Positions 1 to 51,177 of a DNA stretch of 51,177 nucleotides are shown here, piece after piece. The DNA lies in IMG/VR virus record IMGVR_UViG_3300045282_000148, positions 1 to 51,177 of that record; one strand, given 5' to 3'. Under the pieces are notes generated by a model. It was given only the letters and a program-made list of their open reading frames with translations, was not told the origin of the DNA and did not search any database. Position numbers and translations under genes: made by a program. Source of the DNA: a virus. Within the stretch, counting starts at the first letter, position 1; the number at the start of each line of letters is the position of its first letter.

Positions 1-127
1 AGCTATACAACTCATTAAAGGTCAATTGTTTCGCGAGTTTAATGCTGGTTCAGGGATGGCCCAATGGAACAAGGAAAACGCCAATGCTCTCGATTACCAG
101 ACAAGTCCGCTACGATTGCTCACACAA
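1..127. repeat. Left copy of exact 127-bp terminal repeat
   Basis: Bases 1-127 are identical to bases 51051-51177. A 127-base overlap equals a common maximum assembler k-mer, so this is best read as a circular contig cut at an arbitrary point rather than a biological terminal repeat. The unit length without the duplicate is 51,050 bp. The gene beginning at 50350 reads in frame through the repeat into 2-388, which supports circular closure. Confidence 0.95.
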
Positions 128-388
128 GGGGCGATCCAAGCCGGCAATCGGGTCGCAACCCAAGCCGCAAAACTTATCGGAGGCGAGAAAATCCCGGACA
201 ACATACCCCCTAACACCAAACGAGCCGCTGAAATGATCCAGGAAATGCCCGGTGCCGCGGGAGTCGTCTATGGGGCGGCGCGGAGCATCATGGCAGGGTT
301 TGGCTTAGGCGGGGGTGATGACGATACTCCCGATAACCAGCACAACCAGGAATCGAAGAAGACGAGTGTCGGAGACGGCCCCAAATGA
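2..388 (+). CDS. C-terminal part of tape-measure-position tail protein (continues from 50350)
   Basis: This is the end of the gene that starts at 50350. Joined across the junction it encodes about 362 aa. The portion here is Ala/Gln/Asn-rich, with a Gly-rich stretch followed by an acidic and polar tail (GGGDDDTP). A TTG at 26 opens a frame but has no role if the molecule is circular. The next gene's ATG overlaps its stop (ATGA, 385-388), so translation is probably coupled. Confidence 0.8.
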   Translation, partial: AIQLIKGQLFREFNAGSGMAQWNKENANALDYQTSPLRLLTQGAIQAGNRVATQAAKLIGGEKIPDNIPPNTKRAAEMIQEMPGAAGVVYGAARSIMAGFGLGGGDDDTPDNQHNQESKKTSVGDGPK

Positions 389-1362
389 ATACCGACGTGC
401 TCAAGTCTAACATGCTCAGCCTGGCGTCCGGCCCGATGCCGACGCTTCCTAATCCGTGCGATACAATCCCCGGCGGCAAGCAAATCCTCTTCTTCGAGGC
501 TTATCAAGAATCCGGCGATGCCTTCACGGATGAACGAATCAGCTTTGACCAGAATTCGGCCGCCATGATGAGGTACTGGACTAATTGGGATGCGATCTCC
601 GATCCAGCGTTGGCTCAAATCCTGCGCACGACGCTCGTTGGAGGCTGGTATGAGCCGACAGGCGAGAAGATCACTCCCCACCAGCATCCTTACATTCCGG
701 GACTCTATTGTAAAGACATCGTGAGTGTTCAATCGGTAGCCTGCGGACCACAGGACTTCGCCGGAATTAGGACGCCGATTCCGTTTCAGCTCGGATTATT
801 GACGCTCAGTTACACGAGTCGTCCGTATGATATGGGAGCAGAAACCGCCTACGACAATGCCAATCTATACAATCCGAACTGGGTTGAAGTCCGCATCAAA
901 CAAACCAATCAACACAGCAATTTCGGTTTCGCAATTTGGGCATTTGATAGCGATAATCTCCCGGCCACTTTGGGCAATTTCGTAACGTCGGGAATCAGCT
1001 ATATCACTTGCATTTTCCACGATATTCCTGACAGTTTGCTGTACTCCGGAAATGGCCTAGCGCCGAAAACAGTATTTCAAGATGATCTTGGAAAAGTAAA
1101 CAGTACAACTCTATTCGGAATGACTAGATGGACCATACTTGCCGACAGTGCTGATATTGAGCCTTACGGAGACTATTTTGATCCGGCAATCAATCATAAC
1201 ACCGTAACGATCAACTTCATCTACAACAGCATCGGCTGGAACAAAACAGCGCGATATAACGGAACATATGAAAACATCCATTATGTCGGCGATGCAAGTC
1301 AAAAGCCCTATAATGAAGTCAACTTCCTCCAGGCTTTTTTCAACAGAATCAATCCGCCATGA
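385..1362 (+). CDS. Putative minor/distal tail protein
   Basis: The 325-aa protein has no signal peptide or membrane segment and a mixed beta-type composition rich in aromatic residues and Asn, such as IYNSIGWNK near the C-terminus. No family is recognised. It is the first gene after the tape-measure-position gene in the same operon, where siphoviruses normally encode distal tail or tail-tip proteins, so that role is inferred from position. Its start overlaps the previous stop (ATGA), and its own stop overlaps the next ATG at 1359. Confidence 0.55.
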   Translation: MNTDVLKSNMLSLASGPMPTLPNPCDTIPGGKQILFFEAYQESGDAFTDERISFDQNSAAMMRYWTNWDAISDPALAQILRTTLVGGWYEPTGEKITPHQHPYIPGLYCKDIVSVQSVACGPQDFAGIRTPIPFQLGLLTLSYTSRPYDMGAETAYDNANLYNPNWVEVRIKQTNQHSNFGFAIWAFDSDNLPATLGNFVTSGISYITCIFHDIPDSLLYSGNGLAPKTVFQDDLGKVNSTTLFGMTRWTILADSADIEPYGDYFDPAINHNTVTINFIYNSIGWNKTARYNGTYENIHYVGDASQKPYNEVNFLQAFFNRINPP

Positions 1363-1979
1363 ACCGGGCTAAATTTGGAGCCTTCAAGACGCGAGTTTTG
1401 GCAACCCGCGATCCAGTTATATCTGGCGCTAACAGCGCTCAAATGCCAAACGGCGATCCGCGTTTTGCGATTCCAAGCACTCGGACCGAGGTTGTGTTTA
1501 CGGCCTTGATTGGAGGTGACCCCAATTCCAATGGCGGTCTTGACTCGAACGGCTATCAACAGTGCTATCTAGTCACTTACGAATTCGGGATGACCGGCAC
1601 GAGTCAATGGCCAGAAGCTCGACTGGATGTAACCGACACGAATAGCCCGAGCGCTAATTTCGGTGCTAAGGCGTTTGTCTATTCCTTTCGGTTCAGTTTC
1701 ACGCACGACTCGCCAGACCCTACGGACGATGGATTCTTGCTGTTGAAGCCGACCGTCGCTTCCGCGACTGCTCAAATGGCAAAGGGGCAACTTACCGGAA
1801 CTCTGACGCTCGGCGGCAGCGTCAACGTCTCAGTTGCCGTTGCTATCAATAGTACCGTGTCCGGAACGATTGTAGTTCACGACAGCAACAGCGACTTTAC
1901 GGGCACAAGCGGCAAGCACTGCCTGTGTGTCTATGATACGACTCATGCGCGCTGGGATTTTATTTGGGTCGCGTGCTGA
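1359..1979 (+). CDS. Putative minor tail protein
   Basis: The 206-aa protein is rich in Ser, Thr, Gly and Val and looks like an all-beta virion protein, with a repetitive beta-strand stretch around residues 145-175. It ends in HARWDFIWVAC. No named domain is recognised. Operon position and ATGA overlap with the upstream gene suggest a tail-tip or tail-decoration component. The next gene's ATG directly follows its stop codon. Confidence 0.5.
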   Translation: MNRAKFGAFKTRVLATRDPVISGANSAQMPNGDPRFAIPSTRTEVVFTALIGGDPNSNGGLDSNGYQQCYLVTYEFGMTGTSQWPEARLDVTDTNSPSANFGAKAFVYSFRFSFTHDSPDPTDDGFLLLKPTVASATAQMAKGQLTGTLTLGGSVNVSVAVAINSTVSGTIVVHDSNSDFTGTSGKHCLCVYDTTHARWDFIWVAC

Positions 1980-2477
1980 ATGGCCGGTATTCAAGTCCAA
2001 CCATGCTGTTGTTCTCATCCTCCAGGTGTGGATTGTCCCGACAATTGCATATCGGGCACGACGCCGCAAACCATGCAGGTGAACTTTCCGAGCGGCGGAT
2101 TCTCTAACGGGGATTGCTCAACCTGCATATCGGCACTGGACGGCCATATGTTTACTTGCCCGCAATGCGTTGGGGCTTACGGCTCTGGAACCTGCCCTTC
2201 CGGTATAGATGTCTGCGAGTGGGACCTAGAAATGAATTGGTGTCCTTTTCACGGAAGCGGTGGCTTGACCGTTGGGTTCAGCATCATTGCTCACAGAATT
2301 GTCCTCAGCGTATTCCTCTTTGCTCCGCGTACCTCCGCGGAAGCTGGCTGGACGCTCGATCTCGGGCCAGACACGACGCCGGTCCCTTGCAATACGTCGT
2401 GGACTGTGCCCTTGACATCATTCCCCGGATTTAGCTGCAGCGCGTATCCTGCCACGGTCCAGGTGACGGCCGTCTGA
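1980..2477 (+). CDS. Cysteine-rich tail-module protein
   Basis: The 165-aa protein contains 14 cysteines, opening with QPCCCSHPPG and continuing with paired motifs (DCSTC, TCPQC) in its first half; the second half is beta-like. The cysteines could bind a metal or form disulfides in the extracellular virion. Similar Cys-clustered proteins beside tail genes are, from memory, common in planctomycetal phages and prophages; that is recollection, not a search. It starts one base after the previous stop and ends TGATG with the next gene. Confidence 0.55.
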   Translation: MAGIQVQPCCCSHPPGVDCPDNCISGTTPQTMQVNFPSGGFSNGDCSTCISALDGHMFTCPQCVGAYGSGTCPSGIDVCEWDLEMNWCPFHGSGGLTVGFSIIAHRIVLSVFLFAPRTSAEAGWTLDLGPDTTPVPCNTSWTVPLTSFPGFSCSAYPATVQVTAV

Positions 2478-2959
2478 TGCTTCACAAGTTCCCGCCTCCG
2501 CCATGGCCCGACCGCATTGTCTGCGAGGTCTGCGGTCACAAGGTCGCGCCGAACACGCTAGACTTCGATCCGGCTAAGGTTGATCCTGAATGCGGTGAGG
2601 GACCGAAGCCGGAGCCGCCGTGCGAGGGTGCGTGTCCGGGCGAGGAGTACATGATTCTGACCAATACGCTCGGTTTGCGCGCTAGCCTTGGCTGCGACTG
2701 TCCGAAGATCAAGGCGGACATGGATCGCTTGAAAATCGAAGGCTGTATCGCACAGCGAGAAGAGTTAATCGCTCGGCTGCAAAAGAACTACGCGGCTCAT
2801 TTTAGCTACAAGGACTTATTCGCCGCTGCACGCCGAGCCAAGAAGCGCGAAGCGTTCAAGCTGCTTCGGAAGCTGCGGAGGCTCAATCCAAACGCGGCTA
2901 TCGAACGGCTTTTCGATTTGGCCATAGAGAAAGCCGTTAATGATCGGCCGGCGTCTTGA
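2477..2959 (+). CDS. Zinc-binding-like protein with conserved C-terminal Cys motif
   Basis: In the 160-aa product, the N-terminus shows CEVCGHK, a half zinc finger. A Pro/Glu-rich Cys segment (PCEGACPG) follows. The middle reads GCDCPKIKADMDRLKIEGC, a CxC-then-GC arrangement I associate with small phage or planctomycete proteins that end glycosyltransferase- or tail-linked genes. The C-terminal half is basic and helical. The function is unknown. It is the last plus-strand gene of the tail operon and overlaps by 23 bases the convergent gene at 2937-3134. Confidence 0.55.
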   Translation: MLHKFPPPPWPDRIVCEVCGHKVAPNTLDFDPAKVDPECGEGPKPEPPCEGACPGEEYMILTNTLGLRASLGCDCPKIKADMDRLKIEGCIAQREELIARLQKNYAAHFSYKDLFAAARRAKKREAFKLLRKLRRLNPNAAIERLFDLAIEKAVNDRPAS

Positions 2960-3134
2960 CGTTGCCGGCATTCTGACCCGGTTTGAGGGGTTGCGCTATC
3001 TTCCCGGTGTTTTCCAAATCCCATTGGATAATGCCCATCACCACAGCGGGAATGACGAAAAACCCCAGTACGAGCCAGATCACAGCACTATTCAAGAACT
3101 CGCCCACATCGGTCTTAATTGGTTCATTCCTCAT
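2937..3134 (-). CDS. Small single-span membrane protein
   Basis: The 65-aa protein has one hydrophobic helix at about residues 16-38 (VIWLVLGFFVIPAVVMGIIQW) and a polar C-terminal tail. The ATG at 3134 was chosen because AGGAG lies 8 bases upstream (3143-3147), while the alternative ATG at 3139 runs straight into a stop. It lies behind its own promoter and a structured leader (3148-3234), so it is regulated separately from the neighbouring operons. A holin or superinfection-exclusion role is possible but unsupported. Confidence 0.65.
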   Translation of the reverse strand: MRNEPIKTDVGEFLNSAVIWLVLGFFVIPAVVMGIIQWDLENTGKIAQPLKPGQNAGNVKTPADH

Positions 3135-3147
3135 GGCATGGTCTCCT

Positions 3148-3234
3148 AAAAAGCCCCCGGCTCGCGCCGACTTCGGCTGTCACGCTGAAAGATGACGCAA
3201 GCGCGGGGGCGTGAATTGGGATAGCGTGACAGCC
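3148..3234 (-). ncRNA. Structured leader RNA A: attenuator-like pseudoknot
   Basis: Read on the minus strand. P1 is a perfect 12-bp stem (GGCTGTCACGCT, 3234-3223, with AGCGTGACAGCC, 3186-3175). Its 36-nt loop holds the 5' arm of P2 (3210-3194). This pairs with 3168-3153 by 7 bp, one bulge and 9 bp including two G-U pairs. P2 is followed at once by TTTTT (3152-3148), then the Shine-Dalgarno AGGAG and the ATG. P2 plus the T-run is a credible intrinsic terminator. P1 and P2 overlap in pseudoknot order. Leaders B (16652) and C (40865) share this arrangement. Confidence 0.6.
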
Positions 3235-3244
3235 AACGCCCTTC

Positions 3245-3273
3245 AGCATAGGGCAGCTCTATAGCGATTGCAA
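3245..3273 (-). promoter_or_regulatory. Minus-strand promoter for leader A and the small membrane gene
   Basis: On the minus strand there is TTGCAA (3273-3268), a 17-bp spacer and TATGCT (3250-3245). Transcription would begin about 6-8 nt before P1 of leader A. TTGCAA is its own reverse complement and also serves as the -35 box of the divergent promoter at 3268-3296. Confidence 0.5.
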
Positions 3274-3296
3274 GCTGAACGGGGGTACAGTAGACT
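3268..3296 (+). promoter_or_regulatory. Plus-strand promoter with leaderless geometry (alpha-CTD gene)
   Basis: TTGCAA (3268-3273), a 17-bp spacer and TAGACT (3291-3296) precede the ATG at 3304 by only 7 nt, so the predicted transcription start coincides with the start codon. The bases before the ATG (caggcATGAGC) match a motif shared with the other leaderless-type promoters in this genome. Confidence 0.55.
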
Positions 3297-3303
3297 TTCA
3301 GGC

Positions 3304-3627
3304 ATGAGCGATTTGAACGCATTAGCCGATTTGCTCGAAAGAGCAGCCAAGGCACTCCGCGAGTGCCAGCGACTTCTTCCCAAAGAACAAAAAGAGGACC
3401 AATCTCTCATTCTTAGAACTGAAATCAGCGGAAGGCTGTTTAATGTTTTAAGACATGCCGGGATCAACACTTGGGAGCAGGCGGCATCGTACAGTGAGGA
3501 TGATTTTCTTTCTGCAAAGAATGTCGGCGAGTGCACCGTTCGTGAACTTGCTAAACGTCTGTGCGAAAGAGGTCTTCAATTCGCATCTTTGCCTGAATCC
3601 CCGTGTCGATTACCTACTATCGGCTAA
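3304..3627 (+). CDS. Stand-alone RNA polymerase alpha-CTD-like protein
   Basis: The 107-aa product begins with an amphipathic helical N-terminus (residues 1-40), followed by a domain closely resembling the C-terminal domain of bacterial RNA polymerase alpha. Matched blocks include RLFNVLRHAGINTWEQ and KNVGECTVREL, then ERGL. Against E. coli alpha-CTD, the DNA-contact positions R265, N268, G296 and E302 are kept, while K298 is replaced by Cys. It lacks the alpha N-terminal dimerisation domain. It probably binds UP-element-like DNA or transcription factors and modulates host RNA polymerase. The ATG sits 7 nt after its -10 box. Its stop overlaps the convergent terminase by 4 bases. Confidence 0.75.
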   Translation: MSDLNALADLLERAAKALRECQRLLPKEQKEDQSLILRTEISGRLFNVLRHAGINTWEQAASYSEDDFLSAKNVGECTVRELAKRLCERGLQFASLPESPCRLPTIG

Positions 3628-4814
3628 GCTGCGGTCGAGTGGATGAGGCTATCGAGGGCCATGCTCCAAGCATCGAGACAGTCATCATGCGTCAATGTGC
3701 TTGGGAAATCGCGCCCCTCTCGGATCAACTCCCAGCCACCTTCATTGGCCAGAACCTTCACCAGCTTTTGATGCAATGGTGCAGCAAGGCGTTGAATCCT
3801 CGTGGTCTTATGCTCGTGGAGCTTCACTGGAACGAGCTTTGGCATTCCACCTTCGGGCCACATGCTGCGGAAAGAATCAGCGGTCCACAGCGCCATGCCG
3901 CTACAGTCGACGACGAGCATTTCAGGTCGATAACGATCCGACAATTTCTTTACATGCTCAAGTAGCTTCGGTCCAGACGTTCTCAGGGCTTCCACGTGAA
4001 GGTATTGTTTGTGATTCGACCAACCGAGCATGACAATGCCCTGATAATCGCTGGCCATATTTCCTTCCGATAGATCAACCGCCAGAGCCGAGCGCTGATA
4101 CGCCTCTGGAATCGAATCCACGAGCACGTCTTCCCAGTATTCTGCGGGCCAGATAGCATCCGCCGAGGCGACAAACTCGCCCATGTATTCCTGACGCCAA
4201 GCACTTTCGTTGTAAGGCGTCCGCTTGGCCCTGACTTCTTCTTCCGTAATTGTAGGGTTTACCCATGTCGGGTAATGCAAATGAAGCCATTCTGGATCGT
4301 TCTTTGTCGCTTGATAAAGGTCATGCAACCAGTTTATCCCGTTAGGGGTGCTCGCCAGCACAGCCCAGCCGCGTTTATCCATTAACGCCGGACTTAAATC
4401 TTGCTCCCACACGCTTCTCTTCACGAACGCCGCCTCGTCAATCACCAATCCGCTCAGACCGCGGCCGCGGAGCGATTTATCGCCGGCTGCCGAAAGGTAT
4501 GTGATCCGACTCCCGTTCGGCAGGTAGAACGTGTTTTCACTCTTGCGAAACAGCACGTCATGCCGGTGTCCAAGCACCTCATGCATGGTGTCTATTCCCA
4601 CGCCGATCTGGATGGCTGTCGGGCCGATCCACCAGTAAATGCCCGGCCGCTGCCAGGCGCGGGCTAGGACGCTCATTGTGGCCCCCTGCGTCTTTCCAGA
4701 GCGGCGACCAGCGATGCAAATCGTTCTCGGCCTGTCGGTCAGAATCAATTCCGCCTGATGGTCCCAAGGCGAGATTGCCAAGTCAGTTGGATTCAGCGGT
4801 GGTGTCGATGCCAT
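3624..4814 (-). CDS. terL: Terminase large subunit (DNA-packaging ATPase/nuclease)
   Basis: In the 396-aa product, the ATPase domain shows Walker A GRRSGKT (residues 36-42), Walker B GLVIDEAAF (D126/E127) and the ASTP coupling motif. The nuclease domain shows spaced acidic motifs LAVDLSEG, MLVVDCSG and THDDCLDAWSMA. It translocates and cuts concatemeric DNA at the portal vertex. It is short for the family but has both domains. It overlaps the presumptive small subunit by 32 bases. It lies on the minus strand at the end of the fibre operon, about 16.6 kb by the circle from the portal gene. Confidence 0.95.
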   Translation of the reverse strand: MASTPPLNPTDLAISPWDHQAELILTDRPRTICIAGRRSGKTQGATMSVLARAWQRPGIYWWIGPTAIQIGVGIDTMHEVLGHRHDVLFRKSENTFYLPNGSRITYLSAAGDKSLRGRGLSGLVIDEAAFVKRSVWEQDLSPALMDKRGWAVLASTPNGINWLHDLYQATKNDPEWLHLHYPTWVNPTITEEEVRAKRTPYNESAWRQEYMGEFVASADAIWPAEYWEDVLVDSIPEAYQRSALAVDLSEGNMASDYQGIVMLGWSNHKQYLHVEALRTSGPKLLEHVKKLSDRYRPEMLVVDCSGMALWTADSFRSMWPEGGMPKLVPVKLHEHKTTRIQRLAAPLHQKLVKVLANEGGWELIREGRDFPSTLTHDDCLDAWSMALDSLIHSTAA

Positions 4815-5142
4815 TCCGCCTCCAATCCAATAGCACTACCTTGGGATCTTCTTCCTGCGTCTCGCTGACTTCGGTCAGATCCGGCGACTTGATAGGCGTG
4901 CCGATTATCGTATCCACAACCCACTTCTTGGCGTCCCCATTGCCGGCTAGAGCTAGTTCGATAGAGTCTCGCATTAACTGAAATAGCTCTTCCGGCTTGA
5001 TAGAATCGACCATGATCCGCTTCAGGTCAATGACCTTCTGACGCATATTGCGGACATCCTTCGCGACCTTTTTTCCGACACTGCCATTCAGTCTGGCTAT
5101 AAGTGGTTTCTCACCATTTGAGTCTGGATTGTTGTTTACCAT
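4783..5142 (-). CDS. terS: Putative terminase small subunit
   Basis: The 119-aa protein is charged and largely helical, with the central motif AKKWVVDTIIGTPIK. It lies immediately upstream of, and overlaps, the large terminase gene, the classic position for the DNA-recognition subunit. No clear helix-turn-helix is visible, so the assignment rests on position, size and composition. It starts four bases after the upstream beta-helix gene ends, within one minus-strand operon. Confidence 0.5.
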   Translation of the reverse strand: MVNNNPDSNGEKPLIARLNGSVGKKVAKDVRNMRQKVIDLKRIMVDSIKPEELFQLMRDSIELALAGNGDAKKWVVDTIIGTPIKSPDLTEVSETQEEDPKVVLLDWRRNGIDTTAESN

Positions 5143-5145
5143 GAT

Positions 5146-6171
5146 TCACCAACTCTTGCTAAGGCCGCCGTCGGCCCCGTCACCGAGACATGACGACCAT
5201 GTACATCGTAGCGCGTCTTGGACATATGGAAACTCAAGCTGCAGGTCGTAGAACGTTGTCGCGCCGTTCGGGTTGATGGCGATTTTGAGTCCCATGATCT
5301 CGATTGCTGCGCGGCCAGCCGCGTCACCGCCTCCGCCACGATCCACGACTCCACAGATTCTCGGCGTCCACGAACTGTTCGCGTCTTGATCCGCTTGCGA
5401 GCGTCCCTTGAGATTCATTTCGCAATCGTAGAGCCTGACCGGGCCGCTGCGAGCAATCACACCGAAGCAGCCGCCGTTGGTTTGGTTGCTCGTCTCACCG
5501 CGAGAGTTCGACAACGAGGCGTCACCAAAGATTCGGCACCTCCGCAGCGTCACGTCTTGTCCGTTGCCGCTGTTCTCGGCAGCTACGCCTACTCGACCAG
5601 TTGTGATGTCGCAGTCTTCGAGAGTCAGTACATTGCCCTCAGACCAGCAATAGCACGTCCAATCGCGGCACCACAAATTGCAACGCCTAATGGTTGCGTT
5701 GAAAGGTCCAGGTGGTAGTCCGAAAGCTCCGTTGTCGAATCCGACGCAACGGCCGTCTTCGGCGAAATACCAGCAGTCGTTCTTGAGCGTCAAATCCTCA
5801 ACGACCGTGTTCTGCAACGCGAAGCTGCACCCGAGCGTGTCCGAGATAATCGAACTCGTCAGGATCGTTTTCTCGCGTCCCATGCCGCGAATCGTTACGT
5901 GATCCGGTAGGATGACGTGGCCGGCTGCATTAGGCCCGAAGTCGAACGTACCTAACCCGATCTTGAGCAGAGCACCCGGCGACACTCGCGGAAGTACGTA
6001 CTGCTGCACCATGTTGCCGAGTGATGCCGCTTTGCGATCGGTCGAATAGAAGCTGAGCGGCTGTTTCGCGCCCGGATTGTAAAGCAGCACGTCGCACGGC
6101 TGGCCGTATGGACCGATGATCGGCGGCGTGGGCGATGGATTGTACGGCGGGGGTTGTGGTCCGATGCTCAT
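5146..6171 (-). CDS. Right-handed beta-helix tail protein
   Basis: The 341-aa protein has a Pro-rich N-terminus (about residues 5-25), then repeated short beta-turn units such as VTIRGMG, VVEDLTLKND, ATIRRCNLW, LTLEDCDITTG and VTLRRCRIF. These are typical of the parallel beta-helix of pectate-lyase-like tailspikes. It is probably a receptor-binding or polysaccharide-degrading spike. Several Cys residues recur at equivalent coil positions. It follows the larger LamG/beta-helix protein with only an 11-base gap. Confidence 0.7.
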   Translation of the reverse strand: MSIGPQPPPYNPSPTPPIIGPYGQPCDVLLYNPGAKQPLSFYSTDRKAASLGNMVQQYVLPRVSPGALLKIGLGTFDFGPNAAGHVILPDHVTIRGMGREKTILTSSIISDTLGCSFALQNTVVEDLTLKNDCWYFAEDGRCVGFDNGAFGLPPGPFNATIRRCNLWCRDWTCYCWSEGNVLTLEDCDITTGRVGVAAENSGNGQDVTLRRCRIFGDASLSNSRGETSNQTNGGCFGVIARSGPVRLYDCEMNLKGRSQADQDANSSWTPRICGVVDRGGGGDAAGRAAIEIMGLKIAINPNGATTFYDLQLEFPYVQDALRCTWSSCLGDGADGGLSKSW

Positions 6172-6182
6172 TGTTTGGTTCC

Positions 6183-8693
6183 TTAGCTTTGATCGGTGAT
6201 TAACTCGATGCTGAAAGTCGGCCAGACGCTAGAGCTTTCGCCGCTGATGTCGGTCGCCAGATACGGTCCAAGTGTGCCGCCTCCCGCAAACCAAATTGCT
6301 CCTGGTGCAGACAGTCCGCTGTCGCCGCTTTGCGTGCCCGTCACGCCCGACGGCGTGATCGTTCGCAATCCAGCAACACTTAGATTGATAAACGGGTCGT
6401 AGGCAAAATACGTTACGTCGGGCTTGATCGTATTAGCCCCCTCCTTCATCACTTCCAACGACAACGGGCTGTGTATCCCCGTATATGGCGTCGTGACGTT
6501 GATCTTGAGCGAGACCAGTTTGCCAATTATCCCTATGCCCGGTGCCGATCCAATGTTTCCTGTGTAGGTCAGTTTCGAGTAGGTGTAGAGCGGATTGCCG
6601 GCAGTCGCTTGCGAGAAATTGATTGCGTTTGAACTTCCGATGCAGTTTGAGAACGTGCAGGCCGGTGCGGGATGTGTGTCTACTTCTCCCACACCGCCTG
6701 GAATCGTAGGGAAGCCGCCAGCTTGGTCGGTTGTGATTAGGGTATTGCTGCCGCTTTTAGAAACGTCCAGGACTGTGAACGGGAAGGAGTAGCGATAGGT
6801 TCCCCCAAAAAACAGCTTAGCGCCAGGAACAGCCCACGCTACGGGTTCACCGCTATTGTTAATAGTGATGACGCCGCCGCTCATCGTGGCCCCTAAAGCG
6901 ACCAAGTTAGTCTGCTGAAATCCGCCAGCAGTAATTGCGCTAATTGTGCAGTTGTCGCACTCAATTTCCGAACTGACTCCGTAGGCAATTGCTCCTGGGC
7001 CAAGAGAAGCGATGGTTGAGTTGGTGATCGTGGCAGTCTTGGGATGGCCGTTCATCGTGTTGTTAACAGTGCTGCTATCCATCGTCAGATTGTTATTCGA
7101 CCCGCTTTGAAATATCAACTGGCGCCACGTCGAACCTGAAATCACGATCGTATCGTTGAGCTTGTCGATCTCCATGTCGCAGTTGGTGGCCGTGCAGCCG
7201 GTTGCCGTCCAGAGAAGATTTTGCGTCGGAATAGGTCCATTACTTCCCGTAAACACGCAATTTGTGTACGTGACCTTACGGCCTTGTGAATAGGTTTGTG
7301 ACGATTGGTCAATTGTCAAGTTCCGATACTCAACCTCGGCGTCCCAACTAGGATCAAGCGCGTAGAGTGTCGCAGGCCCACCCTGATCGAAGTTAGTGCC
7401 GTCTCCGGCATTGTAGAGCGGCCATGTAGATTTATAACTATTAACGAGCGGTGTCGTAAAACCGACAACCCCGGTCCCCGCGTTGATCGAAGCAACTTTG
7501 AGGTACTCAAAGAATTGGGGGTTGGTGGGTCCGCCGTAACCTTGCAAATCAATTCCCGTCAGCAGCGCATACTGGCCGACTGTGAACAGCGAGGTCTGTG
7601 CATGAGTGTTTAGCGTGACCGACGATGCCCCTGCTGAGACAGTTGCTACGCGGGCGCTATGCAGATTGTCGCCAATCTGTCCCTGCCCGCCTAAAAAGAA
7701 TCCATTGCCAGCGCCGCCGTTATCGCTGAGCGCGGCTGATCCGGTTCCTACGACCAGCAGGTTTTTAATTCCCTTGGCGATGTATGTGCCCGTCCCGCCG
7801 CTCTTGAATTCGTAAGCTCCTGTGCTGCTTGGAATGGTCAGCGTTATCAGACCAGGATGCGCCTGCTGCCAGTTATTTGCCCAGGCGTTAAACGAAACGA
7901 ACGCTCCGCTGTCATCCGTAGTGCCATCCCCTACCGCCTTGAAATGCGTCTTGATGTTGACGTTAGGCCCCTGAATCGCCAAGAACGGGTACGTGGTTCC
8001 TAGCCCAAAGTTGTAGAGCGCGGTCACTTCTGCACTCGTGATTGCCCTAGACCAAATCCCTGCTTCATCAATGATCGCGTTTGGCTCACGGCCAGAACTT
8101 AAATTGTTGTGGCCGATATACGAGTTCGCCGCGATTGCGGCGATCGGTCCGTTGGCCGCTGCCGTACCGTCCACGGCACCGTTGACATAGCCTACAAGCC
8201 CGGAGACGGAATCATAGGTCATTACGAGATGATGCCATTGGTTTAATGACAGCGCATGCGAGCCAGTCTCATCGTAAGAGACGCTGCCGTTTCCGTAGAC
8301 GTAGCACGCCAATAATCCAGAAGGCCGCACATAGAGAAAGTTGAAATGCGTTCCATCCACTTCACGAAAATGAATTGCGTTAGCGAGGCCATTAGAATTT
8401 ACTAAAGTCGAGAAATTGACCCACGCAGCAAACGAAAACGCTGGCGGGTTTAGAGATGAACTGCTGCCGAGGTCAAAATACTTTGGGCCAGTGTCCGACA
8501 GGAGCGCGCCATTGTTGATCTTGCCGGTCGTATAAGTGACTGTGCCGACATTCGTGGCCGTGAATCCATTGCCCGTCGCATCGGCAGCGTTGCCGCTCGA
8601 CTCGTCCATGCGCCAGTAGGCGACGAGGCCATTAAGTAGCGATGAGGGCGGAATAACAGTGCCAGCAACAACTCCTGGAATGAGACAAATCAT
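6183..8693 (-). CDS. Tailspike: LamG-like domain plus beta-helix region
   Basis: In the 836-aa product, residues ~20-230 form a LamG/concanavalin-A-like carbohydrate-binding domain with diagnostic blocks LVAYWRMDESSGNAADATGN, NQWHHLVMTYD and DEAGIWSRAITSAEVTALYN. After residue ~245 comes a spike segment of the pectate-lyase type (HFKAVGDGTTDDSGAF) and Asn/Ser/Thr-rich beta-helix coils such as VVISGSTWRQLIF. It probably recognises and perhaps cleaves host surface glycans. The N-terminus begins directly with a hydrophobic patch, so a virion-attachment module is not obvious. Its start overlaps the upstream stop (TAATG). Confidence 0.8.
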   Translation of the reverse strand: MICLIPGVVAGTVIPPSSLLNGLVAYWRMDESSGNAADATGNGFTATNVGTVTYTTGKINNGALLSDTGPKYFDLGSSSSLNPPAFSFAAWVNFSTLVNSNGLANAIHFREVDGTHFNFLYVRPSGLLACYVYGNGSVSYDETGSHALSLNQWHHLVMTYDSVSGLVGYVNGAVDGTAAANGPIAAIAANSYIGHNNLSSGREPNAIIDEAGIWSRAITSAEVTALYNFGLGTTYPFLAIQGPNVNIKTHFKAVGDGTTDDSGAFVSFNAWANNWQQAHPGLITLTIPSSTGAYEFKSGGTGTYIAKGIKNLLVVGTGSAALSDNGGAGNGFFLGGQGQIGDNLHSARVATVSAGASSVTLNTHAQTSLFTVGQYALLTGIDLQGYGGPTNPQFFEYLKVASINAGTGVVGFTTPLVNSYKSTWPLYNAGDGTNFDQGGPATLYALDPSWDAEVEYRNLTIDQSSQTYSQGRKVTYTNCVFTGSNGPIPTQNLLWTATGCTATNCDMEIDKLNDTIVISGSTWRQLIFQSGSNNNLTMDSSTVNNTMNGHPKTATITNSTIASLGPGAIAYGVSSEIECDNCTISAITAGGFQQTNLVALGATMSGGVITINNSGEPVAWAVPGAKLFFGGTYRYSFPFTVLDVSKSGSNTLITTDQAGGFPTIPGGVGEVDTHPAPACTFSNCIGSSNAINFSQATAGNPLYTYSKLTYTGNIGSAPGIGIIGKLVSLKINVTTPYTGIHSPLSLEVMKEGANTIKPDVTYFAYDPFINLSVAGLRTITPSGVTGTQSGDSGLSAPGAIWFAGGGTLGPYLATDISGESSSVWPTFSIELITDQS

Positions 8694-9139
8694 TAGGTAA
8701 TCCCGCTGCCGACCATGATCCAGGCGTCAGCCGATTTCTTCCATAGCGAGCACGTCGGATAGACTCCGGACGTCGCCGCAGCAAGCGTGCGATTGGTGTT
8801 AGCGCCGTTGATCGTTAATGCACCCGTCACGGCAATCGTCCAAGCGCCCGCGCTTGTGTTTGTGAGCGTAATTGCATAACTAGGGCCTATTGGAATAGCC
8901 TGCGTTGCATTCAACGGAACTGTAACCGTTGTGCCGGCATTATTCGCATCCAACGTGAATGATTGGCCTTTATCTGCAAGCAGCAACCCGTAGCTATCGA
9001 CAAGACTTGTGACCGAGGCCGGAGTAAAGCCGCCGGCCGCGAGGTTGACAGCCGGCACAAAGGGATCAGAGGGCGTACCGGAGCCGCTTGCAGCCTTCCA
9101 AAGACCGCCGGTGCCGAAAATAGGAAAACTAAGAGCCAT
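8693..9139 (-). CDS. Fibre-associated beta-rich protein with FGTGG..GSGT motif
   Basis: The 148-aa product starts FPIFGTGGLWKAASGSGTPSDPFV, recognisable in shorter form as FGTG followed by GSGTpsDPfV. The same motif occurs in the 49-aa protein at 10752-10901. The rest reads as beta strands with Ile/Thr/Asn-rich repeats, ending WKKSADAWIMVGSGIT, a pattern seen in fibre trimers. It is probably a small fibre subunit or attachment adaptor. It is translationally coupled to the big spike. Confidence 0.55.
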   Translation of the reverse strand: MALSFPIFGTGGLWKAASGSGTPSDPFVPAVNLAAGGFTPASVTSLVDSYGLLLADKGQSFTLDANNAGTTVTVPLNATQAIPIGPSYAITLTNTSAGAWTIAVTGALTINGANTNRTLAAATSGVYPTCSLWKKSADAWIMVGSGIT

Positions 9140-9190
9140 ATTTCCCCCTCGGCGGCCGTGACTCCGAACGCCATGAAGAGTTGTAGGTGA

Positions 9191-9394
9191 TTAGCCAATG
9201 GCGATTTCTGAGTGAGTCGCAAGCGCCGAGAGTTGCTTCAACTTTGCTCGAGCACTTGCGTGGCGTTCTTTCTCGCTATCGAGCTGAGTTTTCAGAGCAG
9301 CGTTTTCCTGCTCCAGTCCTTGAATCTTGAGTAGGAATTCCTCGCGCGCCTTCTCGAAGGAATCGTTGGCTTGTTTCATTTCAGATTCGGTCAT
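9191..9394 (-). CDS. Small coiled-coil protein
   Basis: The 67-aa protein has a long predicted coiled coil over residues 5-55 (heptads around LLKIQGLEQENAALKTQL), rich in Glu, Lys and Leu. No family is recognised. Its position between two fibre genes suggests a fibre-assembly chaperone or trimerisation element. Confidence 0.6.
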   Translation of the reverse strand: MTESEMKQANDSFEKAREEFLLKIQGLEQENAALKTQLDSEKERHASARAKLKQLSALATHSEIAIG

Positions 9395-9405
9395 GGGATT
9401 GATCC

Positions 9406-10734
9406 TTATTGAATGGTTGTCGCGATAAGATTAGCAGCCACGAAGTTCAAGGCTCCCGCGGAGGGCGCCACGTCGATTCCGGCGAAGAGACTGATAATAT
9501 CCCCTGCCGCGGCCGTATAGAGAATTTCCGGTATTTCGTAGATGCCTAGCGTCTCGCTCGTCGTCGTGACGATCGGGACGACAAGCGTCCGCGTTGAGTT
9601 GGCCAGATCGGCAGCCGTGTTATTCGTCCGGCGAATCTTCACCGTGAGGGTACGGGTCGCGGCGAACGTCGCCCCGGATAGGTCGACTTGGAAGCTGCCG
9701 CGGAGCGAATACTTGCCGGCGGTTGCGAGCGTTAGGGTTGGACTCGTGGTCCCAAAGACAACAGCCGCGCTCGCGTTCGTAACCGTATAGGCCGTGCCGG
9801 CCGCATAGGCTTGCAGACCTATCGCCCGCAAGCCATTGACATCAATCTTGACCTTCGTCGCGTCCGAATATCCGATTTGAGTCGTCTGCGTCGTCGAGTT
9901 GGTAATGTTCTGCCCGATGGCATTGGAGTTGAGCAGAGTTCCGGTGACATTCACCGTTTGACCCATAGCAAAGCAATGGGAGGCATGACTACCGGGGGCG
10001 GCGCCAGTAACAGTCCCGCCGCAGATTGAAAACGACTCGTCGGCGTCGACAATATCGCTCGTATTGAACGAGACCGAGTTATTGCATTGGGTAATTCCGT
10101 CCGTTGAGAACACGTCAGCGCCAGCCCCAGCCATGTTCGTCTGGCCGGTGACGTTATTAAATCGTAGCGTGTCCATCGTCACGCTGCCGGCCGCGTCGAA
10201 CGCCCCAGGGCCGTAATAGATTAGCTCCCCGGCATTCGTGGGCATCGACGCCCAATAGGTCGCATTTGGCGGTTCATGTCCTGTATGGGCCGTAATGCAG
10301 TAATACCACAAGCCAGTACCAGCCGCGTCATTGACGACGTCATTGGCGACGTAGGCCGTTCCTACCAGCCACGGACCTTTCCAGTTGAAGTCACCGAGCA
10401 GAACGCCTTTATTAACGCCAGTCACTCGCGAGACACCCGTGGGGAGCGGGAACTTTCCTACGAACGATATGGCCGTTAGATTACCGCTGCCGTCGGATGT
10501 AAGGTGGGCTGAGTCAAAGCTGACTGTGGCGCCATTGAGGACGCTTTGGCCGTTAAGATCGAGGCTACACGGAAGCTTGAACACTGGCGCCGCGCCGACA
10601 TCGACCAAGCCAGCGCTGTTGAGAATGACCGTCGAGTACAGTAAGTCGCGGAGAAGCTGAGCAGTAATCACCCCGCTCGTATTGTCGGCAAAGTCGGTGA
10701 CGAGTTGAGCGCGGGTTTGATATGCGTCGGCCAT
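9406..10734 (-). CDS. Tail fibre / receptor-binding protein
   Basis: The 442-aa protein starts with a fibre-like N-terminus (YQTRAQLVTDFADNTSG, then a segment resembling base-plate attachment). Around residues 125-165 is a carbohydrate-binding-module-like stretch (WLVGTAYVANDVV, then YYCITAHTGHEPP and YWASM), as in CBM5/12-like phage modules. The C-terminal ~130 aa resemble a TNF/C1q-like beta sandwich (KYSLRGSFQVDLSG; AAGDIISLFAGID). It probably binds the host surface. Its ATG follows an AAGGAC/TTAGGA ribosome-binding region. Confidence 0.7.
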   Translation of the reverse strand: MADAYQTRAQLVTDFADNTSGVITAQLLRDLLYSTVILNSAGLVDVGAAPVFKLPCSLDLNGQSVLNGATVSFDSAHLTSDGSGNLTAISFVGKFPLPTGVSRVTGVNKGVLLGDFNWKGPWLVGTAYVANDVVNDAAGTGLWYYCITAHTGHEPPNATYWASMPTNAGELIYYGPGAFDAAGSVTMDTLRFNNVTGQTNMAGAGADVFSTDGITQCNNSVSFNTSDIVDADESFSICGGTVTGAAPGSHASHCFAMGQTVNVTGTLLNSNAIGQNITNSTTQTTQIGYSDATKVKIDVNGLRAIGLQAYAAGTAYTVTNASAAVVFGTTSPTLTLATAGKYSLRGSFQVDLSGATFAATRTLTVKIRRTNNTAADLANSTRTLVVPIVTTTSETLGIYEIPEILYTAAAGDIISLFAGIDVAPSAGALNFVAANLIATTIQ

Positions 10735-10751
10735 TCCTAAGTCCTTTATGC

Positions 10752-10901
10752 CTAATGAAATGCGGCACTAAACGCCGACGAGAATTGCACAGTTACAACA
10801 GTTCCCCCGGAGAGCTGGAGAACATAGGGATCGGCCGCCGTTCCGCTGCCCGTGACCGAGAAGAACGCGCCGGTGCCAAAGACTGGGGCACTAGTGGCCA
10901 T
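10752..10901 (-). CDS. 49-aa protein with the fibre FGTG..GSGT motif
   Basis: A very small gene. The protein begins MATSAPVFGTGAFFSVTG and continues SGTAADPYVLQL, matching the N-terminal motif of the 148-aa protein at 8693-9139. Its ATG at 10901 lies inside the end of the upstream gene (11-bp overlap), and the downstream fibre starts 17 bases after its stop. The shared motif in two fibre-operon proteins suggests a common docking or trimer-tip element. Confidence 0.65.
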   Translation of the reverse strand: MATSAPVFGTGAFFSVTGSGTAADPYVLQLSGGTVVTVQFSSAFSAAFH

Positions 10902-11112
10902 TGCGCAGCTCCTGTTCGCGGCGTTGCTGCTCCTGACCGATCCGGGCGAACTCGTTCATCAGTGCTTCGATCCGCTGGGCAATGTCTATGGCTTGTTCTC
11001 GCGGCGGTAAGTGCTCGCCACGGCCCTGGACCAACATAGCGCAACCTAGCTGCACGCCGTCAATCTGGGGCACTGCGGGCGTGCCGTTAGGAGTCACTAT
11101 GCGATTGTTCAT
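10891..11112 (-). CDS. Hypothetical protein of the fibre operon
   Basis: The 73-aa protein has a helical, charged C-terminal half (IAQRIEALMNEFARIG, then QEQQRREQELRNGH) and a Pro/Gly-containing N-terminus. No domain is recognised. Its ATGA start overlap with the upstream stop and its 11-bp overlap with the next gene indicate a coupled operon. Confidence 0.55.
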   Translation of the reverse strand: MNNRIVTPNGTPAVPQIDGVQLGCAMLVQGRGEHLPPREQAIDIAQRIEALMNEFARIGQEQQRREQELRNGH

Positions 11113-11540
11113 GTGGTCTTCGCGGCGACGGCCGGCTGAGGGGCAGGTTTTACTTTGACGACGTCCTCTGCCTTTTTCTTCTCGGCAGCCTCAGCGTCTT
11201 TAGCAGCCTTCGCAGCAGCCTTGGCTTGACGATGCCTTTCGACAGCTTTTTCCAGTGCTTCAGCGTCGGCCTCCGACTCCCCCAAATTCTTAAGGGCGGA
11301 CGTAAGCCGCAACTCCGCGACGTCGGCGTCCTTTTGGACTTGAACCGGAGTGCGCTGCTCATGCTCGGTCAACAAGTGAGCTGCTGCCTCTTGAGCCGCT
11401 GCATAGGCTTCACACTCGACCAGCACTTCTCCGGCAATAGCAACCGCAGTTGCCGCAAGCTGATCCTTCGGCACGGTGCCGTGCACGCCCGCGGCTATCG
11501 TGATCGCAGCAGATTCGAGCTTGGTCATGTCAGTTGCCAT
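11109..11540 (-). CDS. Ala/Lys-rich helical protein of the fibre operon
   Basis: The 143-aa protein is dominated by Ala, Glu and Lys, with a long helix or coiled coil at residues 70-125 and a PAPQP-type C-terminal tail. No family is recognised. It could be a structural or assembly protein; nothing indicates an enzyme. It overlaps both neighbours, starting inside the end of 11530-11757 and ending ATGA with 10891-11112. Confidence 0.55.
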   Translation of the reverse strand: MATDMTKLESAAITIAAGVHGTVPKDQLAATAVAIAGEVLVECEAYAAAQEAAAHLLTEHEQRTPVQVQKDADVAELRLTSALKNLGESEADAEALEKAVERHRQAKAAAKAAKDAEAAEKKKAEDVVKVKPAPQPAVAAKTT

Positions 11541-11757
11541 TGGATTCCTCCCTTAAGTTTGTTTCCCGTGCACGCTGTACCGCTTCCCATGCCTCGCATG
11601 CGCTCTCGTAGTCCGGTGCCTCGATCCTGGCCAACCGCTGCGCCTGCCTGCCTGGCTCTTCCCAAACTGGTTCCGGCCCCTCAACGATTATCACCTCGCC
11701 ATATGCCCGCCAAACGCCGTAGGATCGCTCAGGTTGCGTTGCTGGGTCGGTGGGCAT
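11530..11757 (-). CDS. Hypothetical first gene of the minus-strand fibre operon
   Basis: The 75-aa acidic protein is rich in Trp and Glu (YGVWRAYGEVIIVEGPEPVW) and has no recognised family. It is the most upstream gene of the leftward operon that ends with the terminase. The 149 bases between it and the rightward gene at 11907 hold the divergent control region; I see a rightward promoter there but no convincing leftward one. Confidence 0.5.
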   Translation of the reverse strand: MPTDPATQPERSYGVWRAYGEVIIVEGPEPVWEEPGRQAQRLARIEAPDYESACEAWEAVQRARETNLREESNGN

Positions 11758-11871
11758 AGGGTTTCAATTGGGCGTTTTGAGGGCGTGTAGAGCGATTGAG
11801 CCTAGTTTTCTCGAATGTTTCTTACGTTAGCAGGCCGACGGCCTAATAATGCGGCAGAATCCGGCAATCAG

Positions 11872-11900
11872 TTGCGGTTTGCCCCATTCGCCGCTATAGT
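11872..11900 (+). promoter_or_regulatory. Rightward promoter with leaderless geometry (HTH gene)
   Basis: TTGCGG (11872-11877), a 17-bp spacer and TATAGT (11895-11900), then 6 nt to the ATG at 11907. The expected transcript would start at or within a base or two of the AUG. This is the first promoter of the rightward early region. Confidence 0.7.
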
Positions 11901-11906
11901 CCTGGT

Positions 11907-12236
11907 ATGAGCGACAAACGCCGCAACACTCTAGACGAGTGCTCTCGGCCTAAGCTCCGCGAAATGCTGGAAGCGACCGAGCGGATTGCGCCAAACGGAC
12001 CCGCCGTCAAGATCATTCGCGAGGCAATCGAGCGGGCCGAGCGTGCTATCGGGGTAGATGCCCTGCTCTCAATCGCTGGATTGGCTAAGCGCTGGGGCTG
12101 TAGGCGTCAGCAGGTTGCACGACTTTTAGACCGTGGCGACGTTGAGTTCACGCTCATTGCTGGCCGCAGACTTATTCCCACGACGACAATTTCGCTGAAA
12201 ATGCCTCGGCGCCAACCTGGGCGTCGTAAAATCTAG
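11907..12236 (+). CDS. Helix-turn-helix DNA-binding protein (MerR/excisionase-like)
   Basis: The 109-aa product has a helical N-terminal half (residues 1-48). The C-terminal half carries a winged-helix/HTH of the excisionase or MerR type: LLSIAGLAKRWGCRRQQVARLL, here given in parts as IAGLAKRWGC and RQQVARLLDRGDV, with a beta wing FTLIAGRRLIPT. It is probably an early regulator of the divergent operons. It begins at an ATG 6 nt after its -10 box with no Shine-Dalgarno. Its end overlaps the convergent GIY-YIG gene by 4 bases. Confidence 0.7.
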   Translation: MSDKRRNTLDECSRPKLREMLEATERIAPNGPAVKIIREAIERAERAIGVDALLSIAGLAKRWGCRRQQVARLLDRGDVEFTLIAGRRLIPTTTISLKMPRRQPGRRKI

Positions 12237-12757
12237 CGAAGCGATCCGAGCATTGGATCGTATTCGTTTGTTGCGGCGGGACACAAATACCGTGACCATT
12301 CTTCTCTATTCTTGCGGTTGACGTGCCGCAATCGCTTGCCAACAGCAGCGTCAAGCAGATCGCACAAATTGGGATCGGCCTCAACGAAGGCGAGTGACCA
12401 TTTCGCGCGTTGCAAACGCCTCCGTAAGACTCCGCGTTCAAAATCATCGTCGATACGCGGTGGGCTTGTACCGGCCCGATTGAGTAACAGCCCAGCCGGA
12501 AGATGCCGCATGAAAAATGCGATTGTTTCCAGTTCGGCAGCGATTGATTTGTTATTTTCAGCGCTCGGGAATTCTTGGATGACCTCTAAGGCCGGTTTCA
12601 ATCCATTTCGTTTTAGATCAGCAATCCAAAGGTCTTTCGGCCGACCACGGTTCAGTTCTGATAAATGATTTCCGAGCCTCTGGACCGGATTGCAAGACAG
12701 CCCGATATATCGCACCCGATTAGTCCGTGGATCTTTGAGAGCATACAAATAATCCAT
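12233..12757 (-). CDS. GIY-YIG family endonuclease
   Basis: The 174-aa N-terminal nuclease has the GIY-YIG core in the form YLYALKD...VRYIGLS, followed by the conserved Arg/His region NPVQRLGNHLSE. The C-terminal half is basic and helical and probably binds DNA. Start 12757 (second ATG) is preferred because GAGGAG lies 6 bases upstream; the ATG at 12763 abuts it. Inserted leftward in a rightward operon, it is probably a free-standing homing-type nuclease. Confidence 0.75.
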   Translation of the reverse strand: MDYLYALKDPRTNRVRYIGLSCNPVQRLGNHLSELNRGRPKDLWIADLKRNGLKPALEVIQEFPSAENNKSIAAELETIAFFMRHLPAGLLLNRAGTSPPRIDDDFERGVLRRRLQRAKWSLAFVEADPNLCDLLDAAVGKRLRHVNRKNREEWSRYLCPAATNEYDPMLGSLR

Positions 12758-12773
12758 TTTCATCTCCTCATGA

Positions 12774-12802
12774 TTGACAGTTCTACAAACGCTGGCTAGT
12801 AT
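12774..12802 (+). promoter_or_regulatory. Strong promoter with leaderless geometry (small basic protein)
   Basis: Consensus TTGACA (12774-12779), a 17-bp spacer and TAGTAT (12797-12802), with the ATG at 12809 only 6 nt further. The bases preceding the ATG are cggc, as in sister promoters. Confidence 0.75.
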
Positions 12803-12808
12803 ATCGGC

Positions 12809-13021
12809 ATGAACCAGAAAAATCCAGCCGCCGTAGCCCTCGGAAAACTCCGAGCGAGCAAAGACCCAGCCGCATGGTCAGCCCATTGCAGTCGCGCCGG
12901 AAAGGCTAGGCGACTTAAGCTCTCAGCCAAACGGCGAAAGGAAATCGCTGCTTCCGGTGGCCTGGCTAAGGCCGCAAACGCTAAAAAGTCCGAGAATTCT
13001 GGGGCCAAAAAATCCGCTTGA
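12809..13021 (+). CDS. Small highly basic protein, probable nucleic-acid binder
   Basis: The 70-aa protein has about 19 Lys/Arg and many Ala/Ser residues, with repeated basic patches (KARRLKLSAKRRKEIA; NAKKSENSGAKKSA). No named fold is recognised; composition suggests DNA or RNA binding. It starts right after its promoter with no Shine-Dalgarno. Its stop codon lies inside the next promoter's TTGACA (13018-13023), so reading through it and initiating downstream may interfere. Confidence 0.6.
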   Translation: MNQKNPAAVALGKLRASKDPAAWSAHCSRAGKARRLKLSAKRRKEIAASGGLAKAANAKKSENSGAKKSA

Positions 13022-13046
13022 CATGCTTGCCAACGCTGGTTATAAT
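13018..13046 (+). promoter_or_regulatory. Near-perfect consensus promoter
   Basis: TTGACA (13018-13023), a 17-bp spacer and TATAAT (13041-13046): both boxes match the sigma-70 consensus fully. An ATG follows 6 nt later (13053), in frame with a second ATG at 13092 that has a GGGGAG ribosome site. This is the strongest promoter in the window and probably drives the early operon. Confidence 0.9.
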
Positions 13047-13091
13047 CAGGGCATGAGTGGAACAACGAACACTAACGCAAAGGGGAGTGAG

Positions 13092-13310
13092 ATGAACAGC
13101 TACAAAATTACCTTTCAAGACCGCACAGAGCAAAAGCAGTACGTCATCCAAGCCCGCACATTCGGCGAAGCGCTGGACGCTTGCGATTACTTGCCACATT
13201 CCGATTGGGAAGTCGTGTTGATTGTGCGAGTGAAGGATTCGGAGACGGCCCATGATCGCAGCATGGCGATTGTAAACGGCTGGGCTGCATTGCAAAGGAG
13301 TGCCAGATGA
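13092..13310 (+). CDS. Early-operon hypothetical protein (possible second start at 13053)
   Basis: The 72-aa protein runs from the ATG at 13092, which has GGGGAG upstream. A leaderless start at 13053 would add 13 residues (MSGTTNTNAKGSE). The sequence reads YKITFQDRTEQKQYVIQARTF and on to a mixed alpha/beta fold, resembling small phage proteins of unknown function. It is the first gene after the consensus promoter and overlaps the next gene by 4 bases. Confidence 0.6.
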   Translation: MNSYKITFQDRTEQKQYVIQARTFGEALDACDYLPHSDWEVVLIVRVKDSETAHDRSMAIVNGWAALQRSAR

Positions 13311-13582
13311 CCGAGACGACGAAATACAAACCTGGACCATGGACCCATGACGGCGATTGCGTCGAATCGAACAGAGGCACGGTTGCCGAAACCTATGGCT
13401 TCGATCAAGAGGAGATGGAGGCCAACGCTAGGCTCATTGCCTCAGCGCCTGATTTGCTCGCGGCGTGCAAGCGGGCAGCCGCAGCCGTCGGAAGTGCTGC
13501 AAGTCACGGTCAATATTATTCGGACGCGATCGAGGCTGATCTCAAGGCCGCAATCGCCAAAGCGGAAGGAACAGACGCATGA
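13307..13582 (+). CDS. Conserved phage hypothetical (ANARLIASAPDLL protein)
   Basis: In the 91-aa protein, the central segment ANARLIASAPDLLAACK is a widely shared motif in small phage proteins of unknown function. The N-terminal part (PGPWTHDGDCV) and the short C-terminal helix ending AIAKAEG also fit that family. It overlaps both neighbours by 4 bases (ATGA). Confidence 0.7.
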   Translation: MTETTKYKPGPWTHDGDCVESNRGTVAETYGFDQEEMEANARLIASAPDLLAACKRAAAAVGSAASHGQYYSDAIEADLKAAIAKAEGTDA

Positions 13583-13818
13583 TACTCGCACGAACGGACT
13601 CGACGCCGAAACGCTGGTTCATGTTCCGCAAGGGCGAACACCATTACGTGATTGAATATGTTTTGACCTATCGCGGCGTCGTAGCCGCGTCTCGAGCGGC
13701 ATTCAAGATGGCGCTGTTCACAAAAGATGCCGGGCTACAAGTCGCCGACGCGGCGCAGATTATGTGGGAACTGGAGCGTGAGCTTGCGAAGTACGAACAA
13801 CTCAAGAGGGCAGCATGA
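13579..13818 (+). CDS. Hypothetical early protein
   Basis: The 79-aa basic protein shows no recognised domain (MFRKGEHHYVIEYVLTYRG; C-terminal helix WELERELAKYEQLK). Overlapping stop and start codons on both sides place it in the same translationally coupled operon. Confidence 0.55.
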   Translation: MILARTDSTPKRWFMFRKGEHHYVIEYVLTYRGVVAASRAAFKMALFTKDAGLQVADAAQIMWELERELAKYEQLKRAA

Positions 13819-14036
13819 ATAACCCCGACAGCCGCCAACAATCGGAATTAGTAAAGGTCGGCCACAGAAACGGGGCCGTATTCCTTCGGCTCATTCGCAA
13901 GACCTCCTTAGGACGCACCTCGACTCTAGCCATACTGACACCGGCGCACGCAGATGAGATCGCCGATCAGCTACGCGATTGCGCCAGGCGTGCGAGGAAA
14001 GAACCGAAATGGCCACGTTTCAAGATATGCAAATGA
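13815..14036 (+). CDS. Hypothetical basic early protein
   Basis: The 73-aa protein is rich in Arg and Lys, with a short beta region (GAVFLRLIRK) and a helix (EIADQLRDCARRA). No family is recognised. It overlaps the upstream gene by 4 bases and the downstream start (14009) by 28 bases. Confidence 0.5.
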   Translation: MNNPDSRQQSELVKVGHRNGAVFLRLIRKTSLGRTSTLAILTPAHADEIADQLRDCARRARKEPKWPRFKICK

Positions 14037-14356
14037 TAAATCCCAACAGCCGCCAACAGAGCCGCGAGGACGAACTACGCGGCGAATCCGAGGACCGGCA
14101 GCAGGCGGCATACCGAAACTGTCAAGCCTCGGACACGCTTACCGAAGTAACGGAATGCGTCGAGTCGATGCTTAAGCACTTCGCCAATCTCGATGCGATG
14201 CCGGCAGATTATCGCTTTGACCGCTATTCCATCGCCGGGTTCCTGATGTGGGCGCGGCGAGACTTGGAGCGGGCCGCGAAGCTGTTGGGGATGAATCAGG
14301 AGCCGGCACCGTTGCCGCCTTTGACCACGGAAGAATTACACGCGTTGCCTTTCTGA
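14009..14356 (+). CDS. Hypothetical early protein
   Basis: The 115-aa protein starts from the ATG at 14009, chosen for the GAGGAAA about 9 bases upstream. Its first residues include NSRQQSREDELRG, echoing the DSRQQSEL beginning of the preceding gene, which may mark a local duplication. The middle is helical (FLMWARRDLERAAKLLGM) and the tail is PPLTTEELHALPF. No function is recognised. Confidence 0.5.
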   Translation: MATFQDMQMINPNSRQQSREDELRGESEDRQQAAYRNCQASDTLTEVTECVESMLKHFANLDAMPADYRFDRYSIAGFLMWARRDLERAAKLLGMNQEPAPLPPLTTEELHALPF

Positions 14357-14367
14357 GGGGAGTAACA

Positions 14368-15366
14368 ATGACGACAGAATTAGCGGAAATTACCGAGCAG
14401 CCTGACGGATTGACAGTGATCGACGGTCAGCACGTCACCAATCCGACTGAGGAGCGTAATCGTGCTGTGGCCGAGCTGTTGGCTCCTGCCTATGCGAACG
14501 CTACCAATGTCAAACTGACCAAGGCGGAGCGTGAGGCCCTAATGGCGCCATTCGACGACCGGGACTACTCACGCGGCGCCGGCGGAAAGAACGAGCTGAT
14601 TTACCTAGGACATGCCCACCTGCGGAATCGGCTCCATACGGTCTTGGGAATTGGCGCCGTGATGCCAGTGCGGCGCCGGGAGTGGTCGGAGGAGTTCACG
14701 ACCAACAAGAACGAGCGGGCGGTTCGCGTTTACGTGGATGTCGTGCTTGTTATCCGCGGCTGTGCCGTCGGCGACGCGATCGGCTCGGCGGTCTATTATC
14801 CGAACAACGCCAGCAGCGACTTTTCGGACGCGATGGAATCAGCCAAGTCGAATGCATTCCTACGCTGCTGCAAGGAATTCGGCGTCGGGCTGGACCCGTG
14901 GAAGCCGGGATGGTCGGACGCTTGGAAGGTCCGCGAGAAGGCCGGATTAAAGCCTAAGGCGGCCGCCCCGTATCCGGATGAAGAGGCCCAAATCAAACTC
15001 GCCAAATCAATCGAATTGTTCATCGGCTCGAAACTCACACGCGAGAACGCCGACCAGTGCAAACAACAAATCGTGGATCGCGGTTCCGAGGTCGGATTGT
15101 CGGCCGCCGAAGTGGCTCGACTACAGCGGATGGTCGATGCGCAGTTAGCGAAACCCCAGCCAGCCAAGACGACGTTCGAGGAATTGAAGGCGCTGATTAA
15201 CGCATCCGACACGATGGAAAAGGTGGACTTCGCCAAGAACGAAATCGGCGACGCCGCCGACGCTCAGAAGATAACGGGGATGGAGTGTGAAAATCTTTCG
15301 GCGATGCTCAATGCTCAAGTGATTGTAATTATGAAAGGCATGGAGACCGCCGCAGCGGCAACGTAA
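14368..15366 (+). CDS. Rad52/Mgm101-like single-strand annealing protein
   Basis: The 332-aa protein has a core at residues ~50-200 resembling the Mgm101/Rad52-like annealase family: YLGHAHLRNRLHTVLG, REWSEEFTT, VYVDVVLVIRGCAVGDAIGS and MESAKSNAFLRCCKEFGVGLDPW. It anneals complementary single strands in phage recombination and replication. The C-terminal third is helical and variable. The ATG at 14368 has GAGGGGAG upstream. Its partner gene (15382) follows directly, as in many phage recombination cassettes. Confidence 0.8.
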   Translation: MTTELAEITEQPDGLTVIDGQHVTNPTEERNRAVAELLAPAYANATNVKLTKAEREALMAPFDDRDYSRGAGGKNELIYLGHAHLRNRLHTVLGIGAVMPVRRREWSEEFTTNKNERAVRVYVDVVLVIRGCAVGDAIGSAVYYPNNASSDFSDAMESAKSNAFLRCCKEFGVGLDPWKPGWSDAWKVREKAGLKPKAAAPYPDEEAQIKLAKSIELFIGSKLTRENADQCKQQIVDRGSEVGLSAAEVARLQRMVDAQLAKPQPAKTTFEELKALINASDTMEKVDFAKNEIGDAADAQKITGMECENLSAMLNAQVIVIMKGMETAAAAT

Positions 15367-15381
15367 CCACTGGGGAAATCA

Positions 15382-16362
15382 ATGGCAACCGATACCGAAG
15401 TGTCTGTGATTGAACGGCCAGAGTTGGCGGAATTCCGCCGGCAAGACGTGGCAATAGCCAAGCTGGCCGAAGATTATTTGCCGCTCAAGGTGAACGGCAT
15501 TAACGACAAGAAGGGCTTGCAGGTCGTTCACGCCGCGCGAATGGACGTGAAGGCCAAGCGGGTTGCTGTGGAAAAGACCCGCAAGGACTTGAAAGCCGAT
15601 GCCCTGCGGTTCGGTCAGATGGTAGACGCGGAAGCGAAACGCCTGACGGCATTGATCGAGCCGATTGAGTACCACCTTGCATCTGAGGAACACAAGATTC
15701 AGGAAGAGAAGGACCGGATCAAGAAGATCGAAGAAGATGCCAAGAAGGCCGCTTGGCAAAAGCGGATCGATGCGATGACTGCGGTTGGTGCGGTGTTCTC
15801 TCCACTTGATCTGCGCGACATGACCGAGACGACATTCGCCCAGTTCCTTGCCGATGCAACCAAGGCGCATGCCGAGAAGGCACGTAAGGAAGCCGAAGAG
15901 GCAGAGGCCAAACGGCTGGCCGATGAGAAGGCCGCCGCCGAGCGAGCCAATCAAGAGGCCGAACTGAAAGCCGAACGCGAACGGCTGGCAGCGATCCAAC
16001 GCGAGCAAGAGGCTGAACGAGCCAAGCTCCGCGAAGAACGCGAGAAGATCGAACGCGAAGAGGCCACCCGTCGCCGAGCCGTCGAGTTGGAAAACGCCAA
16101 GCGTGAGGCCGCTGAGAAGGCGCGCGTCGAAACTGAGCGACGACTTGCCGAGGATGCCTCCGCCGAGAAGGCGAAGGCTGAGGCATTGGAAGCCGCACGA
16201 CTCAAAGCTGAATCTGAGCGGCCCTACCGAGAACAGCTACAGGCGCTCGCCAAGCGAATCAGCGACATCGAGATACCGTCCGGTCCAGCCGACCGACAAG
16301 TCGATAAGGCACTGACGACATGTGCAGCCAAGATTCGTGAGATTGCAGCCGGGCAATTATGA
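15382..16362 (+). CDS. Coiled-coil recombination-associated protein (DUF1351-like)
   Basis: The 326-aa protein has residues ~20-105 carrying VEKTRKDLK and LIEPIEYHLASEEHKI, like the DUF1351-type proteins found next to phage recombinases. Residues ~150-280 form a very long Ala/Glu/Arg coiled coil (KARKEAEEAEAKRLADEKAA). It may scaffold the annealase complex. A strong terminator follows 15 bases after its stop. Confidence 0.65.
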   Translation: MATDTEVSVIERPELAEFRRQDVAIAKLAEDYLPLKVNGINDKKGLQVVHAARMDVKAKRVAVEKTRKDLKADALRFGQMVDAEAKRLTALIEPIEYHLASEEHKIQEEKDRIKKIEEDAKKAAWQKRIDAMTAVGAVFSPLDLRDMTETTFAQFLADATKAHAEKARKEAEEAEAKRLADEKAAAERANQEAELKAERERLAAIQREQEAERAKLREEREKIEREEATRRRAVELENAKREAAEKARVETERRLAEDASAEKAKAEALEAARLKAESERPYREQLQALAKRISDIEIPSGPADRQVDKALTTCAAKIREIAAGQL

Positions 16363-16376
16363 AACCAGGTCGTCCG

Positions 16377-16425
16377 GCGCCGGTCGGGAAACATACCACT
16401 CCCCTGGTCCCGGCCGGCGCTTTTT
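16377..16425 (+). terminator. Rho-independent terminator after the recombination genes
   Basis: A 13-bp stem (16377-16389 with 16408-16420, one T-G pair) encloses an 18-nt loop and is followed by TTTTT. The T-run runs directly into GGAG, the ribosome site of the next gene, so read-through would be needed to express it from this operon. Confidence 0.8.
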
Positions 16426-16435
16426 GGAGTCAATC

Positions 16436-16603
16436 ATGGAACGCGAATCAGCCTTTGATACCCGCCCCCGTTGTGGCCGCCGCTTCCGCGTGCTAGCTGA
16501 TGAATCTGGCGGCCACGACTGCCCCTCGTGCGGACATAGGCCGGAGGATGAAGAAGAGGCGGAGTGGCAAGACCGCTTCATCGAAAACGACTGCGAAGAA
16601 TAA
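16436..16603 (+). CDS. Small zinc-ribbon-like protein
   Basis: The 55-aa protein has a degenerate zinc ribbon: one knuckle is RPRCGRRF, with the first Cys replaced, and the second is DCPSCGHRP. The C-terminal half is strongly acidic (EDEEEAEWQD). It probably makes nucleic-acid or protein contacts. Its ribosome site GGAG overlaps the tail of the preceding terminator. Confidence 0.55.
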   Translation: MERESAFDTRPRCGRRFRVLADESGGHDCPSCGHRPEDEEEAEWQDRFIENDCEE

Positions 16604-16616
16604 TTCCCAATCGCTA

Positions 16617-16644
16617 TTGACAGACAGGAGGGGATTCTTACAAT
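16617..16644 (+). promoter_or_regulatory. Promoter of leader RNA B (ParB-like/helicase operon)
   Basis: Consensus TTGACA (16617-16622), a 16-bp spacer and TACAAT (16639-16644). An ATG lies 7 nt downstream (16652), preceded by cggc as at the other leaderless-type promoters, but here the RNA begins with a hairpin arm instead of a long gene. Confidence 0.75.
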
Positions 16645-16651
16645 CGGCGGC

Positions 16652-16684
16652 ATGGTGAGAGAGTTGCCGATTCCCGTCGCGTAA
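16652..16684 (+). CDS. Possible 10-codon leader peptide
   Basis: ATG at 16652, at the predicted RNA 5' end, opens MVRELPIPVA and a TAA stop. The reading frame covers the whole 5' arm of P1, so a translating ribosome would block P1. It has no Shine-Dalgarno and could be chance; it matters only because the other promoters of this type place real start codons at the same spot. Confidence 0.25.
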   Translation: MVRELPIPVA

Positions 16685-16760
16685 AACACCGCTGGCGTCG
16701 ATCTAGCGCGCAGCTCTCTCACCAGAAATCTGGCGCTTCGGCGCCAGCGGTTTCCTTTTA
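16652..16760 (+). ncRNA. Structured leader RNA B: attenuator-like pseudoknot
   Basis: P1 is a perfect 11-bp stem (TGGTGAGAGAG, 16653-16663, with CTCTCTCACCA, 16714-16724). Its loop carries ACCGCTGGCGTCGA (16688-16701), which pairs over 14 bp (one G-U) with 16738-16751. T-rich bases TTTCCTTTT (16751-16759) follow. The P2 3' arm can instead close a 7-bp hairpin with a cTTCGg tetraloop (16730-16747). P1 and P2 are in pseudoknot order, as in leaders A and C. The first gene, ParB-like, starts at 16825. Confidence 0.65.
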
Positions 16761-16824
16761 GGAAGGCGTCCAGGAGCGCCGACCGACACGACCCACGGAC
16801 GCGGCCTAGGGAGGGCCGGGAGTT

Positions 16825-17589
16825 ATGGCTAATCAAGCCTACGAGTACCATCCGCTCGCCAAGAAGTTCCCCAGGATGGCCCCCGATGTATTCAAGGCGT
16901 TCTGCGCCGACATTAGGGAACGCGGCCTAGATAAGCCGATCGAATTGCTCGACGGGATGATCTTCGACGGCCGGCATCGCTACGAAGCGTGTCTGCAAGA
17001 GGGCGTTGAGCCGCGATTTGTTGAGCTTGCCGACGGTACCGACGGCGAAGGTTATGTCCGAGCCGTCAACGTGCTAAGGCGGCATCTGAGTCAGGACGAT
17101 ATTGCGGCGTGGCTTGTCGATAAACGCAACGGCCAGAAAGAGTTAGAGCAAGGTGGGCAAAAAGTGCCCACCCCATCTAACAGACAATTAGCCCGCGATG
17201 CAGGAATTCACAAGACGGCAGTCGATGCGGCGGATGCTGTTGCGAAAAAAGCATCTCCGGAACTGAAAGCGGCTGTCGAATCTGGCGAAGTTAAGCCCCG
17301 CGATGCCGCGAAGATCGTCAACAAATCTCCGACTGTGCAACGCAAGGCCGTTGAGCGTGTCAAGAAGGGCGAAGCCAAGACGGTGAAGGAAGCCGTCTCC
17401 GGCAAAAAGGGAAAGCCGGTCGCTCCGGCCTTCGCTCCGTTTAAGGAGATCGACGCACTCTGCGGTAAAGCCCTGAATCGAATAGACCATCTTGCCGACA
17501 AGCATCCCGGAAAGTTTCACAAGCAAGCTATCGAGGCGCAAAAGCACGTCATGCAAGTCGTCAAGGATTGGTGGAGATCGGTTAAATGA
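16825..17589 (+). CDS. ParB-like nuclease/DNA-binding domain protein
   Basis: The 254-aa protein has a ParB/sulfiredoxin-like domain in its N-terminal ~90 residues (LDKPIELLDGMIFDGRHRYEAC; the DGRHR box is the nucleotide-binding signature), then RHLSQDDIAAW and an HTH-like segment (NRQLARDAGIHKTAVDAAD). The C-terminal half is Lys-rich. Such proteins bind DNA and some hydrolyse CTP; a role in gene regulation or replication is likelier than plasmid partition. Leader RNA B precedes it. Its stop overlaps the helicase start by 4 bases. Confidence 0.75.
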   Translation: MANQAYEYHPLAKKFPRMAPDVFKAFCADIRERGLDKPIELLDGMIFDGRHRYEACLQEGVEPRFVELADGTDGEGYVRAVNVLRRHLSQDDIAAWLVDKRNGQKELEQGGQKVPTPSNRQLARDAGIHKTAVDAADAVAKKASPELKAAVESGEVKPRDAAKIVNKSPTVQRKAVERVKKGEAKTVKEAVSGKKGKPVAPAFAPFKEIDALCGKALNRIDHLADKHPGKFHKQAIEAQKHVMQVVKDWWRSVK

Positions 17590-19151
17590 TTCCCTGGCCC
17601 CATCAACTCCGCGCTCACGACGCGCTATTGTCCGCATTGACTGGAGGGATTAGCCCTGTCGCATTCACGTCGCCAACCGGCGGCGGCAAGTCCGAGATCA
17701 TGTTTCGCATGATTGAATGGGGGCTGGAGAACGGCCGCGAGTCGATCCTGTATACAAACCGAAAGTTTCTCTTGGAGCAAATGCAACGCGGTTTCCGGGA
17801 ACGTGGAATCGAATTCGGGACGCGAGCCAGCGGACATGAACCAGCGTTGTTAAAGCGAGTTCAACTCTCTTCGATTCAGACCGAAGCCAGCCGCGTCTAC
17901 GACCGCAAGGACTGGGAAATTCATCCCGCCGGGATCGTGTTCATCGACGAGGCACATACCCAAGGCGGCGCTATCGCGGCCCGTGTAGTCAAGGATCATT
18001 TGGCGCAAGGTGCTTTCGTCGTGCTCGTGACGGCCACACCGACAAATCTGGAAGTGTTCGAGCCGAAGCGGTTGATTGTCGCTGGCGTGACTTCCGAGCT
18101 GCGATCGTGCGGTGCGCTCGTGCCGTGCGACACCTACGGCCCGACGGAGCCGGATTGCTCGCTCATTGGCAAGAAAGCGATCGGCGAAGATTACTCGGAA
18201 AACGAACTCGCTAAGATCATCAAAGTCGATTCGATTTTTGGCCACGTCAGCAAGCATCTTCGCACACTCAATCCAGAACTCAGGCCAACAATCCTATTCG
18301 CCAGCAGCGTTGGCGCATCGCTCTACTTTGCCGAGCACCTATCGGCTAACGGAATTCGAGCGGCCCACGTTGACGGCGATGACATCTGGTTTGACGGCGA
18401 TACCTACAAGAGCGATCCGAAAGCCCGCGAAGATATTCTTGCAGGCAGCAAGTCCGGCGAGATCAAGGTAGTCTGCAACCGCTTCGTGCTCCGCGAGGCG
18501 ATCGACATGCCCTGGCTCGCGCATGGAATCATGGCCACGGTGTTCGGCTCGCTCACGTCCTATCTGCAAAGCGGTGGCCGATTGCTCCGCGCCTATCCCG
18601 GTCTCTCCCGCGTTATCCTCCAGGACCACGGCGGCAACTGGTGGCGTCACGGTTCGCTCAATGCGGATCGCGAGTGGGCAATCGGGTTGACAGACAAGCA
18701 AATGGCAATGGAGCGCGCGCGGAAGATTCGCGACAAGGAAGATCGCGAACCGATTCATTGTCCATTCTGCCATGCGATCCGCCTGAGCGGAGATGTCTGC
18801 CCGCGTTGCGGACGACGAGCCACAAAGAAAACGCGGTACGTTCTCCAGCACAACGGCACGTTGCGGGAAATGCACGGAGACATCTACCGCGAACGGACGG
18901 TTAAGCAAGAACCGGATACGGCGAGGAAATGGAAGGGCTGTGTCTTTCGAATCAAACACAAGGGCGGAAATTTCAATTCGGCCGTCGGGCTGTTCTACAA
19001 AGAGAACGGCTATTGGCCACCGAAAGACCTTCCATATATGCCACTCGATCCGCGTGATTTTCACAGACCGATCAAGTCGGTTCCGTACAGTGAATGCCAC
19101 CGAGAAAAACGCGAACCGGAAATATCTGATCCTCAGGAGACGTTTCTATGA
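17586..19151 (+). CDS. DEAD/DEAH-box SF2 helicase with C-terminal zinc ribbon
   Basis: The 521-aa protein shows the helicase motifs: Walker A SPTGGGKS (about residues 29-36), DEAH box FIDEAH, motif III TATPT, and motif VI QSGGRLLR. After the core is a zinc ribbon (HCPFCHAIRLSGDVCPRCGRR) at about residues 395-417. It unwinds or remodels DNA, probably at replication forks or recombination intermediates; it is similar to the phage UvsW/RecG-like group. It lies downstream of the ParB-like gene with ATGA overlap. Confidence 0.9.
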   Translation: MIPWPHQLRAHDALLSALTGGISPVAFTSPTGGGKSEIMFRMIEWGLENGRESILYTNRKFLLEQMQRGFRERGIEFGTRASGHEPALLKRVQLSSIQTEASRVYDRKDWEIHPAGIVFIDEAHTQGGAIAARVVKDHLAQGAFVVLVTATPTNLEVFEPKRLIVAGVTSELRSCGALVPCDTYGPTEPDCSLIGKKAIGEDYSENELAKIIKVDSIFGHVSKHLRTLNPELRPTILFASSVGASLYFAEHLSANGIRAAHVDGDDIWFDGDTYKSDPKAREDILAGSKSGEIKVVCNRFVLREAIDMPWLAHGIMATVFGSLTSYLQSGGRLLRAYPGLSRVILQDHGGNWWRHGSLNADREWAIGLTDKQMAMERARKIRDKEDREPIHCPFCHAIRLSGDVCPRCGRRATKKTRYVLQHNGTLREMHGDIYRERTVKQEPDTARKWKGCVFRIKHKGGNFNSAVGLFYKENGYWPPKDLPYMPLDPRDFHRPIKSVPYSECHREKREPEISDPQETFL

Positions 19152-19450
19152 AAATGGGAAAGATGACCGTTGCCGCTCACGACATAACGGATGAGCTACG
19201 GGACAGGACTCTCGAAACGATCACTCGCATGGCTGAGCAAGCCGGTGCGACCTTCGAGGAAGGAATCGACAAGATAGCTCTTTACCGCGAAGCGCTTGTT
19301 CTGATCGCTGTCGCGTGCCGACTGTACGCGGTTGCGGAAACGTCGCAAGACAAATGGGATGACTGGTCGCGTCCAGTTTGCGACCAGCTTAACGCGAGAC
19401 TGATCGACTACACCCAAGAGAAACGAGACGAGTCGCTCGAAGCGAATTGA
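19148..19450 (+). CDS. Hypothetical helical protein
   Basis: The 100-aa protein is charged and helical and shows no recognised domain (ETITRMAEQAGATFEEGIDKI; CRLYAVAETSQDKWDDW). It is coupled by a 4-base overlap to the helicase gene. A non-coding structured stretch follows its stop. Confidence 0.55.
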   Translation: MKMGKMTVAAHDITDELRDRTLETITRMAEQAGATFEEGIDKIALYREALVLIAVACRLYAVAETSQDKWDDWSRPVCDQLNARLIDYTQEKRDESLEAN

Positions 19451-19460
19451 GGACGACATA

Positions 19461-19565
19461 GCGGCCACGCCGCAACCGGCTAGGAAGGTTCCGAACGGAA
19501 TCGAGCTACCCCGCCGACTGTCGAGCGCGACAAGAGGGTAGCAGTCGCGTGGGAGGGAAACCCAC
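19461..19565 (+). ncRNA. Hairpin-rich intergenic region, possible structured RNA
   Basis: The 223-bp gap 19451-19673 has no gene. I see five local pairings: GCGGC/GCCGC (19461-19473); a stem GGTTCC/GGAATC with loop GAAC (19487-19502), outer-extended by GGCTAG/CTACCC; GCTACCC/GGGTAGC (19505-19511 with 19536-19542); TGTCG/CGACA with loop AGCG (19519-19532); and GTGGG/CCCAC (19549-19565). Some are mutually exclusive. It may be a cis-acting leader for 19674 or an independent RNA. No promoter was recognised. Confidence 0.4.
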
Positions 19566-19673
19566 TAACGGAGTCCGACGGCCGAGCGAAAGCTAACCGC
19601 GGCGTGGAAGGGGACCGAATGGAGAATCGCCACGTACAAATAAAGGATTGGTCGGCCTAGGGGGCGTTGCGCG

Positions 19674-20168
19674 ATGCCAGTACGACCTTTAACCACAACC
19701 GAGATTGAAGCGATACGGCGCGGCAAGCGTCTATCGAGCCTAGAGCGTCGGGCCCTAGCGACAATCGACAACCTACAAGCGCAACTGGCCGCTGCGAAAT
19801 ACGCCCCTGGAAGTGGGAATGGTGAAACGGCGTTTGCGGGACGCGAAAAGGTGCTGGCTGTGGTCGCGTGGGACGGATTCATAGAGGTGTACGCAGAGCC
19901 GTGGTGCGACGTGAAGGTGGTCGAATGTTGGCCGTGGGACGACGAGGACGAACTACGGCTGCCGGCTTGCTACGAGGGGTTGTACTACCCCGGAAAGCTA
20001 CGAGCGACGGCTCTGGCAAGGCTCAGACAGACTCCAAGGCTTCCTGAAATAGTGATGGCCTTCAGAGAACACGACGCGCGCATGGAAATGATCGAGCTAG
20101 TCAGAGAGAAGATCGCGGCTCTAACGAATGGAACCGATGAACCTGAGCAGCGAACCAACGGCGAGTGA
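19674..20168 (+). CDS. Hypothetical early protein
   Basis: The 164-aa protein has a basic helical N-terminus (TTEIEAIRRGKRLSSLERRA) and a Trp-rich acidic middle region (VECWPWDDEDELRLP), with ATALARLRQTPRLPEIV and a helical end. No family is recognised. It follows the structured gap 19451-19673. Confidence 0.55.
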   Translation: MPVRPLTTTEIEAIRRGKRLSSLERRALATIDNLQAQLAAAKYAPGSGNGETAFAGREKVLAVVAWDGFIEVYAEPWCDVKVVECWPWDDEDELRLPACYEGLYYPGKLRATALARLRQTPRLPEIVMAFREHDARMEMIELVREKIAALTNGTDEPEQRTNGE

Positions 20169-20192
20169 CCCCCGACTGACCACAGGTACCCC

Positions 20193-20399
20193 ATGAGCCG
20201 CACAGCCGCAACCGACCCTACTGACCTATGGGGAGCAGCCAGATTGGCCACCGATGAAATCCTTGAGGATTTGCTGGCTTGGCCGGATATAAGCGACGCT
20301 TGGGCGCGGATGGGAAATGGAGAGCGACATGCTGCGAGAAACAGCATCATGGCCCTAGTTTGGGAGCGATTGGACGACCTATGCAAAAGCATTCAGTGA
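20193..20399 (+). CDS. Hypothetical small acidic protein
   Basis: The 68-aa protein shows no recognised domain (WGAARLATDEILEDLLAWPD). It begins ATGAGCCGCACAGC, nearly the same bases as the start of the gene at 20615, which hints at a local duplication of the start region. Confidence 0.5.
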   Translation: MSRTAATDPTDLWGAARLATDEILEDLLAWPDISDAWARMGNGERHAARNSIMALVWERLDDLCKSIQ

Positions 20400-20407
20400 G
20401 CCGCGTC

Positions 20408-20611
20408 ATGTCAAGTAAATACCAAGTCGGAAAGCCCAGTGACTTATCGTCGAGCGACCCGTGGTTTTACGATGAGCGCGACGCTATCGAGGCAGCGGCA
20501 AAGCTGCATCGTGAATCGAGTCCATTCGGTTTTGAGCCAATCGGAATTTGGGACGAGCGGAGCGAATGGATTTGGCTTTTCTTCGATGGCGAGCAATTCA
20601 AGAGAGTCTAA
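20408..20611 (+). CDS. Hypothetical small protein
   Basis: The 67-aa protein is aromatic-rich (DPWFYDERDAIEAAAK; WDERSEWIWLFFDG) with no known domain. The start is uncertain: the ATG at 20408 is used here, but the GTG at 20396 overlaps the previous stop and is also in frame. Confidence 0.5.
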   Translation: MSSKYQVGKPSDLSSSDPWFYDERDAIEAAAKLHRESSPFGFEPIGIWDERSEWIWLFFDGEQFKRV

Positions 20612-20614
20612 GTC

Positions 20615-20815
20615 ATGAGCCGCACAGACATCGCTGAACTGGACTGGAACGACGCGCGAATCGACCATGCACTCGTAATGATAGAGGAAGCCTGCGGCGT
20701 GCTCGTGGACATTATGGATCACGGCACCGGCGAAATGTTTGACGAGGCTAGCGCCGCTTGCGAAGCGCTCGACAAGCTGATTGCGAGACTAAAGAAGCTG
20801 AGGAAACGGATATGA
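20615..20815 (+). CDS. Hypothetical small acidic helical protein
   Basis: The 66-aa protein is mostly helical, acidic in the first two-thirds and basic at the end (LDKLIARLKKLRKRI). No family is recognised. Its stop overlaps the start of the HNH-like gene at 20812. Confidence 0.5.
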   Translation: MSRTDIAELDWNDARIDHALVMIEEACGVLVDIMDHGTGEMFDEASAACEALDKLIARLKKLRKRI

Positions 20816-21285
20816 GCACAACCGCCGAACTGTTTGATTCTCACGGCTTGACCGTGGTTGCCGCAATGGTAGCCCTGCCGCCGCAGCCGAGCAGGTGGCC
20901 GCGCGTCGAGCGAATCAGCCTATCGGGCCTCAAAAGCTGGCGGTTCTTCGACGCCTGGCATGAGAAGCACAAGCAATGCTGGCTCTGCGGTGCGACCGAA
21001 TCGCACGAGGTCCGGATCGACGCCCATCACGCCGCGCGCAGTGACGAGCTAGCGTGTCTGTTCCCTCTGTGCTTCCAGTGGACGACTAACGGCGGATGCC
21101 ACATGAACGTCGAAGGCCGCTTGGCGGAGCTGATTTGGTGTCAGGCTGTGTTTGTGCCAGAGGAAGCGGATTGGACGCGGCTGGCGACTCTGAGAATTCC
21201 ACGACGGAAGCTGCCGGAGCCGAAACCGCCTTCGTGGATCGACCCGGCGCAAATTGCGATGATGAATGAGTTGTTTCACCCCTAA
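20812..21285 (+). CDS. HNH-like zinc-finger protein
   Basis: The 157-aa protein has a middle region with Cys/His pairs typical of an HNH or NinG-like treble-clef fold: CWLCGATE (residues ~59-66), IDAHHAARSDE, LFPLC and GGCHMNVEG. The paired Cys and double His resemble recombination-associated HNH nucleases, though it could be non-catalytic. It lies in the replication/recombination region with an ATGA overlap upstream. Confidence 0.6.
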   Translation: MSTTAELFDSHGLTVVAAMVALPPQPSRWPRVERISLSGLKSWRFFDAWHEKHKQCWLCGATESHEVRIDAHHAARSDELACLFPLCFQWTTNGGCHMNVEGRLAELIWCQAVFVPEEADWTRLATLRIPRRKLPEPKPPSWIDPAQIAMMNELFHP

Positions 21286-21300
21286 CCCCCGGAGGAGAAC

Positions 21301-21660
21301 ATGATTAGTCGAGCTGAGTTGCAAGAGCGAGTGGATCGAGGAGTGGCGTACATGAACGGTGTTAAGCCAGGATGGTTCAATAAGATTGACTTGTCGCGGT
21401 TTGATATTCAATCGCCATGCCGCTGCGTCTTGGGCCAATGCTTCGGAGAATATGAAAAATACGTTAATGCGATAGAAATGAAGGTAAGCCAGAGGGTCGA
21501 GCTAGGATTCTCGGATAATGATCTGTTAATGATCGAGGAAGTACGACTTCTCGACGAACTCTGGATAACCACCATCCGCGCCCTGCAAGAGCCCCACAAA
21601 GTCATTCTCCCCGTCTCGCCAGCCCCGGCGATGGCGGCGGACATGTCAATAGCGAAGTGA
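21301..21660 (+). CDS. Conserved phage hypothetical (GW..LDLS / CVLGQ protein)
   Basis: The 119-aa protein has N-terminal blocks RVDRGVAYMNGVKPGW, IDLSRFDI and CRCVLGQCFGEY, which I recognise as a widely distributed phage protein of unknown function. GGAGGAG precedes the ATG. It sits immediately before the Cys-repeat gene; in other phages the two types also occur close together (from memory). Confidence 0.65.
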   Translation: MISRAELQERVDRGVAYMNGVKPGWFNKIDLSRFDIQSPCRCVLGQCFGEYEKYVNAIEMKVSQRVELGFSDNDLLMIEEVRLLDELWITTIRALQEPHKVILPVSPAPAMAADMSIAK

Positions 21661-21672
21661 AAGGAAACACAC

Positions 21673-22311
21673 ATGAACTGGATTACTGACTCTCGCGGAA
21701 ATCGTGCCTCTGTCGAACGATGGGGCACGGAGGAAAAGGCAAAGGCGTCTCTTGAGACGTTGGATACCCGCTGCTACGGCTGCTCCGACTGCTCCGGCTG
21801 CTCCGGCTGCTCCGACTGCTCCGGCTGCTCCCGCTGCTACGGCTGCTACGGCTGCTACGGCTGCTCCGGCTGCTCCGACTGCTCCGGCTGCTCCGACTGC
21901 TCCGGCTGCTCCGACTGCTCCGGCTGCTACGGCTGCTCCCGCTGCTCCGGCTGCTACGGCTGCTACAGCTGCTCCGGCTGCTCCGGCTGCTACGACAAGA
22001 AAGAACAAAAGGACGCGCCGTTCTCTGTCCCCGTTATCGAGGACATCCATAAGAAAGTCTTAGAAGCGGCTTCCGTACCAGCGGCGCTCGATATGAGTTC
22101 GTTTCATGTCTGTGAGACAACGCATTGCCGCGCCGGCTGGGTCGTTCACTTGGCCGGTGAACCAGGCTACGCCTTGGAAAAGCAAACGTCGCCAATCTTC
22201 GCTGCCATGCAAATCTACAAGGCGAGCGGGTACGAAATCTCGCCAGTGAGGTTCTTCGATTCCAACGAAGCGGCGCTTGAGGACATGAGATCACTGGCAC
22301 TTGCGAAGTGA
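21673..22311 (+). CDS. Cys-triplet repeat protein with C-terminal HCRAGW domain
   Basis: The 212-aa product opens with a short domain (residues 1-33, NWITDSRGNRASVERWGTEE). Residues 34-108 are 25 perfect C-x-x triplets, mostly CSG, CSD and CYG, so 25 cysteines in 75 residues. The C-terminal domain (~120-212) contains FHVCETTHCRAGWVVHLAGE and RFFDSNEEA-like residues, a domain known from phages where it is usually paired with other repeats. The Cys array could bind metals or form a beta-solenoid; the function is unknown. The DNA is a 9-bp tandem repeat. Confidence 0.8.
   Translation: MNWITDSRGNRASVERWGTEEKAKASLETLDTRCYGCSDCSGCSGCSDCSGCSRCYGCYGCYGCSGCSDCSGCSDCSGCSDCSGCYGCSRCSGCYGCYSCSGCSGCYDKKEQKDAPFSVPVIEDIHKKVLEAASVPAALDMSSFHVCETTHCRAGWVVHLAGEPGYALEKQTSPIFAAMQIYKASGYEISPVRFFDSNEAALEDMRSLALAK
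21772..21996 (+). repeat. Imperfect 9-bp in-frame tandem repeat
   Basis: About 225 bp are built from TGCTCCGGC, TGCTCCGAC and TGCTACGGC units, coding the C-x-x triplets of the gene at 21673. All changes keep the TGC codon and the frame, so Cys spacing is under selection or recently expanded by slippage. Confidence 0.95.
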
Positions 22312-22319
22312 GGGAGACG

Positions 22320-22571
22320 ATGAAACTGATCTTCGCCTGGTATGACTTCTGGATTGGCGCGTACTTCGATCGCGCGAGTAAGCGATTATATGTCTTTCCG
22401 GTGCCGATGGTTGGCATAGTGATTGACTTCACTAAACTCCATCGCAAGCCGCGAGCGGACAGGGCGATTCTACGGATCATCGACGAAGCTCAACACCTAA
22501 CAGCCAGAGATGCGAGAGAGATGGGCGAATATCTCAACTCGCTGGACGTGAATATCGAAACGGGGAAGTAA
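22320..22571 (+). CDS. Conserved small phage protein (FAWYDFWIGAY)
   Basis: The 83-aa N-terminal motif MKLIFAWYDFWIGAYFDR and VFPVPMVGIVI are recognised from small phage proteins of unknown function. The C-terminal helix contains ARDAREMGEYL. The ATG at 22320 is preferred over the overlapping GTG at 22308, since GGGAG precedes it. Confidence 0.6.
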   Translation: MKLIFAWYDFWIGAYFDRASKRLYVFPVPMVGIVIDFTKLHRKPRADRAILRIIDEAQHLTARDAREMGEYLNSLDVNIETGK

Positions 22572-22648
22572 TGATGGGACCAACTGAAGCGCCTCTGATA
22601 ACCGAGGATTGGCTGCCCGACGGACAGGAGTTTTGGCCTTACCCATAA
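22571..22648 (+). CDS. Possible 25-aa peptide
   Basis: ATGATG at 22571 overlaps the preceding stop (TAATG) and encodes MMGPTEAPLITEDWLPDGQ, ending FWPYP. Only its tight coupling supports it. The ITEDWL segment resembles the start of small phage proteins, so it could be the remnant of a longer gene. Confidence 0.3.
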   Translation: MMGPTEAPLITEDWLPDGQEFWPYP

Positions 22649-22664
22649 ACCACGGAGGATTCCC

Positions 22665-22985
22665 ATGCCTGACGATAATCGACTGACGAACAAATGGCTT
22701 GAGTCGCACGGATTCAAGCGAGACGAGTTCTATGGCTACAGCCGTGAACTCTCACCGCCGCAGGGAGAGGGCGCAAGCAGCCTACTCCTGACTGTCGGAA
22801 ACTACCCGGCGAATGAACCGTGCTGCTGCCTTGTCGTTGGCGGATTCGGAGTTGTGACGAACGCCGGGAGTAACGCCGACATTGAATCGCTGATACGATT
22901 GTTCGAAGACGCGTTTATAGATCACCCTGATGAAGTGTGGGCCGATCTTGATGACGAATGCGACGATGACGAGGGGCGACCATGA
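22665..22985 (+). CDS. Hypothetical protein with acidic tail
   Basis: The 106-aa protein begins NRLTNKWLESHGFKRDEF, then has a beta-rich centre with three consecutive Cys (NEPCCCLVVGGFG) and ends with many Asp and Glu residues. GGAGG precedes the ATG. It overlaps the next gene by 4 bases. Confidence 0.55.
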   Translation: MPDDNRLTNKWLESHGFKRDEFYGYSRELSPPQGEGASSLLLTVGNYPANEPCCCLVVGGFGVVTNAGSNADIESLIRLFEDAFIDHPDEVWADLDDECDDDEGRP

Positions 22986-23137
22986 CCGATAAGCGGATTT
23001 GGGAGATTCGGCGAATCGTTGCTGAGCTCTACGTCGAACGCTTTCACTTTCGGCCGGTCCAGATTCTTGCCGAGATTATTCAGGAACTCTTAGCCGAGCG
23101 GGAACAGAACAAGCCCACGGAGGAGTCTCAGCCATGA
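22982..23137 (+). CDS. 51-aa helical protein
   Basis: Starting ATGACC at 22982, the protein reads WEIRRIVAELYVERF, then QILAEIIQELLAEREQ, almost wholly helical. It overlaps both the upstream gene (ATGA at 22982) and the resolvase start (ATGA at 23134), which makes it very likely real despite its size. Confidence 0.65.
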   Translation: MTDKRIWEIRRIVAELYVERFHFRPVQILAEIIQELLAEREQNKPTEESQP

Positions 23138-23601
23138 CGACGACCTCAAATCTGATGCTCGAAGAATGCTACGATCCGATCTGCTTTACCGTTCCGGGAA
23201 TCCCCATCGCCCAGCCGCGGCAGCGTCATAGAGTTGTCAACGGCCACGCGCAAAACTACACTCCGGCGAAGTCGCCAGTGAATGTCTACAAGGCCGCGAT
23301 CCAGTTAGCCGCAAAAGAGGCGTTTACTAATCCGTGGCCGCACTCGGTTTCGATTCGTCTCAAGGTGTTAGCCGTGTTCCCGCGTCCCAAATCACGCACG
23401 ACAAAGCGCGGGCCGAATAGACGATACCCGCACACATCACGACCGGACTGGGATAATATCGGTAAGGCGATTTCTGATTGCCTTAATGGCGTTATTTGGC
23501 ACGATGACGCGCAGATTTGCGAAGTCGAAGTCAAGAAGGTCGTAGCGGCTGCGGACGAATCGCCACGCACCGAAATTGAAATTTGGCCCGAACCGGAGTG
23601 A
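23134..23601 (+). CDS. rusA: RusA-family Holliday junction resolvase
   Basis: The 155-aa protein has the RusA hallmarks: FTVPGIPIAQPRQRHR at the N-terminus, FPRPKS, and the catalytic acidic set RPDWDNIGKAISDCLNGV followed by HDDAQI. It cleaves four-way junctions in recombination and packaging intermediates as a dimer needing Mg2+. With the annealase and helicase it completes a recombination-dependent replication set. Confidence 0.9.
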   Translation: MTTTSNLMLEECYDPICFTVPGIPIAQPRQRHRVVNGHAQNYTPAKSPVNVYKAAIQLAAKEAFTNPWPHSVSIRLKVLAVFPRPKSRTTKRGPNRRYPHTSRPDWDNIGKAISDCLNGVIWHDDAQICEVEVKKVVAAADESPRTEIEIWPEPE

Positions 23602-23603
23602 AC

Positions 23604-23744
23604 ATGAGCGAGAAATCAACCTGCGTATTCTGTCAGGCTGCGATCACATGCGGTTATCCTAGGCCGTGCCCCTATCACACGTTCACCCTGGACGCCAGCA
23701 AATACCCGCCGCAGATAATTCCGCCAACACAGAGGAAAACATGA
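23604..23744 (+). CDS. 46-aa Cys-containing protein
   Basis: The protein has Cys at STCVFCQAAITCG and RPCPYH, which could make a small zinc knuckle. It starts just after the resolvase stop and ends ATGA with the next gene (23741), strong evidence for a real coupled gene. Confidence 0.6.
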   Translation: MSEKSTCVFCQAAITCGYPRPCPYHTFTLDASKYPPQIIPPTQRKT

Positions 23745-25267
23745 GCGAGCGAAAATTCTATCAGGACGGCAACGCGGTTCAGATTCGCAACGTCGATGCG
23801 TTCTCAGCGGGGATGACCGAAATCGAACCGCTCAACGAACTCATGTCGCTGCTGCCTGCGCTGCGAGACCTCGTGAAGATCCATGACGTTCCGGTAGAGT
23901 GGCGTGAGGAATCTGCCGAGCCACCCGCGGCCGAGCGGCAGGAGTCGAGCCACGACGTTCATGGCTGTCGATGGTTTGTTTGGTGCTGGGGTCCGCCAAG
24001 CGACATCATCTGGTTCGATGAAAAGAACCCGCAGCCCATCATTGACAAGGATGGTAATTCATGGACGCTCGAATCCGTGATGGAAGACGACTGGATCGAA
24101 CTTAAGTGCCCCGACGCTTTCAAGCCGCGTTGCGAGAAATGCAGAGGAACAAAAGAACATCCGGCATGGCCTGGAGACGAGAAGTGCGTTGATGCCTTCC
24201 ATTCCGAGCGGCAGGAGCATCCGGTGGTGCGGAAATTTCGTTACAAGCAAGGCGGTGGACGGATCGAATGGCGCGGACCAGGGCAGTTGTTCATCGAACT
24301 GAGCAATTCGGTTAAGTATTGGCGTGAACGTGTCGAGCAATCCGAAACGCAGCTTGCCAAACTCACTCACGAGGCAATGGACCGCGATAGCCCGCTAGGC
24401 AAACAGGTGCGGCTTAGGATCGCAGGCGAACGCGAGCGAGACGAACTCAAGCGTCAACTCGCGGCGGCGAATAGCGATCTTTATGACCGCACGCTTGAGA
24501 TCACGTCGCTCCAGCAGCAACTCGCGGCTGCGAACGAGCGAACAGTGGCATCGGTGGTTTGCCCGCGATGCGAGGGGCGACAAATGGATTCTGTCGGTTG
24601 CAACACTGAGTATGGCAACGGGAACCCGGAGCCGTGCGAGTTTTGCGAAGGGACAGGTCGCGTCGGAATCCGTAAGCTCCAGGCCGACAACGACCGCCTG
24701 CGGGCGGCGATCGGGAAGCTGCCAAAGCTGACCGACTCCAAGGACTTTTTCGACGATACTCCAGTCCAAGCTTTCAAAGACGAATTCGACGCCTGCCACG
24801 CCGCAGCCGACGGCACTGACAGTTGCAGCGGCAGCGAGCCAAGCAGCGTCACGGTTACACTTCCCGACGGGCCGGTTGAGTGCGAGGTGTGCGACGAGTT
24901 GGCGCGGCTGCGAAGCGAACTGGACGATGCTCGTAGCTTGGCTGCAACCGCAACGGATGCACGCAAGGAACAGACGGAGATTTGCCGCAAGACTCTTGAG
25001 ATGGCTGAGCAGCAAGCCGACGAGTTGGAGCGGTTACGGAAAGAGAACGAACGCCTACAGGCAAGCGTCCTACAGTACGCTAAGGCAATTGATGAATGCT
25101 ACCCGACGCTCAAGAAGCAAGCCAAGCAGCAAGCGAAGAGGATAAAGTCGCTTGAGAATGCATTGAGAGATTACGTGTGGGCAACTAATCATGACAATAG
25201 GCCGCTGGTGATTTCATTACGGCTCAACGCCGAGCGGCTACTGGCCGACGCGGGAGGTGGGAAGTGA
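23741..25267 (+). CDS. Long coiled-coil protein with zinc-finger-like Cys clusters
   Basis: In the 508-aa protein, residues ~70-160 hold CRWFVWCWG and CEKCRGTKEHP. Residues ~215-280 are coiled coil (ERDELKRQLAAANS). Then comes a DnaJ-type Cys motif (VCPRCEGRQ ... CEFCEGTGRVG) around 275-310, and a second long coiled coil runs to the end. It could be an assembly of early-function modules; no enzyme is recognised. Confidence 0.6.
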   Translation: MSERKFYQDGNAVQIRNVDAFSAGMTEIEPLNELMSLLPALRDLVKIHDVPVEWREESAEPPAAERQESSHDVHGCRWFVWCWGPPSDIIWFDEKNPQPIIDKDGNSWTLESVMEDDWIELKCPDAFKPRCEKCRGTKEHPAWPGDEKCVDAFHSERQEHPVVRKFRYKQGGGRIEWRGPGQLFIELSNSVKYWRERVEQSETQLAKLTHEAMDRDSPLGKQVRLRIAGERERDELKRQLAAANSDLYDRTLEITSLQQQLAAANERTVASVVCPRCEGRQMDSVGCNTEYGNGNPEPCEFCEGTGRVGIRKLQADNDRLRAAIGKLPKLTDSKDFFDDTPVQAFKDEFDACHAAADGTDSCSGSEPSSVTVTLPDGPVECEVCDELARLRSELDDARSLAATATDARKEQTEICRKTLEMAEQQADELERLRKENERLQASVLQYAKAIDECYPTLKKQAKQQAKRIKSLENALRDYVWATNHDNRPLVISLRLNAERLLADAGGGK

Positions 25268-25464
25268 TCCGATGCGCTGACTGTAGGCAGCCGATCATCG
25301 AGGATATGAAGTGGCAGGATTGGTCGGCATTGATGTTCTATTTCGAGCACGAGTTCAGCGAGGGCGAAATCACGGAAGCCACGTTTAACGCGATGACAAA
25401 CCGCCTGATGTCATTTAAGAAATTCGCAATGTCCGGCGCACAACCCCAGGAGCCGAAGCCATGA
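25264..25464 (+). CDS. Small Cys protein, GTG start
   Basis: The 66-aa protein starts with GTG (overlapping the previous stop, GTGA) and reads IRCADCRQPIIEDM, then FYFEHEFSEGEITEATFN. The CxxC could be half a zinc site. It overlaps the next gene by 4 bases. Confidence 0.5.
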   Translation: MIRCADCRQPIIEDMKWQDWSALMFYFEHEFSEGEITEATFNAMTNRLMSFKKFAMSGAQPQEPKP

Positions 25465-25664
25465 AACTCGGATCACTTGCCGTTGCTTTGTTTTTCTGGA
25501 TAGTCGGCATCCTCATTTCGCTTCGTGGTTTGCTGACGATTCTCGGAGTCATGCCGCCGCACAGCGATTATCCCGTGGGAGAAATTGGCGTGGGGCTTTT
25601 CCCAATCGGAATGGGGATACTGGCCTGGGTTGTTTTCTTAGACGAGCGAAGGGCTAAGCCATGA
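25461..25664 (+). CDS. Small two-span membrane protein
   Basis: The 67-aa protein has hydrophobic segments at residues ~5-31 (LAVALFFWIVGILI) and ~43-60 (GVGLFPIGMGILAWVVF), with a short charged tail. Unknown; it lies within the rightward early operon. Confidence 0.55.
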   Translation: MKLGSLAVALFFWIVGILISLRGLLTILGVMPPHSDYPVGEIGVGLFPIGMGILAWVVFLDERRAKP

Positions 25665-25897
25665 ACATCACCGACAAAACCCTAGCGGCCCTGATCCAGT
25701 TCCCCTCGTCACACGAATCGGCTGACGTTCGCCGGGCGCTGGTCGAGTTGCGGGAACGACGAGCGGCGCAGAAGCGAATCGACATGCTTTGCGAATCGCT
25801 TCGTGGCAAAGAGCACGTCCGCGAAGTTGACATGTCATGGCTGCTTGGAATGTTGGGTATGAAAACCTACGAGGAGCTGACGCATGACCAACATTAG
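25661..25897 (+). CDS. Hypothetical protein, paralogue of the next gene
   Basis: The 78-aa protein opens ITDKTLAALIQF and contains ALVELRERRAA, matching the layout of the adjacent protein (ISDERLAVLIERC; ALIELRTRRAA). The two are probably tandem duplicates. Function unknown. Confidence 0.55.
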   Translation: MNITDKTLAALIQFPSSHESADVRRALVELRERRAAQKRIDMLCESLRGKEHVREVDMSWLLGMLGMKTYEELTHDQH

Positions 25898-26150
25898 TGA
25901 CGAACGGCTGGCGGTGCTGATTGAACGGTGCAATTATTCCGTGTTTCGCAACATAAACCTATCCTCGTGGGCTGAATTCCAAGAGGCCCTCATCGAACTC
26001 CGCACCCGCCGCGCCGCCGAGGCGAAGGACGCGAAGGGCTGGGACTGTGTGAGGATGTTGTGGAACGCTCCCGCGTGCGACCTCTCATCGGAAGACCTTG
26101 GCAAGATCAGGGAAGCCGCCCGCGAGCACGGAATTTCTCTCTACGACTGA
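25884..26150 (+). CDS. Hypothetical protein, paralogue of the previous gene
   Basis: The 88-aa protein shares its N-terminal plan and the LIELRTRRAA block with the preceding gene, which it overlaps by 14 bases. The C-terminal part (CVRMLWNAPACDLSSED) differs. Function unknown. Confidence 0.55.
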   Translation: MTNISDERLAVLIERCNYSVFRNINLSSWAEFQEALIELRTRRAAEAKDAKGWDCVRMLWNAPACDLSSEDLGKIREAAREHGISLYD

Positions 26151-26172
26151 CGAACACGCAAAGGACTGCACG

Positions 26173-26400
26173 ATGAGCGACTTCACAATCGACGATCTGA
26201 CGCGGCTCGTAGTCCGTCATCGCAGATACGAGTATTGGACGACCGTAGAACGGATCGTGCTGAACGACGACGGAGAGCCGCAACTGAAAAGTACAACGTG
26301 CTGCTGTAAGTCGCCGGGACGGACTCGGAAAGAATGTCAATTAGCGGCAAGTCACAAGAATCCTTGCCGCTGTTTTTGCCACTCGAAGAAACTGAAATGA
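26173..26400 (+). CDS. Cys-rich small protein
   Basis: The 75-aa protein has an N-terminal half of YxxDL-type helical character and a C-terminal half with STTCCCKSPGR and CRCFCHSKK. The clustered Cys/His suggest metal binding. Unknown function. Confidence 0.5.
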   Translation: MSDFTIDDLTRLVVRHRRYEYWTTVERIVLNDDGEPQLKSTTCCCKSPGRTRKECQLAASHKNPCRCFCHSKKLK

Positions 26401-26443
26401 TTGATCGGCCGCCCAACGCGGCCATGACCAAGGCGAGGCGAAC

Positions 26444-26731
26444 GTGATACCAATAACAGAGGGATTTCTATTCTTAGGGCTTTATTCCTTTTTCGCTCTT
26501 GGTGTCGGATTTGGAGCTTTTGCCGTTCTTGTCATGCAGGCACTTAAAGAAAAATCAAAGCGAGGCTCTGCCAGAGAGGACGATCCGAAGCGTGCGGCTA
26601 TGGCGTCCGGCGAAAATCCGGGCTTCTCGACTGTGGCAGGCGAAAGCCGCTGCGACCACGGAACCGAGATTAAGACGAACCCGCCGCAAAGCGCCGATGA
26701 GGTCCAAACTCAAGGTGGGATAATCAAGTAA
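26444..26731 (+). CDS. Membrane-anchored small protein
   Basis: The 95-aa protein has a GTG start and one hydrophobic helix (residues ~5-32, FLFLGLYSFFALGVGFGAF), followed by a polar, probably disordered tail. Unknown function. Confidence 0.5.
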   Translation: MIPITEGFLFLGLYSFFALGVGFGAFAVLVMQALKEKSKRGSAREDDPKRAAMASGENPGFSTVAGESRCDHGTEIKTNPPQSADEVQTQGGIIK

Positions 26732-26782
26732 ACCACCCGGATCGTTTATTTAACAACAACGGACCAGGACGGGAAAGCACGG

Positions 26783-26974
26783 ATGCTAGTCAAGCGAACC
26801 AAAGCCGGAAAAAGCGTCGTAGTCCAAGGGATTCGGATTAAAATCATTTCCATCCGAGGAAACGAAGTCCTACTTGGTTTCGAGTTGGCGAAGAACTCGC
26901 AGCCTGGCGACATGGTGGAAATCGGGGTGGGCGTGGGGGATCGGGAATTGACATTTCGCGCAAAACGTGCTTGA
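26783..26974 (+). CDS. CsrA-like RNA-binding regulator (divergent)
   Basis: The 63-aa protein starts LVKRTKAGKSVVVQGI and continues IKIISIRGNEVLLGFELAK, aligning with CsrA's beta-strand core (typically MLVLTRK..G..I.IGD.I.I.VL.I.GN.V..GI.AP). The usual C-terminal helix and VHREEI segment carrying R44 are replaced by a different tail. CsrA dimers bind GGA-containing hairpins near ribosome sites. If active, it could act on host or phage leader RNAs. Confidence 0.55.
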   Translation: MLVKRTKAGKSVVVQGIRIKIISIRGNEVLLGFELAKNSQPGDMVEIGVGVGDRELTFRAKRA

Positions 26975-27065
26975 ATACCTTGGGCGATGCCCTCGGGCTA
27001 TAAAAGGAGAAATCCGTCGCCATTTTACAATCTTAAACGGCCTCTAACGGGCCTCGCAGCCAGTC

Positions 27066-27116
27066 GCGGCTGTGGTTTTCGCATTTCGCGAAGGACCACG
27101 GCCGCGTTTTCATTTC
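27066..27116 (+). terminator. Probable intrinsic terminator
   Basis: GCGGC/GCCGC, GTGG/CCAC and TTCGC/GCGAA stack into a long imperfect hairpin (27066-27105), followed by GTTTTCATTT. It separates the early region from the sedolisin block. The next real start is 27143. Confidence 0.65.
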
Positions 27117-27142
27117 AAACGCCACGCACAGGAGAACCGAAG

Positions 27143-27508
27143 ATGACCTTACTGCAAATCTTGCAACTGCTTCTAGGTAACATCGGAAAAGCTCCGGTCA
27201 TCCTGACATTCATCCAGGCCCTAGTCGCGGCGTTCAACGCCTTACTGGCCGGCCTCGGGCAGACTCCGCCGGTCGCTGTTGCTCACGCGGACGGCTCGCC
27301 GGAAGCCAAAGCAATCGAACAACTGGCCGCCGCCTTGCAATCGCACGGCGCATCAGAAGCCAAAAAGTTCGGAGATGGAACGATCCTCAAGACACTGTTC
27401 GGCGCTTTGCAAGGGTTGATGAATCTGCCGGGAATCGGCGGCCTGCTTACGCAAATTCTGACCGGCTGGCTGGGCGGTCTGTTGAATCCTACGGCCCCGA
27501 CGCCCTAA
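27143..27508 (+). CDS. Hydrophobic amphipathic protein upstream of sedolisin
   Basis: The 121-aa protein has hydrophobic helical stretches at residues ~1-40 (LLQILQLLLGNIG; PVILTFIQALVAAFNALLAG) and 84-112 (LFGALQGLMNLPGIGGLLTQI). It could be membrane-active. CAGGAG precedes the ATG. Position next to the protease and spanin-like genes suggests a lysis role, unproven. Confidence 0.5.
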   Translation: MTLLQILQLLLGNIGKAPVILTFIQALVAAFNALLAGLGQTPPVAVAHADGSPEAKAIEQLAAALQSHGASEAKKFGDGTILKTLFGALQGLMNLPGIGGLLTQILTGWLGGLLNPTAPTP

Positions 27509-27522
27509 CCCTGGAGGTTGCG

Positions 27523-27711
27523 GTGAGCGAAGGATTCACGAGCAATACGGTTACGGACTTCACCACGCCATTAGAAATCTGGCAGTGGTGCTACAAGCAG
27601 GTTCCGACCGAAGCTGGCGGGAACTTGGAGCGGACAGTCCAGCACAGAATCGCGGACGCAGAGGTTTTATTCGATCACGTCGCTGGTAAATTCCTTTCCG
27701 AAACGAAGTGA
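27523..27711 (+). CDS. Hypothetical small protein
   Basis: The 62-aa protein has a GTG start with GGAGG upstream and shows no recognised domain (FTTPLEIWQWCYKQVP). It is placed between the hydrophobic protein and the sedolisin protease. Confidence 0.5.
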   Translation: MSEGFTSNTVTDFTTPLEIWQWCYKQVPTEAGGNLERTVQHRIADAEVLFDHVAGKFLSETK

Positions 27712-27714
27712 ATC

Positions 27715-29397
27715 ATGCCACTCGACAAGACGCAGACGATTACCGTCTCGCTCTTTTTGCGGCCGATGACGCCCGTCGCGCCGCCGGTCGCTGGGGCGCC
27801 ACCAATGGACCCGGCTACGTTCGCCGCTCAGCATTCGGCTGACCCAGCGGACATCGACGCCATTCGTGCGTTTGCGAATGACAAAGGTCTGCAAGTCGTT
27901 GGCGTTCACCCGATCCAGAGAATCGTGAACGTCTCTGGGACGATCGAACAGCTCGAAGCTGCTTTCGGGGCCGATACAGAGCAGCGGCCGACCGCGAATG
28001 GCGAACACCGCTTTTTGGCTAGAGCAGCGCAGCCGATGCCGCACTTGGGCATCGTCAAGACGTTGGGATGGGAGTCGGCGCCGTTTGCGCAGCCGCACTT
28101 TCGCAGACGACGAAAGCACCCCACCGCAGCAGCCGTAGCCGTCGAACCGCACGCCATGAAGCCGCTTGGGCCGGTCAAGACGGCTCAAATGTACGGCGTC
28201 ACAACTCGGCCGGCGGGAACCTACCGGACCTGCCACGGCTCGATCCTCTGTCTTGGCGGCGGCTATACGTCTTCGGACGTAGCCGCAAGCTGCCAACTCA
28301 ACGGTATCCCGGTTCCGACAATCATTGATGAATCGGTCCTAGGGGCCGGCAATGCCCCTGGAAACGACGCCGACGTGGAGTTGATGCTGGATATCGTTCA
28401 GATGGCCGGGGCTTACTTCGCTCGCACTGGGCAGCATATGACGATCCACGTCATTTTCTGTCCGAACACCGATGCAGGTTACGTCACCGGGAGCGGCTAC
28501 GGAGCGCATATTACGAACGTGGCGACGGAATCAAGCTCATGGGGCAGTTCCGAGGATAATTGGGCACAATCGGCTGGCCAGTTTGATTCGACGGCCAAAG
28601 GCTCAGTTACGCTCGGCGTCACGTATGTCGCAGCCTCGGGCGACGGTGGGGCGACAGACGGCACCGGTGGCCTGATTGTCGACTTCCCGGCGGCATCGCC
28701 CTACGTTCTCGGCATGGGCGGTACGAACCTATCGGACGCTGGCGAAGTAGTCTGGAACGATCCGCAAGGCGGTTCCGGCGGCGGCGGTATCTCTGGCGTC
28801 GAGACTCCGAAGCCGCCTTGGCAAAGCGACTACCCGACGGCTGGTGGTCGGTGTGTGCCTGATCTGGCGGCGAACTCAGCCCCGGCTACTTGTGGGACAA
28901 TCGTCGTACAAGGTCAACACATGGACATCGGCGGAACAAGCGCCGCCGCTCCGTTTATGGCTGGTATCCTATGTGCCCTGTGCGAGGAACTGCCGCACAA
29001 CATCGGGTATCTCAATCCTCTTTTGGAGACAATGCCGGCGACGTGCTTTGAGGACATTATCAAGGGCGATAATGGAGGTTTTAGCGCGAAGCCCGGTCCG
29101 GATATGTGTACCGGCCGCGGCAGCCCGAAACCGCTGGCGATGCTCGCGGCCTTGAAAGGCACGGCACCGCCTCCCGTCATTCCACCGCCGGTAACTCCTC
29201 CGCCCGTGACGCCCCCGCCCCCGATTACACCGCCGCCGACCGACATGACGGTCGCGCAGTTCCAAGCCAATCTCCGCGCGAGTGCCCGCCGAAAATTCAC
29301 AGCGGACCTCAAAACCGAGAGCCATTTAGAGCGCTGGTCGAATGCCTATTACGCGCTGTTTACAGACAACCTAATCGCGTCCGAGCCGATCGCATGA
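27715..29397 (+). CDS. Sedolisin-family serine-carboxyl peptidase (MEROPS S53)
   Basis: The 560-aa protein begins with a pro-kumamolisin-like activation domain (residues ~5-125; TITVSLFLRPM; VSGTIEQLEAAFG). The catalytic domain keeps the family's set: E222 and D226 (VELMLD), D253 (PNTDAGY) and S409 in GGTSAAAP. TGRGSP near the end matches the calcium-site region. A Pro-rich linker (about 480-505, PPVTPPP) joins a ~50-aa C-terminal helical domain. S53 peptidases are acid endopeptidases, usually secreted; no signal peptide is visible here. It sits beside spanin-like genes and could degrade host envelope protein. Confidence 0.9.
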   Translation: MPLDKTQTITVSLFLRPMTPVAPPVAGAPPMDPATFAAQHSADPADIDAIRAFANDKGLQVVGVHPIQRIVNVSGTIEQLEAAFGADTEQRPTANGEHRFLARAAQPMPHLGIVKTLGWESAPFAQPHFRRRRKHPTAAAVAVEPHAMKPLGPVKTAQMYGVTTRPAGTYRTCHGSILCLGGGYTSSDVAASCQLNGIPVPTIIDESVLGAGNAPGNDADVELMLDIVQMAGAYFARTGQHMTIHVIFCPNTDAGYVTGSGYGAHITNVATESSSWGSSEDNWAQSAGQFDSTAKGSVTLGVTYVAASGDGGATDGTGGLIVDFPAASPYVLGMGGTNLSDAGEVVWNDPQGGSGGGGISGVETPKPPWQSDYPTAGGRCVPDLAANSAPATCGTIVVQGQHMDIGGTSAAAPFMAGILCALCEELPHNIGYLNPLLETMPATCFEDIIKGDNGGFSAKPGPDMCTGRGSPKPLAMLAALKGTAPPPVIPPPVTPPPVTPPPPITPPPTDMTVAQFQANLRASARRKFTADLKTESHLERWSNAYYALFTDNLIASEPIA

Positions 29398-29564
29398 CGG
29401 ACTTAGAGCGGTGCCGTGAAGAAAAGACGCGGTATGCACGCTATTACGAAGACGCAATCCGCGAGTACACGGCGATTACGGAGAAAATGCTGGATCGGAT
29501 CAAATGGCTTGAAATGGAAGTTCTACGGCTGCTAAGGATCATCGAACAAGCAGAGAGAAGGTGA
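29394..29564 (+). CDS. Coiled-coil small protein
   Basis: The 56-aa protein is strongly helical and charged (EEKTRYARYYEDAIREY; ITEKMLDRIKWLEMEV). It overlaps the sedolisin stop by 4 bases, so it is probably translated with it. Function unknown. Confidence 0.6.
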   Translation: MTDLERCREEKTRYARYYEDAIREYTAITEKMLDRIKWLEMEVLRLLRIIEQAERR

Positions 29565-29568
29565 CTCA

Positions 29569-29907
29569 ATGAATCCTGAAGGCGTTATTACTCTTTGTGC
29601 CCTGAGTGCGGTGATTTCCGGCGTTGTCGTGTATCTATTCCGGCCGGATTCGAGCAGCGAACTCAAGTCGGCACAGGAAAGAGGCAACGCATTAGAAAGC
29701 CGCTGCATCGACCTGGAAAAGCAGCGGGACGACCTAATGGCCGAAACGACTGCTCAGCATGACTTGATCTCGCAGGTCAAAGAGGCCGCGTCGAAAGATC
29801 AAGCGGCGGCGAGTGAGGCTCAAGAGCGAGTGACGGCGCTGCTGGCTAAACACGAGCCGAAGAAACGCAGCCATCACCTCAGCAAGAAGGATGGAGGCGT
29901 CGACTGA
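29569..29907 (+). CDS. Spanin-like protein: N-terminal anchor plus coiled coil
   Basis: In the 112-aa protein, residues ~5-24 form a hydrophobic anchor (GVITLCALSAVISGVVVYLF). Residues 30-90 are coiled coil, and the tail is basic (KKRSHHLSKKDG). This is the layout of an inner-membrane spanin (Rz), the lysis protein connecting the two membranes. The sedolisin, tiny membrane proteins and this gene may form one lysis cassette. Confidence 0.5.
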   Translation: MNPEGVITLCALSAVISGVVVYLFRPDSSSELKSAQERGNALESRCIDLEKQRDDLMAETTAQHDLISQVKEAASKDQAAASEAQERVTALLAKHEPKKRSHHLSKKDGGVD

Positions 29908-30017
29908 TGCTGGACAGAGACATTTTAATCGGCTGGGCAATCATTATTGGGCTGTGGCCGGCGGCAATGGGGTTTGTTCTGGCTGTTGCGTGGCTGGTGA
30001 GTGAGGTGATGCGATGA
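29907..30017 (+). CDS. 36-aa single-span membrane peptide
   Basis: The protein is mostly one hydrophobic helix (ILIGWAIIIGLWPAAMGF, then VLAVAWLV). The ATG overlaps the previous stop (TGATG). Holin-like or regulatory; too short to classify. Confidence 0.5.
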   Translation: MLDRDILIGWAIIIGLWPAAMGFVLAVAWLVSEVMR

Positions 30018-30124
30018 GGCTGCCATATTCGCCGGTCGGAGTCCTATCGTCTCTCGTGCTGTTTGGGGCAATCGTAGCGGGGCTTGTGTGGGCGGCTAAC
30101 GTGACTTTGCCGAGCGTGCCTTAA
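30014..30124 (+). CDS. 36-aa single-span membrane peptide
   Basis: The second tiny membrane protein in tandem reads GVLSSLVLFGAIVAGLVWA after a short N-terminus. It starts inside the stop of the preceding gene (ATGA). The two may form a holin/antiholin-type pair, an inference from size and position only. Confidence 0.5.
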   Translation: MRLPYSPVGVLSSLVLFGAIVAGLVWAANVTLPSVP

Positions 30125-30137
30125 TCGAGGAGCGAAC

Positions 30138-30473
30138 ATGTCTGAATCCGTTCAAGAACAACTCACGGCAATCTTCGCAGCCGACGAATCCGCTCGGCCG
30201 CTGATCAGAAACCTCCGGCTGATCTCGGAACACCTATCCGTGGTCGGCAACGTCACAATTACCGGCAAGACCGCCGACGGCCGCGAGGTGATTATCGGGC
30301 CAGAGCTGTACAACCTGCGCCCGATGATCCAAGCCAAGATTGAAAGCGCCGCCGAGCCGCGAATGGCGAAGCTGCGGGCGTTGTACGTTCCACCAGCACC
30401 GGCTGCTCCTAAGGTCGCCGATACGCCGGACGACCGAGACGAGATTATCGAGATGGTGAAGAAACAAGCGTAG
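30138..30473 (+). CDS. Hypothetical protein
   Basis: The 111-aa protein has an N-terminal helical region, a central beta part (VGNVTITGKTADGREVIIGPE) and a C-terminal Pro-rich and acidic tail. No signal peptide or domain is recognised. GAGGAG precedes the ATG. It precedes the secreted haem-c operon. Confidence 0.5.
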   Translation: MSESVQEQLTAIFAADESARPLIRNLRLISEHLSVVGNVTITGKTADGREVIIGPELYNLRPMIQAKIESAAEPRMAKLRALYVPPAPAAPKVADTPDDRDEIIEMVKKQA

Positions 30474-30477
30474 CCCC

Positions 30478-32196
30478 ATGAAACCGCTGTACTGCCTATG
30501 GCTGGGAGCGGCCGCGTCAATGACCGTTTGCCTTGCCTACGAGCCGATCCCGCAGAATCCAAGAGTGGAGAGGATCGCGGTACGTCATACCAATTCTGTG
30601 AAAGTTAGTAGCAAATTAGTAGATACCCCGGCGGTACTCACGCCCGCCGAGCGTTCCACGGCGCGGAAAGGCCACGTACGACGGGCCGGCGACATCGACC
30701 AGTGCCCCGCGCTCGTGGCCAAAACACCCGTCGCCCGGCAGGCACTTGCCGCATTACTAAAGCCCGTTGAAGCCGAGTTGCCACGGGCGACGGGTTTATC
30801 ACGGCTGGGCGGCTGGTTAGGAGCCGCTGTGGCCGACTTGATCCCGCCGTTCGACGAACAGCCGATAGCCGTCGAGATCGAGCAGCCGCGTAGCCCGGCA
30901 ATGGAACTGGCCGACGCCGCCCAAGACGCAGCACGGCTTCCGCCTGACGCTGCGATTCACGCCCGGTACTTATCGCTCTACAACGTGCCTCGAGCACAGC
31001 GGGGCAACGCCGCTCGCGTGGTGAGCTATACGCTCAACGCCCTGAGCCGTAGCCGGTCGATCTATCTGCCGGTGCGAGTCTCTTCTAGCCTGCTGAGAAT
31101 CGACACTAGGTGGTTTGCCGAAGACGAGGCCGTTCACGAATGGGAACACGCTTGGTTCGGTCTGACGCAGAAAGACCCGTACTGGCACGTTCCGACGCTG
31201 ATCTATTTCGAGGGCAAGACGCAGCACGCGACGGTAGACGGTGGCTGGCTGAATCAATCGCACGTTGCGGCGTTGCGGAATTACACCGGCTCGGTGGGAG
31301 CTATTCTGCGAGCGGATTACTTCGTAGCCAATGCGACGATACCGCCGGCCTACTATGAATTCATTGGTCTGCCCGCGACTGAGGGTGAATTTCTGAAAGG
31401 ATTGGGCGTAGATGAAAAAGCCATCGAACGATTGCGGGCTGACGCGGGTGCCAATCTTGATAATAGTGGCATTACCGACAAGACGCGGCGAGTCGTCTGG
31501 AAGCAAGGTTTACTTGGTGGAATTTATAACACGCTCGATGTGGAGAAGGTCGATGCGGAACATGATCCGGCCCGGCGGATTGTTTCGGTCGGTAAGTTCG
31601 CCCTTCAGCATGAAGCGGAAGAGTGGTTTGCTATGGCGCCAAATGGATTTTGGTGGACAGCACTCTTCGACAAAAACGGCAAGAGGCAAGATGCTGTGCC
31701 GGTCAAGGTCGCCACGGATTCTATTGCAACCGACCAGCATGCGCCGGACAAGGAGGTCGTGCCGATGCAGTCGTGCTACCGCTGCCACGTCGAGAGCGGG
31801 CTACGGACGCTGAGCGACGACCAATCAAAAACCTTCGCCGGAGGGAGTATCAATCTCAAGAGCTATGACTACGCCACGATCCAGCGGGCACGTGATTTCT
31901 ACAACGAGCCGAGATTACTTCGTCAAATGGCCTTTGATCGTCAGACGCACGACGCAGCGGTTTATTCGGCAACTGGTGGCTGGACCTGCGCCAGAGCCGT
32001 ACAGGGTTTTAGTGACGCGGTGAGAATGTACGCCTACGATCTCGTAACGCCGGAAATGGCCCGACGGGAACTTGGCGGGCCGATTTCGCCAGCCTGTACC
32101 GACGTGCGGAACTTGCAACTATTGAAGGGTACGCCAGTCTTGAGAGGCTTGTTCGAACAGTCATTCGCAGAGGCAAGTACGTTAGGTGCCAAATGA
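30478..32196 (+). CDS. Secreted protein with haem-c motif CYRCH
   Basis: The 572-aa protein starts with a signal-peptide-like hydrophobic stretch (residues 3-20, LYCLWLGAAASMTVC). Its middle region (~160-215) contains RYLSLYNVPRAQRGNAARVV and SYTLNALSRSRSI, a segment I associate with planctomycete secreted proteins. Residues 433-437 are C-Y-R-C-H, a covalent haem-c binding site. It is probably exported and matured by the host's cytochrome-c system. The HEWEH at 220-224 is noted but may be chance. It is the first gene of a three-gene exported operon. Confidence 0.7.
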   Translation: MKPLYCLWLGAAASMTVCLAYEPIPQNPRVERIAVRHTNSVKVSSKLVDTPAVLTPAERSTARKGHVRRAGDIDQCPALVAKTPVARQALAALLKPVEAELPRATGLSRLGGWLGAAVADLIPPFDEQPIAVEIEQPRSPAMELADAAQDAARLPPDAAIHARYLSLYNVPRAQRGNAARVVSYTLNALSRSRSIYLPVRVSSSLLRIDTRWFAEDEAVHEWEHAWFGLTQKDPYWHVPTLIYFEGKTQHATVDGGWLNQSHVAALRNYTGSVGAILRADYFVANATIPPAYYEFIGLPATEGEFLKGLGVDEKAIERLRADAGANLDNSGITDKTRRVVWKQGLLGGIYNTLDVEKVDAEHDPARRIVSVGKFALQHEAEEWFAMAPNGFWWTALFDKNGKRQDAVPVKVATDSIATDQHAPDKEVVPMQSCYRCHVESGLRTLSDDQSKTFAGGSINLKSYDYATIQRARDFYNEPRLLRQMAFDRQTHDAAVYSATGGWTCARAVQGFSDAVRMYAYDLVTPEMARRELGGPISPACTDVRNLQLLKGTPVLRGLFEQSFAEASTLGAK

Positions 32197-32573
32197 AACG
32201 GACAATCGCGCTCATCGCTCTACTGTGCGGCATGATCCCGGCGATTGCTCGCGGAGCCGACAAGACTTGGTTTCGCGGATTCGTCTATCACGCCGATGGC
32301 TCGCATGTCTCTAAAGAACACATCAGCGGTCGCGCCGAGATTTACGTCACGGATCGCGTAGGTCAAGTTCTTTACACGCGCGAATTCGGAGACAAGTCAC
32401 AGCCGCCCTATGGACATGAAGGCGAATTCGTCTTTGAACTTCCGGCCGGAGAACTCGCGGATGATTCACTTATCAAGATTTTCGTCACGGCGGATGGCTA
32501 TGAGAACGCGAAGGTGGCCTACCTAGCTGCAAACCAAATGCAAGTCCACATCAGTTTGGGAGAGAAGAAGTGA
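32193..32573 (+). CDS. Secreted beta-sandwich protein
   Basis: The 126-aa protein has a clear signal peptide (RTIALIALLCGMIPAIARGA) and then a beta-rich domain (FRGFVYHADGSHVSKEHISG) that resembles carboxypeptidase-regulatory or Ig-like extracellular domains. Coupled by ATGA overlaps to both haem-c genes, it may bind or support them. Confidence 0.65.
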   Translation: MKRTIALIALLCGMIPAIARGADKTWFRGFVYHADGSHVSKEHISGRAEIYVTDRVGQVLYTREFGDKSQPPYGHEGEFVFELPAGELADDSLIKIFVTADGYENAKVAYLAANQMQVHISLGEKK

Positions 32574-33205
32574 AGCGCTGCATCGCAATCGTCGCTATGG
32601 TCTGCGGCATGGTCCCCCAGCAGCTTGACGCCGGCTGCCGCGTGGCCGTGGGACAGACATTCAACACGGGCTTCGCCTATACGACGGCATTCGTTCCGGC
32701 GGGAATCGGCGTTGCGGCGGTGGCACCCTATCAGTACGCCTACAATCCGCCGCCTACTGTCAATGTGGTCGTAGACACGAACTCGATTGCGTCCGCGGTT
32801 GTCCAGCAACTAACGTCTCAAATGAACGCCGTTAATCAGCCTTCAGCACGAGCGGCGCAGCCAGCAGATAGACCACCGCCGCCCGTTCCTGGACCAGCCG
32901 CAAATCAGCCAGCACAACCAGGGCCAGCAGCTAACGGGCCGCCGCAAGCGGACGTGTTCGCAGAGACCGGAGAATTCGCCAAATGCGTCCAATGCCATTC
33001 GCCGACCGGCAAGAAGAAAAGTGCGTTCGCCAAGCTTGATTTGAGCGCCGTTACAACGCTAGCGTCACTAGCGCCCGATAAGCGGCTATTGGTCATCGAC
33101 AGAATTACAAGCGACGATCCGGCAGCGATGATGCCGCCTCCGGGAGAGCCGAGACTGTCGCCGGAAGAACTCGGAAGTTTGATCCACAGGTTAAGTCACA
33201 AATGA
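32570..33205 (+). CDS. Secreted mono-haem cytochrome c-like protein
   Basis: The 211-aa protein has a signal peptide (residues 2-20, KRCIAIVAMVCGMV), a Pro/Ala-rich linker (about 92-130), then a cytochrome-c domain. C139-V-Q-C142-H143 is the haem site, and M187 or M188 in AMMPPPG is the probable second axial ligand. Its class fits planctomycete-type mono-haem cytochromes. Phage-encoded c-type cytochromes are extremely rare. It could affect periplasmic electron flow in the infected host. Confidence 0.8.
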   Translation: MKRCIAIVAMVCGMVPQQLDAGCRVAVGQTFNTGFAYTTAFVPAGIGVAAVAPYQYAYNPPPTVNVVVDTNSIASAVVQQLTSQMNAVNQPSARAAQPADRPPPPVPGPAANQPAQPGPAANGPPQADVFAETGEFAKCVQCHSPTGKKKSAFAKLDLSAVTTLASLAPDKRLLVIDRITSDDPAAMMPPPGEPRLSPEELGSLIHRLSHK

Positions 33206-33262
33206 AACAAGCCTGCCGTTGAAGCGACAGGCTCTAACCACTGAAATCGAAAGGGGATTCCA

Positions 33263-33820
33263 ATGGCTGCCGTGATTGTAGCGGAAGGCGTCGAAGCGAG
33301 GGAGATAGAGGGATTTCCAGGTTACGCCGTATCGGCAGATGGAGTCGTATGGTCACACCGAACCCGCTATGGAGAGCCTTGTGACTCATGGAGACCTAAA
33401 AAAACGCGACCTGATAGGATCGGATATGCCTCAGTCGGCTTATACAGGAATGGAAGGGAACTCACGAGAAGGATTCATTCCCTCGTAATGAATGCGTGGA
33501 TCGGCCCTAGGCCAGATGGTCAAGAAGTGTGCCATGGGAATGGCGACAGAATGGATTGCCGGTTGTCAAATCTGCGTTATGACACTCATTTGGCAAATGA
33601 GGCAGATAAAAAACGAATGGGCAGGGGATGCGAGGGCGAGAACCATCCAATGGCAAAACTAAATGCTCAATTGGTTGCCGATTTCAGAAGGAGGATTGCG
33701 AGTGGTGAAGCGACCAGAAAGCAATTGGCCATAGAATCCGGCTTTGCATATAAAACGATATGCGGCGCCGTGGCCGGAAGGCGTTGGAAATGTGTATCTG
33801 AGGAAATGATCGGACCTTAA
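33263..33820 (+). CDS. NUMOD4/HNH homing endonuclease
   Basis: The 185-aa protein begins with a NUMOD4 motif (EIEGFPGYAVSADGVVWS), then an HNH domain: IHSLVMNAWIG, VCHGNGDRMDCRLSNLRYDT, and ANEADKK with a NUMOD-like tail (GENHPMAKL; TRKQLAIESGFAYKTI). It is a site-specific homing nuclease that sits between two genes for secreted proteins. A small hairpin (AGCCTG/CAGGCT) precedes it. Confidence 0.9.
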   Translation: MAAVIVAEGVEAREIEGFPGYAVSADGVVWSHRTRYGEPCDSWRPKKTRPDRIGYASVGLYRNGRELTRRIHSLVMNAWIGPRPDGQEVCHGNGDRMDCRLSNLRYDTHLANEADKKRMGRGCEGENHPMAKLNAQLVADFRRRIASGEATRKQLAIESGFAYKTICGAVAGRRWKCVSEEMIGP

Positions 33821-33834
33821 CTAAGGAGAATCAA

Positions 33835-34317
33835 ATGATTCGTCACTTGCTACATCGGTTGTTCCATCGTCGGTGTATTGTCGCGTTTGCGCTCGTCGCG
33901 CTCTCGGCGTCTGCACTCCAAGCCTGCCCGGTGCAGGTTGGGGCTGTGATCGCCCAGCCAGCTTTCGTGGGAGGTTATTCACAGGGCTTTCAGAGTGTCG
34001 CTACGGTTGCCACCGCTGCGCCTTGTGCGTGTGCGACTCAGCAGGCCGCTGCGGTCGTCGCGCCGCAAGCGGTCGAGTCCTATGCCGCTCCGCAAGTCGT
34101 CCAGAGCTACGCTCAGCCGCTCGTAGTGGCTCAGCCCTTGGCGGTTGCGGTGCCGTTCTACTCGTTTAGCGCGTTCGCAACCCCGTTCTACGGCTATGCG
34201 TCAAACAACGTGTTCGTCGGTAGCAGTCGTGGTCGGTTCTTCGGCGGTCGGCAGGTCTCGCGGCAGCGTGTCGCTGTGACAACCACGCGGACGAGGACCG
34301 TTATACGAGGACGTTAA
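33835..34317 (+). CDS. Secreted low-complexity protein
   Basis: The 160-aa protein has a signal peptide or N-terminal anchor (residues ~14-30, CIVAFALVALSASALQA) followed by Ala/Val/Gln-rich repeats (QAVESYAAPQVVQSYAQPL) and an Arg-rich end. Such AQ/VP-rich exported proteins are common in planctomycetes. Unknown role; it could be a surface or envelope-modifying protein. A strong terminator follows. Confidence 0.6.
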   Translation: MIRHLLHRLFHRRCIVAFALVALSASALQACPVQVGAVIAQPAFVGGYSQGFQSVATVATAAPCACATQQAAAVVAPQAVESYAAPQVVQSYAQPLVVAQPLAVAVPFYSFSAFATPFYGYASNNVFVGSSRGRFFGGRQVSRQRVAVTTTRTRTVIRGR

Positions 34318-34351
34318 CCGTAATGCCGTTCTCCTGGACGGCACTACGTTG

Positions 34352-34389
34352 GCCGGTCGCCGGGTTTCACTCCTCGGCGACCGGCTTTT
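34352..34389 (+). terminator. Strong rho-independent terminator
   Basis: A perfect 11-bp stem (GCCGGTCGCCG, 34352-34362, with CGGCGACCGGC, 34375-34385) is followed by TTTT. It ends the secreted-protein operon. Confidence 0.9.
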
Positions 34390-34399
34390 GATGAATCGC

Positions 34400-34836
34400 G
34401 TTCGCTGAGCTTGTAGTTCAGCAACCCATCGGCCGCTGTAAGCCGCGGCGGGTGACTCGGCGGCCGATGCTTTGATAAAGCTCATCTGCCATGTGTAGAA
34501 GGAGTAACGAGGTCCGTCCGATAAGGGGCGCCCTCAGATGATCGTGCGGCGGGGACAGTGACCCGTATGACGAGGCAAAGCACAGAGGAGCGTTGACTGT
34601 AAGTCGGATACGATTCGGCGCGGGCGTCTTGGATACTCCGACCTCTGGATGTTCAATCACTCGGCCTCCGACGCGGCAACCCGCAAAGCCGCAGGTAGAA
34701 ATAGGTGCAAAGCCGGTGCAATTCCGGCCACGATCATTAAACCGGCACGGCAGGGAATGCCGTGAAGGGATTGCGGAGAAGAATGGCATGGAGGCGTCGG
34801 TCGTCCGCGGTGGGCGTGTCGGCCGACGCCAATTTT
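34400..34836 (+). ncRNA. Candidate long structured non-coding RNA
   Basis: No gene is present here. Long-range pairings are dense: TGAGCTT/AAGCTCA (34406-34412 with 34478-34484), enclosing a perfect 10-bp stem CATCGGCCGC/GCGGCCGATG (34427-34436 with 34460-34469); ATGATCGTG/CACGATCAT (34538-34546 with 34729-34737), enclosing a GCCGG/CCGGC arm with a T-loop-like TGCAATT; CACGGCA/TGCCGTG (34746-34764); and a terminator-like GGCGTCGG/CCGACGCC + AATTTT (34793-34836). It lies directly upstream of a tRNA-like element. The size and setting resemble giant phage RNAs such as GOLLD or ROOL, but no specific match is claimed. Confidence 0.5.
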
Positions 34837-34838
34837 GA

Positions 34839-34922
34839 GTCTGGCTAGTGTACGGAGCACGTTGCGAACAGGGCCTTGTAACCGTATTCGCGAAAGACGT
34901 GGTTCAATTCCACGGCCTGACA
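34839..34922 (+). tRNA. tRNA-like cloverleaf with oversized anticodon arm
   Basis: A canonical T-arm is present: CGTGG, loop TTCAATT, CCACG (34898-34914). A 7-bp acceptor with one T-T mismatch (GTCTGGC 34839-34845 with GCCTGAC 34915-34921), TA at positions 8-9 and a D-like arm (GTG..CAC with GG in the loop, 34848-34860) also fit. The anticodon arm is abnormal: GCGAA/TTCGC (34864-34868 with 34887-34891) closes an 18-nt loop containing CTTGTAA. It may be a mutated tRNA (Thr-TGT?) or a tRNA-like 3' domain of the upstream RNA. No CCA is encoded. Confidence 0.45.
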
Positions 34923-34934
34923 ATGGAGGCAGTC

Positions 34935-35168
34935 ATGGATGCACTTGCAAACCTCGAAGTGTGGAGAACCGGAGGAGACGGCCGAGATTTCGAACTACGG
35001 TCAGGGTTCGCCGATGCGCGACTCGCCACGATCACGCTTAACGACGACACCGGCCGGCACGTTCGGTTAAACGAAATGGACCTTCACGGCGGCAACCGAA
35101 TCAGCGGATTGGACCGGCTCGTAAATGCGGCGATAAACGAATGGAACATGACGATTAAGTCGCGGTGA
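34935..35168 (+). CDS. Hypothetical protein
   Basis: The 77-aa protein starts at the ATG at 34935, with GGAGG 5 bases upstream, rather than at the ATG at 34923 or farther, because those would run into the tRNA-like element. It reads ANLEVWRTGGDGRDF, then RLATITLNDDTGRHVRLNE. No family is recognised. Confidence 0.55.
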   Translation: MDALANLEVWRTGGDGRDFELRSGFADARLATITLNDDTGRHVRLNEMDLHGGNRISGLDRLVNAAINEWNMTIKSR

Positions 35169-35175
35169 ATGGCAA

Positions 35176-35427
35176 ATGATCCTTTTTGCCTTCGAAGTGA
35201 GTATCGAGCTGGGCGCAATCGCCGTATTTGCGGTTTCAACGATTGTGATTATCGTCTGGCGGTCGGCAATCATCGTGACGAAACAAGATATTATGATCGA
35301 ATGGAGTCGGAAAATCGACTCGTGGAGGGAATCGAAAGACGAGACGATAGTTGACCACGGGCAGCGGATTCGCGCCTTAGAAGTGACAAAGTGCACGCAT
35401 GGAACCGACCGACAAACTGGCCGATAA
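35176..35427 (+). CDS. Small membrane protein
   Basis: The 83-aa protein has a hydrophobic N-terminal helix (residues ~10-33, LGAIAVFAVSTIVIIVW) and a charged helical tail. It overlaps the next gene by 29 bases in another frame. Unknown; possibly part of an envelope or lysis set. Confidence 0.55.
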   Translation: MILFAFEVSIELGAIAVFAVSTIVIIVWRSAIIVTKQDIMIEWSRKIDSWRESKDETIVDHGQRIRALEVTKCTHGTDRQTGR

Positions 35428-35716
35428 GTTCAAGGTGCCATTGAAACGGCAACTCGGCGCCCTCGGTTGGGCGATGCTACTTTCGACCGTCGCTATCGGA
35501 TTCTTTCTGTACGTCGAAGTGAGTAATCGCAGGCAATCGGACGAGATCATTCAACAGCAAGAGGACGAGACTGCGAGGCGGTTGAACCATATTGAAGATC
35601 AGCTGCAGGAAACCCGAAACGAATGGGTCGATAAGATCAACCGCAAGCATCCCGAATTAAAGCTCCCGCACTTCGATCCTCCCCCGAAAATTACGCCAGA
35701 AGAACCGTTGAAATGA
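35399..35716 (+). CDS. Membrane anchor plus coiled coil
   Basis: The 105-aa protein has a membrane span at residues ~22-42 (LGWAMLLSTVAIGFFLYV), coiled coil to ~80 (RRQSDEIIQQQEDETARRL), and a Pro-rich C-terminus. The layout resembles an inner-membrane spanin or an envelope tether. Unknown function. Confidence 0.5.
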   Translation: MEPTDKLADKFKVPLKRQLGALGWAMLLSTVAIGFFLYVEVSNRRQSDEIIQQQEDETARRLNHIEDQLQETRNEWVDKINRKHPELKLPHFDPPPKITPEEPLK

Positions 35717-35719
35717 GTA

Positions 35720-36007
35720 ATGGACCCCACCGCTACCTGGACGATGATTGGCGCGGCGGGGTTGATAGTATCCTTGGTCTTCACGGCGATTTGGAGGGCA
35801 TCGGCAGCAAACTTGAAGATCGACATCCTTCGTGAGGACGTAACGGAATTGAAACGACGGATGACTAAGAAAGAGGATGAAATCATCGAGCTATCGAAGG
35901 AGACGGCCGTATTGCAAGCGTTTGCTGAGGGTGTTCGGTCCGTCGAGCGGGAAAGAACAGAGTTAGTCAGGCGAGAGAAGTCAGACCACAACAATGACAG
36001 AAGGTAG
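35720..36007 (+). CDS. Membrane anchor plus coiled coil
   Basis: The 95-aa protein starts with a hydrophobic helix (residues ~6-28, WTMIGAAGLIVSLVFTAI) then a charged coiled coil to the end. It is a second spanin-like architecture in tandem with the preceding gene. Function unknown. Confidence 0.5.
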   Translation: MDPTATWTMIGAAGLIVSLVFTAIWRASAANLKIDILREDVTELKRRMTKKEDEIIELSKETAVLQAFAEGVRSVERERTELVRREKSDHNNDRR

Positions 36008-36018
36008 GGGCAGATGAG

Positions 36019-36579
36019 ATGTCGGAAGCAGCGAATATTCGCGGAGGGACAGCAAATGAAAGAGGCCCCGGCGCATCGCAATTAAATCCGGACCCGACTG
36101 AAAGGACTTTGGATCAATCACGGCGAGAAATCGCCATGCTGCGGGAGCTGATTGAATCCAAGCTACATGGCAACGAGGAAGTATCACGAATTGTCAAGGA
36201 ATTCAACGGGGCGGTTGTCAGCCATGTTCGCGTCGAGCTTGGCGGCCTGAAAGAGTTAGAGGAAGAAAAGTTCAAGGGGATCAATGCCCAGTTCTCTCAG
36301 CGAGACATCGCGTTGACAGCCGCGCTTCAGGCGCAAAAGGAATCGGCCGCAGCTCAGCAAGTGGCAAACTCGGAAGCGATTGCCAAGAGCGAAGGGGCCA
36401 CGACGAAACAGATGGACGGCCTGAGCGACAAGATTGACGACTTGAAAGAACGGCTGACAGCAGTGGAAGGCAGTAAGCAAGGCTCATTGGGGGCGACAAC
36501 GACCGCAATAGCGGCTATCGCGGCGGTTGGGATTATTTTGGCGGTTGCGGTGGACATCGTAATTCATTTTGTTAAGTGA
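36019..36579 (+). CDS. Phage helical protein with C-terminal membrane span
   Basis: The 186-aa protein has a conserved central block KGINAQFSQRDIALTAALQA and AIAKSEGATTKQMDGL, recognised as a phage family often placed near tail or lysis genes. Long helices precede a C-terminal membrane segment (residues ~160-183, AIAAIAAVGIILAVAVDIVI). Possible holin-like or envelope protein; its role is unproven. Confidence 0.6.
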   Translation: MSEAANIRGGTANERGPGASQLNPDPTERTLDQSRREIAMLRELIESKLHGNEEVSRIVKEFNGAVVSHVRVELGGLKELEEEKFKGINAQFSQRDIALTAALQAQKESAAAQQVANSEAIAKSEGATTKQMDGLSDKIDDLKERLTAVEGSKQGSLGATTTAIAAIAAVGIILAVAVDIVIHFVK

Positions 36580-36594
36580 AAGGCGGGTAATGCA

Positions 36595-36780
36595 ATGATC
36601 CTCTGTGTAATTTGGGTTGTGCTGATGATGTTTTGGCTGTTCGGCGGTGGTTGGTATATCGGAAGTCAACCGACTCCGAACTGGACGGGCTACGGATTCT
36701 CGACGTTGATCCCCTGGGTCTGCGTACTGATTCTTGGCTTGATTCAATTCGGGTTCTGGACTCCGGGGCCAATTCGCTGA
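36595..36780 (+). CDS. Two-span membrane protein
   Basis: The 61-aa protein has hydrophobic segments at ~2-20 (LCVIWVVLMMFWLFGGG) and ~38-55 (LIPWVCVLILGLIQFGFW). Unknown; a holin is possible. The next gene's ATG overlaps its stop (TGATG). Confidence 0.55.
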   Translation: MILCVIWVVLMMFWLFGGGWYIGSQPTPNWTGYGFSTLIPWVCVLILGLIQFGFWTPGPIR

Positions 36781-36935
36781 TGCTCGGAATCATCCTCATA
36801 GTGTTGCTGGTCCTGCTGCTGCTCGGTGCATTGCCGCAAGTCGGCTTACACGAGAGCGGCTACGGTCCCGGCGTCGGTATTGGAACGATTCTAATTATTG
36901 TGTTGATCCTGTATCTGTTGGGGGTGTTCCGTTGA
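36780..36935 (+). CDS. DUF3309-like small membrane protein
   Basis: The 51-aa sequence GIILIVLLVLLLLGALP, followed by a Gly-rich turn and GTILIIVLILYLLGVF, matches the pattern of the DUF3309 family of bacterial small membrane proteins. Such proteins are rare in phages. Function unknown. Confidence 0.65.
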   Translation: MLGIILIVLLVLLLLGALPQVGLHESGYGPGVGIGTILIIVLILYLLGVFR

Positions 36936-36936
36936 T

Positions 36937-37296
36937 ATGGCCGAAGAACGCAACGCCCGCGAATGGCTCGAGGAAATCTGGAACGACCAGCGACTTATCC
37001 GCGAAGACCAACGCCGACTGGCCGACGCCTACAACCAACTGAAAGACGTTATGACCGTACAGCTTCAGCAAATCAAAGACCTCGCCGCTAAGATCAAAAC
37101 CGACTGCGATACAATCGCGGCCCTCCGCGCTAAGATCGTAGAACTTGAAGCGCAAATTGCCGCAGGCGACACGCCAGCCGATTTCCAGCCGATCATCGAC
37201 GAACTCAAGCAGATCGACGATTTGATTCTGGCCGGAACGGGCGTCGTCACCGGAATTCAGATTGAACCAGGAACACCCACCGAACACCCAGCATAG
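36937..37296 (+). CDS. Coiled-coil protein
   Basis: In the 119-aa protein, residues 5-90 are coiled coil (RLIREDQRRLADAYNQLKDV and similar heptads), then comes a short Gly/Thr/Pro-rich end. No family is recognised. It may organise the neighbouring membrane proteins or act in the virion. Confidence 0.5.
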   Translation: MAEERNAREWLEEIWNDQRLIREDQRRLADAYNQLKDVMTVQLQQIKDLAAKIKTDCDTIAALRAKIVELEAQIAAGDTPADFQPIIDELKQIDDLILAGTGVVTGIQIEPGTPTEHPA

Positions 37297-37356
37297 GAGC
37301 AATTAAATACTTCGTTTTCGTTCAACACTGTTCTCTTTTTGCAAAGGAATCTTGTC

Positions 37357-37758
37357 ATGGCTTCGCCCAAAATCACGCTCGTTAAGAAATCGGCCGCAAA
37401 GGCCAAAGCACGCGCAGCCAAGCCCGGCGACGCGACGTCGACCTTTCAACTGGTCGATAATCAGGACGATACTTTTACCGTCAATGGCGTCGATGCCGCT
37501 GGCAATTCCGTGGACATCAGCACGCTCGCCACAATGACGGCCGCTAGCGACAACACGGCGGTTCTTACCGTCGATGCGCCGGTCGGACTGACTTCGGCAA
37601 TGCACGCCGTTGGACCGGTCGGTACGGCCAATGTAACCGTCGTGGTAACGTTGACGGACGGCAGCGTTGGTCCGTTTACCGTATCGCTTCCGGTCAGCGT
37701 TGTCGCCGGTCCGGCGTCGGGCGTGGTCATTACCCTCGGAACTCCCACCGTCCACTAG
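37357..37758 (+). CDS. Ig-like beta-sandwich protein
   Basis: The 133-aa protein has a basic Ala/Lys-rich N-terminus (residues 7-22), then a beta-sandwich domain with Big/Ig-like repeats (TVNGVDAAGNSVDIST; TVVVTLTDGSVGPFTV). This looks like a virion decoration or adhesion module. A strong terminator follows its stop. Confidence 0.55.
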   Translation: MASPKITLVKKSAAKAKARAAKPGDATSTFQLVDNQDDTFTVNGVDAAGNSVDISTLATMTAASDNTAVLTVDAPVGLTSAMHAVGPVGTANVTVVVTLTDGSVGPFTVSLPVSVVAGPASGVVITLGTPTVH

Positions 37759-37785
37759 GTCTAAGTGTCGGCGGGTTCTTCGCTA

Positions 37786-37821
37786 GGCAGCGTCCGGGTT
37801 CGCCCGGCGCTGCCGGTTTTT
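37786..37821 (+). terminator. Strong rho-independent terminator
   Basis: GGCAGCG/CGCTGCC and CCGGG/CCCGG stack with one bulged T and a TTCG tetraloop (37786-37814), followed by GGTTTTT. It separates the membrane-protein region from the head module. Confidence 0.95.
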
Positions 37822-37834
37822 GGATTGATTGCCG

Positions 37835-38125
37835 ATGGACAGTGGAAGTAAACGCCGGAGAGGGAAACCGGTGATCTCGCTCGGACGGTTCAGATTAGCC
37901 GTGCATTTGTTATCTCAAGGGGCTAGCCGCCGAACGGTTATGCGGCAGGCTAGTATTTGCGGGCGTATGACTGTGGATTGGATAGCCCAAGGAAAGCATC
38001 CGCGACAACTAAAGCCTGAACAGTACAAAGCCGAGGAGAACGAAGTCCGCTGCCCGTGTTGCCGGCGGAAATGGGTTAAACTGCCGTGTCCGATATGCAG
38101 CACGATTAAGTTTCGAGGTATTTGA
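37835..38125 (+). CDS. HTH and zinc-ribbon protein preceding the portal
   Basis: The 96-aa protein has a helix-turn-helix-like segment (residues ~25-55, HLLSQGASRRTVMRQASI) followed by a zinc ribbon (RCPCCRRKWVKLPCPICS) at ~78-95. This arrangement is recognised in small phage DNA-binding proteins near packaging genes. It may be a small terminase-like or regulatory protein. It overlaps the portal start (TGATG). Confidence 0.6.
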   Translation: MDSGSKRRRGKPVISLGRFRLAVHLLSQGASRRTVMRQASICGRMTVDWIAQGKHPRQLKPEQYKAEENEVRCPCCRRKWVKLPCPICSTIKFRGI

Positions 38126-39687
38126 TGATCCGCGATCTCGCCATACCAAAATCTCACTTCTCATTCGGCCGCAATCCGCTGCCACGCGATTCTGACGACC
38201 TCGCCGAGTCGATGATGCTGATTTCCGGCAAGGCCGCATACCGGGGCAAATCGGCGACGCGCATCAAAGAGCAAATTGACAACCTTGGCGGGTTCGCCGG
38301 CGCCGGGCTTATCAACTCATTCACGGGCGACAACGGATTGTGGGGAACGACATGGGGCGGACAAGGGGCGGCTGGCGCGTTCTTTTCGCTCTACTACCTA
38401 CTAAATACCGTGTGGTTCAATCGCATCCAACGCTACACGGCCCGGTATCTCTATTTGAGCAACGGTATCGCCAACGCCTGCGCCTACTACATGGCCGTAC
38501 TCGCGCTGGGGCAGGGATTCCAATACCACTCCAAAGACCCCGGCGTCGAGAGGGCGTTGGAAGAGTGGCTTGAACTGCGCGACTATCACGAGAAGTCGAA
38601 ACGGATGTTCATCGAGTATATCGTGCAGGGCGAGGAATTCGTGAGGATATTCGGCGATGACTTCCGTGTGATCGACCCCGATTACATTTATTCGACGGCC
38701 GAAAGCAAGAATGGAATGGCCGACCGCTACCAAGGAATCCTCAGTTCAACCCACGACGGGGAAGATGTCTTGGGCTACGAGATTCACGAATCGCCGATTT
38801 TCGGCGGCGCGGGAGGCGAAGAATTTGTGCCCAAAGACGAAATGCAATATCGGGTGGATTTGATGTTCAACGAAAGGCGTGGCAGAAGCCACTTCCTGCC
38901 GGTCTTCCCGCAAATGTTCAAGGTCGATCAACTCTCGTGCGTACTCCTCGATACCGCACAGACCCAAGGGAAGTTTGCCTTCTTCCGCAAATGGGAAAAC
39001 TCGCCTGACGAATCGGCGCAGTTCATGGAGGCGAATATCCAGGCGAGCGCGCCAACAGGGTACTCTCAAACTTTCGCTTCGCCCTATTCGTGGCAGCCTT
39101 CCGAGAACTACCCAAGCGGTGCCGTGGTTGACGTACCAAAGAGCATGACGCTCGAAACCATCGGGGCGGACAATTTCGGGCAATGGATCGAGCCGATCAA
39201 TCTGGCCCTGCGAATCGTGGCCACGCAATGCGGACTGCCGGCGGAAATCATCAGCCAGAATCGGGGCGATTCCGATAGTTACGCAGCCGGAATTGTCGCA
39301 AACAGTTGGCAAGAAAAAGTCATAAAAAGCAAACAAGATCGTTGGATGTCTTGGGACTTGGACTTGATTTCTCGTTGTACTGGAATTCCAAAACGACTAA
39401 TTGATGTAACGGCTCCGATCATCGCGACGCCAGACAAACGAGCGGAAGCAGAAATAATTAACGGCGCGATCGACCGCGGCGTGATGAGCAAGCATACTGC
39501 CGCAATTCGGATGGACCTTGATCCCGATGAAGAGAAAAAGTTCATCGCCAAAGAACAGCAAGAAGAATTGGATATGATGGAAAAAACGGCTGCCATCCAA
39601 GGCAAATTCGATAAGCAGGGCGCTACCCAAGGCCGAAAGCCGGGTGAAAATTCCGGTAACCCAAAGCCTCCGAAAGTGAGCGAGTAG
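38125..39687 (+). CDS. Portal protein
   Basis: The 520-aa size, position and block pattern fit the portal family: an N-terminal region rich in Tyr and aromatic residues (FFSLYYLLNTVWFNRIQRY), a middle with LAVLGQGF-like segments and IDPDYIYS, then PEIISQNRGD-type turn (residues ~368-374, PAEIISQNRGDSDSY) and a Gln-rich C-terminus (EEKKFIAKEQQEELDMMEK). It forms the dodecameric vertex through which DNA enters. The ATG at 38125 has GAGG upstream and is preferred over the TTG at 38122. Confidence 0.85.
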   Translation: MIRDLAIPKSHFSFGRNPLPRDSDDLAESMMLISGKAAYRGKSATRIKEQIDNLGGFAGAGLINSFTGDNGLWGTTWGGQGAAGAFFSLYYLLNTVWFNRIQRYTARYLYLSNGIANACAYYMAVLALGQGFQYHSKDPGVERALEEWLELRDYHEKSKRMFIEYIVQGEEFVRIFGDDFRVIDPDYIYSTAESKNGMADRYQGILSSTHDGEDVLGYEIHESPIFGGAGGEEFVPKDEMQYRVDLMFNERRGRSHFLPVFPQMFKVDQLSCVLLDTAQTQGKFAFFRKWENSPDESAQFMEANIQASAPTGYSQTFASPYSWQPSENYPSGAVVDVPKSMTLETIGADNFGQWIEPINLALRIVATQCGLPAEIISQNRGDSDSYAAGIVANSWQEKVIKSKQDRWMSWDLDLISRCTGIPKRLIDVTAPIIATPDKRAEAEIINGAIDRGVMSKHTAAIRMDLDPDEEKKFIAKEQQEELDMMEKTAAIQGKFDKQGATQGRKPGENSGNPKPPKVSE

Positions 39688-39691
39688 ACCT

Positions 39692-39988
39692 ATGGAATTG
39701 TCGTCAATAGTGAAGGTCGTTGGACGGGCAGAAATTGGCGCGAAGCTTTCACATTGGCGATTCCTTGACGATGCACTTTGCGAATTCTGTTTCGAGGATT
39801 GCTATACGTGCGGCGGCAATCCATTGAAATCTTTTGGCGTAAGACTGGGCGATAGACTCAGCATAATTCCAACACCTGAATACGAACTGGAAAGGCCTGT
39901 TTTGCCAAATCCGTTCGGCCAGATTGGATCGCTCCGAGAATTCTCGTTGACGAAGAATGGCGTTAAGCTCGTCGTCAGCTTTTCCTAA
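39692..39988 (+). CDS. Hypothetical head-module protein
   Basis: The 98-aa protein shows no domain (ALCEFCFEDCYTCGG is a Cys-rich patch, then a beta-rich part). It starts 4 bases after the portal stop; its stop is followed by the convergent ParB-like gene. It may be structural. Confidence 0.5.
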   Translation: MELSSIVKVVGRAEIGAKLSHWRFLDDALCEFCFEDCYTCGGNPLKSFGVRLGDRLSIIPTPEYELERPVLPNPFGQIGSLREFSLTKNGVKLVVSFS

Positions 39989-39992
39989 GAAC

Positions 39993-40847
39993 CTACCAGA
40001 CAAGCTTTTTGGTTTTCTTTCCCTTGTTGAGCGCGGCAACAATGCCTTTGGCGGATATTATTTCTCCGCCTTTCCCAAGTTCTGCCTTGAGTTGTCTGAT
40101 AGCTCGGTCGAGTTCATCTTGCGTAAGCCTCGCAAATGTATCCGCAAATTCCGTGAGTATGTCGCGCCCATTGTAGTGCCGTACAAGCGTGAATAATCCA
40201 CGGAAGACGGTACCGGATATCGGCTTTTCATTCGCCATTTGAAGCGAAAGCCCAATGAGTCTCTTTGCCAATTCGCTGTCTTCTTCAACACATCGTTGAA
40301 TCGTATGCACGCACTTCAATTGTTGAGAGGTCGTCACGTTTTTCTGAACCGTGATACCGAATTCAGAGAGCAACGATGCCGTTCTACAGGCTCCCGGCTC
40401 TTCCGCGACGGATGCAGCACGAAACGTATCAAGGGAATTAATTCGATGTGACATTCGCGCTCCAGCAATGAACGCTCTGGCCTCATCGGAAAGTTCGGCG
40501 AGTTGGAAAACCATCGAGGGCAATTGAGAAATATCTGACCGATAAAAAGCCGCTCGGACTCGATGTCCACCATCGAATACCCAAAGAGAGAGGTCCGGTC
40601 GTTCGGCAACTTTTATGACTCCAAATAGAGTCCAATCCCATTCGGCCGCGATAGTTCGCACCGCAGTTTCCGATACCTTTCCGCGTTGATAGCGGTCATC
40701 GAGATTTAGATCGGACTTACTGATTAACCGAAATTCTCCAGGACTCGTTGGCCGTGCCCAACGATACTTATCCGCTTTGTCGATTGCTGCTCTACCGCCT
40801 GGCATTGGCGAGAGACTTCTATCGCGCTTGTCAAGTAAATTGGACAT
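39993..40847 (-). CDS. ParB-like domain protein
   Basis: The 284-aa protein has residues ~42-110 carrying a ParB/DUF6551-like signature: LNLDDRYQRGKVSE, EWDWTLFGVIKVAERPD, and the WVFDGGHRVRAAF box. The C-terminal half is helical. Leader RNA C and a dedicated promoter precede it, so it is a separately regulated moron-type gene on the opposite strand within the head operon. Possible regulator or nuclease. Confidence 0.75.
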   Translation of the reverse strand: MSNLLDKRDRSLSPMPGGRAAIDKADKYRWARPTSPGEFRLISKSDLNLDDRYQRGKVSETAVRTIAAEWDWTLFGVIKVAERPDLSLWVFDGGHRVRAAFYRSDISQLPSMVFQLAELSDEARAFIAGARMSHRINSLDTFRAASVAEEPGACRTASLLSEFGITVQKNVTTSQQLKCVHTIQRCVEEDSELAKRLIGLSLQMANEKPISGTVFRGLFTLVRHYNGRDILTEFADTFARLTQDELDRAIRQLKAELGKGGEIISAKGIVAALNKGKKTKKLVW

Positions 40848-40864
40848 CGTTTCCTCCCTGTAAA

Positions 40865-40949
40865 CGCCTCCGGCCGTGCGGTCTGGCTTGCAGGCACAGA
40901 AGGCACGGACGCGGAGACGATTTGTTCAAGGGATAGCCTGCAAGCCAAT
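40865..40949 (-). ncRNA. Structured leader RNA C: attenuator-like pseudoknot
   Basis: On the minus strand P1 is a perfect 12-bp stem (TGGCTTGCAGGC, 40947-40936, with GCCTGCAAGCCA, 40895-40884). Its 40-nt loop contains the P2 5' arm (40919-40903), which pairs with 40879-40865 by 8 bp (one G-U) and 6 bp with a small internal loop. TTTA and the ribosome site AGGGAGGAA follow, then the ATG at 40847. The same order of elements as in leaders A and B. Confidence 0.6.
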
Positions 40950-40955
40950 AGCCAG

Positions 40956-40984
40956 AATCTACACGAAAATCCTAGGATTGGCAA
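40956..40984 (-). promoter_or_regulatory. Promoter of leader C and the ParB-like gene
   Basis: On the minus strand there is TTGCCA (40984-40979), a 17-bp spacer and TAGATT (40961-40956). The predicted transcript starts within a few bases of P1 in leader C. Confidence 0.6.
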
Positions 40985-41039
40985 GAAATTCGTGAAAACT
41001 GGCTGATTATTAGGCCGATGACGCTTTACGATTGGGGGC

Positions 41040-41999
41040 ATGAGCGTAATTTCTGAAGTTTGCATCGCCGAACGCGCGACCGTTGATCCGGCCGATCCGT
41101 GGACTCTAAAGGGCGTCAAGCTCTTGGGGAAAAACAGTATCAATCATCGGACCTATCCGCGACCGGTTCAAGAGGCTGCCATTCCGCTCTTCGAGGGGAA
41201 AAAAATCTACGTCGATCATGGCGATCTCGACGGTAAGCGTCCGATCAACCGAAAGCGAGGCTATGGAGAGCGACTGGGAATCATTAAAAAGGGAACGGTC
41301 GTCGTTGATCCCGTTACCGAATCGACGCATGGTGACGTTCGGCTGAATCCGAAGCATCCCTTTGCCGAGATGGCCTTAGAGGATTACCGCAACGAAACAT
41401 CTGGAGTCGGATTCTCCATAGCGGCTGATTGCATTTTCGCCGGAGGAAGTAATATCGGCGAGTGCCTTCAGATCAAGAAATTGTTCAGCGTCGATTTGGT
41501 TGACGATGCCGCCACTGCCATTACCATGACCGAGGCTGCTGCCTCCGAAACTCAATACGAGCAGGGCAAAGAACACGGCGAAATGCGGGCCAAGCTCGAC
41601 GAACACGAAACAAGGCTGGCCGAGCACGCCAAGCGGCACGAAGAGCACCAAGCCAAGATTGATGGCCACGACGGCGAACACCGCACTCACCACGAACGCC
41701 ATGCGGAACACGAGCGACGGATTCACGACTGCGAAGCGTCGATGGCCAAGACCGTCGAACAATATCAGGCCCTAGGCGGTCCTGAGCACGCTGCGGCTCT
41801 AGAGCAGTGGCAAACCAAGCAAGCCGCCGCCGAGAAGGCTGTCGCCGAAGCCAACAAGCTCATAGCGGAATCCAAGGAAGCCTTCAAGAAGGTTCCTCGC
41901 ACGCCGAACGCCGGTAACCCGCTCGAAACTCGATCAAAGACTGCCGTTCCCGTTATGAACGGCGATGGCTTGAAAAAGCCGAACTTCACTCGCAACTAG
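41040..41999 (+). CDS. Prohead protease fused to scaffold coiled coil
   Basis: The 319-aa product's N-terminal ~165 residues resemble phage capsid maturation proteases: GVKLLGKNSINHRTYPRPV, then EAAIPLFEGKKIYVDHGD, with conserved His and Asp/Ser residues (SGVGFSIAADC). From ~175 the rest is a His/Glu-rich coiled coil suitable for scaffolding (EHETRLAEHAKRHEEHQAK). It assembles and processes the capsid shell. A weak -10-like TACGAT lies 7 nt before the ATG. Confidence 0.8.
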   Translation: MSVISEVCIAERATVDPADPWTLKGVKLLGKNSINHRTYPRPVQEAAIPLFEGKKIYVDHGDLDGKRPINRKRGYGERLGIIKKGTVVVDPVTESTHGDVRLNPKHPFAEMALEDYRNETSGVGFSIAADCIFAGGSNIGECLQIKKLFSVDLVDDAATAITMTEAAASETQYEQGKEHGEMRAKLDEHETRLAEHAKRHEEHQAKIDGHDGEHRTHHERHAEHERRIHDCEASMAKTVEQYQALGGPEHAAALEQWQTKQAAAEKAVAEANKLIAESKEAFKKVPRTPNAGNPLETRSKTAVPVMNGDGLKKPNFTRN

Positions 42000-42083
42000 G
42001 AACAATCGAACCTCGGGCCGGCGTCCATAACGCCGCCAATTCATTCGAGTCTCAATCGGGAGTAGCTACCCGATGACATGAGG

Positions 42084-42152
42084 CTCAACACTCCGACTCG
42101 TTGAGAGGTCGGCGGAATGTCCGCACGGCCTCTTTTTCTTTTACAGTCGGAG
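42084..42152 (+). promoter_or_regulatory. Possible ribosome-site-hiding leader fold
   Basis: CTCAAC/GTTGAG (42084-42105) forms a hairpin whose loop CTCCGACT (42091-42098) is complementary over 8 bp to AGTCGGAG (42145-42152). The latter contains GGAG, the ribosome site of the gene at 42160. This repeats on a small scale the loop-to-downstream pairing of leaders A-C. Confidence 0.35.
42104..42142 (+). terminator. Intrinsic terminator inside the head operon
   Basis: A 12-bp stem with one bulged A (42104-42115 with 42121-42133) has loop AATGT and is followed by TTTTTCTTTT. It lies between the protease/scaffold gene and the gene at 42160, so downstream genes need read-through or another promoter. 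The 160-bp gap 42000-42159 has no gene. Confidence 0.8.
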
Positions 42153-42159
42153 CAGTTTC

Positions 42160-42957
42160 ATGGCCGCGATCATGCAGCAAGTCGCCCAGACTTCCCACCT
42201 CGACCCGAAGGGCCAGCAGTCTCAAGATGTAACGTTCTTCGATGACTTCTTGAGCTACACCGACGGCGGCCTGTTCACTGTCGCTGATTCCGGTTCGGCC
42301 GGCTCGAGCGCTTGGGACGGAACCGCCCTTGGCGCGAATGGCCGCGGTCACAATCTCTTGCTGACCACGAAGACCACGACCCAGTGGGATTACTACAGTC
42401 TCGCCACAACCAATGCCTTGTTCTTGCCGGTCGCCACCGGCGCGGCAATGGGCTGCGAAACGACAATCAAGTTCACGAGCCAAGCCGCGAACAATGCGAT
42501 GGTCTATTTCGGGTTCATGTCCACGGTTGCCATTCCGGCCGGCAGCAACGTGGACCCGACGGCCAGCTATTCTGGCGCGATCATCTATCGGCTCTCGGGC
42601 GACACGCAATGGCGTATTCAGGTCAGCAACGCCACGACCAAGACGACTCAAACCACCGTCGGTTCAGACTTCATCTGTGCCGACGGTCAGTATTGCCTTC
42701 GCGTTGACTTCATGCCGTTCACGGGTTCGAGCGTGGCGGCAACCAACGGCGTGAGTTGCTTCGCGAGCTTCTCGATCAACGGCGTCCAGGTGAAGGACAA
42801 GAACAATTTCCTTGTTCAATTGCCGGTGCTCTATGCGAGCCTGGCGGCCATGAAGGTCGGCGTGATCGCCCAAGCTGCGACCGCCAACGCTCAAACGCTC
42901 CTCGTCGATTACATCCAAGCCAACGTCAGCCGCGGCTTAACGATCCCCAACGGCTAA
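42160..42957 (+). CDS. Putative capsid decoration / head fibre protein
   Basis: The 265-aa all-beta protein starts its core with QDVTFFDDFLSYTDGGLF and has concanavalin-like Tyr/Ser/Thr-rich strands (IKFTSQAANNAMVYFGFM). Between the protease/scaffold and major capsid genes this position suits a decoration or minor capsid protein. It has its own regulated leader and terminator upstream. Confidence 0.6.
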   Translation: MAAIMQQVAQTSHLDPKGQQSQDVTFFDDFLSYTDGGLFTVADSGSAGSSAWDGTALGANGRGHNLLLTTKTTTQWDYYSLATTNALFLPVATGAAMGCETTIKFTSQAANNAMVYFGFMSTVAIPAGSNVDPTASYSGAIIYRLSGDTQWRIQVSNATTKTTQTTVGSDFICADGQYCLRVDFMPFTGSSVAATNGVSCFASFSINGVQVKDKNNFLVQLPVLYASLAAMKVGVIAQAATANAQTLLVDYIQANVSRGLTIPNG

Positions 42958-43002
42958 GTTCTCGAAACATTCCCTCAGTTCTCTCTATTCTGGATTACGA
43001 CC

Positions 43003-44421
43003 ATGCCAACCTTCCGAGAAAAGGACATTGAACAGCTCGTCACTAAGTGCGAATACGAGCGCATCATAAGCGGCGACCCGCGACCAGCCGCGGAAATCGC
43101 TTGTGCCAGAATCAGCGAGCAGCTCGGTAGCGGCGAACTAAGCTGGACGGATTTACCTCCTGTTTCTCGAATTGCGCGGTATCTCGTTCGCGACAAGGCG
43201 ACAGGGCGACCGCTGGCGATTCAGGATTCCAAAGTCTCTTCCGATATGGTGTATCTAAAGAACATCGGGGAATCCTACGATGATCTTTCCAGGCGGTATC
43301 GTAATCCAGAAACGGGACTGATCGACGGATTTGTCAGTGAGCAAACGTCGCAACTCATCAAAGAGGAATCGACCTCGACGGCCACGACGATGGGCAGTTT
43401 CATGGCCCTCACGTCGCAACTGTTTTTCAATGCCCTCATCGGCGCTTACGAGCACGCTGAGATGAACGTCGCCCGTACGTTCCGCAATATCCCCTCGACG
43501 TTCCTGCGTGGCGAGAAGTTCGCTGGCGTCGGTGGCCTGGAAAAGATTCTCCAAGGCACGCCCGAGGGCCGAGATCTTCCGCACTTGACCGCGACCGAAG
43601 ATTACGTCGATACCCCGGCGCAACGCAAGGTCGGTGCGATCATCGACATCTCTTGGGAATTGTCGGTCAGTGACCATTCCGGCGAGATTCTCCGACGTTA
43701 CGAATCGCTCGGCAAGGCCGTAGCCGTCACCCGTGAAATGGAAGCCGTCGGCACCTTGACCGACACCAACCCGAACGACGGAACCGCCGGATACAAGCGT
43801 ACCCGCTACAACTGGAAGGGCACGCAATACGCGACTTACGAAAGCGCGGCCGGAACGGATTGGATCAATCTCCTCACCAGTTCGTCCAGTTCGACCTATT
43901 GGGGCGCCAACCCGCTGGTTGACCAGAACAGCATCAACGGCGCCTATGTCACGGCCACTAAGATTTGCGATCCGTGGACCGGACTGCCGATCGGCTACGG
44001 TCAAGGGCCGTGGAAATTGTTTTGCTCGCCTGATCTGAAGTTCACCGCTGATCGAATTGCTCGAACCGTCGAATACGTCACCGTCGGCGGAACGGCAGCG
44101 ACAACGAACTACGCCCCGCAACTGCATACCAATATCGGGACGGTCATTCCGTTCGAGGTCATCGCCTCGGCCTATATCGGCGCCTTGTGCGATCTCGCGG
44201 CCGCGGCCAGCAATACGAACATCCTCCGCACGACCTGGTGGATCGGCAAGCCGGAAGAGGCGTTCTCGTGGCAGACCGCGCAGGAGTTGGTCAATCAGGA
44301 GGCCATTCCCGGCGCCGGGGATATGTTTAACAGAGTTCTTGAGAAACAAACCAGGTGTTTCGACTGCAAGACCGCGTATGTGTTAAACCCAAGATACGTT
44401 ATACAGTGTATGGCTTCTTGA
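43003..44421 (+). CDS. Major capsid protein
   Basis: The 472-aa size, position after the protease/scaffold and composition fit an HK97-fold major capsid protein. The N-terminal ~120 residues are helical, like a delta or scaffold-interacting domain. Later come FFNALIGAYEHAEMNVARTF and the IDISWELSVSDHSGEIL and FEVIASAYIGALC regions, typical of capsid axial domains. The last residues (FDCKTAYVLNPRYVIQCMAS) include two Cys. Its stop overlaps by 23 bases the end of the inserted HNH gene. Confidence 0.75.
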   Translation: MPTFREKDIEQLVTKCEYERIISGDPRPAAEIACARISEQLGSGELSWTDLPPVSRIARYLVRDKATGRPLAIQDSKVSSDMVYLKNIGESYDDLSRRYRNPETGLIDGFVSEQTSQLIKEESTSTATTMGSFMALTSQLFFNALIGAYEHAEMNVARTFRNIPSTFLRGEKFAGVGGLEKILQGTPEGRDLPHLTATEDYVDTPAQRKVGAIIDISWELSVSDHSGEILRRYESLGKAVAVTREMEAVGTLTDTNPNDGTAGYKRTRYNWKGTQYATYESAAGTDWINLLTSSSSSTYWGANPLVDQNSINGAYVTATKICDPWTGLPIGYGQGPWKLFCSPDLKFTADRIARTVEYVTVGGTAATTNYAPQLHTNIGTVIPFEVIASAYIGALCDLAAAASNTNILRTTWWIGKPEEAFSWQTAQELVNQEAIPGAGDMFNRVLEKQTRCFDCKTAYVLNPRYVIQCMAS

Positions 44422-45040
44422 CCATAACAGGTATCGTCAAAGCCTTTTCTGTAGTCCATCCACGTTGCAGTCGCATTGAGATTGTGTACTGACTGATGCC
44501 GAGTTTTTCAGCCCATTCTACGATGCAAAGAGTCTCGCCGTTGAATGTCAATTTCGTGTTGCTTCGTCTATTGCGTTGCTGGTGTTTGTAGTCCGTCCAG
44601 CGGCAATTGCCAGGTTCGTAGTTCCGTTCATTGTCAATTCGATCAAGCATTAGGCCATCTGGGCAAAGGCCCATATCGGCCAAAAAGTTCTCAAACGAGT
44701 TCCTCCATCGGTCGCAAACGACAATCCCGCGGCCGCCATAGTCAGCATGATTTTTGTGATCGAGATCGTAGCAACGAAGTTTCATGTTGGTCCATGCACG
44801 ATGAGTGCGAGTGTGGGATAAGCCGTGAGTTTTGTGAGCACAGCTATTGCAGGCACTAGCTCCGTTGCGAAGATTCCAAGACCGAGTGACGATTAGATTT
44901 CCACATTTGCACTGACAACGAAAATGTTTTTGCCCGGACGGAGCTAGGAAAACCTCGACAACCTTAAGCAATCCGAATTCATCGCCTACGGAAACGAGTA
45001 GACGACAAGGACGACCAGGTTTACGCTGTTCTTCAGACAT
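44399..45040 (-). CDS. HNH endonuclease 1 (with zinc-ribbon N-terminus)
   Basis: In the 213-aa protein, residues ~38-68 form a zinc ribbon (CQCKCGN ... CNSCAHK). The HNH block follows: YGGRGIVVCDRW, FLADMGLCPDGLMLDRIDNE, NYEPGNCRWTD and NRRSNTKLTF. The second ATG (45040) is preferred because GGAGG stands 5 bases away; the first ATG is only 2 bases from it. It is inserted leftward between the capsid gene and 45121. It has an extended -10 and hairpin leader. It may be a homing endonuclease acting on neighbouring capsid DNA. Confidence 0.9.
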   Translation of the reverse strand: MSEEQRKPGRPCRLLVSVGDEFGLLKVVEVFLAPSGQKHFRCQCKCGNLIVTRSWNLRNGASACNSCAHKTHGLSHTRTHRAWTNMKLRCYDLDHKNHADYGGRGIVVCDRWRNSFENFLADMGLCPDGLMLDRIDNERNYEPGNCRWTDYKHQQRNRRSNTKLTFNGETLCIVEWAEKLGISQYTISMRLQRGWTTEKALTIPVMVKKPYTV

Positions 45041-45070
45041 CATGACCTCCGAGAAAGGTTGTGAAGTTTA

Positions 45071-45109
45071 GAGCAGCCGGACGCCAATCCGGCTGTTCGC
45101 ATTATAACA
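45071..45109 (-). promoter_or_regulatory. HNH1 extended -10 promoter and hairpin leader
   Basis: On the minus strand, TGTTATAAT (extended -10, 45109-45101) is followed directly by an 11-bp hairpin (45071-45098, loop TTGGCG), then TAAACTTC and the SD of HNH1. The hairpin begins a few bases after the -10 box, so it is the mRNA's 5' end. The same unit, with nearly identical stem bases, is at 46893-46931. Confidence 0.75.
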
Positions 45110-45120
45110 GAGTCTGTTAA

Positions 45121-45264
45121 ATGCCACAAGGCTCCAAGGTAGACAAGATATTCAACTCCCTGAAGGATAAGGGCTATTCCGCGGGTAAGGCCGCGCGGAT
45201 CGCACAGTCTGTCTCGGGCGAGGCGCTCAAGACCGGCAAGCCACCGAAGCACGCCAAGAAATGA
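45121..45264 (+). CDS. Small phage protein (KGKAARIAQ / PPKH type)
   Basis: The 47-aa protein begins PQGSKVDKIFNSLKDKGYSA and ends GKPPKHAKK. This pattern, GY..GKAARIAQ...TG and a PPKH end, is common in small phage proteins next to capsid genes. Function unknown. Confidence 0.65.
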   Translation: MPQGSKVDKIFNSLKDKGYSAGKAARIAQSVSGEALKTGKPPKHAKK

Positions 45265-45265
45265 C

Positions 45266-45685
45266 ATGCCGACTAAACCATCGGCTTATGCGGTCAAGAC
45301 GCTCGCACAACGAGCAGAGGATTATCGACGGGCGTCGGCAGCGAATCGGGGACTATTCAAGCCGGCCGGGGGTCAAGGCGCCGGAAAAGACTTATATGAT
45401 CTCAGCAACTGGCTGAGTGACGCGGGGATCGAACGGTTTGAGAACTTCCTCATTAGCGGGCAAGGTTGGTTCGAGGTCGAAGGCGCTGCGTCAACATGGG
45501 TGAGTAGGTTTGGCTATTGGGTTCAGAGTGGACAAGGGGGGCTTGCAATCCAGTTTCATGATGGCGCGACTTGCTGGTATCCTTCGCTGGCTTTCTTTTG
45601 GTTCGGTGCGATGAGGCAAGCCGCCAGCAAGGGCAAGTTCATTCATGAGTACATCTACAAAAAAGTCGGCTACCAACTCGTCTAA
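45266..45685 (+). CDS. Hypothetical head-module protein
   Basis: The 139-aa protein reads LAQRAEDYRRASAANRGLF, then WLSDAGIERFENFLIS and WYPSLAFFWFGAMRQA; mixed alpha/beta with a KVGYQLV end. No family is recognised with confidence. It may be a head protein or connector. It overlaps the next gene by 41 bases. Confidence 0.55.
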   Translation: MPTKPSAYAVKTLAQRAEDYRRASAANRGLFKPAGGQGAGKDLYDLSNWLSDAGIERFENFLISGQGWFEVEGAASTWVSRFGYWVQSGQGGLAIQFHDGATCWYPSLAFFWFGAMRQAASKGKFIHEYIYKKVGYQLV

Positions 45686-45908
45686 GCCGATCTTCGACCC
45701 CAATACCGTCTTGATGAATCGCTTCCTAGCGGAGCGACTCGATCAACTCTTCGAGGACTTCGAGCGGCCGGCTCGGATGCTGTTGCAGCGGCATGGCCTC
45801 AATAGCGTCTCCGAAACCAAGTGCCTTACCGAATGGCTCGAACGTCGCCTGCGGCTTATCCGCGGTGAAGGCAGCCCGGTTAGTCTTACTCATCAGGCGT
45901 TCGGATAA
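45645..45908 (+). CDS. Hypothetical head-module protein
   Basis: The 87-aa helical protein (NRFLAERLDQLFEDFERPAR; LTEWLERRLRLIRG) has a Ser/Thr-rich N-terminus. Its start lies inside the preceding gene in another frame and its stop overlaps the next ATG. Function unknown. Confidence 0.5.
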   Translation: MSTSTKKSATNSSKPIFDPNTVLMNRFLAERLDQLFEDFERPARMLLQRHGLNSVSETKCLTEWLERRLRLIRGEGSPVSLTHQAFG

Positions 45909-46246
45909 TGGGACAGACAACGCCAACCGGCAATGACGTGCCTGCTGTCGATCAGAGTTTAACGACTTTGATTGCCAATGAACTGACGTTGGTCACGACG
46001 TTGCAAGCCGAACTGGCCGCAGTCAACGCCTTGCTCGTCACGGCCAACGCGACCCCACAGCCAAATTACACGGTTTCTGGGCCGGATGGCTCACAGACCC
46101 TAGATTGGAACGGATACCGGCAGAATCTAGTAAATCAAGCGTCAAACCTGCTGAACCAGATCGACATGGCCCAGAAACGAATCAAGGAATGGTTCGGAAT
46201 CAAAACCATGAATTTACCCTATTTTAGGGTCCGTAAAGGGCGATAA
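45908..46246 (+). CDS. Hypothetical head-module protein
   Basis: The 112-aa helical, Ala/Leu/Thr-rich protein (LVTTLQAELAAVNALLVTAN) ends in a Lys/Arg-containing tail. It precedes an HNH insertion, with stop codons one base apart. It may be a small structural or assembly protein. Confidence 0.5.
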   Translation: MGQTTPTGNDVPAVDQSLTTLIANELTLVTTLQAELAAVNALLVTANATPQPNYTVSGPDGSQTLDWNGYRQNLVNQASNLLNQIDMAQKRIKEWFGIKTMNLPYFRVRKGR

Positions 46247-46247
46247 C

Positions 46248-46862
46248 TTACTTGCGTTTCATTTGGCGAGGCGGCTGTGTCAATGCTCTTTCGACCGACC
46301 ATCCCAATTTAAATAGCCGATCCCAAATCCCCTGATATGACATCCCGCAGATTTTTGCCCATCCGTAGAGATCATGAACTTCGCCGCGAAATTCGATTTT
46401 GGATTCATACTTCCCCGTAGGGACCGTCAGTGCTCTTTCAATTGACCAGCCGTAATCGCACAACCGTGTACTGAGCGTTTTTTGAGAAATGCCGAGTATT
46501 TCAGACCACTTAGCAAGACAATGAATCTGTCCCTGAAATTCGATCATCCGATTGCTGCGGCGATTCCGGCCTTGCTGCTTGCGCGTAGCCCAAATGCAAT
46601 TTTGCGGCTCATATCCTCGGTCATTGTCTTTGCGCTCCAGAGTCATTTGGGGCGGCGGCTGGCCCATATCGGCAAGGAAGTTTGGAAACGACATCCAACG
46701 CTCGCAGACCGTAATTCCGCGTCCACCATACGATTTCCATTGATGGGAATCTGGATTCGTACAGCGTTGGAGCATGGCGCACCAGATAACGTGGATTCGC
46801 GTTTTGGTCAATCCGTGGTAGTGCCGACGATAGGGTCGTATGGTACGATCAATCTTAGACAT
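46248..46862 (-). CDS. HNH endonuclease 2
   Basis: The 204-aa protein has the same core as HNH1: YGGRGITVCERW, FLADMGQPPPQMTLERKDND, and GYEPQNCIWATRKQQGRN. Two C-terminal repeats (EILGISQKTLSTRL; KICGMSYQGIWDRL) look like NUMOD-type DNA-binding modules. ATG 46862 is preferred since GGAGG sits 5 bases before it, whereas the ATG at 46874 has the SD inside the coding region. It is a homing-type nuclease on the minus strand. Confidence 0.9.
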   Translation of the reverse strand: MSKIDRTIRPYRRHYHGLTKTRIHVIWCAMLQRCTNPDSHQWKSYGGRGITVCERWMSFPNFLADMGQPPPQMTLERKDNDRGYEPQNCIWATRKQQGRNRRSNRMIEFQGQIHCLAKWSEILGISQKTLSTRLCDYGWSIERALTVPTGKYESKIEFRGEVHDLYGWAKICGMSYQGIWDRLFKLGWSVERALTQPPRQMKRK

Positions 46863-46892
46863 CGTGACCTCCATTCAGGTTTCGATCGTTTA

Positions 46893-46931
46893 GAGCAGCC
46901 CGGCGCCTACCGGGCTGCTCGCATTATAGCA
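46893..46931 (-). promoter_or_regulatory. HNH2 extended -10 promoter and hairpin leader
   Basis: On the minus strand, TGCTATAAT (46931-46923) precedes an 11-bp hairpin (46893-46920; GAGCAGCCCGG with CCGGGCTGCTC). The GAGCAGCC/GGCTGCTC stem and its spacing to the -10 box match the HNH1 leader. Confidence 0.75.
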
Positions 46932-46940
46932 GAATTTTAG

Positions 46941-47321
46941 ATGCTTACCGCAGACATCACCCAGGACTATAAGGTTTTCGATTTCCTCCAGCCGGTAACG
47001 TATTATGTCCGCACGGCCGATTCTGTTTGGGATGGCGGGCATACGGTTGCCAACTGTTGGTTCCAAGACACGATCCGCAGCGCCTTGACTGACGGCTGCG
47101 ATCTGAAAAAGAAATACGGCGCCCTGACGATCTGGATGAAAGAATGGTTCGACGATACATTGGTTCCGAAGCGTGGAGATAAGTTTGTAATCGCGGAAGT
47201 CCAAGCATTTTCCGGCGGCTCAACAACGACCTCGAACACGTATATCGTCGAGAACGTAGATGTGGATGCGTTCCGCTCGCAGGCGATGCGGTTGACGGCT
47301 TTTAGAATCGGGGGATCGTGA
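46941..47321 (+). CDS. Putative head-tail connector
   Basis: The 126-aa protein's N-terminus reads DITQDYKVFDFLQPVTYYV, followed by beta-rich segments (YIVENVDVDAFRSQAMRL). It resembles head-closure or tail-adaptor proteins in size and place, but the family is not certain. Confidence 0.55.
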   Translation: MLTADITQDYKVFDFLQPVTYYVRTADSVWDGGHTVANCWFQDTIRSALTDGCDLKKKYGALTIWMKEWFDDTLVPKRGDKFVIAEVQAFSGGSTTTSNTYIVENVDVDAFRSQAMRLTAFRIGGS

Positions 47322-47322
47322 A

Positions 47323-47586
47323 ATGGTGATCTGGACCAACGAAGACGAAACTACGATTGAATGGACCGACGAGCAAGTCAACGCTTGTCCGTCACTCGCG
47401 GGCGGAAAAGCCATTCGCGTTGCTGCTCAGCTTGCTGGTCATGCCGTATACCTTGCAACTGGCGCAGTCGGTCGCTTGGACTTCGATCATCCGACCGCTT
47501 ATTCCGCTGACGCGAGGGTTCGCGAGATAACCAAGAATCACGGCTCATTTGGAGCGACATTGACGGCAATCATTGAGTTTGAGTAA
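47323..47586 (+). CDS. Putative tail-completion or adaptor protein
   Basis: The 87-aa protein has an N-terminal acidic part (WTNEDETTIEWTDEQ) and a C-terminal beta region (GSFGATLTAIIEFE). Its position between connector and tail-terminator genes suggests an adaptor role. Confidence 0.5.
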   Translation: MVIWTNEDETTIEWTDEQVNACPSLAGGKAIRVAAQLAGHAVYLATGAVGRLDFDHPTAYSADARVREITKNHGSFGATLTAIIEFE

Positions 47587-47588
47587 CC

Positions 47589-48014
47589 ATGCCCAGTACC
47601 GCAGACCCCATACTGGCTTCGCTTGCCTCAACTTTTACAGGGCTGGGCTATACCGTTAAAACGGCCACCGAGCCGAAGGTGATGGAATGGGACGCGGCAT
47701 TGCCGCTGACTAGGATATGCCCAGTTACGAGACCCACGATCGAATGGCATGCTTTCCAGCATCGAAATGTTCTCCAACGCTATCAGGTCGTTTATGTCCA
47801 AGCCAATAATTTAGACCCGACTGTCGACGTAAATGCGAATCAATTCAAGCTGGATTTGATTAACAATTTTCAGGGACCAAATACAGCACTGGCGGCGGTT
47901 GCGGGGGTATGGAATTCAATCGTGAGCGATGACGTGGATTACGACAGGTCGCTATTACCTCAAGGCTACAACTATACAACGGCTATTGTCGAGGTCTCAT
48001 GGATTGAGTCGTGA
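47589..48014 (+). CDS. Putative tail terminator protein
   Basis: The 141-aa protein has a helical N-terminus (ILASLASTFTGLGYTVKT), then a beta region and YTTAIVEVSWIES at the end. Size, order and pattern match tail-terminator (gpU-like) proteins. It overlaps by 32 bases the convergent HNH3 gene. Confidence 0.6.
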   Translation: MPSTADPILASLASTFTGLGYTVKTATEPKVMEWDAALPLTRICPVTRPTIEWHAFQHRNVLQRYQVVYVQANNLDPTVDVNANQFKLDLINNFQGPNTALAAVAGVWNSIVSDDVDYDRSLLPQGYNYTTAIVEVSWIES

Positions 48015-48417
48015 GAATCCGCTCTATCGACCATCCATAATTCAACCGCGAGCGAATTATGCTATGATGGATGCCTGTGATTTTCGACCATTCAGAAACG
48101 GTTCGACGTATTCCTTGATATTCAAGCACCCGATTATGTCTCGTGTTGTTCATTTGCTCGGTTTTTGTGCGCCAATAGCAATTGTCGGGACTATAGCCGC
48201 GGTCATTATTTATCCGGTCCAACTCTAATCCCTTTGGACGTTTACCCATATCCTCCAAAAAATTCTCGAATTTGAGCCATCGTTTACAGACAGTAATTCC
48301 GCGACCGCCGTAATCATAGAAACGAGGATGTCGAGGTCTCAGACAGCGTCCAATCATGCTGTTCCAACAATCGTATTCTGGCGTTTTGCTCAAACCATGT
48401 GTTGTATTTCCGTTCAT
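47983..48417 (-). CDS. HNH endonuclease 3
   Basis: The 144-aa product is the shortest of the three relatives: THGLSKTPEYDCWNSMIGR, YGGRGITVCKRW, MGKRPKGLELDRINNDRGY and NCYWRTKTEQMNNTRHNR. It has one C-terminal NUMOD-like helix. SD GGAGG stands 6 bases before the ATG. It is inserted leftward between tail-terminator and decoration-like genes. Confidence 0.9.
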   Translation of the reverse strand: MNGNTTHGLSKTPEYDCWNSMIGRCLRPRHPRFYDYGGRGITVCKRWLKFENFLEDMGKRPKGLELDRINNDRGYSPDNCYWRTKTEQMNNTRHNRVLEYQGIRRTVSEWSKITGIHHSIIRSRLNYGWSIERILTTQSMRPRQ

Positions 48418-48436
48418 AGATAACCTCCATAAACCA

Positions 48437-48465
48437 AATAGAATTTCTTAATCAAGATTTGTCAA
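48437..48465 (-). promoter_or_regulatory. HNH3 promoter
   Basis: On the minus strand there is TTGACA (48465-48460), a 17-bp spacer and TCTATT (48442-48437). It has no hairpin leader, unlike HNH1 and HNH2. Confidence 0.6.
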
Positions 48466-48475
48466 CAGGTGAATC

Positions 48476-48886
48476 ATGGCCGACGTTACTGTAACCGCCG
48501 CCAATGTCAAGAAATTAAGCGGTACTTCGCAAACCAATATCACCGGGGCCGCATTCACCGCTGGCCAGACGCTGTACATTGACGCTAATCAACTGGCTCA
48601 ACTAGCGGATGGTGATCTATCCGCCACGACGGCCCTGGCAGTAGGCATGGCTCTTTGCAATGCCGCCCTAGGTCAACCGGTCACTTGGGCTGGCGCCGGG
48701 TCCGTTGTCACGGTCGGCGGAACTGTGGCCGCTGGCGTGCTCTATATCCAATCCGCCAATGCGGGCGGTTTCACTGCGGACGCTCCAGCCACTGGCGTAA
48801 AAACACTCTTGGTGGGCATCGGTAATAATGCCACCGACGTTACTCTGCTATTCGTCACCTCTAGCAATCAGGCGGCCCACGCATGA
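48476..48886 (+). CDS. Putative virion decoration/fibre protein
   Basis: The 136-aa Ala/Thr/Val-rich beta protein (ITGAAFTAGQTLYIDANQ; GTVAAGVLYIQSANAGGF) resembles small head-fibre/decoration proteins. It starts right after HNH3's promoter region and overlaps the tail-tube start by 4 bases. Confidence 0.5.
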   Translation: MADVTVTAANVKKLSGTSQTNITGAAFTAGQTLYIDANQLAQLADGDLSATTALAVGMALCNAALGQPVTWAGAGSVVTVGGTVAAGVLYIQSANAGGFTADAPATGVKTLLVGIGNNATDVTLLFVTSSNQAAHA

Positions 48887-49311
48887 GCGCCACATATCAA
48901 CCGCAAGCCGGTTACGTCGCCAAAATCGTTTTCAATGGCGTTCAACTCAATCTGTTTGAATACGACTATGAAGACGACATGGACGTACAGAACGCGCCAG
49001 CGTTCAATCAGGTCTCAGCAGCCCGCGGACCGTTGTCCACAGTGGGTTACATGAGCCATACGCCTGGCTTGATTACGGGTTGGTGCTCGGGAACAGGGGT
49101 CTTTGACCAATTGACGCAATCGGTCAATGGGATCAAAGTCGGCTTCGTCGGCACGATGGCGCTCTATATCAATAACAGCGTCATCAGCAGTTCGGCCAAT
49201 GCAATCTGCAAGCGGTGGCACGTCAAATCGTCTGCTCCGGGGCAAACGATCGTTTCCGGATTCTGGATTTACGACGAGGTGTTTACGGACTTTGCGAACA
49301 CCAGCGCATAG
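48883..49311 (+). CDS. Tail tube protein
   Basis: The 142-aa beta-rich protein (GYVAKIVFNGVQLNLFEYDY; ITGWCSGTGVFDQLTQ; CKRWHVKSSAPGQTIVSGF) fits the size and position of a siphovirus major tail tube protein, just before the chaperone pair. Confidence 0.65.
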   Translation: MSATYQPQAGYVAKIVFNGVQLNLFEYDYEDDMDVQNAPAFNQVSAARGPLSTVGYMSHTPGLITGWCSGTGVFDQLTQSVNGIKVGFVGTMALYINNSVISSSANAICKRWHVKSSAPGQTIVSGFWIYDEVFTDFANTSA

Positions 49312-49323
49312 GAGACCGTTCCT

Positions 49324-49767
49324 ATGTCCGGCCCGTTCGCCGCTTACCCCGGATATTCCGCCAAATTGCAATTGGGTCCGATTCGTAGCGGACCAGGCAG
49401 CTTGATTGCAATTCCAGCAACCGACTGGTTCTTTCCAGAGCGGATTAACGTACGAACAATCTATTCGTCCGCTGGCGGTCAATTCTCCGATTCGCTCACC
49501 GGACAGTTCTTGCCTTCCGATTTAGTCGTGACCGGCTTCATGAGGTCAGATTACAATCCGTTTGTCAATCTTCCTATCGGCGTAGGCCGCCAGATCGGCG
49601 CTGCATTAACGCCCAATTCCAGTACGTCCGACCCCGCTGCACTCGTGCCAGCCCTCGTAACGCTTTTAGACGTTCGCGCAGCCGCCAATGGCGCTGTAGT
49701 ATACGTAATAGGACTGCGAGCGCTCTGGCGTTGGCAATCATTCACCGGAAGGATCGCAGGATACTAA
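49324..49767 (+). CDS. Putative second tail tube/tail protein
   Basis: The 147-aa protein reads YPGYSAKLQLGPIRSGPG, then FSDSLTGQFLPSDLVVTGF and IGLRALWRWQSFTG. No named family. It is placed between the tube and the chaperones, so possibly a minor tail protein. Confidence 0.5.
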   Translation: MSGPFAAYPGYSAKLQLGPIRSGPGSLIAIPATDWFFPERINVRTIYSSAGGQFSDSLTGQFLPSDLVVTGFMRSDYNPFVNLPIGVGRQIGAALTPNSSTSDPAALVPALVTLLDVRAAANGAVVYVIGLRALWRWQSFTGRIAGY

Positions 49768-49769
49768 CC

Positions 49770-50189
49770 ATGCTTTCGGAACCGATCCAAGTCGATCTCG
49801 GCGGACAAGCTTACAAGTGCTGTTATTTGACCCAAAAAATCCAGGGGGATTGGGAGCGGTGGGTCGAACGGCATGAATTGGGCCTGCTCCGCGAAAGCCA
49901 GGCGGAATTGACGATCGACGAATTCGACCGCGCCCTTTCAACGCACCGTTTCAAGTCTAAGAATCACGGCTACGAACTCGGCACGTCAGAGAATGAGCGC
50001 TGGATGCGGACCAAGGAGGGTTTCAAGTATCTGATGTGGCAATGTTTCACTCAGGCGGGAAGCGCAGTGCTCGAAGATGAAATGGCCGCGTTGATCGACG
50101 GGCACCCTGCCGAGTTTAAGGAACTGTGGGGGCAACTTGTCGAAGAATACTTGGACTCAATCGGAAAAAAAGAAATCCCTGGCTCTTGA
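49770..50189 (+). CDS. Tail assembly chaperone (unshifted product)
   Basis: The 139-aa product's core is WERWVERHELGLLRESQAEL, then FDRALSTHRFKSKNHGYELG. It occupies the gpG-like slot between tail proteins and the tape-measure position. Translation ends at 50189 unless ribosomes slip at 50165-50171. It chaperones the tape measure during tail assembly. Confidence 0.75.
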   Translation: MLSEPIQVDLGGQAYKCCYLTQKIQGDWERWVERHELGLLRESQAELTIDEFDRALSTHRFKSKNHGYELGTSENERWMRTKEGFKYLMWQCFTQAGSAVLEDEMAALIDGHPAEFKELWGQLVEEYLDSIGKKEIPGS

Positions 50190-50350
50190 TCCCGTTCCTC
50201 AGTGTCGCGGAGATCCAGGGATTGACCAACAGCGAGATTGAGGAATTGTGCCGAATCCATATCGACAAGGACAGTAACTACGTGAGCAATCATGATCTGA
50301 GACGGTTGCTCGTCAACTCGATCCAGCACGCTTTTACGATGCCTAGATAA
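49770..50350 (+). CDS. Tail assembly chaperone, -1 frameshift product
   Basis: Slipping back one base on A AAA AAA (50165-50171), right before G, joins 134 codons to the -1 frame, which reads RNPWLLIPFLSVAEIQGL and ends HAFTMPR at 50350; about 193 aa in all. The downstream frame has no good start of its own. The site and order match lambda gpG/gpGT-type frameshift pairs. The next gene's ATG overlaps the fusion stop (TAATG). Confidence 0.8.
50165..50171 (+). promoter_or_regulatory. Programmed -1 frameshift slippery heptamer
   Basis: Seven A residues occur in frame as A AAA AAA followed by G. This lets both tRNA-Lys slip by -1. It lies 18 nt before the zero-frame stop and inside the overlap of two reading frames. 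Confidence 0.85.
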
Positions 50351-51177
50351 TGCCCTCCGAAGATAAACTCACCGAACAGATTACCATTGCCGCAGAGGGC
50401 ATTAAGCAGCTCGTCGAGCAAGGGAAGAAGACGCTTTCGGCCACCGAGCACCTGGCGCGAGGCGTATCGCCAGCGGCCGCGACGGCATTCGCACAAGCCG
50501 CATCGTCTCCGGTGGCGAGAGAATTCGCCCAAGCCGGATTGCGAAACCCAGCCGTACCTCCGGCAGTCCATGAAGGAATCAGCCAGATTCAGGTGGCGAG
50601 TAAGCCACCGGCCGCGAAGGCGTTGCGGCCAGATCAATGGCCCCAAGGAATGCCCTCATTGCCGTCGCCGGCCGTCTCGCAGACCGTCCATCAGGAAGTA
50701 GCCCAAATTCAGGCCGCAAGTCAGCCCCAGGCCAAGCGGAGCTTTCCAGAATCGTTTGAGGCCATCCAAGCGCGGATGTTGCACGCTGTAAGCATTGGGG
50801 CCGACCCTATAGCAGCCGCTAGGACTGGCGGTGGAATGCCATTGAAGCCCAGCCAATGGCCCGCTGGGATGCCTGGCTTGCCCGTAGGCTCACCGGGGAA
50901 CCCGGCACCGCCGGGGATGCCGGGCTTGCCAACGCCTGCCGTACCGTCGCCACCGTCTCCTCAACAGGCCTCCGGTGGTGGAGAGGGCGGAGGATTTTTC
51001 TCAATGCCGAGTTTCCGAGGTGTCGCAGCCGCGGCCGGACTTGGGCTTGGAGCTATACAACTCATTAAAGGTCAATTGTTTCGCGAGTTTAATGCTGGTT
51101 CAGGGATGGCCCAATGGAACAAGGAAAACGCCAATGCTCTCGATTACCAGACAAGTCCGCTACGATTGCTCACACAA
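50350..51177 (+). CDS. Tape-measure-position tail protein (N-terminal part)
   Basis: The gene starts at 50350 overlapping the chaperone stop and runs off the right end; joined to 2-388 it makes about 362 aa. The N-terminus is helical (LTEQITIAAEGIKQLVEQG). The middle has Pro/Gly-rich collagen-like repeats (GMPGLPVGSPGNPAPPGMPG) and a hydrophobic stretch (GVAAAAGLGLGAIQLI). In lambda-like order this slot encodes the tape measure; 362 aa would imply a short tail, so either the tail is short or this is another tail protein. Confidence 0.6.
   Translation, partial: MPSEDKLTEQITIAAEGIKQLVEQGKKTLSATEHLARGVSPAAATAFAQAASSPVAREFAQAGLRNPAVPPAVHEGISQIQVASKPPAAKALRPDQWPQGMPSLPSPAVSQTVHQEVAQIQAASQPQAKRSFPESFEAIQARMLHAVSIGADPIAAARTGGGMPLKPSQWPAGMPGLPVGSPGNPAPPGMPGLPTPAVPSPPSPQQASGGGEGGGFFSMPSFRGVAAAAGLGLGAIQLIKGQLFREFNAGSGMAQWNKENANALDYQTSPLRLLTQ
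51051..51177. repeat. Right copy of exact 127-bp terminal repeat
   Basis: Identical to bases 1-127. See the left copy. It lies within the tape-measure-position gene, so the repeat is not a gene-delimited element. Confidence 0.95.

Follow-up and report, generated by a model that had tools for sequence, protein, structure and literature searches.

A free-standing RNA polymerase alpha C-terminal domain encoded in an IMG/VR virus record

What would a virus do with the C-terminal domain of the bacterial RNA polymerase alpha subunit (alpha-CTD) when the rest of the subunit is missing? This question is raised by a short open reading frame (ORF) at positions 3304-3627 of an IMG/VR virus. The window, that is, the whole stretch of DNA analyzed here, has 51,177 bases and spans the entire record, the viral gene content of which includes terminase, portal, capsid-like, helicase, Mgm101-like and RusA genes. 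No match to the capsid-like protein (43003-44421) was found in the phage collection, and two separate ParB-like proteins are encoded at 16825-17589 (+) and 39993-40847 (-).

Identity and predicted fold of the 107-aa protein

The ORF and the parts of its product discussed in this section are as follows.

3304-3627 (+): stand-alone alpha-CTD protein of 107 aa, ATG to TAA, with a PF03118 match and a predicted alpha-CTD fold
3307-3372 (+): predicted amphipathic N-terminal helix (codons 2-23) in place of the alpha N-terminal domain (alpha-NTD), from the AlphaFold2 model and the hydrophobic moment
3382-3561 (+): alpha-CTD matched region with two helix-hairpin-helix motifs, as placed by PF03118

The Pfam profile PF03118 (RNA_pol_A_CTD) matches residues 27-86 with 36 bits (E=6e-9), above its curated cut-off of 23.8 bits, and matches only once in the entire record. 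The best solved relatives of the protein are RNA polymerase alpha subunits (the leading ones with E from 1e-8 to 5e-7), whereas the NCBI RpoA models match in their C-terminal part only, with 18-38 bits vs cut-offs of 228-523, and the protein has no alpha-NTD. No PHROG family matches the protein. A chance reading frame would not yield such scores with PF03118 and with alpha subunits. The ORF is a free-standing alpha-CTD, and its product belongs to the alpha-CTD domain family and is not an alpha subunit (RpoA). This bears out the identity proposed in an earlier note on this DNA, and without the alpha-NTD, as that note also held, assembly of the protein as a normal alpha subunit is impossible.

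The AlphaFold2 model, built from an input of two sequences, is of moderate quality (mean pLDDT 74, pTM 0.50) and consists of a helix at residues 2-23, a loose linker, and helices at residues 43-51, 57-61, 65-69 and 76-88. All of the Foldseek PDB matches listed are RNA polymerase alpha chains or RNA polymerase complex entries. With VIA-align, the top alpha-CTD chains show Z from 9.5 to 8.6 (1z3e at 30% identity), and the DNA-bound alpha-CTD structures 1lb2 and 9zum (Z 9.0 each) are among the top matches. The check on the fold that the earlier note had suggested therefore comes out on the side of alpha-CTD and not of an unrelated fold. It is also evident that RAD51 and Dmc1 chains match at their N-terminal ends (Z 7-8, about 8 and below), as would be expected if the protein were a generic helix-hairpin-helix DNA-binding protein unlinked to RNA polymerase, acting for example in recombination or, near the terminase, in DNA packaging. 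The gene does adjoin the terminase gene, and Mycobacterium phage Marley1013 gp51 couples an alpha-CTD with an HNH-like nuclease region; however, the sequence matches are specifically to RNA polymerase alpha and the packaging genes lie on the other strand. We regard such a generic function as unlikely.

The N-terminal helix has a pLDDT of about 75-86 along most of its length, and its hydrophobic moment of 0.585 is equalled by 0.3% of shuffles. An amphipathic helix of this kind, as modelled, fits with a possible pairing of the protein. In a cyanobacterial alpha-CTD, the helix-hairpin-helix part is matched by residues 4-35 (window 3313-3408) better than by 300 of 300 shuffles, off-register by 50 residues, which is perhaps a degenerate partial repeat or chance. 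The same residues also resemble, weakly and in register, the linker of alpha subunits from Bacillota (z up to 3.2; post hoc). We do not claim an origin from the end of a Bacillota RpoA plus its linker, since, for the sequences compared with the protein in full, a different register gives higher scores.

Residues at the DNA-contact and sigma-facing positions

The alignment of the protein with E. coli alpha has a constant offset of 221 and is gapless through the key region, which contains two stretches of interest.

3433-3444 (+): codons 44-47, with the equivalents R44 (R265) and N47 (N268)
3526-3546 (+): codons 75-81, from G75 (G296) to E81 (E302), including C77 (K298) and T78 (S299)

The equivalents of R265, N268, G296 and E302 are R44, N47, G75 and E81, and on this point the earlier note was exact. 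We take R261 and G292 of the Bacillus subtilis alpha-CTD to be the equivalents of R265 and G296. Alanine replacement is not possible at either of these B. subtilis residues (PMC4495994), and R265 is crucial to UP-element contact (PMC2988021). Three other DNA-side positions are altered, C269 to V48, K298 to C77 and S299 to T78 (a conservative change), and E76 is found at the position of K297. The C269, K298 and S299 positions are also variable in other phage members and do not define the PF03118 family; all seven DNA-contact residues (R265, N268, G296, E302, C269, K298 and S299) are usual in PF03118 but not required by the profile. With C and V replacing the K298 and C269 equivalents, DNA binding cannot be assumed, and the DNA affinity may be low given C77, V48 and E76 at the K298, C269 and K297 positions. 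The loss of the K298 equivalent also weakens a simple UP-element reading, one of three possible roles (decoy, UP-element reader or bridge) put forward in the earlier note and not told apart by the present computations.

The E261 position is kept as E40, and the D259 position is R38. We take E261 of alpha to be part of the sigma-facing patch. The retained E40 is in favor of the protein being a competitor or decoy, in which the free domain would compete with the host alpha-CTD for UP elements, activators or sigma region 4 and damp host transcription without aiding phage promoters. Host alpha-CTD contacts are indeed already phage targets, as T4 Alt and ModA modify Arg265 of the host alpha-CTD (PMC2988021) and Staphylococcus aureus phage G1 gp67 disrupts the contact of alpha-CTD with UP elements (PMC4495994). 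A competitor would probably have to be abundant, yet the gene has only a weak promoter-like sequence and no visible Shine-Dalgarno motif, and R38 at the D259 position speaks against it as well; we thus consider a decoy unlikely.

Genome position and probable origin of the gene

The ORF sits in a gap between two minus-strand genes, with the following features around it.

2937-3134 (-): 65-aa membrane-protein-like ORF with a Shine-Dalgarno motif, on the other flank of the alpha-CTD gene
3151-3210 (-): strong, terminator-like hairpin for minus-strand transcripts, then TTTTT (-39.5 kcal/mol, z -5.0)
3267-3296 (+): weak promoter-like TTGCAA-17-TAGACT, read from the sequence and under the consensus-scan threshold
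3624-4814 (-): terminase large subunit, convergent, overlapping the stop of the ORF by 4 bases (phrog_2, E=4e-40)

The 65-aa ORF has no family match. The TTTTT of the hairpin is followed directly by the AGGAG of this ORF, and the terminator-like hairpin may act as a terminator or an attenuator. The terminase large subunit finds its best-covered matches in Thermus phages (phiFa, P23-45 group), with an identity of just 22-25%. The promoter-like sequence lies 7-8 nt ahead of the ATG of the alpha-CTD gene, and inspection of the sequence ahead of this ATG reveals no Shine-Dalgarno motif. The earlier note had envisaged leaderless promoters as targets of the protein, but these are not enriched in the record: TANNNT is found 5-8 nt upstream of one gene start vs 3.1 expected, in a count based on gene calls that favored Shine-Dalgarno starts and omitted ORF 3304-3627.

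The composition of the gene is atypical, with a GC content of 47.8% (55.3±3.3% for predicted genes), a GC3 of 43.5% (63.3±5.2%; z about -3.8) and a negative codon score of -7.3. An alpha-CTD is found in none of the 13 virus records that share the helicase (39-47% identity); these are not close comparators, as the terminase is shared by only one of the 13 and three of them are fragmentary (5-11 kb). The GC3 and these records fit an accessory gene, only loosely shown because most comparators share the helicase and not the terminase and three are fragments. From its GC3, its strand and its absence from the helicase-related records, the gene looks acquired, and its source is probably a bacterium.

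Scans of viral and genome contigs with the single protein revealed no close relative of it, so selection on the contact residues cannot be measured; alignment-based scans of contigs found one virus, IMG/VR 3300033463_000481. Scans with the terminase and the portal found no relatives of the virus. The identity to known proteins is about 20-41%, and among bacteria the best match found, 41% over about 70 residues, is to the second domain of a TPR protein from Planctomycetota. In a tree of 30 alpha-CTDs, the protein lies on a very long branch with no trustworthy placement. We also searched five genome sets, those of the phyla of Edaphobacter (Acidobacteriota; n=297), of a Planctomycetales genome (n=246) and of Bradyrhizobium (n=398) plus two further sets, and the matches read are RpoA or TPR-CTD proteins; three of the sets, which have no positive control, gave no match at E<=1e-6, and the genomes covered lie outside the Bacillota. 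Most of the tblastn "phage" matches appear to be complete host rpoA genes in phage-labelled records and were set aside. In four GenBank records labelled bacteriophage (L004, L005, L006 and L008), a full bacterial rpoA is confirmed by the reading frame, as is likely for others of the tblastn matches; L004 also carries ribosomal protein genes, and all four are host DNA within a phage collection.

The atypical GC3 and codon score would also fit a mere bystander, a recently captured bacterial gene fragment that is functionless and being lost, as would the further changes at DNA-contact positions and the Bacillota linker likeness of residues 4-35. That likeness, however, is post hoc and outscored in a different register, and past selection is suggested because the frame is intact and the key residues are kept despite only about 20-41% identity. 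A bystander is thus quite unlikely. Elsewhere in the record, an S53/kumamolisin-like serine protease with a pro-domain (PF00082, PF09286) is encoded at 27715-29397 (+); its nearest matches, at 34-39% identity, are mostly from Acidobacteriota and Rhodanobacter/Dyella, which is suggestive of acid soil and not decisive for the host.

Proposed role and comparison with other alpha-CTDs

We infer that the protein most likely binds DNA and modulates transcription, either in concert with the host alpha-CTD or in opposition to it. More specifically, and tentatively, we propose that this apparently acquired accessory phage gene supplies a free alpha-CTD that would act in paired form as a DNA-binding modulator of promoter use by host RNA polymerase. 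Residues R44, N47, G75 and E81 would mediate DNA binding by the two helix-hairpin-helix motifs of the alpha-CTD part (residues about 36-94), and pairing would fall to the amphipathic helix at the N-terminus, in place of the dimerization normally provided by the alpha-NTD. In this paired state the domain could be positioned upstream of certain promoters and alter their use by host RNA polymerase, either through an added alpha-CTD-like contact or through occupation of host alpha-CTD sites. A stronger form, in which a helix-dimerized surrogate alpha-CTD reads phage upstream elements and supplies contacts to host RNA polymerase in trans, is very unlikely; if true, transcription would be redirected without modifying the polymerase. 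As a small, intact example (107 aa), the modulator proposed here makes the role of loose alpha-CTDs easy to test.

The protein is not unique, as free or fused alpha-CTDs recur in unrelated phages and bacteria. It has in common with the C-terminal domain of RpoA the PF03118 domain, the fold and the ungapped R265, N268, G296 and E302 positions, whereas it lacks the alpha-NTD, has a 22-residue helix instead, and carries C, V and T at the K298, C269 and S299 positions. Among phages, Bacillus phage vB_BmeM-Goe8 gp5 (YP_009849950.1, annotated "RNA polymerase subunit alpha") likewise has an alpha-CTD at its C-terminal end and, as read from the sequence, keeps R, N, C, G, S and E at the DNA-contact positions; it differs in its length of 210 aa and in a ~150-aa N-terminal region before the alpha-CTD, which is partly common to phage SBSphiC. 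Microbacterium phage Mazun gp26 ("DNA binding protein") keeps the R265 and N268 equivalents in an alpha-CTD-like domain but is 141 aa long, with another N-terminal part of ~70 aa and A at the E302 position; its homologues in Morrill, Atraxi and TrippleS are also annotated "DNA binding protein". Rhodococcus phage Finch gp200 and Marley1013 gp51 are both above the PF03118 cut-off; in the former, the R265 position is Q and the C-terminus carries a long extension, and in the latter, the N268 position is Y and the HNH-like region is present. In Marley1013 gp51 (L003, 2980-3462), annotated hypothetical, the HNH endonuclease family matches lie behind the alpha-CTD. In the virus 3300033463_000481, a small protein begins with an alpha-CTD (30% identity over residues 41-100), which is much nearer to ordinary RpoA (PF03118 E 7e-23) and is followed by another C-terminal region.

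Similarly, modules outside RpoA are found in bacteria, with other N-terminal regions, in small proteins of Bradyrhizobium erythrophlei and in Planctomycetota TPR-CTD-CTD proteins, which bear two alpha-CTDs (the TPR label is read from the sequence). Five alpha-CTD matches other than rpoA occur in Bradyrhizobium erythrophlei, where the open frames are 109-160 aa long and one match is under the cut-off, and in a Bryobacterales (Acidobacteriota) protein a kinase-like region, so labelled from its sequence, precedes the alpha-CTD. The alpha-CTD thus behaves as a portable module, joined to different parts in Marley1013 gp51, Goe8 gp5 and Mazun gp26, and such proteins are annotated, for example, as "hypothetical protein" or "DNA binding protein"; in the limited library of literature searched, we found no paper on the function of stand-alone phage alpha-CTDs. 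Known phages attack or modify the alpha-CTD of their host, as T4 does with Alt and ModA and G1 with gp67, and a phage copy of the domain would be a different strategy.

Follow-up and report, generated by a model that had tools for sequence, protein, structure and literature searches.

Proteolysis at acid pH and self-activation at low pH are described as properties of the S53 peptidase family in an excerpt of PMC6278154, which mentions neither 'phage' nor 'virus'. In the literature covered (subscription papers and preprints lay outside), no phage sedolisin was found by paper title. Searches for S53 family peptidases together with phage returned nothing, while those for kumamolisin and phage returned a single paper, unrelated judged by its title. 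To our knowledge, next to nothing is reported on phage egress from planctomycetes. One cultured planctomycete phage is released without lysis, according to a portion of PMC10945688.

We analysed a stretch of viral DNA of 51,177 nt, in the following called the window, whose host is probably a planctomycete bacterium. It carries an exact 127-bp terminal direct repeat (1-127 and 51051-51177, no strand assigned) and is thus probably a complete genome; one of its ORFs spans the joined ends. Rfam and tRNA searches of the window gave 0 matches each. A single relative, G001, was found (capsid 26% and portal 21% identical), which also has exact terminal repeats and is probably complete. Scans of viral contigs based on TerL, the capsid, and the 572-aa and hydrophobic proteins introduced below revealed no further one.

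The locus of interest is a run of 11 genes on the plus strand (27143-33205) with gaps of -4 to +14 bp. It starts with a hydrophobic 121-aa protein (27143-27508) with one borderline transmembrane (TM) stretch and no Pfam or PHROG family, which could be called holin-like only by guess. It is followed by a 62-aa soluble protein (27523-27711), the S53 peptidase (27715-29397) and a 56-aa charged helical protein (29394-29564) that overlaps the S53 stop by 4 bp. Next in order is a 112-aa spanin-like protein (29569-29907), for which one TM segment (residues 6-24) and a coiled coil are predicted and which weakly matches the Rz-like (i-spanin) PHROG 89 (E=0.00067). Two 36-aa peptides with one predicted TM segment each come next (29907-30017 and 30014-30124), overlapping their preceding genes by 1 and 4 bp, respectively. 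No holin family, PHROGs included, matched the small TM peptides. The sequence-only reading, which ended at 30124, had placed the hydrophobic, spanin-like and two 36-aa proteins beside the peptidase, and all these ORFs are indeed present on the plus strand. The run continues to 33205 with a 111-aa soluble protein (30138-30473), an exported-looking 572-aa protein (30478-32196), a 126-aa protein with a signal-like N-terminus (32193-32573) and a 211-aa protein (32570-33205), i.e., it includes two CxxCH proteins. Only loosely associated is a small secreted-looking 160-aa protein (33835-34317), whose C-terminal RTR..IRG tail resembles one in the phage locus L102.

Judged by its sequence, the 560-aa product of 27715-29397 is an intact S53 peptidase of the sedolisin/kumamolisin type. 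It comprises a prodomain (Pro-kuma_activ PF09286, 30.1 bits, Pfam cut-off 23.5), a Pro-rich linker and a helical C-terminal tail (residues about 484-560), while no signal peptide is predicted. A phmmer comparison with pro-kumamolisin 1t1e gave E=1.6e-64, and kumamolisins are also the best Foldseek matches of its AlphaFold model (1t1e, E=2.9e-32; mean pLDDT 69.7). The residues E222 and D226 (E-x-x-x-D; 28378-28392), the oxyanion D310 (28642-28644) and the nucleophile S409 (GGTSAAAP; 28939-28941) align with kumamolisin and are unchanged across 14 viral S53 rows. We take E78/D82 to be the kumamolisin counterparts of E222/D226. The earlier claim of a complete S53 peptidase with intact catalytic residues is thereby borne out. 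Among PHROGs, the sole match is phrog_3677 'protease' (E=0.0019), and neither phage S53 protein searched matches an NCBIfam family. Assignment to a known phage family was rejected, as none of four viral S53 proteins had a tblastn match among 50,697 phage records. Two pattern scans of genome contigs, one with poor N-terminal patterns and the other with a narrow one, found no relative.

The module is largely kept in G001. Hydrophobic protein, S53 peptidase, spanin-like protein and both TM peptides are all present, and the gene junctions agree (S53/-4/small gene; spanin-like/-1/TM peptide/-4/TM peptide). The 62-aa gene is absent there and two other small ORFs are found in its place. S53 is 78-80% identical between both genomes (78% over 558 residues; dN/dS 0.153/1.046), the hydrophobic protein 71% (0.251/1.171) and the spanin-like protein 61% (0.363/0.894), where the identities of 0.80, 0.71 and 0.61 are counted over aligned residues. 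These ratios indicate that all three genes are under purifying selection. An artefact or pseudogene is ruled out for S53 by the intact gene and this selection.

Our preferred reading, held tentatively and at somewhat less than even confidence, is that 27143-33205 is a late envelope-directed operon in which S53 assists egress while the peptidoglycan hydrolase comes from elsewhere. The peptidase would be synthesised as an inactive cytoplasmic zymogen, as its prodomain and lack of a signal peptide suggest. One or more of the adjoining small membrane proteins may then open the inner membrane such that the zymogen exits and, as known for the family, could activate itself at low local pH. Active S53 would cleave host envelope proteins and aid egress together with the spanin-like protein, while the exported CxxCH proteins might work in the same compartment on some redox task. 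The sacculus would be handled by a hydrolase that escaped recognition or by an enzyme of the host or the virion, i.e., S53 would assist but not replace it. This egress reading is consistent with the operon spacing, the gene order and overlaps that G001 shares under purifying selection despite its distant capsid and portal, the intact active site with prodomain and the weak Rz-like match. A lipobox scan of 26-37.5 kb for an o-spanin lipoprotein gave only nested starts of one ORF inside an HNH gene, which counts against it.

The strong form of the sequence-only reading, conditional on a protein-rich host envelope, makes S53 the principal lytic enzyme in place of the endolysin. That reading had recognised no lysozyme, amidase or other muralytic enzyme. 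This observation stands: Pfam assigned 21 families among the 86 window ORFs, none of them a peptidoglycan hydrolase, and a six-frame search with 10 hydrolase families found none. That is, the homology search for a hidden endolysin which that reading had called for produced no recognised hydrolase, and none was recognised in G001 either. The terminal repeat and the ORF across the ends imply that the missing hydrolase is not simply due to a truncated contig; with exact 127-bp terminal repeats in both the window and G001, an endolysin hidden by truncation is unlikely. Replacement would further fit that 0/5 planctomycete-type S53 records show a hydrolase match compared to 25/46 others (p=0.028), with 3/5 possibly incomplete. 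On the other hand, numerous ORFs in the two genomes could not be assigned to any family and may include a novel type of hydrolase. Furthermore, planctomycetes have lysozyme-sensitive peptidoglycan sacculi, as stated in PMC4432640, and a protease alone should therefore not open them. Replacement is thus unlikely to be the whole story, and the position of S53 outside lysis-linked clades, the lack of a nearby o-spanin and the haem c-type proteins in the operon also speak against it. We consider it very improbable. The proposed protease-based lysis cassette as such is partly supported, namely by the G001 module, the weak spanin match, S53-endolysin proximity in other phages and the lack of a recognised hydrolase.

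S53 genes are present in many IMG/VR contigs, of which 80 of the 137 reported were kept for analysis. For 11/33 matches, known endolysin-type domains and S53 are no more than 2 kb apart, compared to 2.75 expected (0/20000 simulations), where 6/10 hydrolase families were picked after near matches had been seen and the matches include below-cut-off M23 (G005, G019, G023), tape-measure-sized SLT and the below-cut-off SLT of G036. When all previously seen near matches are removed, nothing is left (1/22 vs. 1.85 expected). The hydrolase families near S53 are GH25, Amidase_2, M15, M23 and CHAP, with the order GH25, S53, TM protein in L034/L083 and S53, Amidase_2, TM protein in L037/L081. Small TM genes are weakly enriched near viral S53 (30/303 vs. 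54/815, p=0.045), while per locus 22/52 are found compared to 18.3 expected (p=0.14). The proximity to endolysins would indirectly support a lysis-stage role and adds to the egress reading, as does an N-terminal hydrophobic segment of the L063 S53. Genes with no part in lysis frequently insert close to lysis cassettes, and proximity is thus not function. The choice of families after the fact and the weak TM enrichment weigh against the egress reading.

So does the S53 tree, in which the window protein forms a long branch apart from the clades linked to lysis. The same tree holds a clade of six rows (L090, L104, L107, L108, L110, L114; support 100/100) with S53 among tail-fibre/collagen-like genes. 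It suggests a virion-associated protease that is packed with the tail and clears surface protein at entry or release, to which the missing signal peptide and the Pro-rich linker and tail of the window S53 would also fit. Yet the six rows form a separate clade, and S53 has no adjoining tail genes in the window and G001, which makes such a role quite improbable here.

A plain lysis cassette leaves the haem c-type proteins of the run unexplained. The 211-aa protein is a predicted c-type cytochrome of the planctomycete PSCyt1 type, with a CxxCH motif (CVQCH), the cytochrome domain (PF07635, 26 bits, cut-off 22) and a signal-like N-terminus. For the 572-aa protein, CxxCH (CYRCH) is evident as a motif only (AlphaFold pLDDT 30), and its homologues adjoin S53 in three other phages. 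That is, S53 with a large/small CxxCH pair occurs in the window plus 3/52 representative loci (L063, L102, L113), which belong to divergent phages. The recurrence of this pair in four phages is consistent with the egress reading. It also fits a non-lytic operon in which exported haem c-type proteins and the protease remodel the envelope of the living cell, served by the membrane peptides, with superinfection exclusion, redox protection or nutrient gain as possible benefits. Two CxxCH proteins in the same gene run and a G001 di-haem peroxidase 11 genes away favour this. Without a signal peptide, however, the window S53 would remain in the cytoplasm of the living cell, and S53 is kept in lysis cassettes of other phages. 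We thus regard it as possible but rather unlikely.

Altogether, the cluster, parts of which are kept in distant relatives, points to an unusual attack on or remodelling of the host envelope, with a putative lysis role. A bolder and in our view unlikely proposal is an undescribed operon class that couples S53 to membrane peptides and to haem c-type proteins which are exported. Proteolysis aided by redox chemistry would dismantle the planctomycete envelope, replacing or alongside peptidoglycan cleavage, and sedolisins would be lysis-stage components that recur among phages whose hosts are unrelated. A protease-centred egress module, if true, would bring a new enzyme class to phage lysis. Exported haem proteins encoded by phages also pose a new question on phage use of host envelope redox chemistry, and the recurrence of S53 beside endolysin and holin-like genes offers testable cassettes in easier hosts.

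Compared to known systems, the window S53 shares prodomain, catalytic E..D, D and S, and fold with kumamolisin/pro-kumamolisin (MEROPS S53; 1t1e, 1t1g, 1sio), but is encoded by a phage and carries two additions, the Pro-rich linker and the helical tail at the C-terminus. With the holin-endolysin-spanin cassettes of tailed phages, the run has in common small TM and spanin-like genes in one tight run, while a protease takes the place of the muralytic enzyme and neither holin, endolysin nor o-spanin is recognised. The cassettes of L034/L035/L083 and L037/L081, 'actinophage-like' by a guess from gene appearance, likewise place holin-like TM proteins next to an S53 whose catalytic residues are intact. 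In contrast to the window, they retain a GH25 lysozyme or Amidase_2, and their S53 has no prodomain and belongs to another clade. Finally, the protein encoded by 32570-33205 passes the Pfam cut-off for PSCyt1, but is phage-borne and shares one gene run with a protease.

A run of eleven genes, all on the same strand and spaced by -4 to +14 bp, occupies 27143-33205. Its order is: a hydrophobic protein, a 62-aa protein, the S53 (kumamolisin-type, sedolisin) peptidase, a 56-aa protein, the spanin-like protein (112 aa, TM and coiled coil), two 36-aa single-TM peptides, a 111-aa protein, a 572-aa protein with one CxxCH (haem c-type) motif, a 126-aa protein and a PSCyt1 protein. The sequence-only reading had proposed a protease-based lysis cassette at 27143-30124. 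Its genes are retained here, while its limit is not, since the run reaches 33205; because the cassette was ended at 30124, the haem-type genes were overlooked. Elsewhere, a second group of small membrane proteins (35176-36935; five with 1-2 TM stretches, one tail-anchored) is another possible holin site, and the ORF at 21673-22311 contains long Cys-Ser/Tyr-Gly repeat runs.

The claim of an S53 peptidase with intact catalytic residues is borne out. The closest solved structure to the 560-aa product of 27715-29397 is kumamolisin (E=1.6e-64), the activation domain exceeds the Pfam cut-off, and the AlphaFold model (pLDDT 69.7) has pro-kumamolisin as top structural match. Residues E222, D226, D310 and S409 are invariant across 14 viral rows. 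No signal peptide was found on this protein. Its C-terminal part comprises a Pro-rich linker and two helices (513-534, 537-555) predicted by AlphaFold with low confidence.

The window, a virus record, encodes TerL, portal and capsid families, has an exact 127-bp direct repeat at both ends and one ORF spanning the ends; it appears to be a complete, circularly assembled genome. A single-protein scan of IMG/VR identified one close relative, the sister phage G001 (61,029 bp), whose ends also bear a 127-bp terminal repeat. A planctomycete host is suggested by the PSCyt1 domain in the window and by the N-terminal LESRLML motif in G001, which we take to be linked with planctomycetes. tRNA and Rfam scans of the window gave no matches and thus do not inform on the host.

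Next, we compared both phages. Blastp identities (MAFFT values deviate slightly) are 26% for the capsid and 21% for the portal vs. 70% for the hydrophobic protein, 78% for S53 and 52% for the spanin-like protein. That is, the module is conserved between these two phages, since its proteins remain similar where capsid and portal have diverged far. The dN/dS values are about 0.21 for the hydrophobic protein, 0.15 for S53 and 0.41 for the spanin-like protein. The S53 linker/helix region is kept in sequence, and the junctions (-4 at S53; -1 and -4 along spanin-like protein, TM peptide and TM peptide) are identical. A tail-spike-type, beta-helix-looking protein (5146-6171, minus strand; G001 32307-33398) is 69% identical, which may reflect recent exchange or a shared receptor.

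We then searched for a hidden endolysin, as the sequence-only reading had advised, and found none in the window, in line with its statement that no muralytic enzyme is recognised. Pfam yielded 21 families for the 86 window ORFs and 22 for 95 of the 101 ORFs called in G001, none being peptidoglycan hydrolases; the single long G001 ORF outside this set is Phage_Mu_F. As the PHROGs comparison of the 86 window ORFs matched 45 families, of which the first 25 were listed, 47 poorly annotated ORFs were rescanned, giving 8 families (including Rz-like spanin, twice, and 'protease') but neither endolysin nor holin. A six-frame search of 51 records with ten families (GH25, Amidase_2, GH24, M15_4, M23, SLT, CHAP, GH19, M15_3, Amidase_3) found no match in the window, G001, G027, G053 or G059. 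These genomes could still encode a hydrolase of a wholly new type. Since lysozyme attacks planctomycete sacculi (PMC4432640), a peptidoglycan hydrolase should exist or be supplied by host or virion.

CxxCH proteins also adjoin S53 at two further viral loci, L063 (record G027) and L102 (G053). Both had been preselected for their planctomycete-like look, a partly circular choice, and we therefore scanned all 52 representative S53 loci for a CxxCH pair (one protein of 500 aa or more plus another of 150-400 aa, at most 7 genes from S53). Exactly 3/52 carry it: L063, L102 and L113, the last not preselected. Four divergent phages thus have a large and a small exported-type CxxCH protein close to S53 (window 30478-32196 and 32570-33205; L063 11399-13144 and 14157-15233; L102 6251-8263 and 8284-9354; L113 12292-13917 and 13929-14639). 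The large proteins are homologous, with small-database E-values of about 1e-8 to 1e-9 (window-L113), about 8e-8 (window-G027), 2.4e-6 (window-G053) and about 1e-34 (G027-G053); a profile from the other three matches L113 at 3.2e-10. They belong to no NCBIfam family and, for the window, L063 and L102, to no Pfam family. The small proteins share a weaker C-terminal haem domain (PSCyt1 in G027 is under the cut-off, E=0.0053). The pair is absent from G001, which encodes a di-haem peroxidase-type (CCP_MauG-type) protein 11 genes from S53 (19867-20946, i.e., 867-1946 of its stretch L022; E=5.4e-39). Therefore, S53 occurs together with exported haem-type proteins in all five phages. Matches to hydrolase families occur in 0/5 records (window, G001, G027, G053, G059) vs. 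25/46 others (p=0.028); of the four checked for an end repeat, the window and G001 have one, G027 and G053 do not. Phage-borne haem c-type proteins merit separate study.

Finally, we surveyed S53 in other phages, a subject on which our literature search found no paper. A motif pattern matched 18 stretches; a profile-led scan yielded S53 relatives in 137 viral stretches, 80 of which were kept. Clustering of 79 (L115 was left out, its S53 gene not being called) gave 48 clusters at 70% identity, and 52 representatives were analysed. S53 is flanked in L034/L035/L083 by a GH25 gene (E=4.3e-21 in L034) on one side and by a TM protein on the other, and is followed in L037/L081 by an Amidase_2 gene (E=1.4e-18) and a TM protein. 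Overall, 25/51 records contain 33 hydrolase matches. Eleven are no more than 2 kb from S53, against 2.75 expected (0/20000 simulations), and 16 are no more than 5 kb away, against 5.48 expected; GH25, Amidase_2, M15_4, M23, CHAP and SLT had been picked after cases were known. Without all previously seen cases, 1/22 lies within 2 kb (1.85 expected, not significant), a necessarily harsh test as almost all near cases had already been seen. Direct neighbours (102 proteins) include at least six matches to GH25, Amidase_2, M23 or M15_4 among the 25 of 28 Pfam families listed, and 87 proteins eight genes from S53 at least one SLT and one LysM (25 of 35 listed). Small TM genes are only weakly enriched near viral S53.

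Other settings are tail-fibre/collagen-like neighbours (one six-row clade) and scattered sites in large phage genomes. Eight loci (L036, L039, L090, L104, L107, L108, L110, L114), on contigs T4-like by eye, have S53 with an N-terminal extension amid tail-fibre/collagen-like genes; these are perhaps virion proteins. L065 has an 805-aa S53 ORF, about double the usual length, adjoining an M23 peptidase gene. Of the 52 representatives, L063 is the only one whose S53 has a hydrophobic N-terminus; at least 34 lack space for a full prodomain. In the S53 tree, the window and G001 fall outside the lysis-linked rows; their long branch has L113, L082/L096 and L102 as neighbours, a grouping with poor support (87/90).

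These facts favour one envelope-directed operon. Replacement of an endolysin by S53 is the weakest element of the initial proposal. According to PMC6278154, the linker that joins the prosegment to the catalytic domain is removed at low pH. We infer that S53 acts at egress, given that its spanin-like and TM neighbours are conserved, that it combines a prodomain with the lack of a signal peptide (i.e., a stored zymogen), and that S53 is present in the lysis cassettes of other phages.

Follow-up and report, generated by a model that had tools for sequence, protein, structure and literature searches.

Genes at the locus

The window (the whole 51,177-base stretch of virus record IMGVR_UViG_3300045282_000148 that was analysed) carries three consecutive genes that putatively encode exported proteins of 572, 126 and 211 aa, each opening with a short hydrophobic leader, as an earlier note on this DNA had proposed. 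BIG (30478..32196, + strand) and SMALL (32570..33205, +) each contain one haem-attachment motif, CYRCH at aa 433-437 of BIG (31774..31788, +) and CVQCH at aa 139-143 of SMALL (32984..32998, +), and are separated by the gene for the 126-aa protein (32193..32573, +). The Pro-rich linker reported by the note is visible in the SMALL translation as a Pro/Ala-rich stretch (32834..32947, +). Of the two ATGA overlaps that it described, the one at 32193 is present, but the one at 32570 reads GTGA, the third gene having a GTG start.

Conservation of the CxxCH motifs argues for c-type haem proteins made by the phage, as the note had claimed. The motif is invariant in 15/15 BIG and 8/8 SMALL sequences and is followed by MP(P) in all SMALLs, and no relative lacking CxxCH was found, although the note had named such relatives, or loss of the motif in sister phages, as grounds for rejecting its interpretation. 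This conservation is a stronger test than shuffling, in which CxxCH appeared in 0.2% (BIG) and 0.1% (SMALL) of trials. Among the 125 six-frame ORFs of at least 100 aa in the window, the only other CxxCH is the CPFCH of the helicase ORF.

SMALL looks like a His/Met electron-transfer cytochrome. Its predicted second haem ligand, Met188 of an MPP motif (33131..33133, +), is invariant in the phage and cellular versions compared, and the combination of CxxCH with a downstream Met ligand by which class I cytochromes c are recognized occurs in 17/17 sequences compared. The window SMALL exceeds the cut-off for PSCyt1 (PF07635; E 1.5e-5, 26.0 bits, cut-off 22), as do the SMALLs of L008 and L113, while the L002 match falls below it and the SMALLs of L009, L014 and L110 gave no PSCyt1 match. 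A profile including domain 1 of the cellular relatives described below picks up cytochrome c6 and FoxE structures. SMALL resembles the PSCyt1 class I cytochromes in its CxxCH and Met but adds a leader, a V/P-rich stretch and the Pro-rich linker, and BIG has no match to PF07635. The 126-aa protein, the putative beta-sandwich partner of the note, had zero Pfam or NCBIfam matches, and tblastn searches of phage records with it or SMALL as query recovered no relatives.

The Met ligand suggested in the note fits SMALL but not BIG: in 48 sequences, the CxxCH His is the only conserved His or Met. R163, D280, Y292 and R337 are invariant in these 48 sequences, and N187 and Y235 nearly so. Since BIG has no conserved second ligand and retains invariant polar residues, its haem site may be open, which points to catalysis or sensing. 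The AlphaFold model of the window BIG has a confident core (mean pLDDT 74.9, with residues 1 to about 130 low), and that of a fused bacterial homologue has a mean pLDDT of 87.7. Neither model returned a fold match at E < 0.001 in PDB or BFVD, and the idea that BIG has a fold relative among viruses or in PDB was therefore dropped. The BIG haem domain had no Pfam match, and BIG matched no PHROG family.

Genomic context of the module

The first 127 bases of the window (1..127, +) are identical to 51051-51177, and the record is, judging from its ends, a complete phage genome, terminally redundant or circular. Because of this end repeat and the presence of terminase, helicase, RusA, portal and capsid genes, we consider the window a phage genome rather than host DNA at a contig edge. 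Host contamination of the contig is likewise ruled out by the exact repeat together with the location of the module between replication genes and structural genes. The portal, prohead and capsid proteins match those of planctomycete prophage-like loci, and a planctomycete host is likely for this phage.

The note treated the three genes alone as the unit and missed a peptidase gene, which lies upstream of BIG on the same strand and within 1.5 kb in 15/15 copies. In the window, it encodes a sedolisin-type serine peptidase with pro-kumamolisin and S8/S53 domains (27715..29397, +; PF00082 E 9e-9, PF09286 E 6.6e-7, both above cut-off) and with the motifs GGTSAAAP (SGTS-like) and ELMLD; a signal peptide was not seen in it. 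Five peptidase types occur beside BIG (S53, S8, C1, M10 and C39-like): the window has a sedolisin, the prophages have a subtilase (recognized from motifs only in L111), four phages have a papain type (with a C1 match below the Pfam cut-off in LR756511.1), two have a matrixin, and three copies that have BIG only stand beside a C39-like type, its matches also below the cut-off. Assignment was by family models, from which activity is predicted.

Several small genes accompany the peptidase. A 173-aa protein with long amphipathic/hydrophobic stretches and no Pfam match (26987..27508, +) occupies the position that small, helix-rich proteins have before BIG in LR756511.1, L009, L010, L112 and L118, a likeness of kind rather than demonstrated homology. 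Between the peptidase and BIG are genes for a 112-aa protein with an N-terminal membrane segment and a coiled coil (29569..29907, +; no convincing Pfam match) and, immediately upstream of BIG, a 111-aa protein for which no family was found (30138..30473, +). Downstream of SMALL, a V/A-rich exported protein with a Cys right behind its leader (33835..34317, +) corresponds by alignment to the one that comes after SMALL in other modules (10210-10602 in L014). An HNH endonuclease gene with a weak NUMOD4 (33263..33820, +; PF13392 E 1.6e-8) is probably an insertion separating SMALL from the V/A-rich gene, at a place where other modules have none. Further downstream, a 107-aa two-helix hydrophobic DUF3309 protein (36612..36935, +; PF11752 E 5.6e-9) is a possible holin. 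No endolysin or holin was recognized among 61 further window ORFs; compared with a lysis cassette, the window contains a peptidase and membrane proteins, and an endolysin may be present yet unrecognized.

Distribution in phages and prophages

Fifteen BIG genes were found, across seven phage records (47-595 kb) and five planctomycete prophage-like loci. The single relative detected by tblastn among 50,697 phage records was the unannotated 595-kb phage LR756511.1, which shares with the window the gene order BIG, SMALL, V/A-rich gene. Scans of IMG/VR and GTDB contigs with single window proteins gave no matches, but BIG alignments did match, and alignment-based IMG/VR scans yielded five further records of 47, 94, 133, 187 and 341 kb, the 94-kb record stopping inside BIG. 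BIG adjoins SMALL in the 47-, 133-, 187-, 341- and 595-kb records and lies one gene apart from it in the window. The note had made the 126-aa middle protein a core partner, which did not hold: its gene was seen in none of the other modules, in which SMALL comes directly after BIG, and the protein is thus accessory.

Whole-record searches found one SMALL per phage record. SMALL comes after BIG wherever this is visible (several prophage and viral contigs stop near the module), except in three BIG-only copies, which are the second copies that the three largest phages have next to a C39-like gene, and in one fused copy (L104:5637-7091), where the C-terminus of BIG is joined to V/A-rich tail sequence and SMALL was not found. 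The second BIGs (L007, L011 and L119) are shorter, their C39-like neighbour is exported, and thymidylate synthase-type genes lie nearby.

A profile of phage BIGs gave one Planctomycetota genome match far stronger than the cellular matches, and a strong BIG match was then found in 5/7 genomes of that Planctomycetota family. The prophage-like locus runs subtilase, BIG, SMALL, ATPase/acetyltransferase gene, terminase, portal, prohead protein and capsid, and the prophage copies show purifying selection (dN/dS about 0.2-0.35, with dS near saturation). In a maximum-likelihood tree, all phage and prophage copies group in one clan (100/99) that excludes every cellular sequence, and the window BIG, whose row had a long branch in the first tree, groups with the planctomycete prophage BIGs (100/100). 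The planctomycete connection drawn in the note thus gains support from these nearest BIG relatives and from the SMALL score above the PSCyt1 cut-off. The loci L104, L110, L112 and L113 (genomes G375, G403, G399 and G400) are compact subtilase/BIG/SMALL/terminase/portal/prohead/capsid clusters with MoaB- and endo/exonuclease-type neighbours common to related genomes, and protein identity between the G375 and G403 clusters is 58-80%. No replication or integrase genes were seen in these clusters, which could be domesticated prophages or gene-transfer-agent-like elements.

Cellular di-haem relatives

Scanning GTDB contigs with the core alignment recovered 69 loci in Planctomycetota, Poribacteria, Acidobacteriota, Verrucomicrobiota and others, Armatimonadota among them; the first cellular match was on a Neorhizobium plasmid (L016), where the protein is annotated merely as 'c-type cytochrome'. 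Most of these unnamed homologues have an export leader and two CxxCH motifs about 350-400 aa apart, with a PSCyt1-type domain first and a BIG domain second, and the parts after the BIG domain vary (TPR, LRR, dockerin), with a kinase part also among the additions. Based on tblastn and profile matches and common invariant residues, BIG is homologous to domain 2 of this family, and SMALL corresponds to domain 1. The phage pair has the same domains, CxxCH sites, MPP and invariant residues; whereas the secreted bacterial protein comes from a single fused gene with domain 1 first, the phages have two genes with domain 2 first, and every phage module showing both haem domains encodes them separately. 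Since the cellular proteins fuse the PSCyt1-type domain and then the BIG domain, sequence comparison gives good support to the view that BIG and SMALL each represent one half of a bacterial di-haem protein not yet described, with the halves split and reversed in order. The note, in describing two separate haem-c proteins, had missed this relationship.

Two better-known systems were compared with the family. A pair made up of an electron-transfer haem and an open haem would broadly recall the bacterial di-haem peroxidase CcpA and MauG, but these have no sequence or fold in common with the BIG domain, which matches no solved structure. Fatty acid cis/trans isomerase Cti (PF06934) was dropped as a candidate relative: its matches in 3/33 cellular homologues were weak (one just at the cut-off) and short, two examples placing them within the domain 1 region and directly behind it, and neither BIG nor domain 2 matched it.

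Di-haem matches occurred in at least 9/294 and at least 12/392 Planctomycetota genomes, a prevalence of a few per cent that is a lower bound, because scoring was restricted to the best few candidates of each genome. Among the genes next to the bacterial one, a caspase is the most frequent (7/107 neighbours), mostly with an export leader, and in 12 planctomycete genomes, 4/20 caspase matches lay within 5 kb of a di-haem gene versus 0.05 expected. Caspases near the di-haem gene also occur in L016, L031, L040, L060, L073, L077, L078, L080 and L084. Some caspase-family (C14) neighbours, which include those in G127, G280 and G367, are fused to FGE, amidase or peptidoglycan-binding domains. In L036 (2899-5622), a Ser/Thr kinase stands in front of an extracytoplasmic di-haem unit, a fusion that is possibly a haem-based sensor kinase.

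Proposed function and alternatives

The ancestry and anatomy of the module (the split, the common origin, the haem motifs, the peptidase linkage and the prophage-like copies) can be regarded with high confidence as read from sequence. In order, it comprises a peptidase, a small protein that is membrane-active or coiled, BIG, SMALL and an exported V/A-rich protein. We propose that BIG and SMALL are exported, receive haem from the host cytochrome c maturation system and dock, which would restore the two-haem unit. The His/Met haem of SMALL could then exchange electrons with the BIG haem, in either direction, and the open coordination site of the BIG haem, with its invariant polar residues, may be where a small oxidant or the side chain of a protein reacts. 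In the least certain step, late in infection, the two-haem unit and the neighbouring peptidase would act on the protein-rich envelope of planctomycetes, in lysis, egress or envelope remodelling.

The lack of a recognized endolysin, the small membrane-active proteins and the structural genes alongside suggest such a late envelope role, and lysis in particular is suggested by position and the lack of a known endolysin. Haem attachment, docking, enzyme activity and late expression are parts of the proposal, and the haem pair might contribute by oxidizing envelope proteins, by controlling the peptidase or by interfering with the host caspase-linked protein. BIG may also act alone, since the three copies beside a C39-like gene and one fused prophage copy have no SMALL. 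Taken whole, a late, envelope-targeted protease combined with a split di-haem oxidoreductase of planctomycete viruses is a tentative reading that in our judgement approaches, but does not reach, being probable. That the module is a phage weapon of a new kind, in which a peptidase and a split, reactive two-haem enzyme from, or aimed at, the caspase-paired di-haem system are turned against the planctomycete envelope, is a more doubtful possibility.

Phage cytochromes are usually taken as borrowed host metabolism, and the note had offered an auxiliary metabolic module as one explanation: the pair would reroute periplasmic electron flow, feeding or protecting host respiration in infection. As a PSCyt1-type class I cytochrome, SMALL is consistent with such a role, but a second ligand is not conserved in BIG, the modules showed no partner gene of respiration or metabolism, and their constant partner is a peptidase whose type is swapped. 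Furthermore, the phage copies form one old clan outside the cellular ones rather than scattered recent captures; by the usual marks of auxiliary metabolic genes, they are not nested among host homologues and have no pathway partner, making an ordinary auxiliary metabolic gene less likely. Because the module is a single old viral lineage with kept motifs, constant pairing and an exchangeable peptidase, we favor a function of the phage itself and consider the metabolic explanation distinctly unlikely. The phage auxiliary genes soxC/soxD are a precedent for phage-borne c-type cytochrome genes (PMC8190135), and soxD, like the present pair, is a phage-encoded c-type cytochrome gene next to a partner gene (PMC8190135). 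However, soxD encodes a host-type sulfur oxidation enzyme, and two reported phage copies lack haem motifs (PMC8190135), whereas the present module belongs to a viral lineage of its own, keeps its motifs invariant and includes a peptidase.

Alternatively, as the note had also raised, the split proteins may be decoys or inhibitors that mimic the host di-haem protein, disturb a caspase-containing envelope system and block a death or defence response. We give this some weight because bacteria have the fused protein next to exported caspases: Planctomycetota and other phyla have fused homologues, the caspases cluster with their genes well beyond expectation, and the L036 kinase fusion is sensor-like. 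Yet the haem motifs and polar residues, not needed in a decoy, are fully retained, the phages themselves supply peptidases, and matches came from a few per cent of Planctomycetota genomes (a lower bound); a decoy seems unlikely. We know of no defence role for the cellular di-haem system. Even less probable is that the exported proteins are tail-tip or surface components used in adsorption; the module adjoins structural genes in the 47-kb phage (L008) and the prophages, but its position varies among phages, BIG has no PHROG counterpart, and phage structural proteins do not carry export leaders. Haem binding is itself predicted, so the CxxCH motifs could in principle be chance or decayed sequence binding no haem, which is scarcely credible given their invariance in every BIG and SMALL, in phages and bacteria alike and even at identities as low as about 25%, and the retention of the SMALL Met ligand.

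Haem chemistry here seems to be an integral part of a recurrent viral module whose ancestry is its own, found in 47-kb to 595-kb phages and always with a peptidase alongside. The module also points to a bacterial family whose main domain has no Pfam model or known fold and which often stands beside exported caspases. In the open-access literature (subscription papers were outside our coverage), we found no publication on the module or on the caspase/di-haem pairing. The module offers a marker gene for planctomycete phages and prophages, as well as a concrete handle on viral dealings with the odd planctomycete envelope.

The window has further features of its own. Five probable homing-type endonucleases of the GIY-YIG and HNH kinds are encoded at 12233-12763, 33263-33820, 44399-45043, 46248-46874 and 47983-48417, the second of which sits within the module, with SMALL on one side and the V/A-rich gene on the other. 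A protein encoded at 21673-22311 contains numerous CSGCSDCSGCSRC-type repeats.

Follow-up and report, generated by a model that had tools for sequence, protein, structure and literature searches.

The intercistronic region at positions 34400-34836 of a 51,177-base phage genome carries two conserved hairpin modules, A and B, on the + strand, and their place and order are kept in both phages that have them. The block is genuine and for the most part lacks coding capacity on this strand, yet a single giant RNA fold does not describe it. Positions refer to the window, by which we mean the whole record IMGVR_UViG_3300045282_000148. The record carries a direct terminal repeat of 127 bp, given which the genome is probably complete, and capsid, terminase and portal genes were recognized in it. 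Because one encoded protein has a planctomycete-cytochrome domain, the host is probably a planctomycete bacterium. The genes neighboring the RNA region run in the + direction. The upstream gene (33835-34317) encodes a small Ala/Val/Gln-rich protein with a signal-like N-terminus and has the same position in the relative described below, and the downstream gene (34935-35168) encodes a protein of 77 aa. An HNH endonuclease gene lies two genes upstream of the RNA (33263-33820) and has a 38% identical homolog elsewhere in the relative. A group I intron was rejected, given that there was no Rfam match and that both flanking genes are intact units.

The ~440 bp had been described as gene-free in a sequence-only reading, and this was confirmed, with no coding-like frame in ~34350-34640 and none that is convincing from there to the end of the block. 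On the + strand, 34400-34836 has a more stable fold than 100 of 100 dinucleotide shuffles (z -2.67), and the - strand shows no excess over shuffles (z -0.74). In a genome-wide folding scan, the windows starting at 34351 and 34276 rank 3rd and 4th among 681. The strongest 150-nt excess of the genome is in the intergenic stretch 42000-42159 (42001, z -5.64), which holds two hairpins and a U-rich tail. Within the block the excess is confined to the ends (34387-34482, z -2.66; 34738-34838, z -4.74), while the middle (34483-34737) folds no better than shuffled sequence (z -0.15). The idea of a structured RNA thus holds for the two end modules and fails for the intervening 258 nt.

The same reading had based its case on several perfect long-range pairings of 7-10 bp. 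Their number is at chance level, with six of at least 7 bp at a distance of 50 nt or more compared to 4.1 in shuffles, and as many in 41 of 200 shuffles. The pairing said to span ~190 nt is present (34538-34546 with 34729-34737, the single perfect pairing of at least 9 bp), but it is equalled in 47 of 200 shuffles. For the block as a whole, the pairing energy of the + strand exceeds that of shuffled sequence; the number of long-range perfect pairings does not. The likeness to giant phage RNAs did not survive either, since the middle has no folding excess, is unconserved and gives way to a protein gene in the sole relative; this corrects an interpretation that the long-range pairings alone would have backed. 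It was right, in turn, that the block matches none of the giant phage RNAs: no Rfam family, GOLLD, ROOL and HEARO included, matches it at the gathering threshold in a search of the whole window, and the GOLLD, ROOL and HEARO models, which had been proposed as a check, gave no match over 33800-35300 even at E values up to 10.

One distant relative, IMGVR_UViG_3300045257_000102, was found through a search with the subtilase. This protease (27715-29397) is of the subtilase/kumamolisin-like type, carries a pro-kumamolisin domain and is 78% identical in the two otherwise diverged phages. Common to both is the gene order secreted protein, terminator hairpin, A, B and small protein; the relative has an extra small gene between the terminator hairpin and A. 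The hairpin after the secreted-protein gene, T (34352-34389, +), is intrinsic-terminator-like, with 11 perfect pairs (34352-34385) and then UUUU, as had been claimed for the left flank. Its U tail extends into module A, and it is kept in the relative at 19093-19171 (73% identical, with a lower BLAST score than A). Module A (~93 nt, 34387-34479, +) consists of a conserved single-stranded UUUGAUGAAUCGCGUU, hairpin A1 (34404-34422), the long hairpin A2 (34427-34469) and a conserved tail, CUUUGAUAAA. Its homolog at 19383-19474 is ~77-78% identical (BLAST, E 3e-12) and folds with z -4.39, compared to -2.66 in the window. Module B (~100 nt, 34738-34837, +) comprises UAAACCGG, hairpin B1 (34746-34764), a purine-rich joint and hairpin B2 (34793-34830), whose loop CGCGGUGGGC is invariant, followed by the tail AAUUUUG. 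B2 is the terminator-like stem correctly noted on the right; terminator-like sites in the region number four, with 3.5 expected. The homolog of B (19869-19970) is ~73% identical, again with a lower BLAST score than A, and z is -4.74 in the window and -4.15 in the relative. A U-rich tail comes after the hairpins of each of A, B and T. Both modules are better conserved between the two phages than the small downstream protein gene, whose homolog at 19984-20262 is 32% identical, and the other conserved DNA stretches that were inspected lie in or at genes.

The two copies of B show the compensatory changes of a conserved structured RNA. Of the 20 pairs that can be read in both phages, every one is standard and seven are changed on both sides (5/7 in B1, 2/12 in B2), with none broken, in an alignment whose gaps were placed by hand under guidance of the hairpins (N at gaps) and which leans towards structure. 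Sliding the partners by 1-3 columns left 20-40% paired, compared to 100% in the true register. In A, one pair is changed on both sides in A1 and none in A2, which is conserved mainly by sequence. Over both phages, hairpins A1, A2, B1 and B2 contain 66 Watson-Crick, eight G-U and no A-C pairs on the + strand. The presence of G-U pairs and lack of A-C pairs indicates that it is the + strand RNA that folds and is under selection.

The variable middle, or cargo, of ~258 nt (34480-34737, +) is non-coding in the window; read as coding sequence, it gave no supportive codon signal and no Pfam match. It is not conserved in the relative, which has a 123-aa gene with a good ribosome site in its place. 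The middle contains the 9-bp closing helix and a T-arm-like hairpin at 34712-34728, and could be imagined as a degenerate tRNA-like or tmRNA-like RNA, with a closing helix of 7-9 bp, D-arm-like and T-arm-like hairpins and a long insertion. We give this very little credence. The helix 34538-34546/34729-34737 does directly abut the T-arm-like hairpin, but such a match occurs in 26 of 60 shuffled genomes and is not significant genome-wide, the fold has a z of only -0.98, no tRNA or tmRNA match was obtained at gathering thresholds or in a permissive scan of the region, and the sequence is not conserved.

In the relative, a direct repeat matching at 15 of 17 positions (GATAAACCGGCACGCGC / GATAAACCGGGCCGCGC) lies at both borders of the gene between A and B. 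We infer from this one genome that A formerly adjoined B directly and that the gene arrived with a duplicated junction. With the inter-module gene flanked in this way, A and B look like what are possibly halves of one ~190-nt bipartite RNA with an exchangeable linker cargo. Joined without the middle, the ~190 nt fold with z -4.84 (window) and -5.02 (relative), and the RNAalifold consensus for this joint sequence adds a helix that bridges the cargo site, formed by the terminal CUUUG of A and by CGGAG in B. This helix is invariant, and covariation neither supports nor refutes it. A possible kissing pair, AUCGCG/CGCGGU, is likewise invariant in both phages and has an estimated chance probability of about 15%. 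What speaks against one bipartite RNA is that, between two sequences, neither A2 nor any A-B pairing shows covariation. The comparison suggests that the A-B junction is a site of cargo exchange, occupied by a gene in one phage and by 258 non-coding nt in the other. A minority reading, which we regard as fairly unlikely, is an undescribed bipartite phage RNA with two conserved domains that assemble across a cargo site; the site would accept a protein gene or else a non-coding insert, possibly shaped like a tRNA, and if this is true a single RNA fold keeps working despite changes of insert. Different cargo between the same two elements and direct repeats around the cargo in the relative would also suit DNA elements, such as recombination, cassette-exchange or replication hairpins. 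This is quite improbable, given that G-U pairs number eight and A-C pairs zero on the + strand, a pattern that RNA and not DNA hairpins would require, that the folding excess is strand-specific, and that each genome has a single copy of A and of B.

A tRNA-like element directly 3´ of B (34839-34922, +) was found by ARAGORN at a lowered threshold only. It has an acceptor stem with 6/7 pairs, a perfect T-arm with a canonical loop (CGUGG-UUCAAUU-CCACG) stacked on the acceptor stem, a D-like arm and an over-long anticodon-like arm. As a tRNA, it was missed by the RF00005 model at E values up to 10 and was not called by standard ARAGORN. That such an element adjoins the block had been noted before and was upheld, with one match in the window compared to a mean of 0.05 in shuffled genomes (3 of 60 hold one), figures that are optimistic as the search pattern was written after the element had been seen. 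According to the alignment, the element is absent after B in the relative. A-middle-B could be a single, discrete ncRNA of the phage, ~450 nt long and acting in trans, whose ends are conserved and whose linker is free to vary, perhaps released by RNase P cleavage at the downstream tRNA-like element. The kept order of A and B, the possible A-B pairing across the linker, the position of the tRNA-like element and the tRNAs sometimes held in GOLLD linkers (PMC12286853) are consistent with such an RNA. We nevertheless consider it unlikely, since the middle shows no more folding than its shuffles and, in the relative, encodes a protein behind a good ribosome site, since the relative also lacks the tRNA-like element after B, and since a scan for sigma-70-type promoters found no promoter-like site in 33000-36500.

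We tentatively favor, at a little under an even chance, that A and B are a cis-acting intercistronic element of the + strand phage mRNA. They would be two domains of an RNA that folds within the mRNA between two cistrons, formerly adjoining as ~190 nt, with cargo exchanged at the junction. The folded block with its U-rich tails may set the extent of RNA polymerase readthrough or the site of transcript cleavage, and the downstream small genes would thereby be adjusted relative to the upstream gene. Of the 21 pairs of B, the seven changed on both sides with none broken argue for a cis-acting element, together with conservation and synteny in the relative, the joint fold of A and B, the co-directional neighboring genes and the U-rich tails. 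Against it, neither the tail of A (CUUUGAUAAA) nor that of B (AAUUUUG) makes a good terminator, and no gene directly follows A in the window, which is odd for control of the next gene. The latter observation also weighs on the proposal that the modules are unrelated to each other and that each serves as a 5´ leader riboregulator (riboswitch-like or translational) of the gene after it. In the relative, A ends ~25 nt before the start of the 123-aa gene and B ~14 nt before the next start codon, and homologous small genes lie downstream of B in both phages, in keeping with leaders. However, the following genes encode small unknown proteins without metabolic logic and the duplicated junction in the relative argues for once-contiguous modules, and we judge separate leaders to be improbable.

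The A/B family has two known members, both phages. Among known phages and plasmids there was no DNA match to the RNA region, and three proteins of the phage had no match among known phages. Protein-led searches for further related phages returned the known relative and one 5.7-kb fragment without A or B. Pattern scans of viral contigs for A and B recovered the one relative, and all their other matches lay inside genes and were chance; a pattern scan of genome contigs for A gave none, and the strong scores of model R1 were limited to the two known copies of A. Three weak R1/R3 matches (21.7-23 bits) in 392 planctomycete-phylum genomes were judged from their alignments to be chance, and in a planctomycete genome with a subtilase homolog, at a locus that looked chromosomal, R1 did not find A. 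The modules represent a structured RNA that is new and has no name, from phages whose host group is poorly sampled, and compensatory changes between two diverged genomes support it. They also exemplify how RNA domains can persist when the intervening sequence is swapped for a gene.

Several other features of the genome were recorded. Two 46-nt hairpin repeats (45066-45111 and 46888-46933), 85% identical, whose reverse complement opens with a TATAAT-like box, lie just upstream of the - strand genes 44399-45043 and 46248-46874; these genes and the - strand gene 47983-48417 all match one same G001 gene region. An array of 9-bp tandem repeats with GCTGCTNCG units (21735-22040) lies within ORF 21673-22311. 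The 341-aa protein encoded at 5146-6171, without a family match, is 67-70% identical in two other viral contigs and is the best conserved outside the subtilase.

With respect to known RNAs, a two-hairpin stretch just upstream of the block (34295-34392) weakly resembles the atoC RNA (RF01733) and was rejected as a member (24.2 bits compared to a gathering threshold of 50, E 0.15). GOLLD and ROOL are giant phage RNAs that form homo-oligomeric cages and are often found near tRNAs. Like them, the A/B region is phage-borne, structured and non-coding, with a tRNA-like neighbor and a variable linker between conserved parts. It differs in that the conserved structure of A and B amounts to ~190 nt, compared to several hundred in GOLLD and ROOL, and is interrupted by an unstructured middle (z -0.15) that is a gene in the relative; in addition, A and B have no covariance match and do not lie beside a tRNA island. 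Many GOLLD RNAs exceed 800 nt, and their linkers sometimes hold tRNAs (PMC12286853). A and B have no known sequence relation to the hairpins of other phages discussed here, and processing or antitermination by them is only putative. Phage intercistronic hairpins include the RNase III sites of T7 and the put antiterminator RNA of HK022, and A and B would resemble these, by analogy, as compact hairpin pairs between co-directional cistrons.
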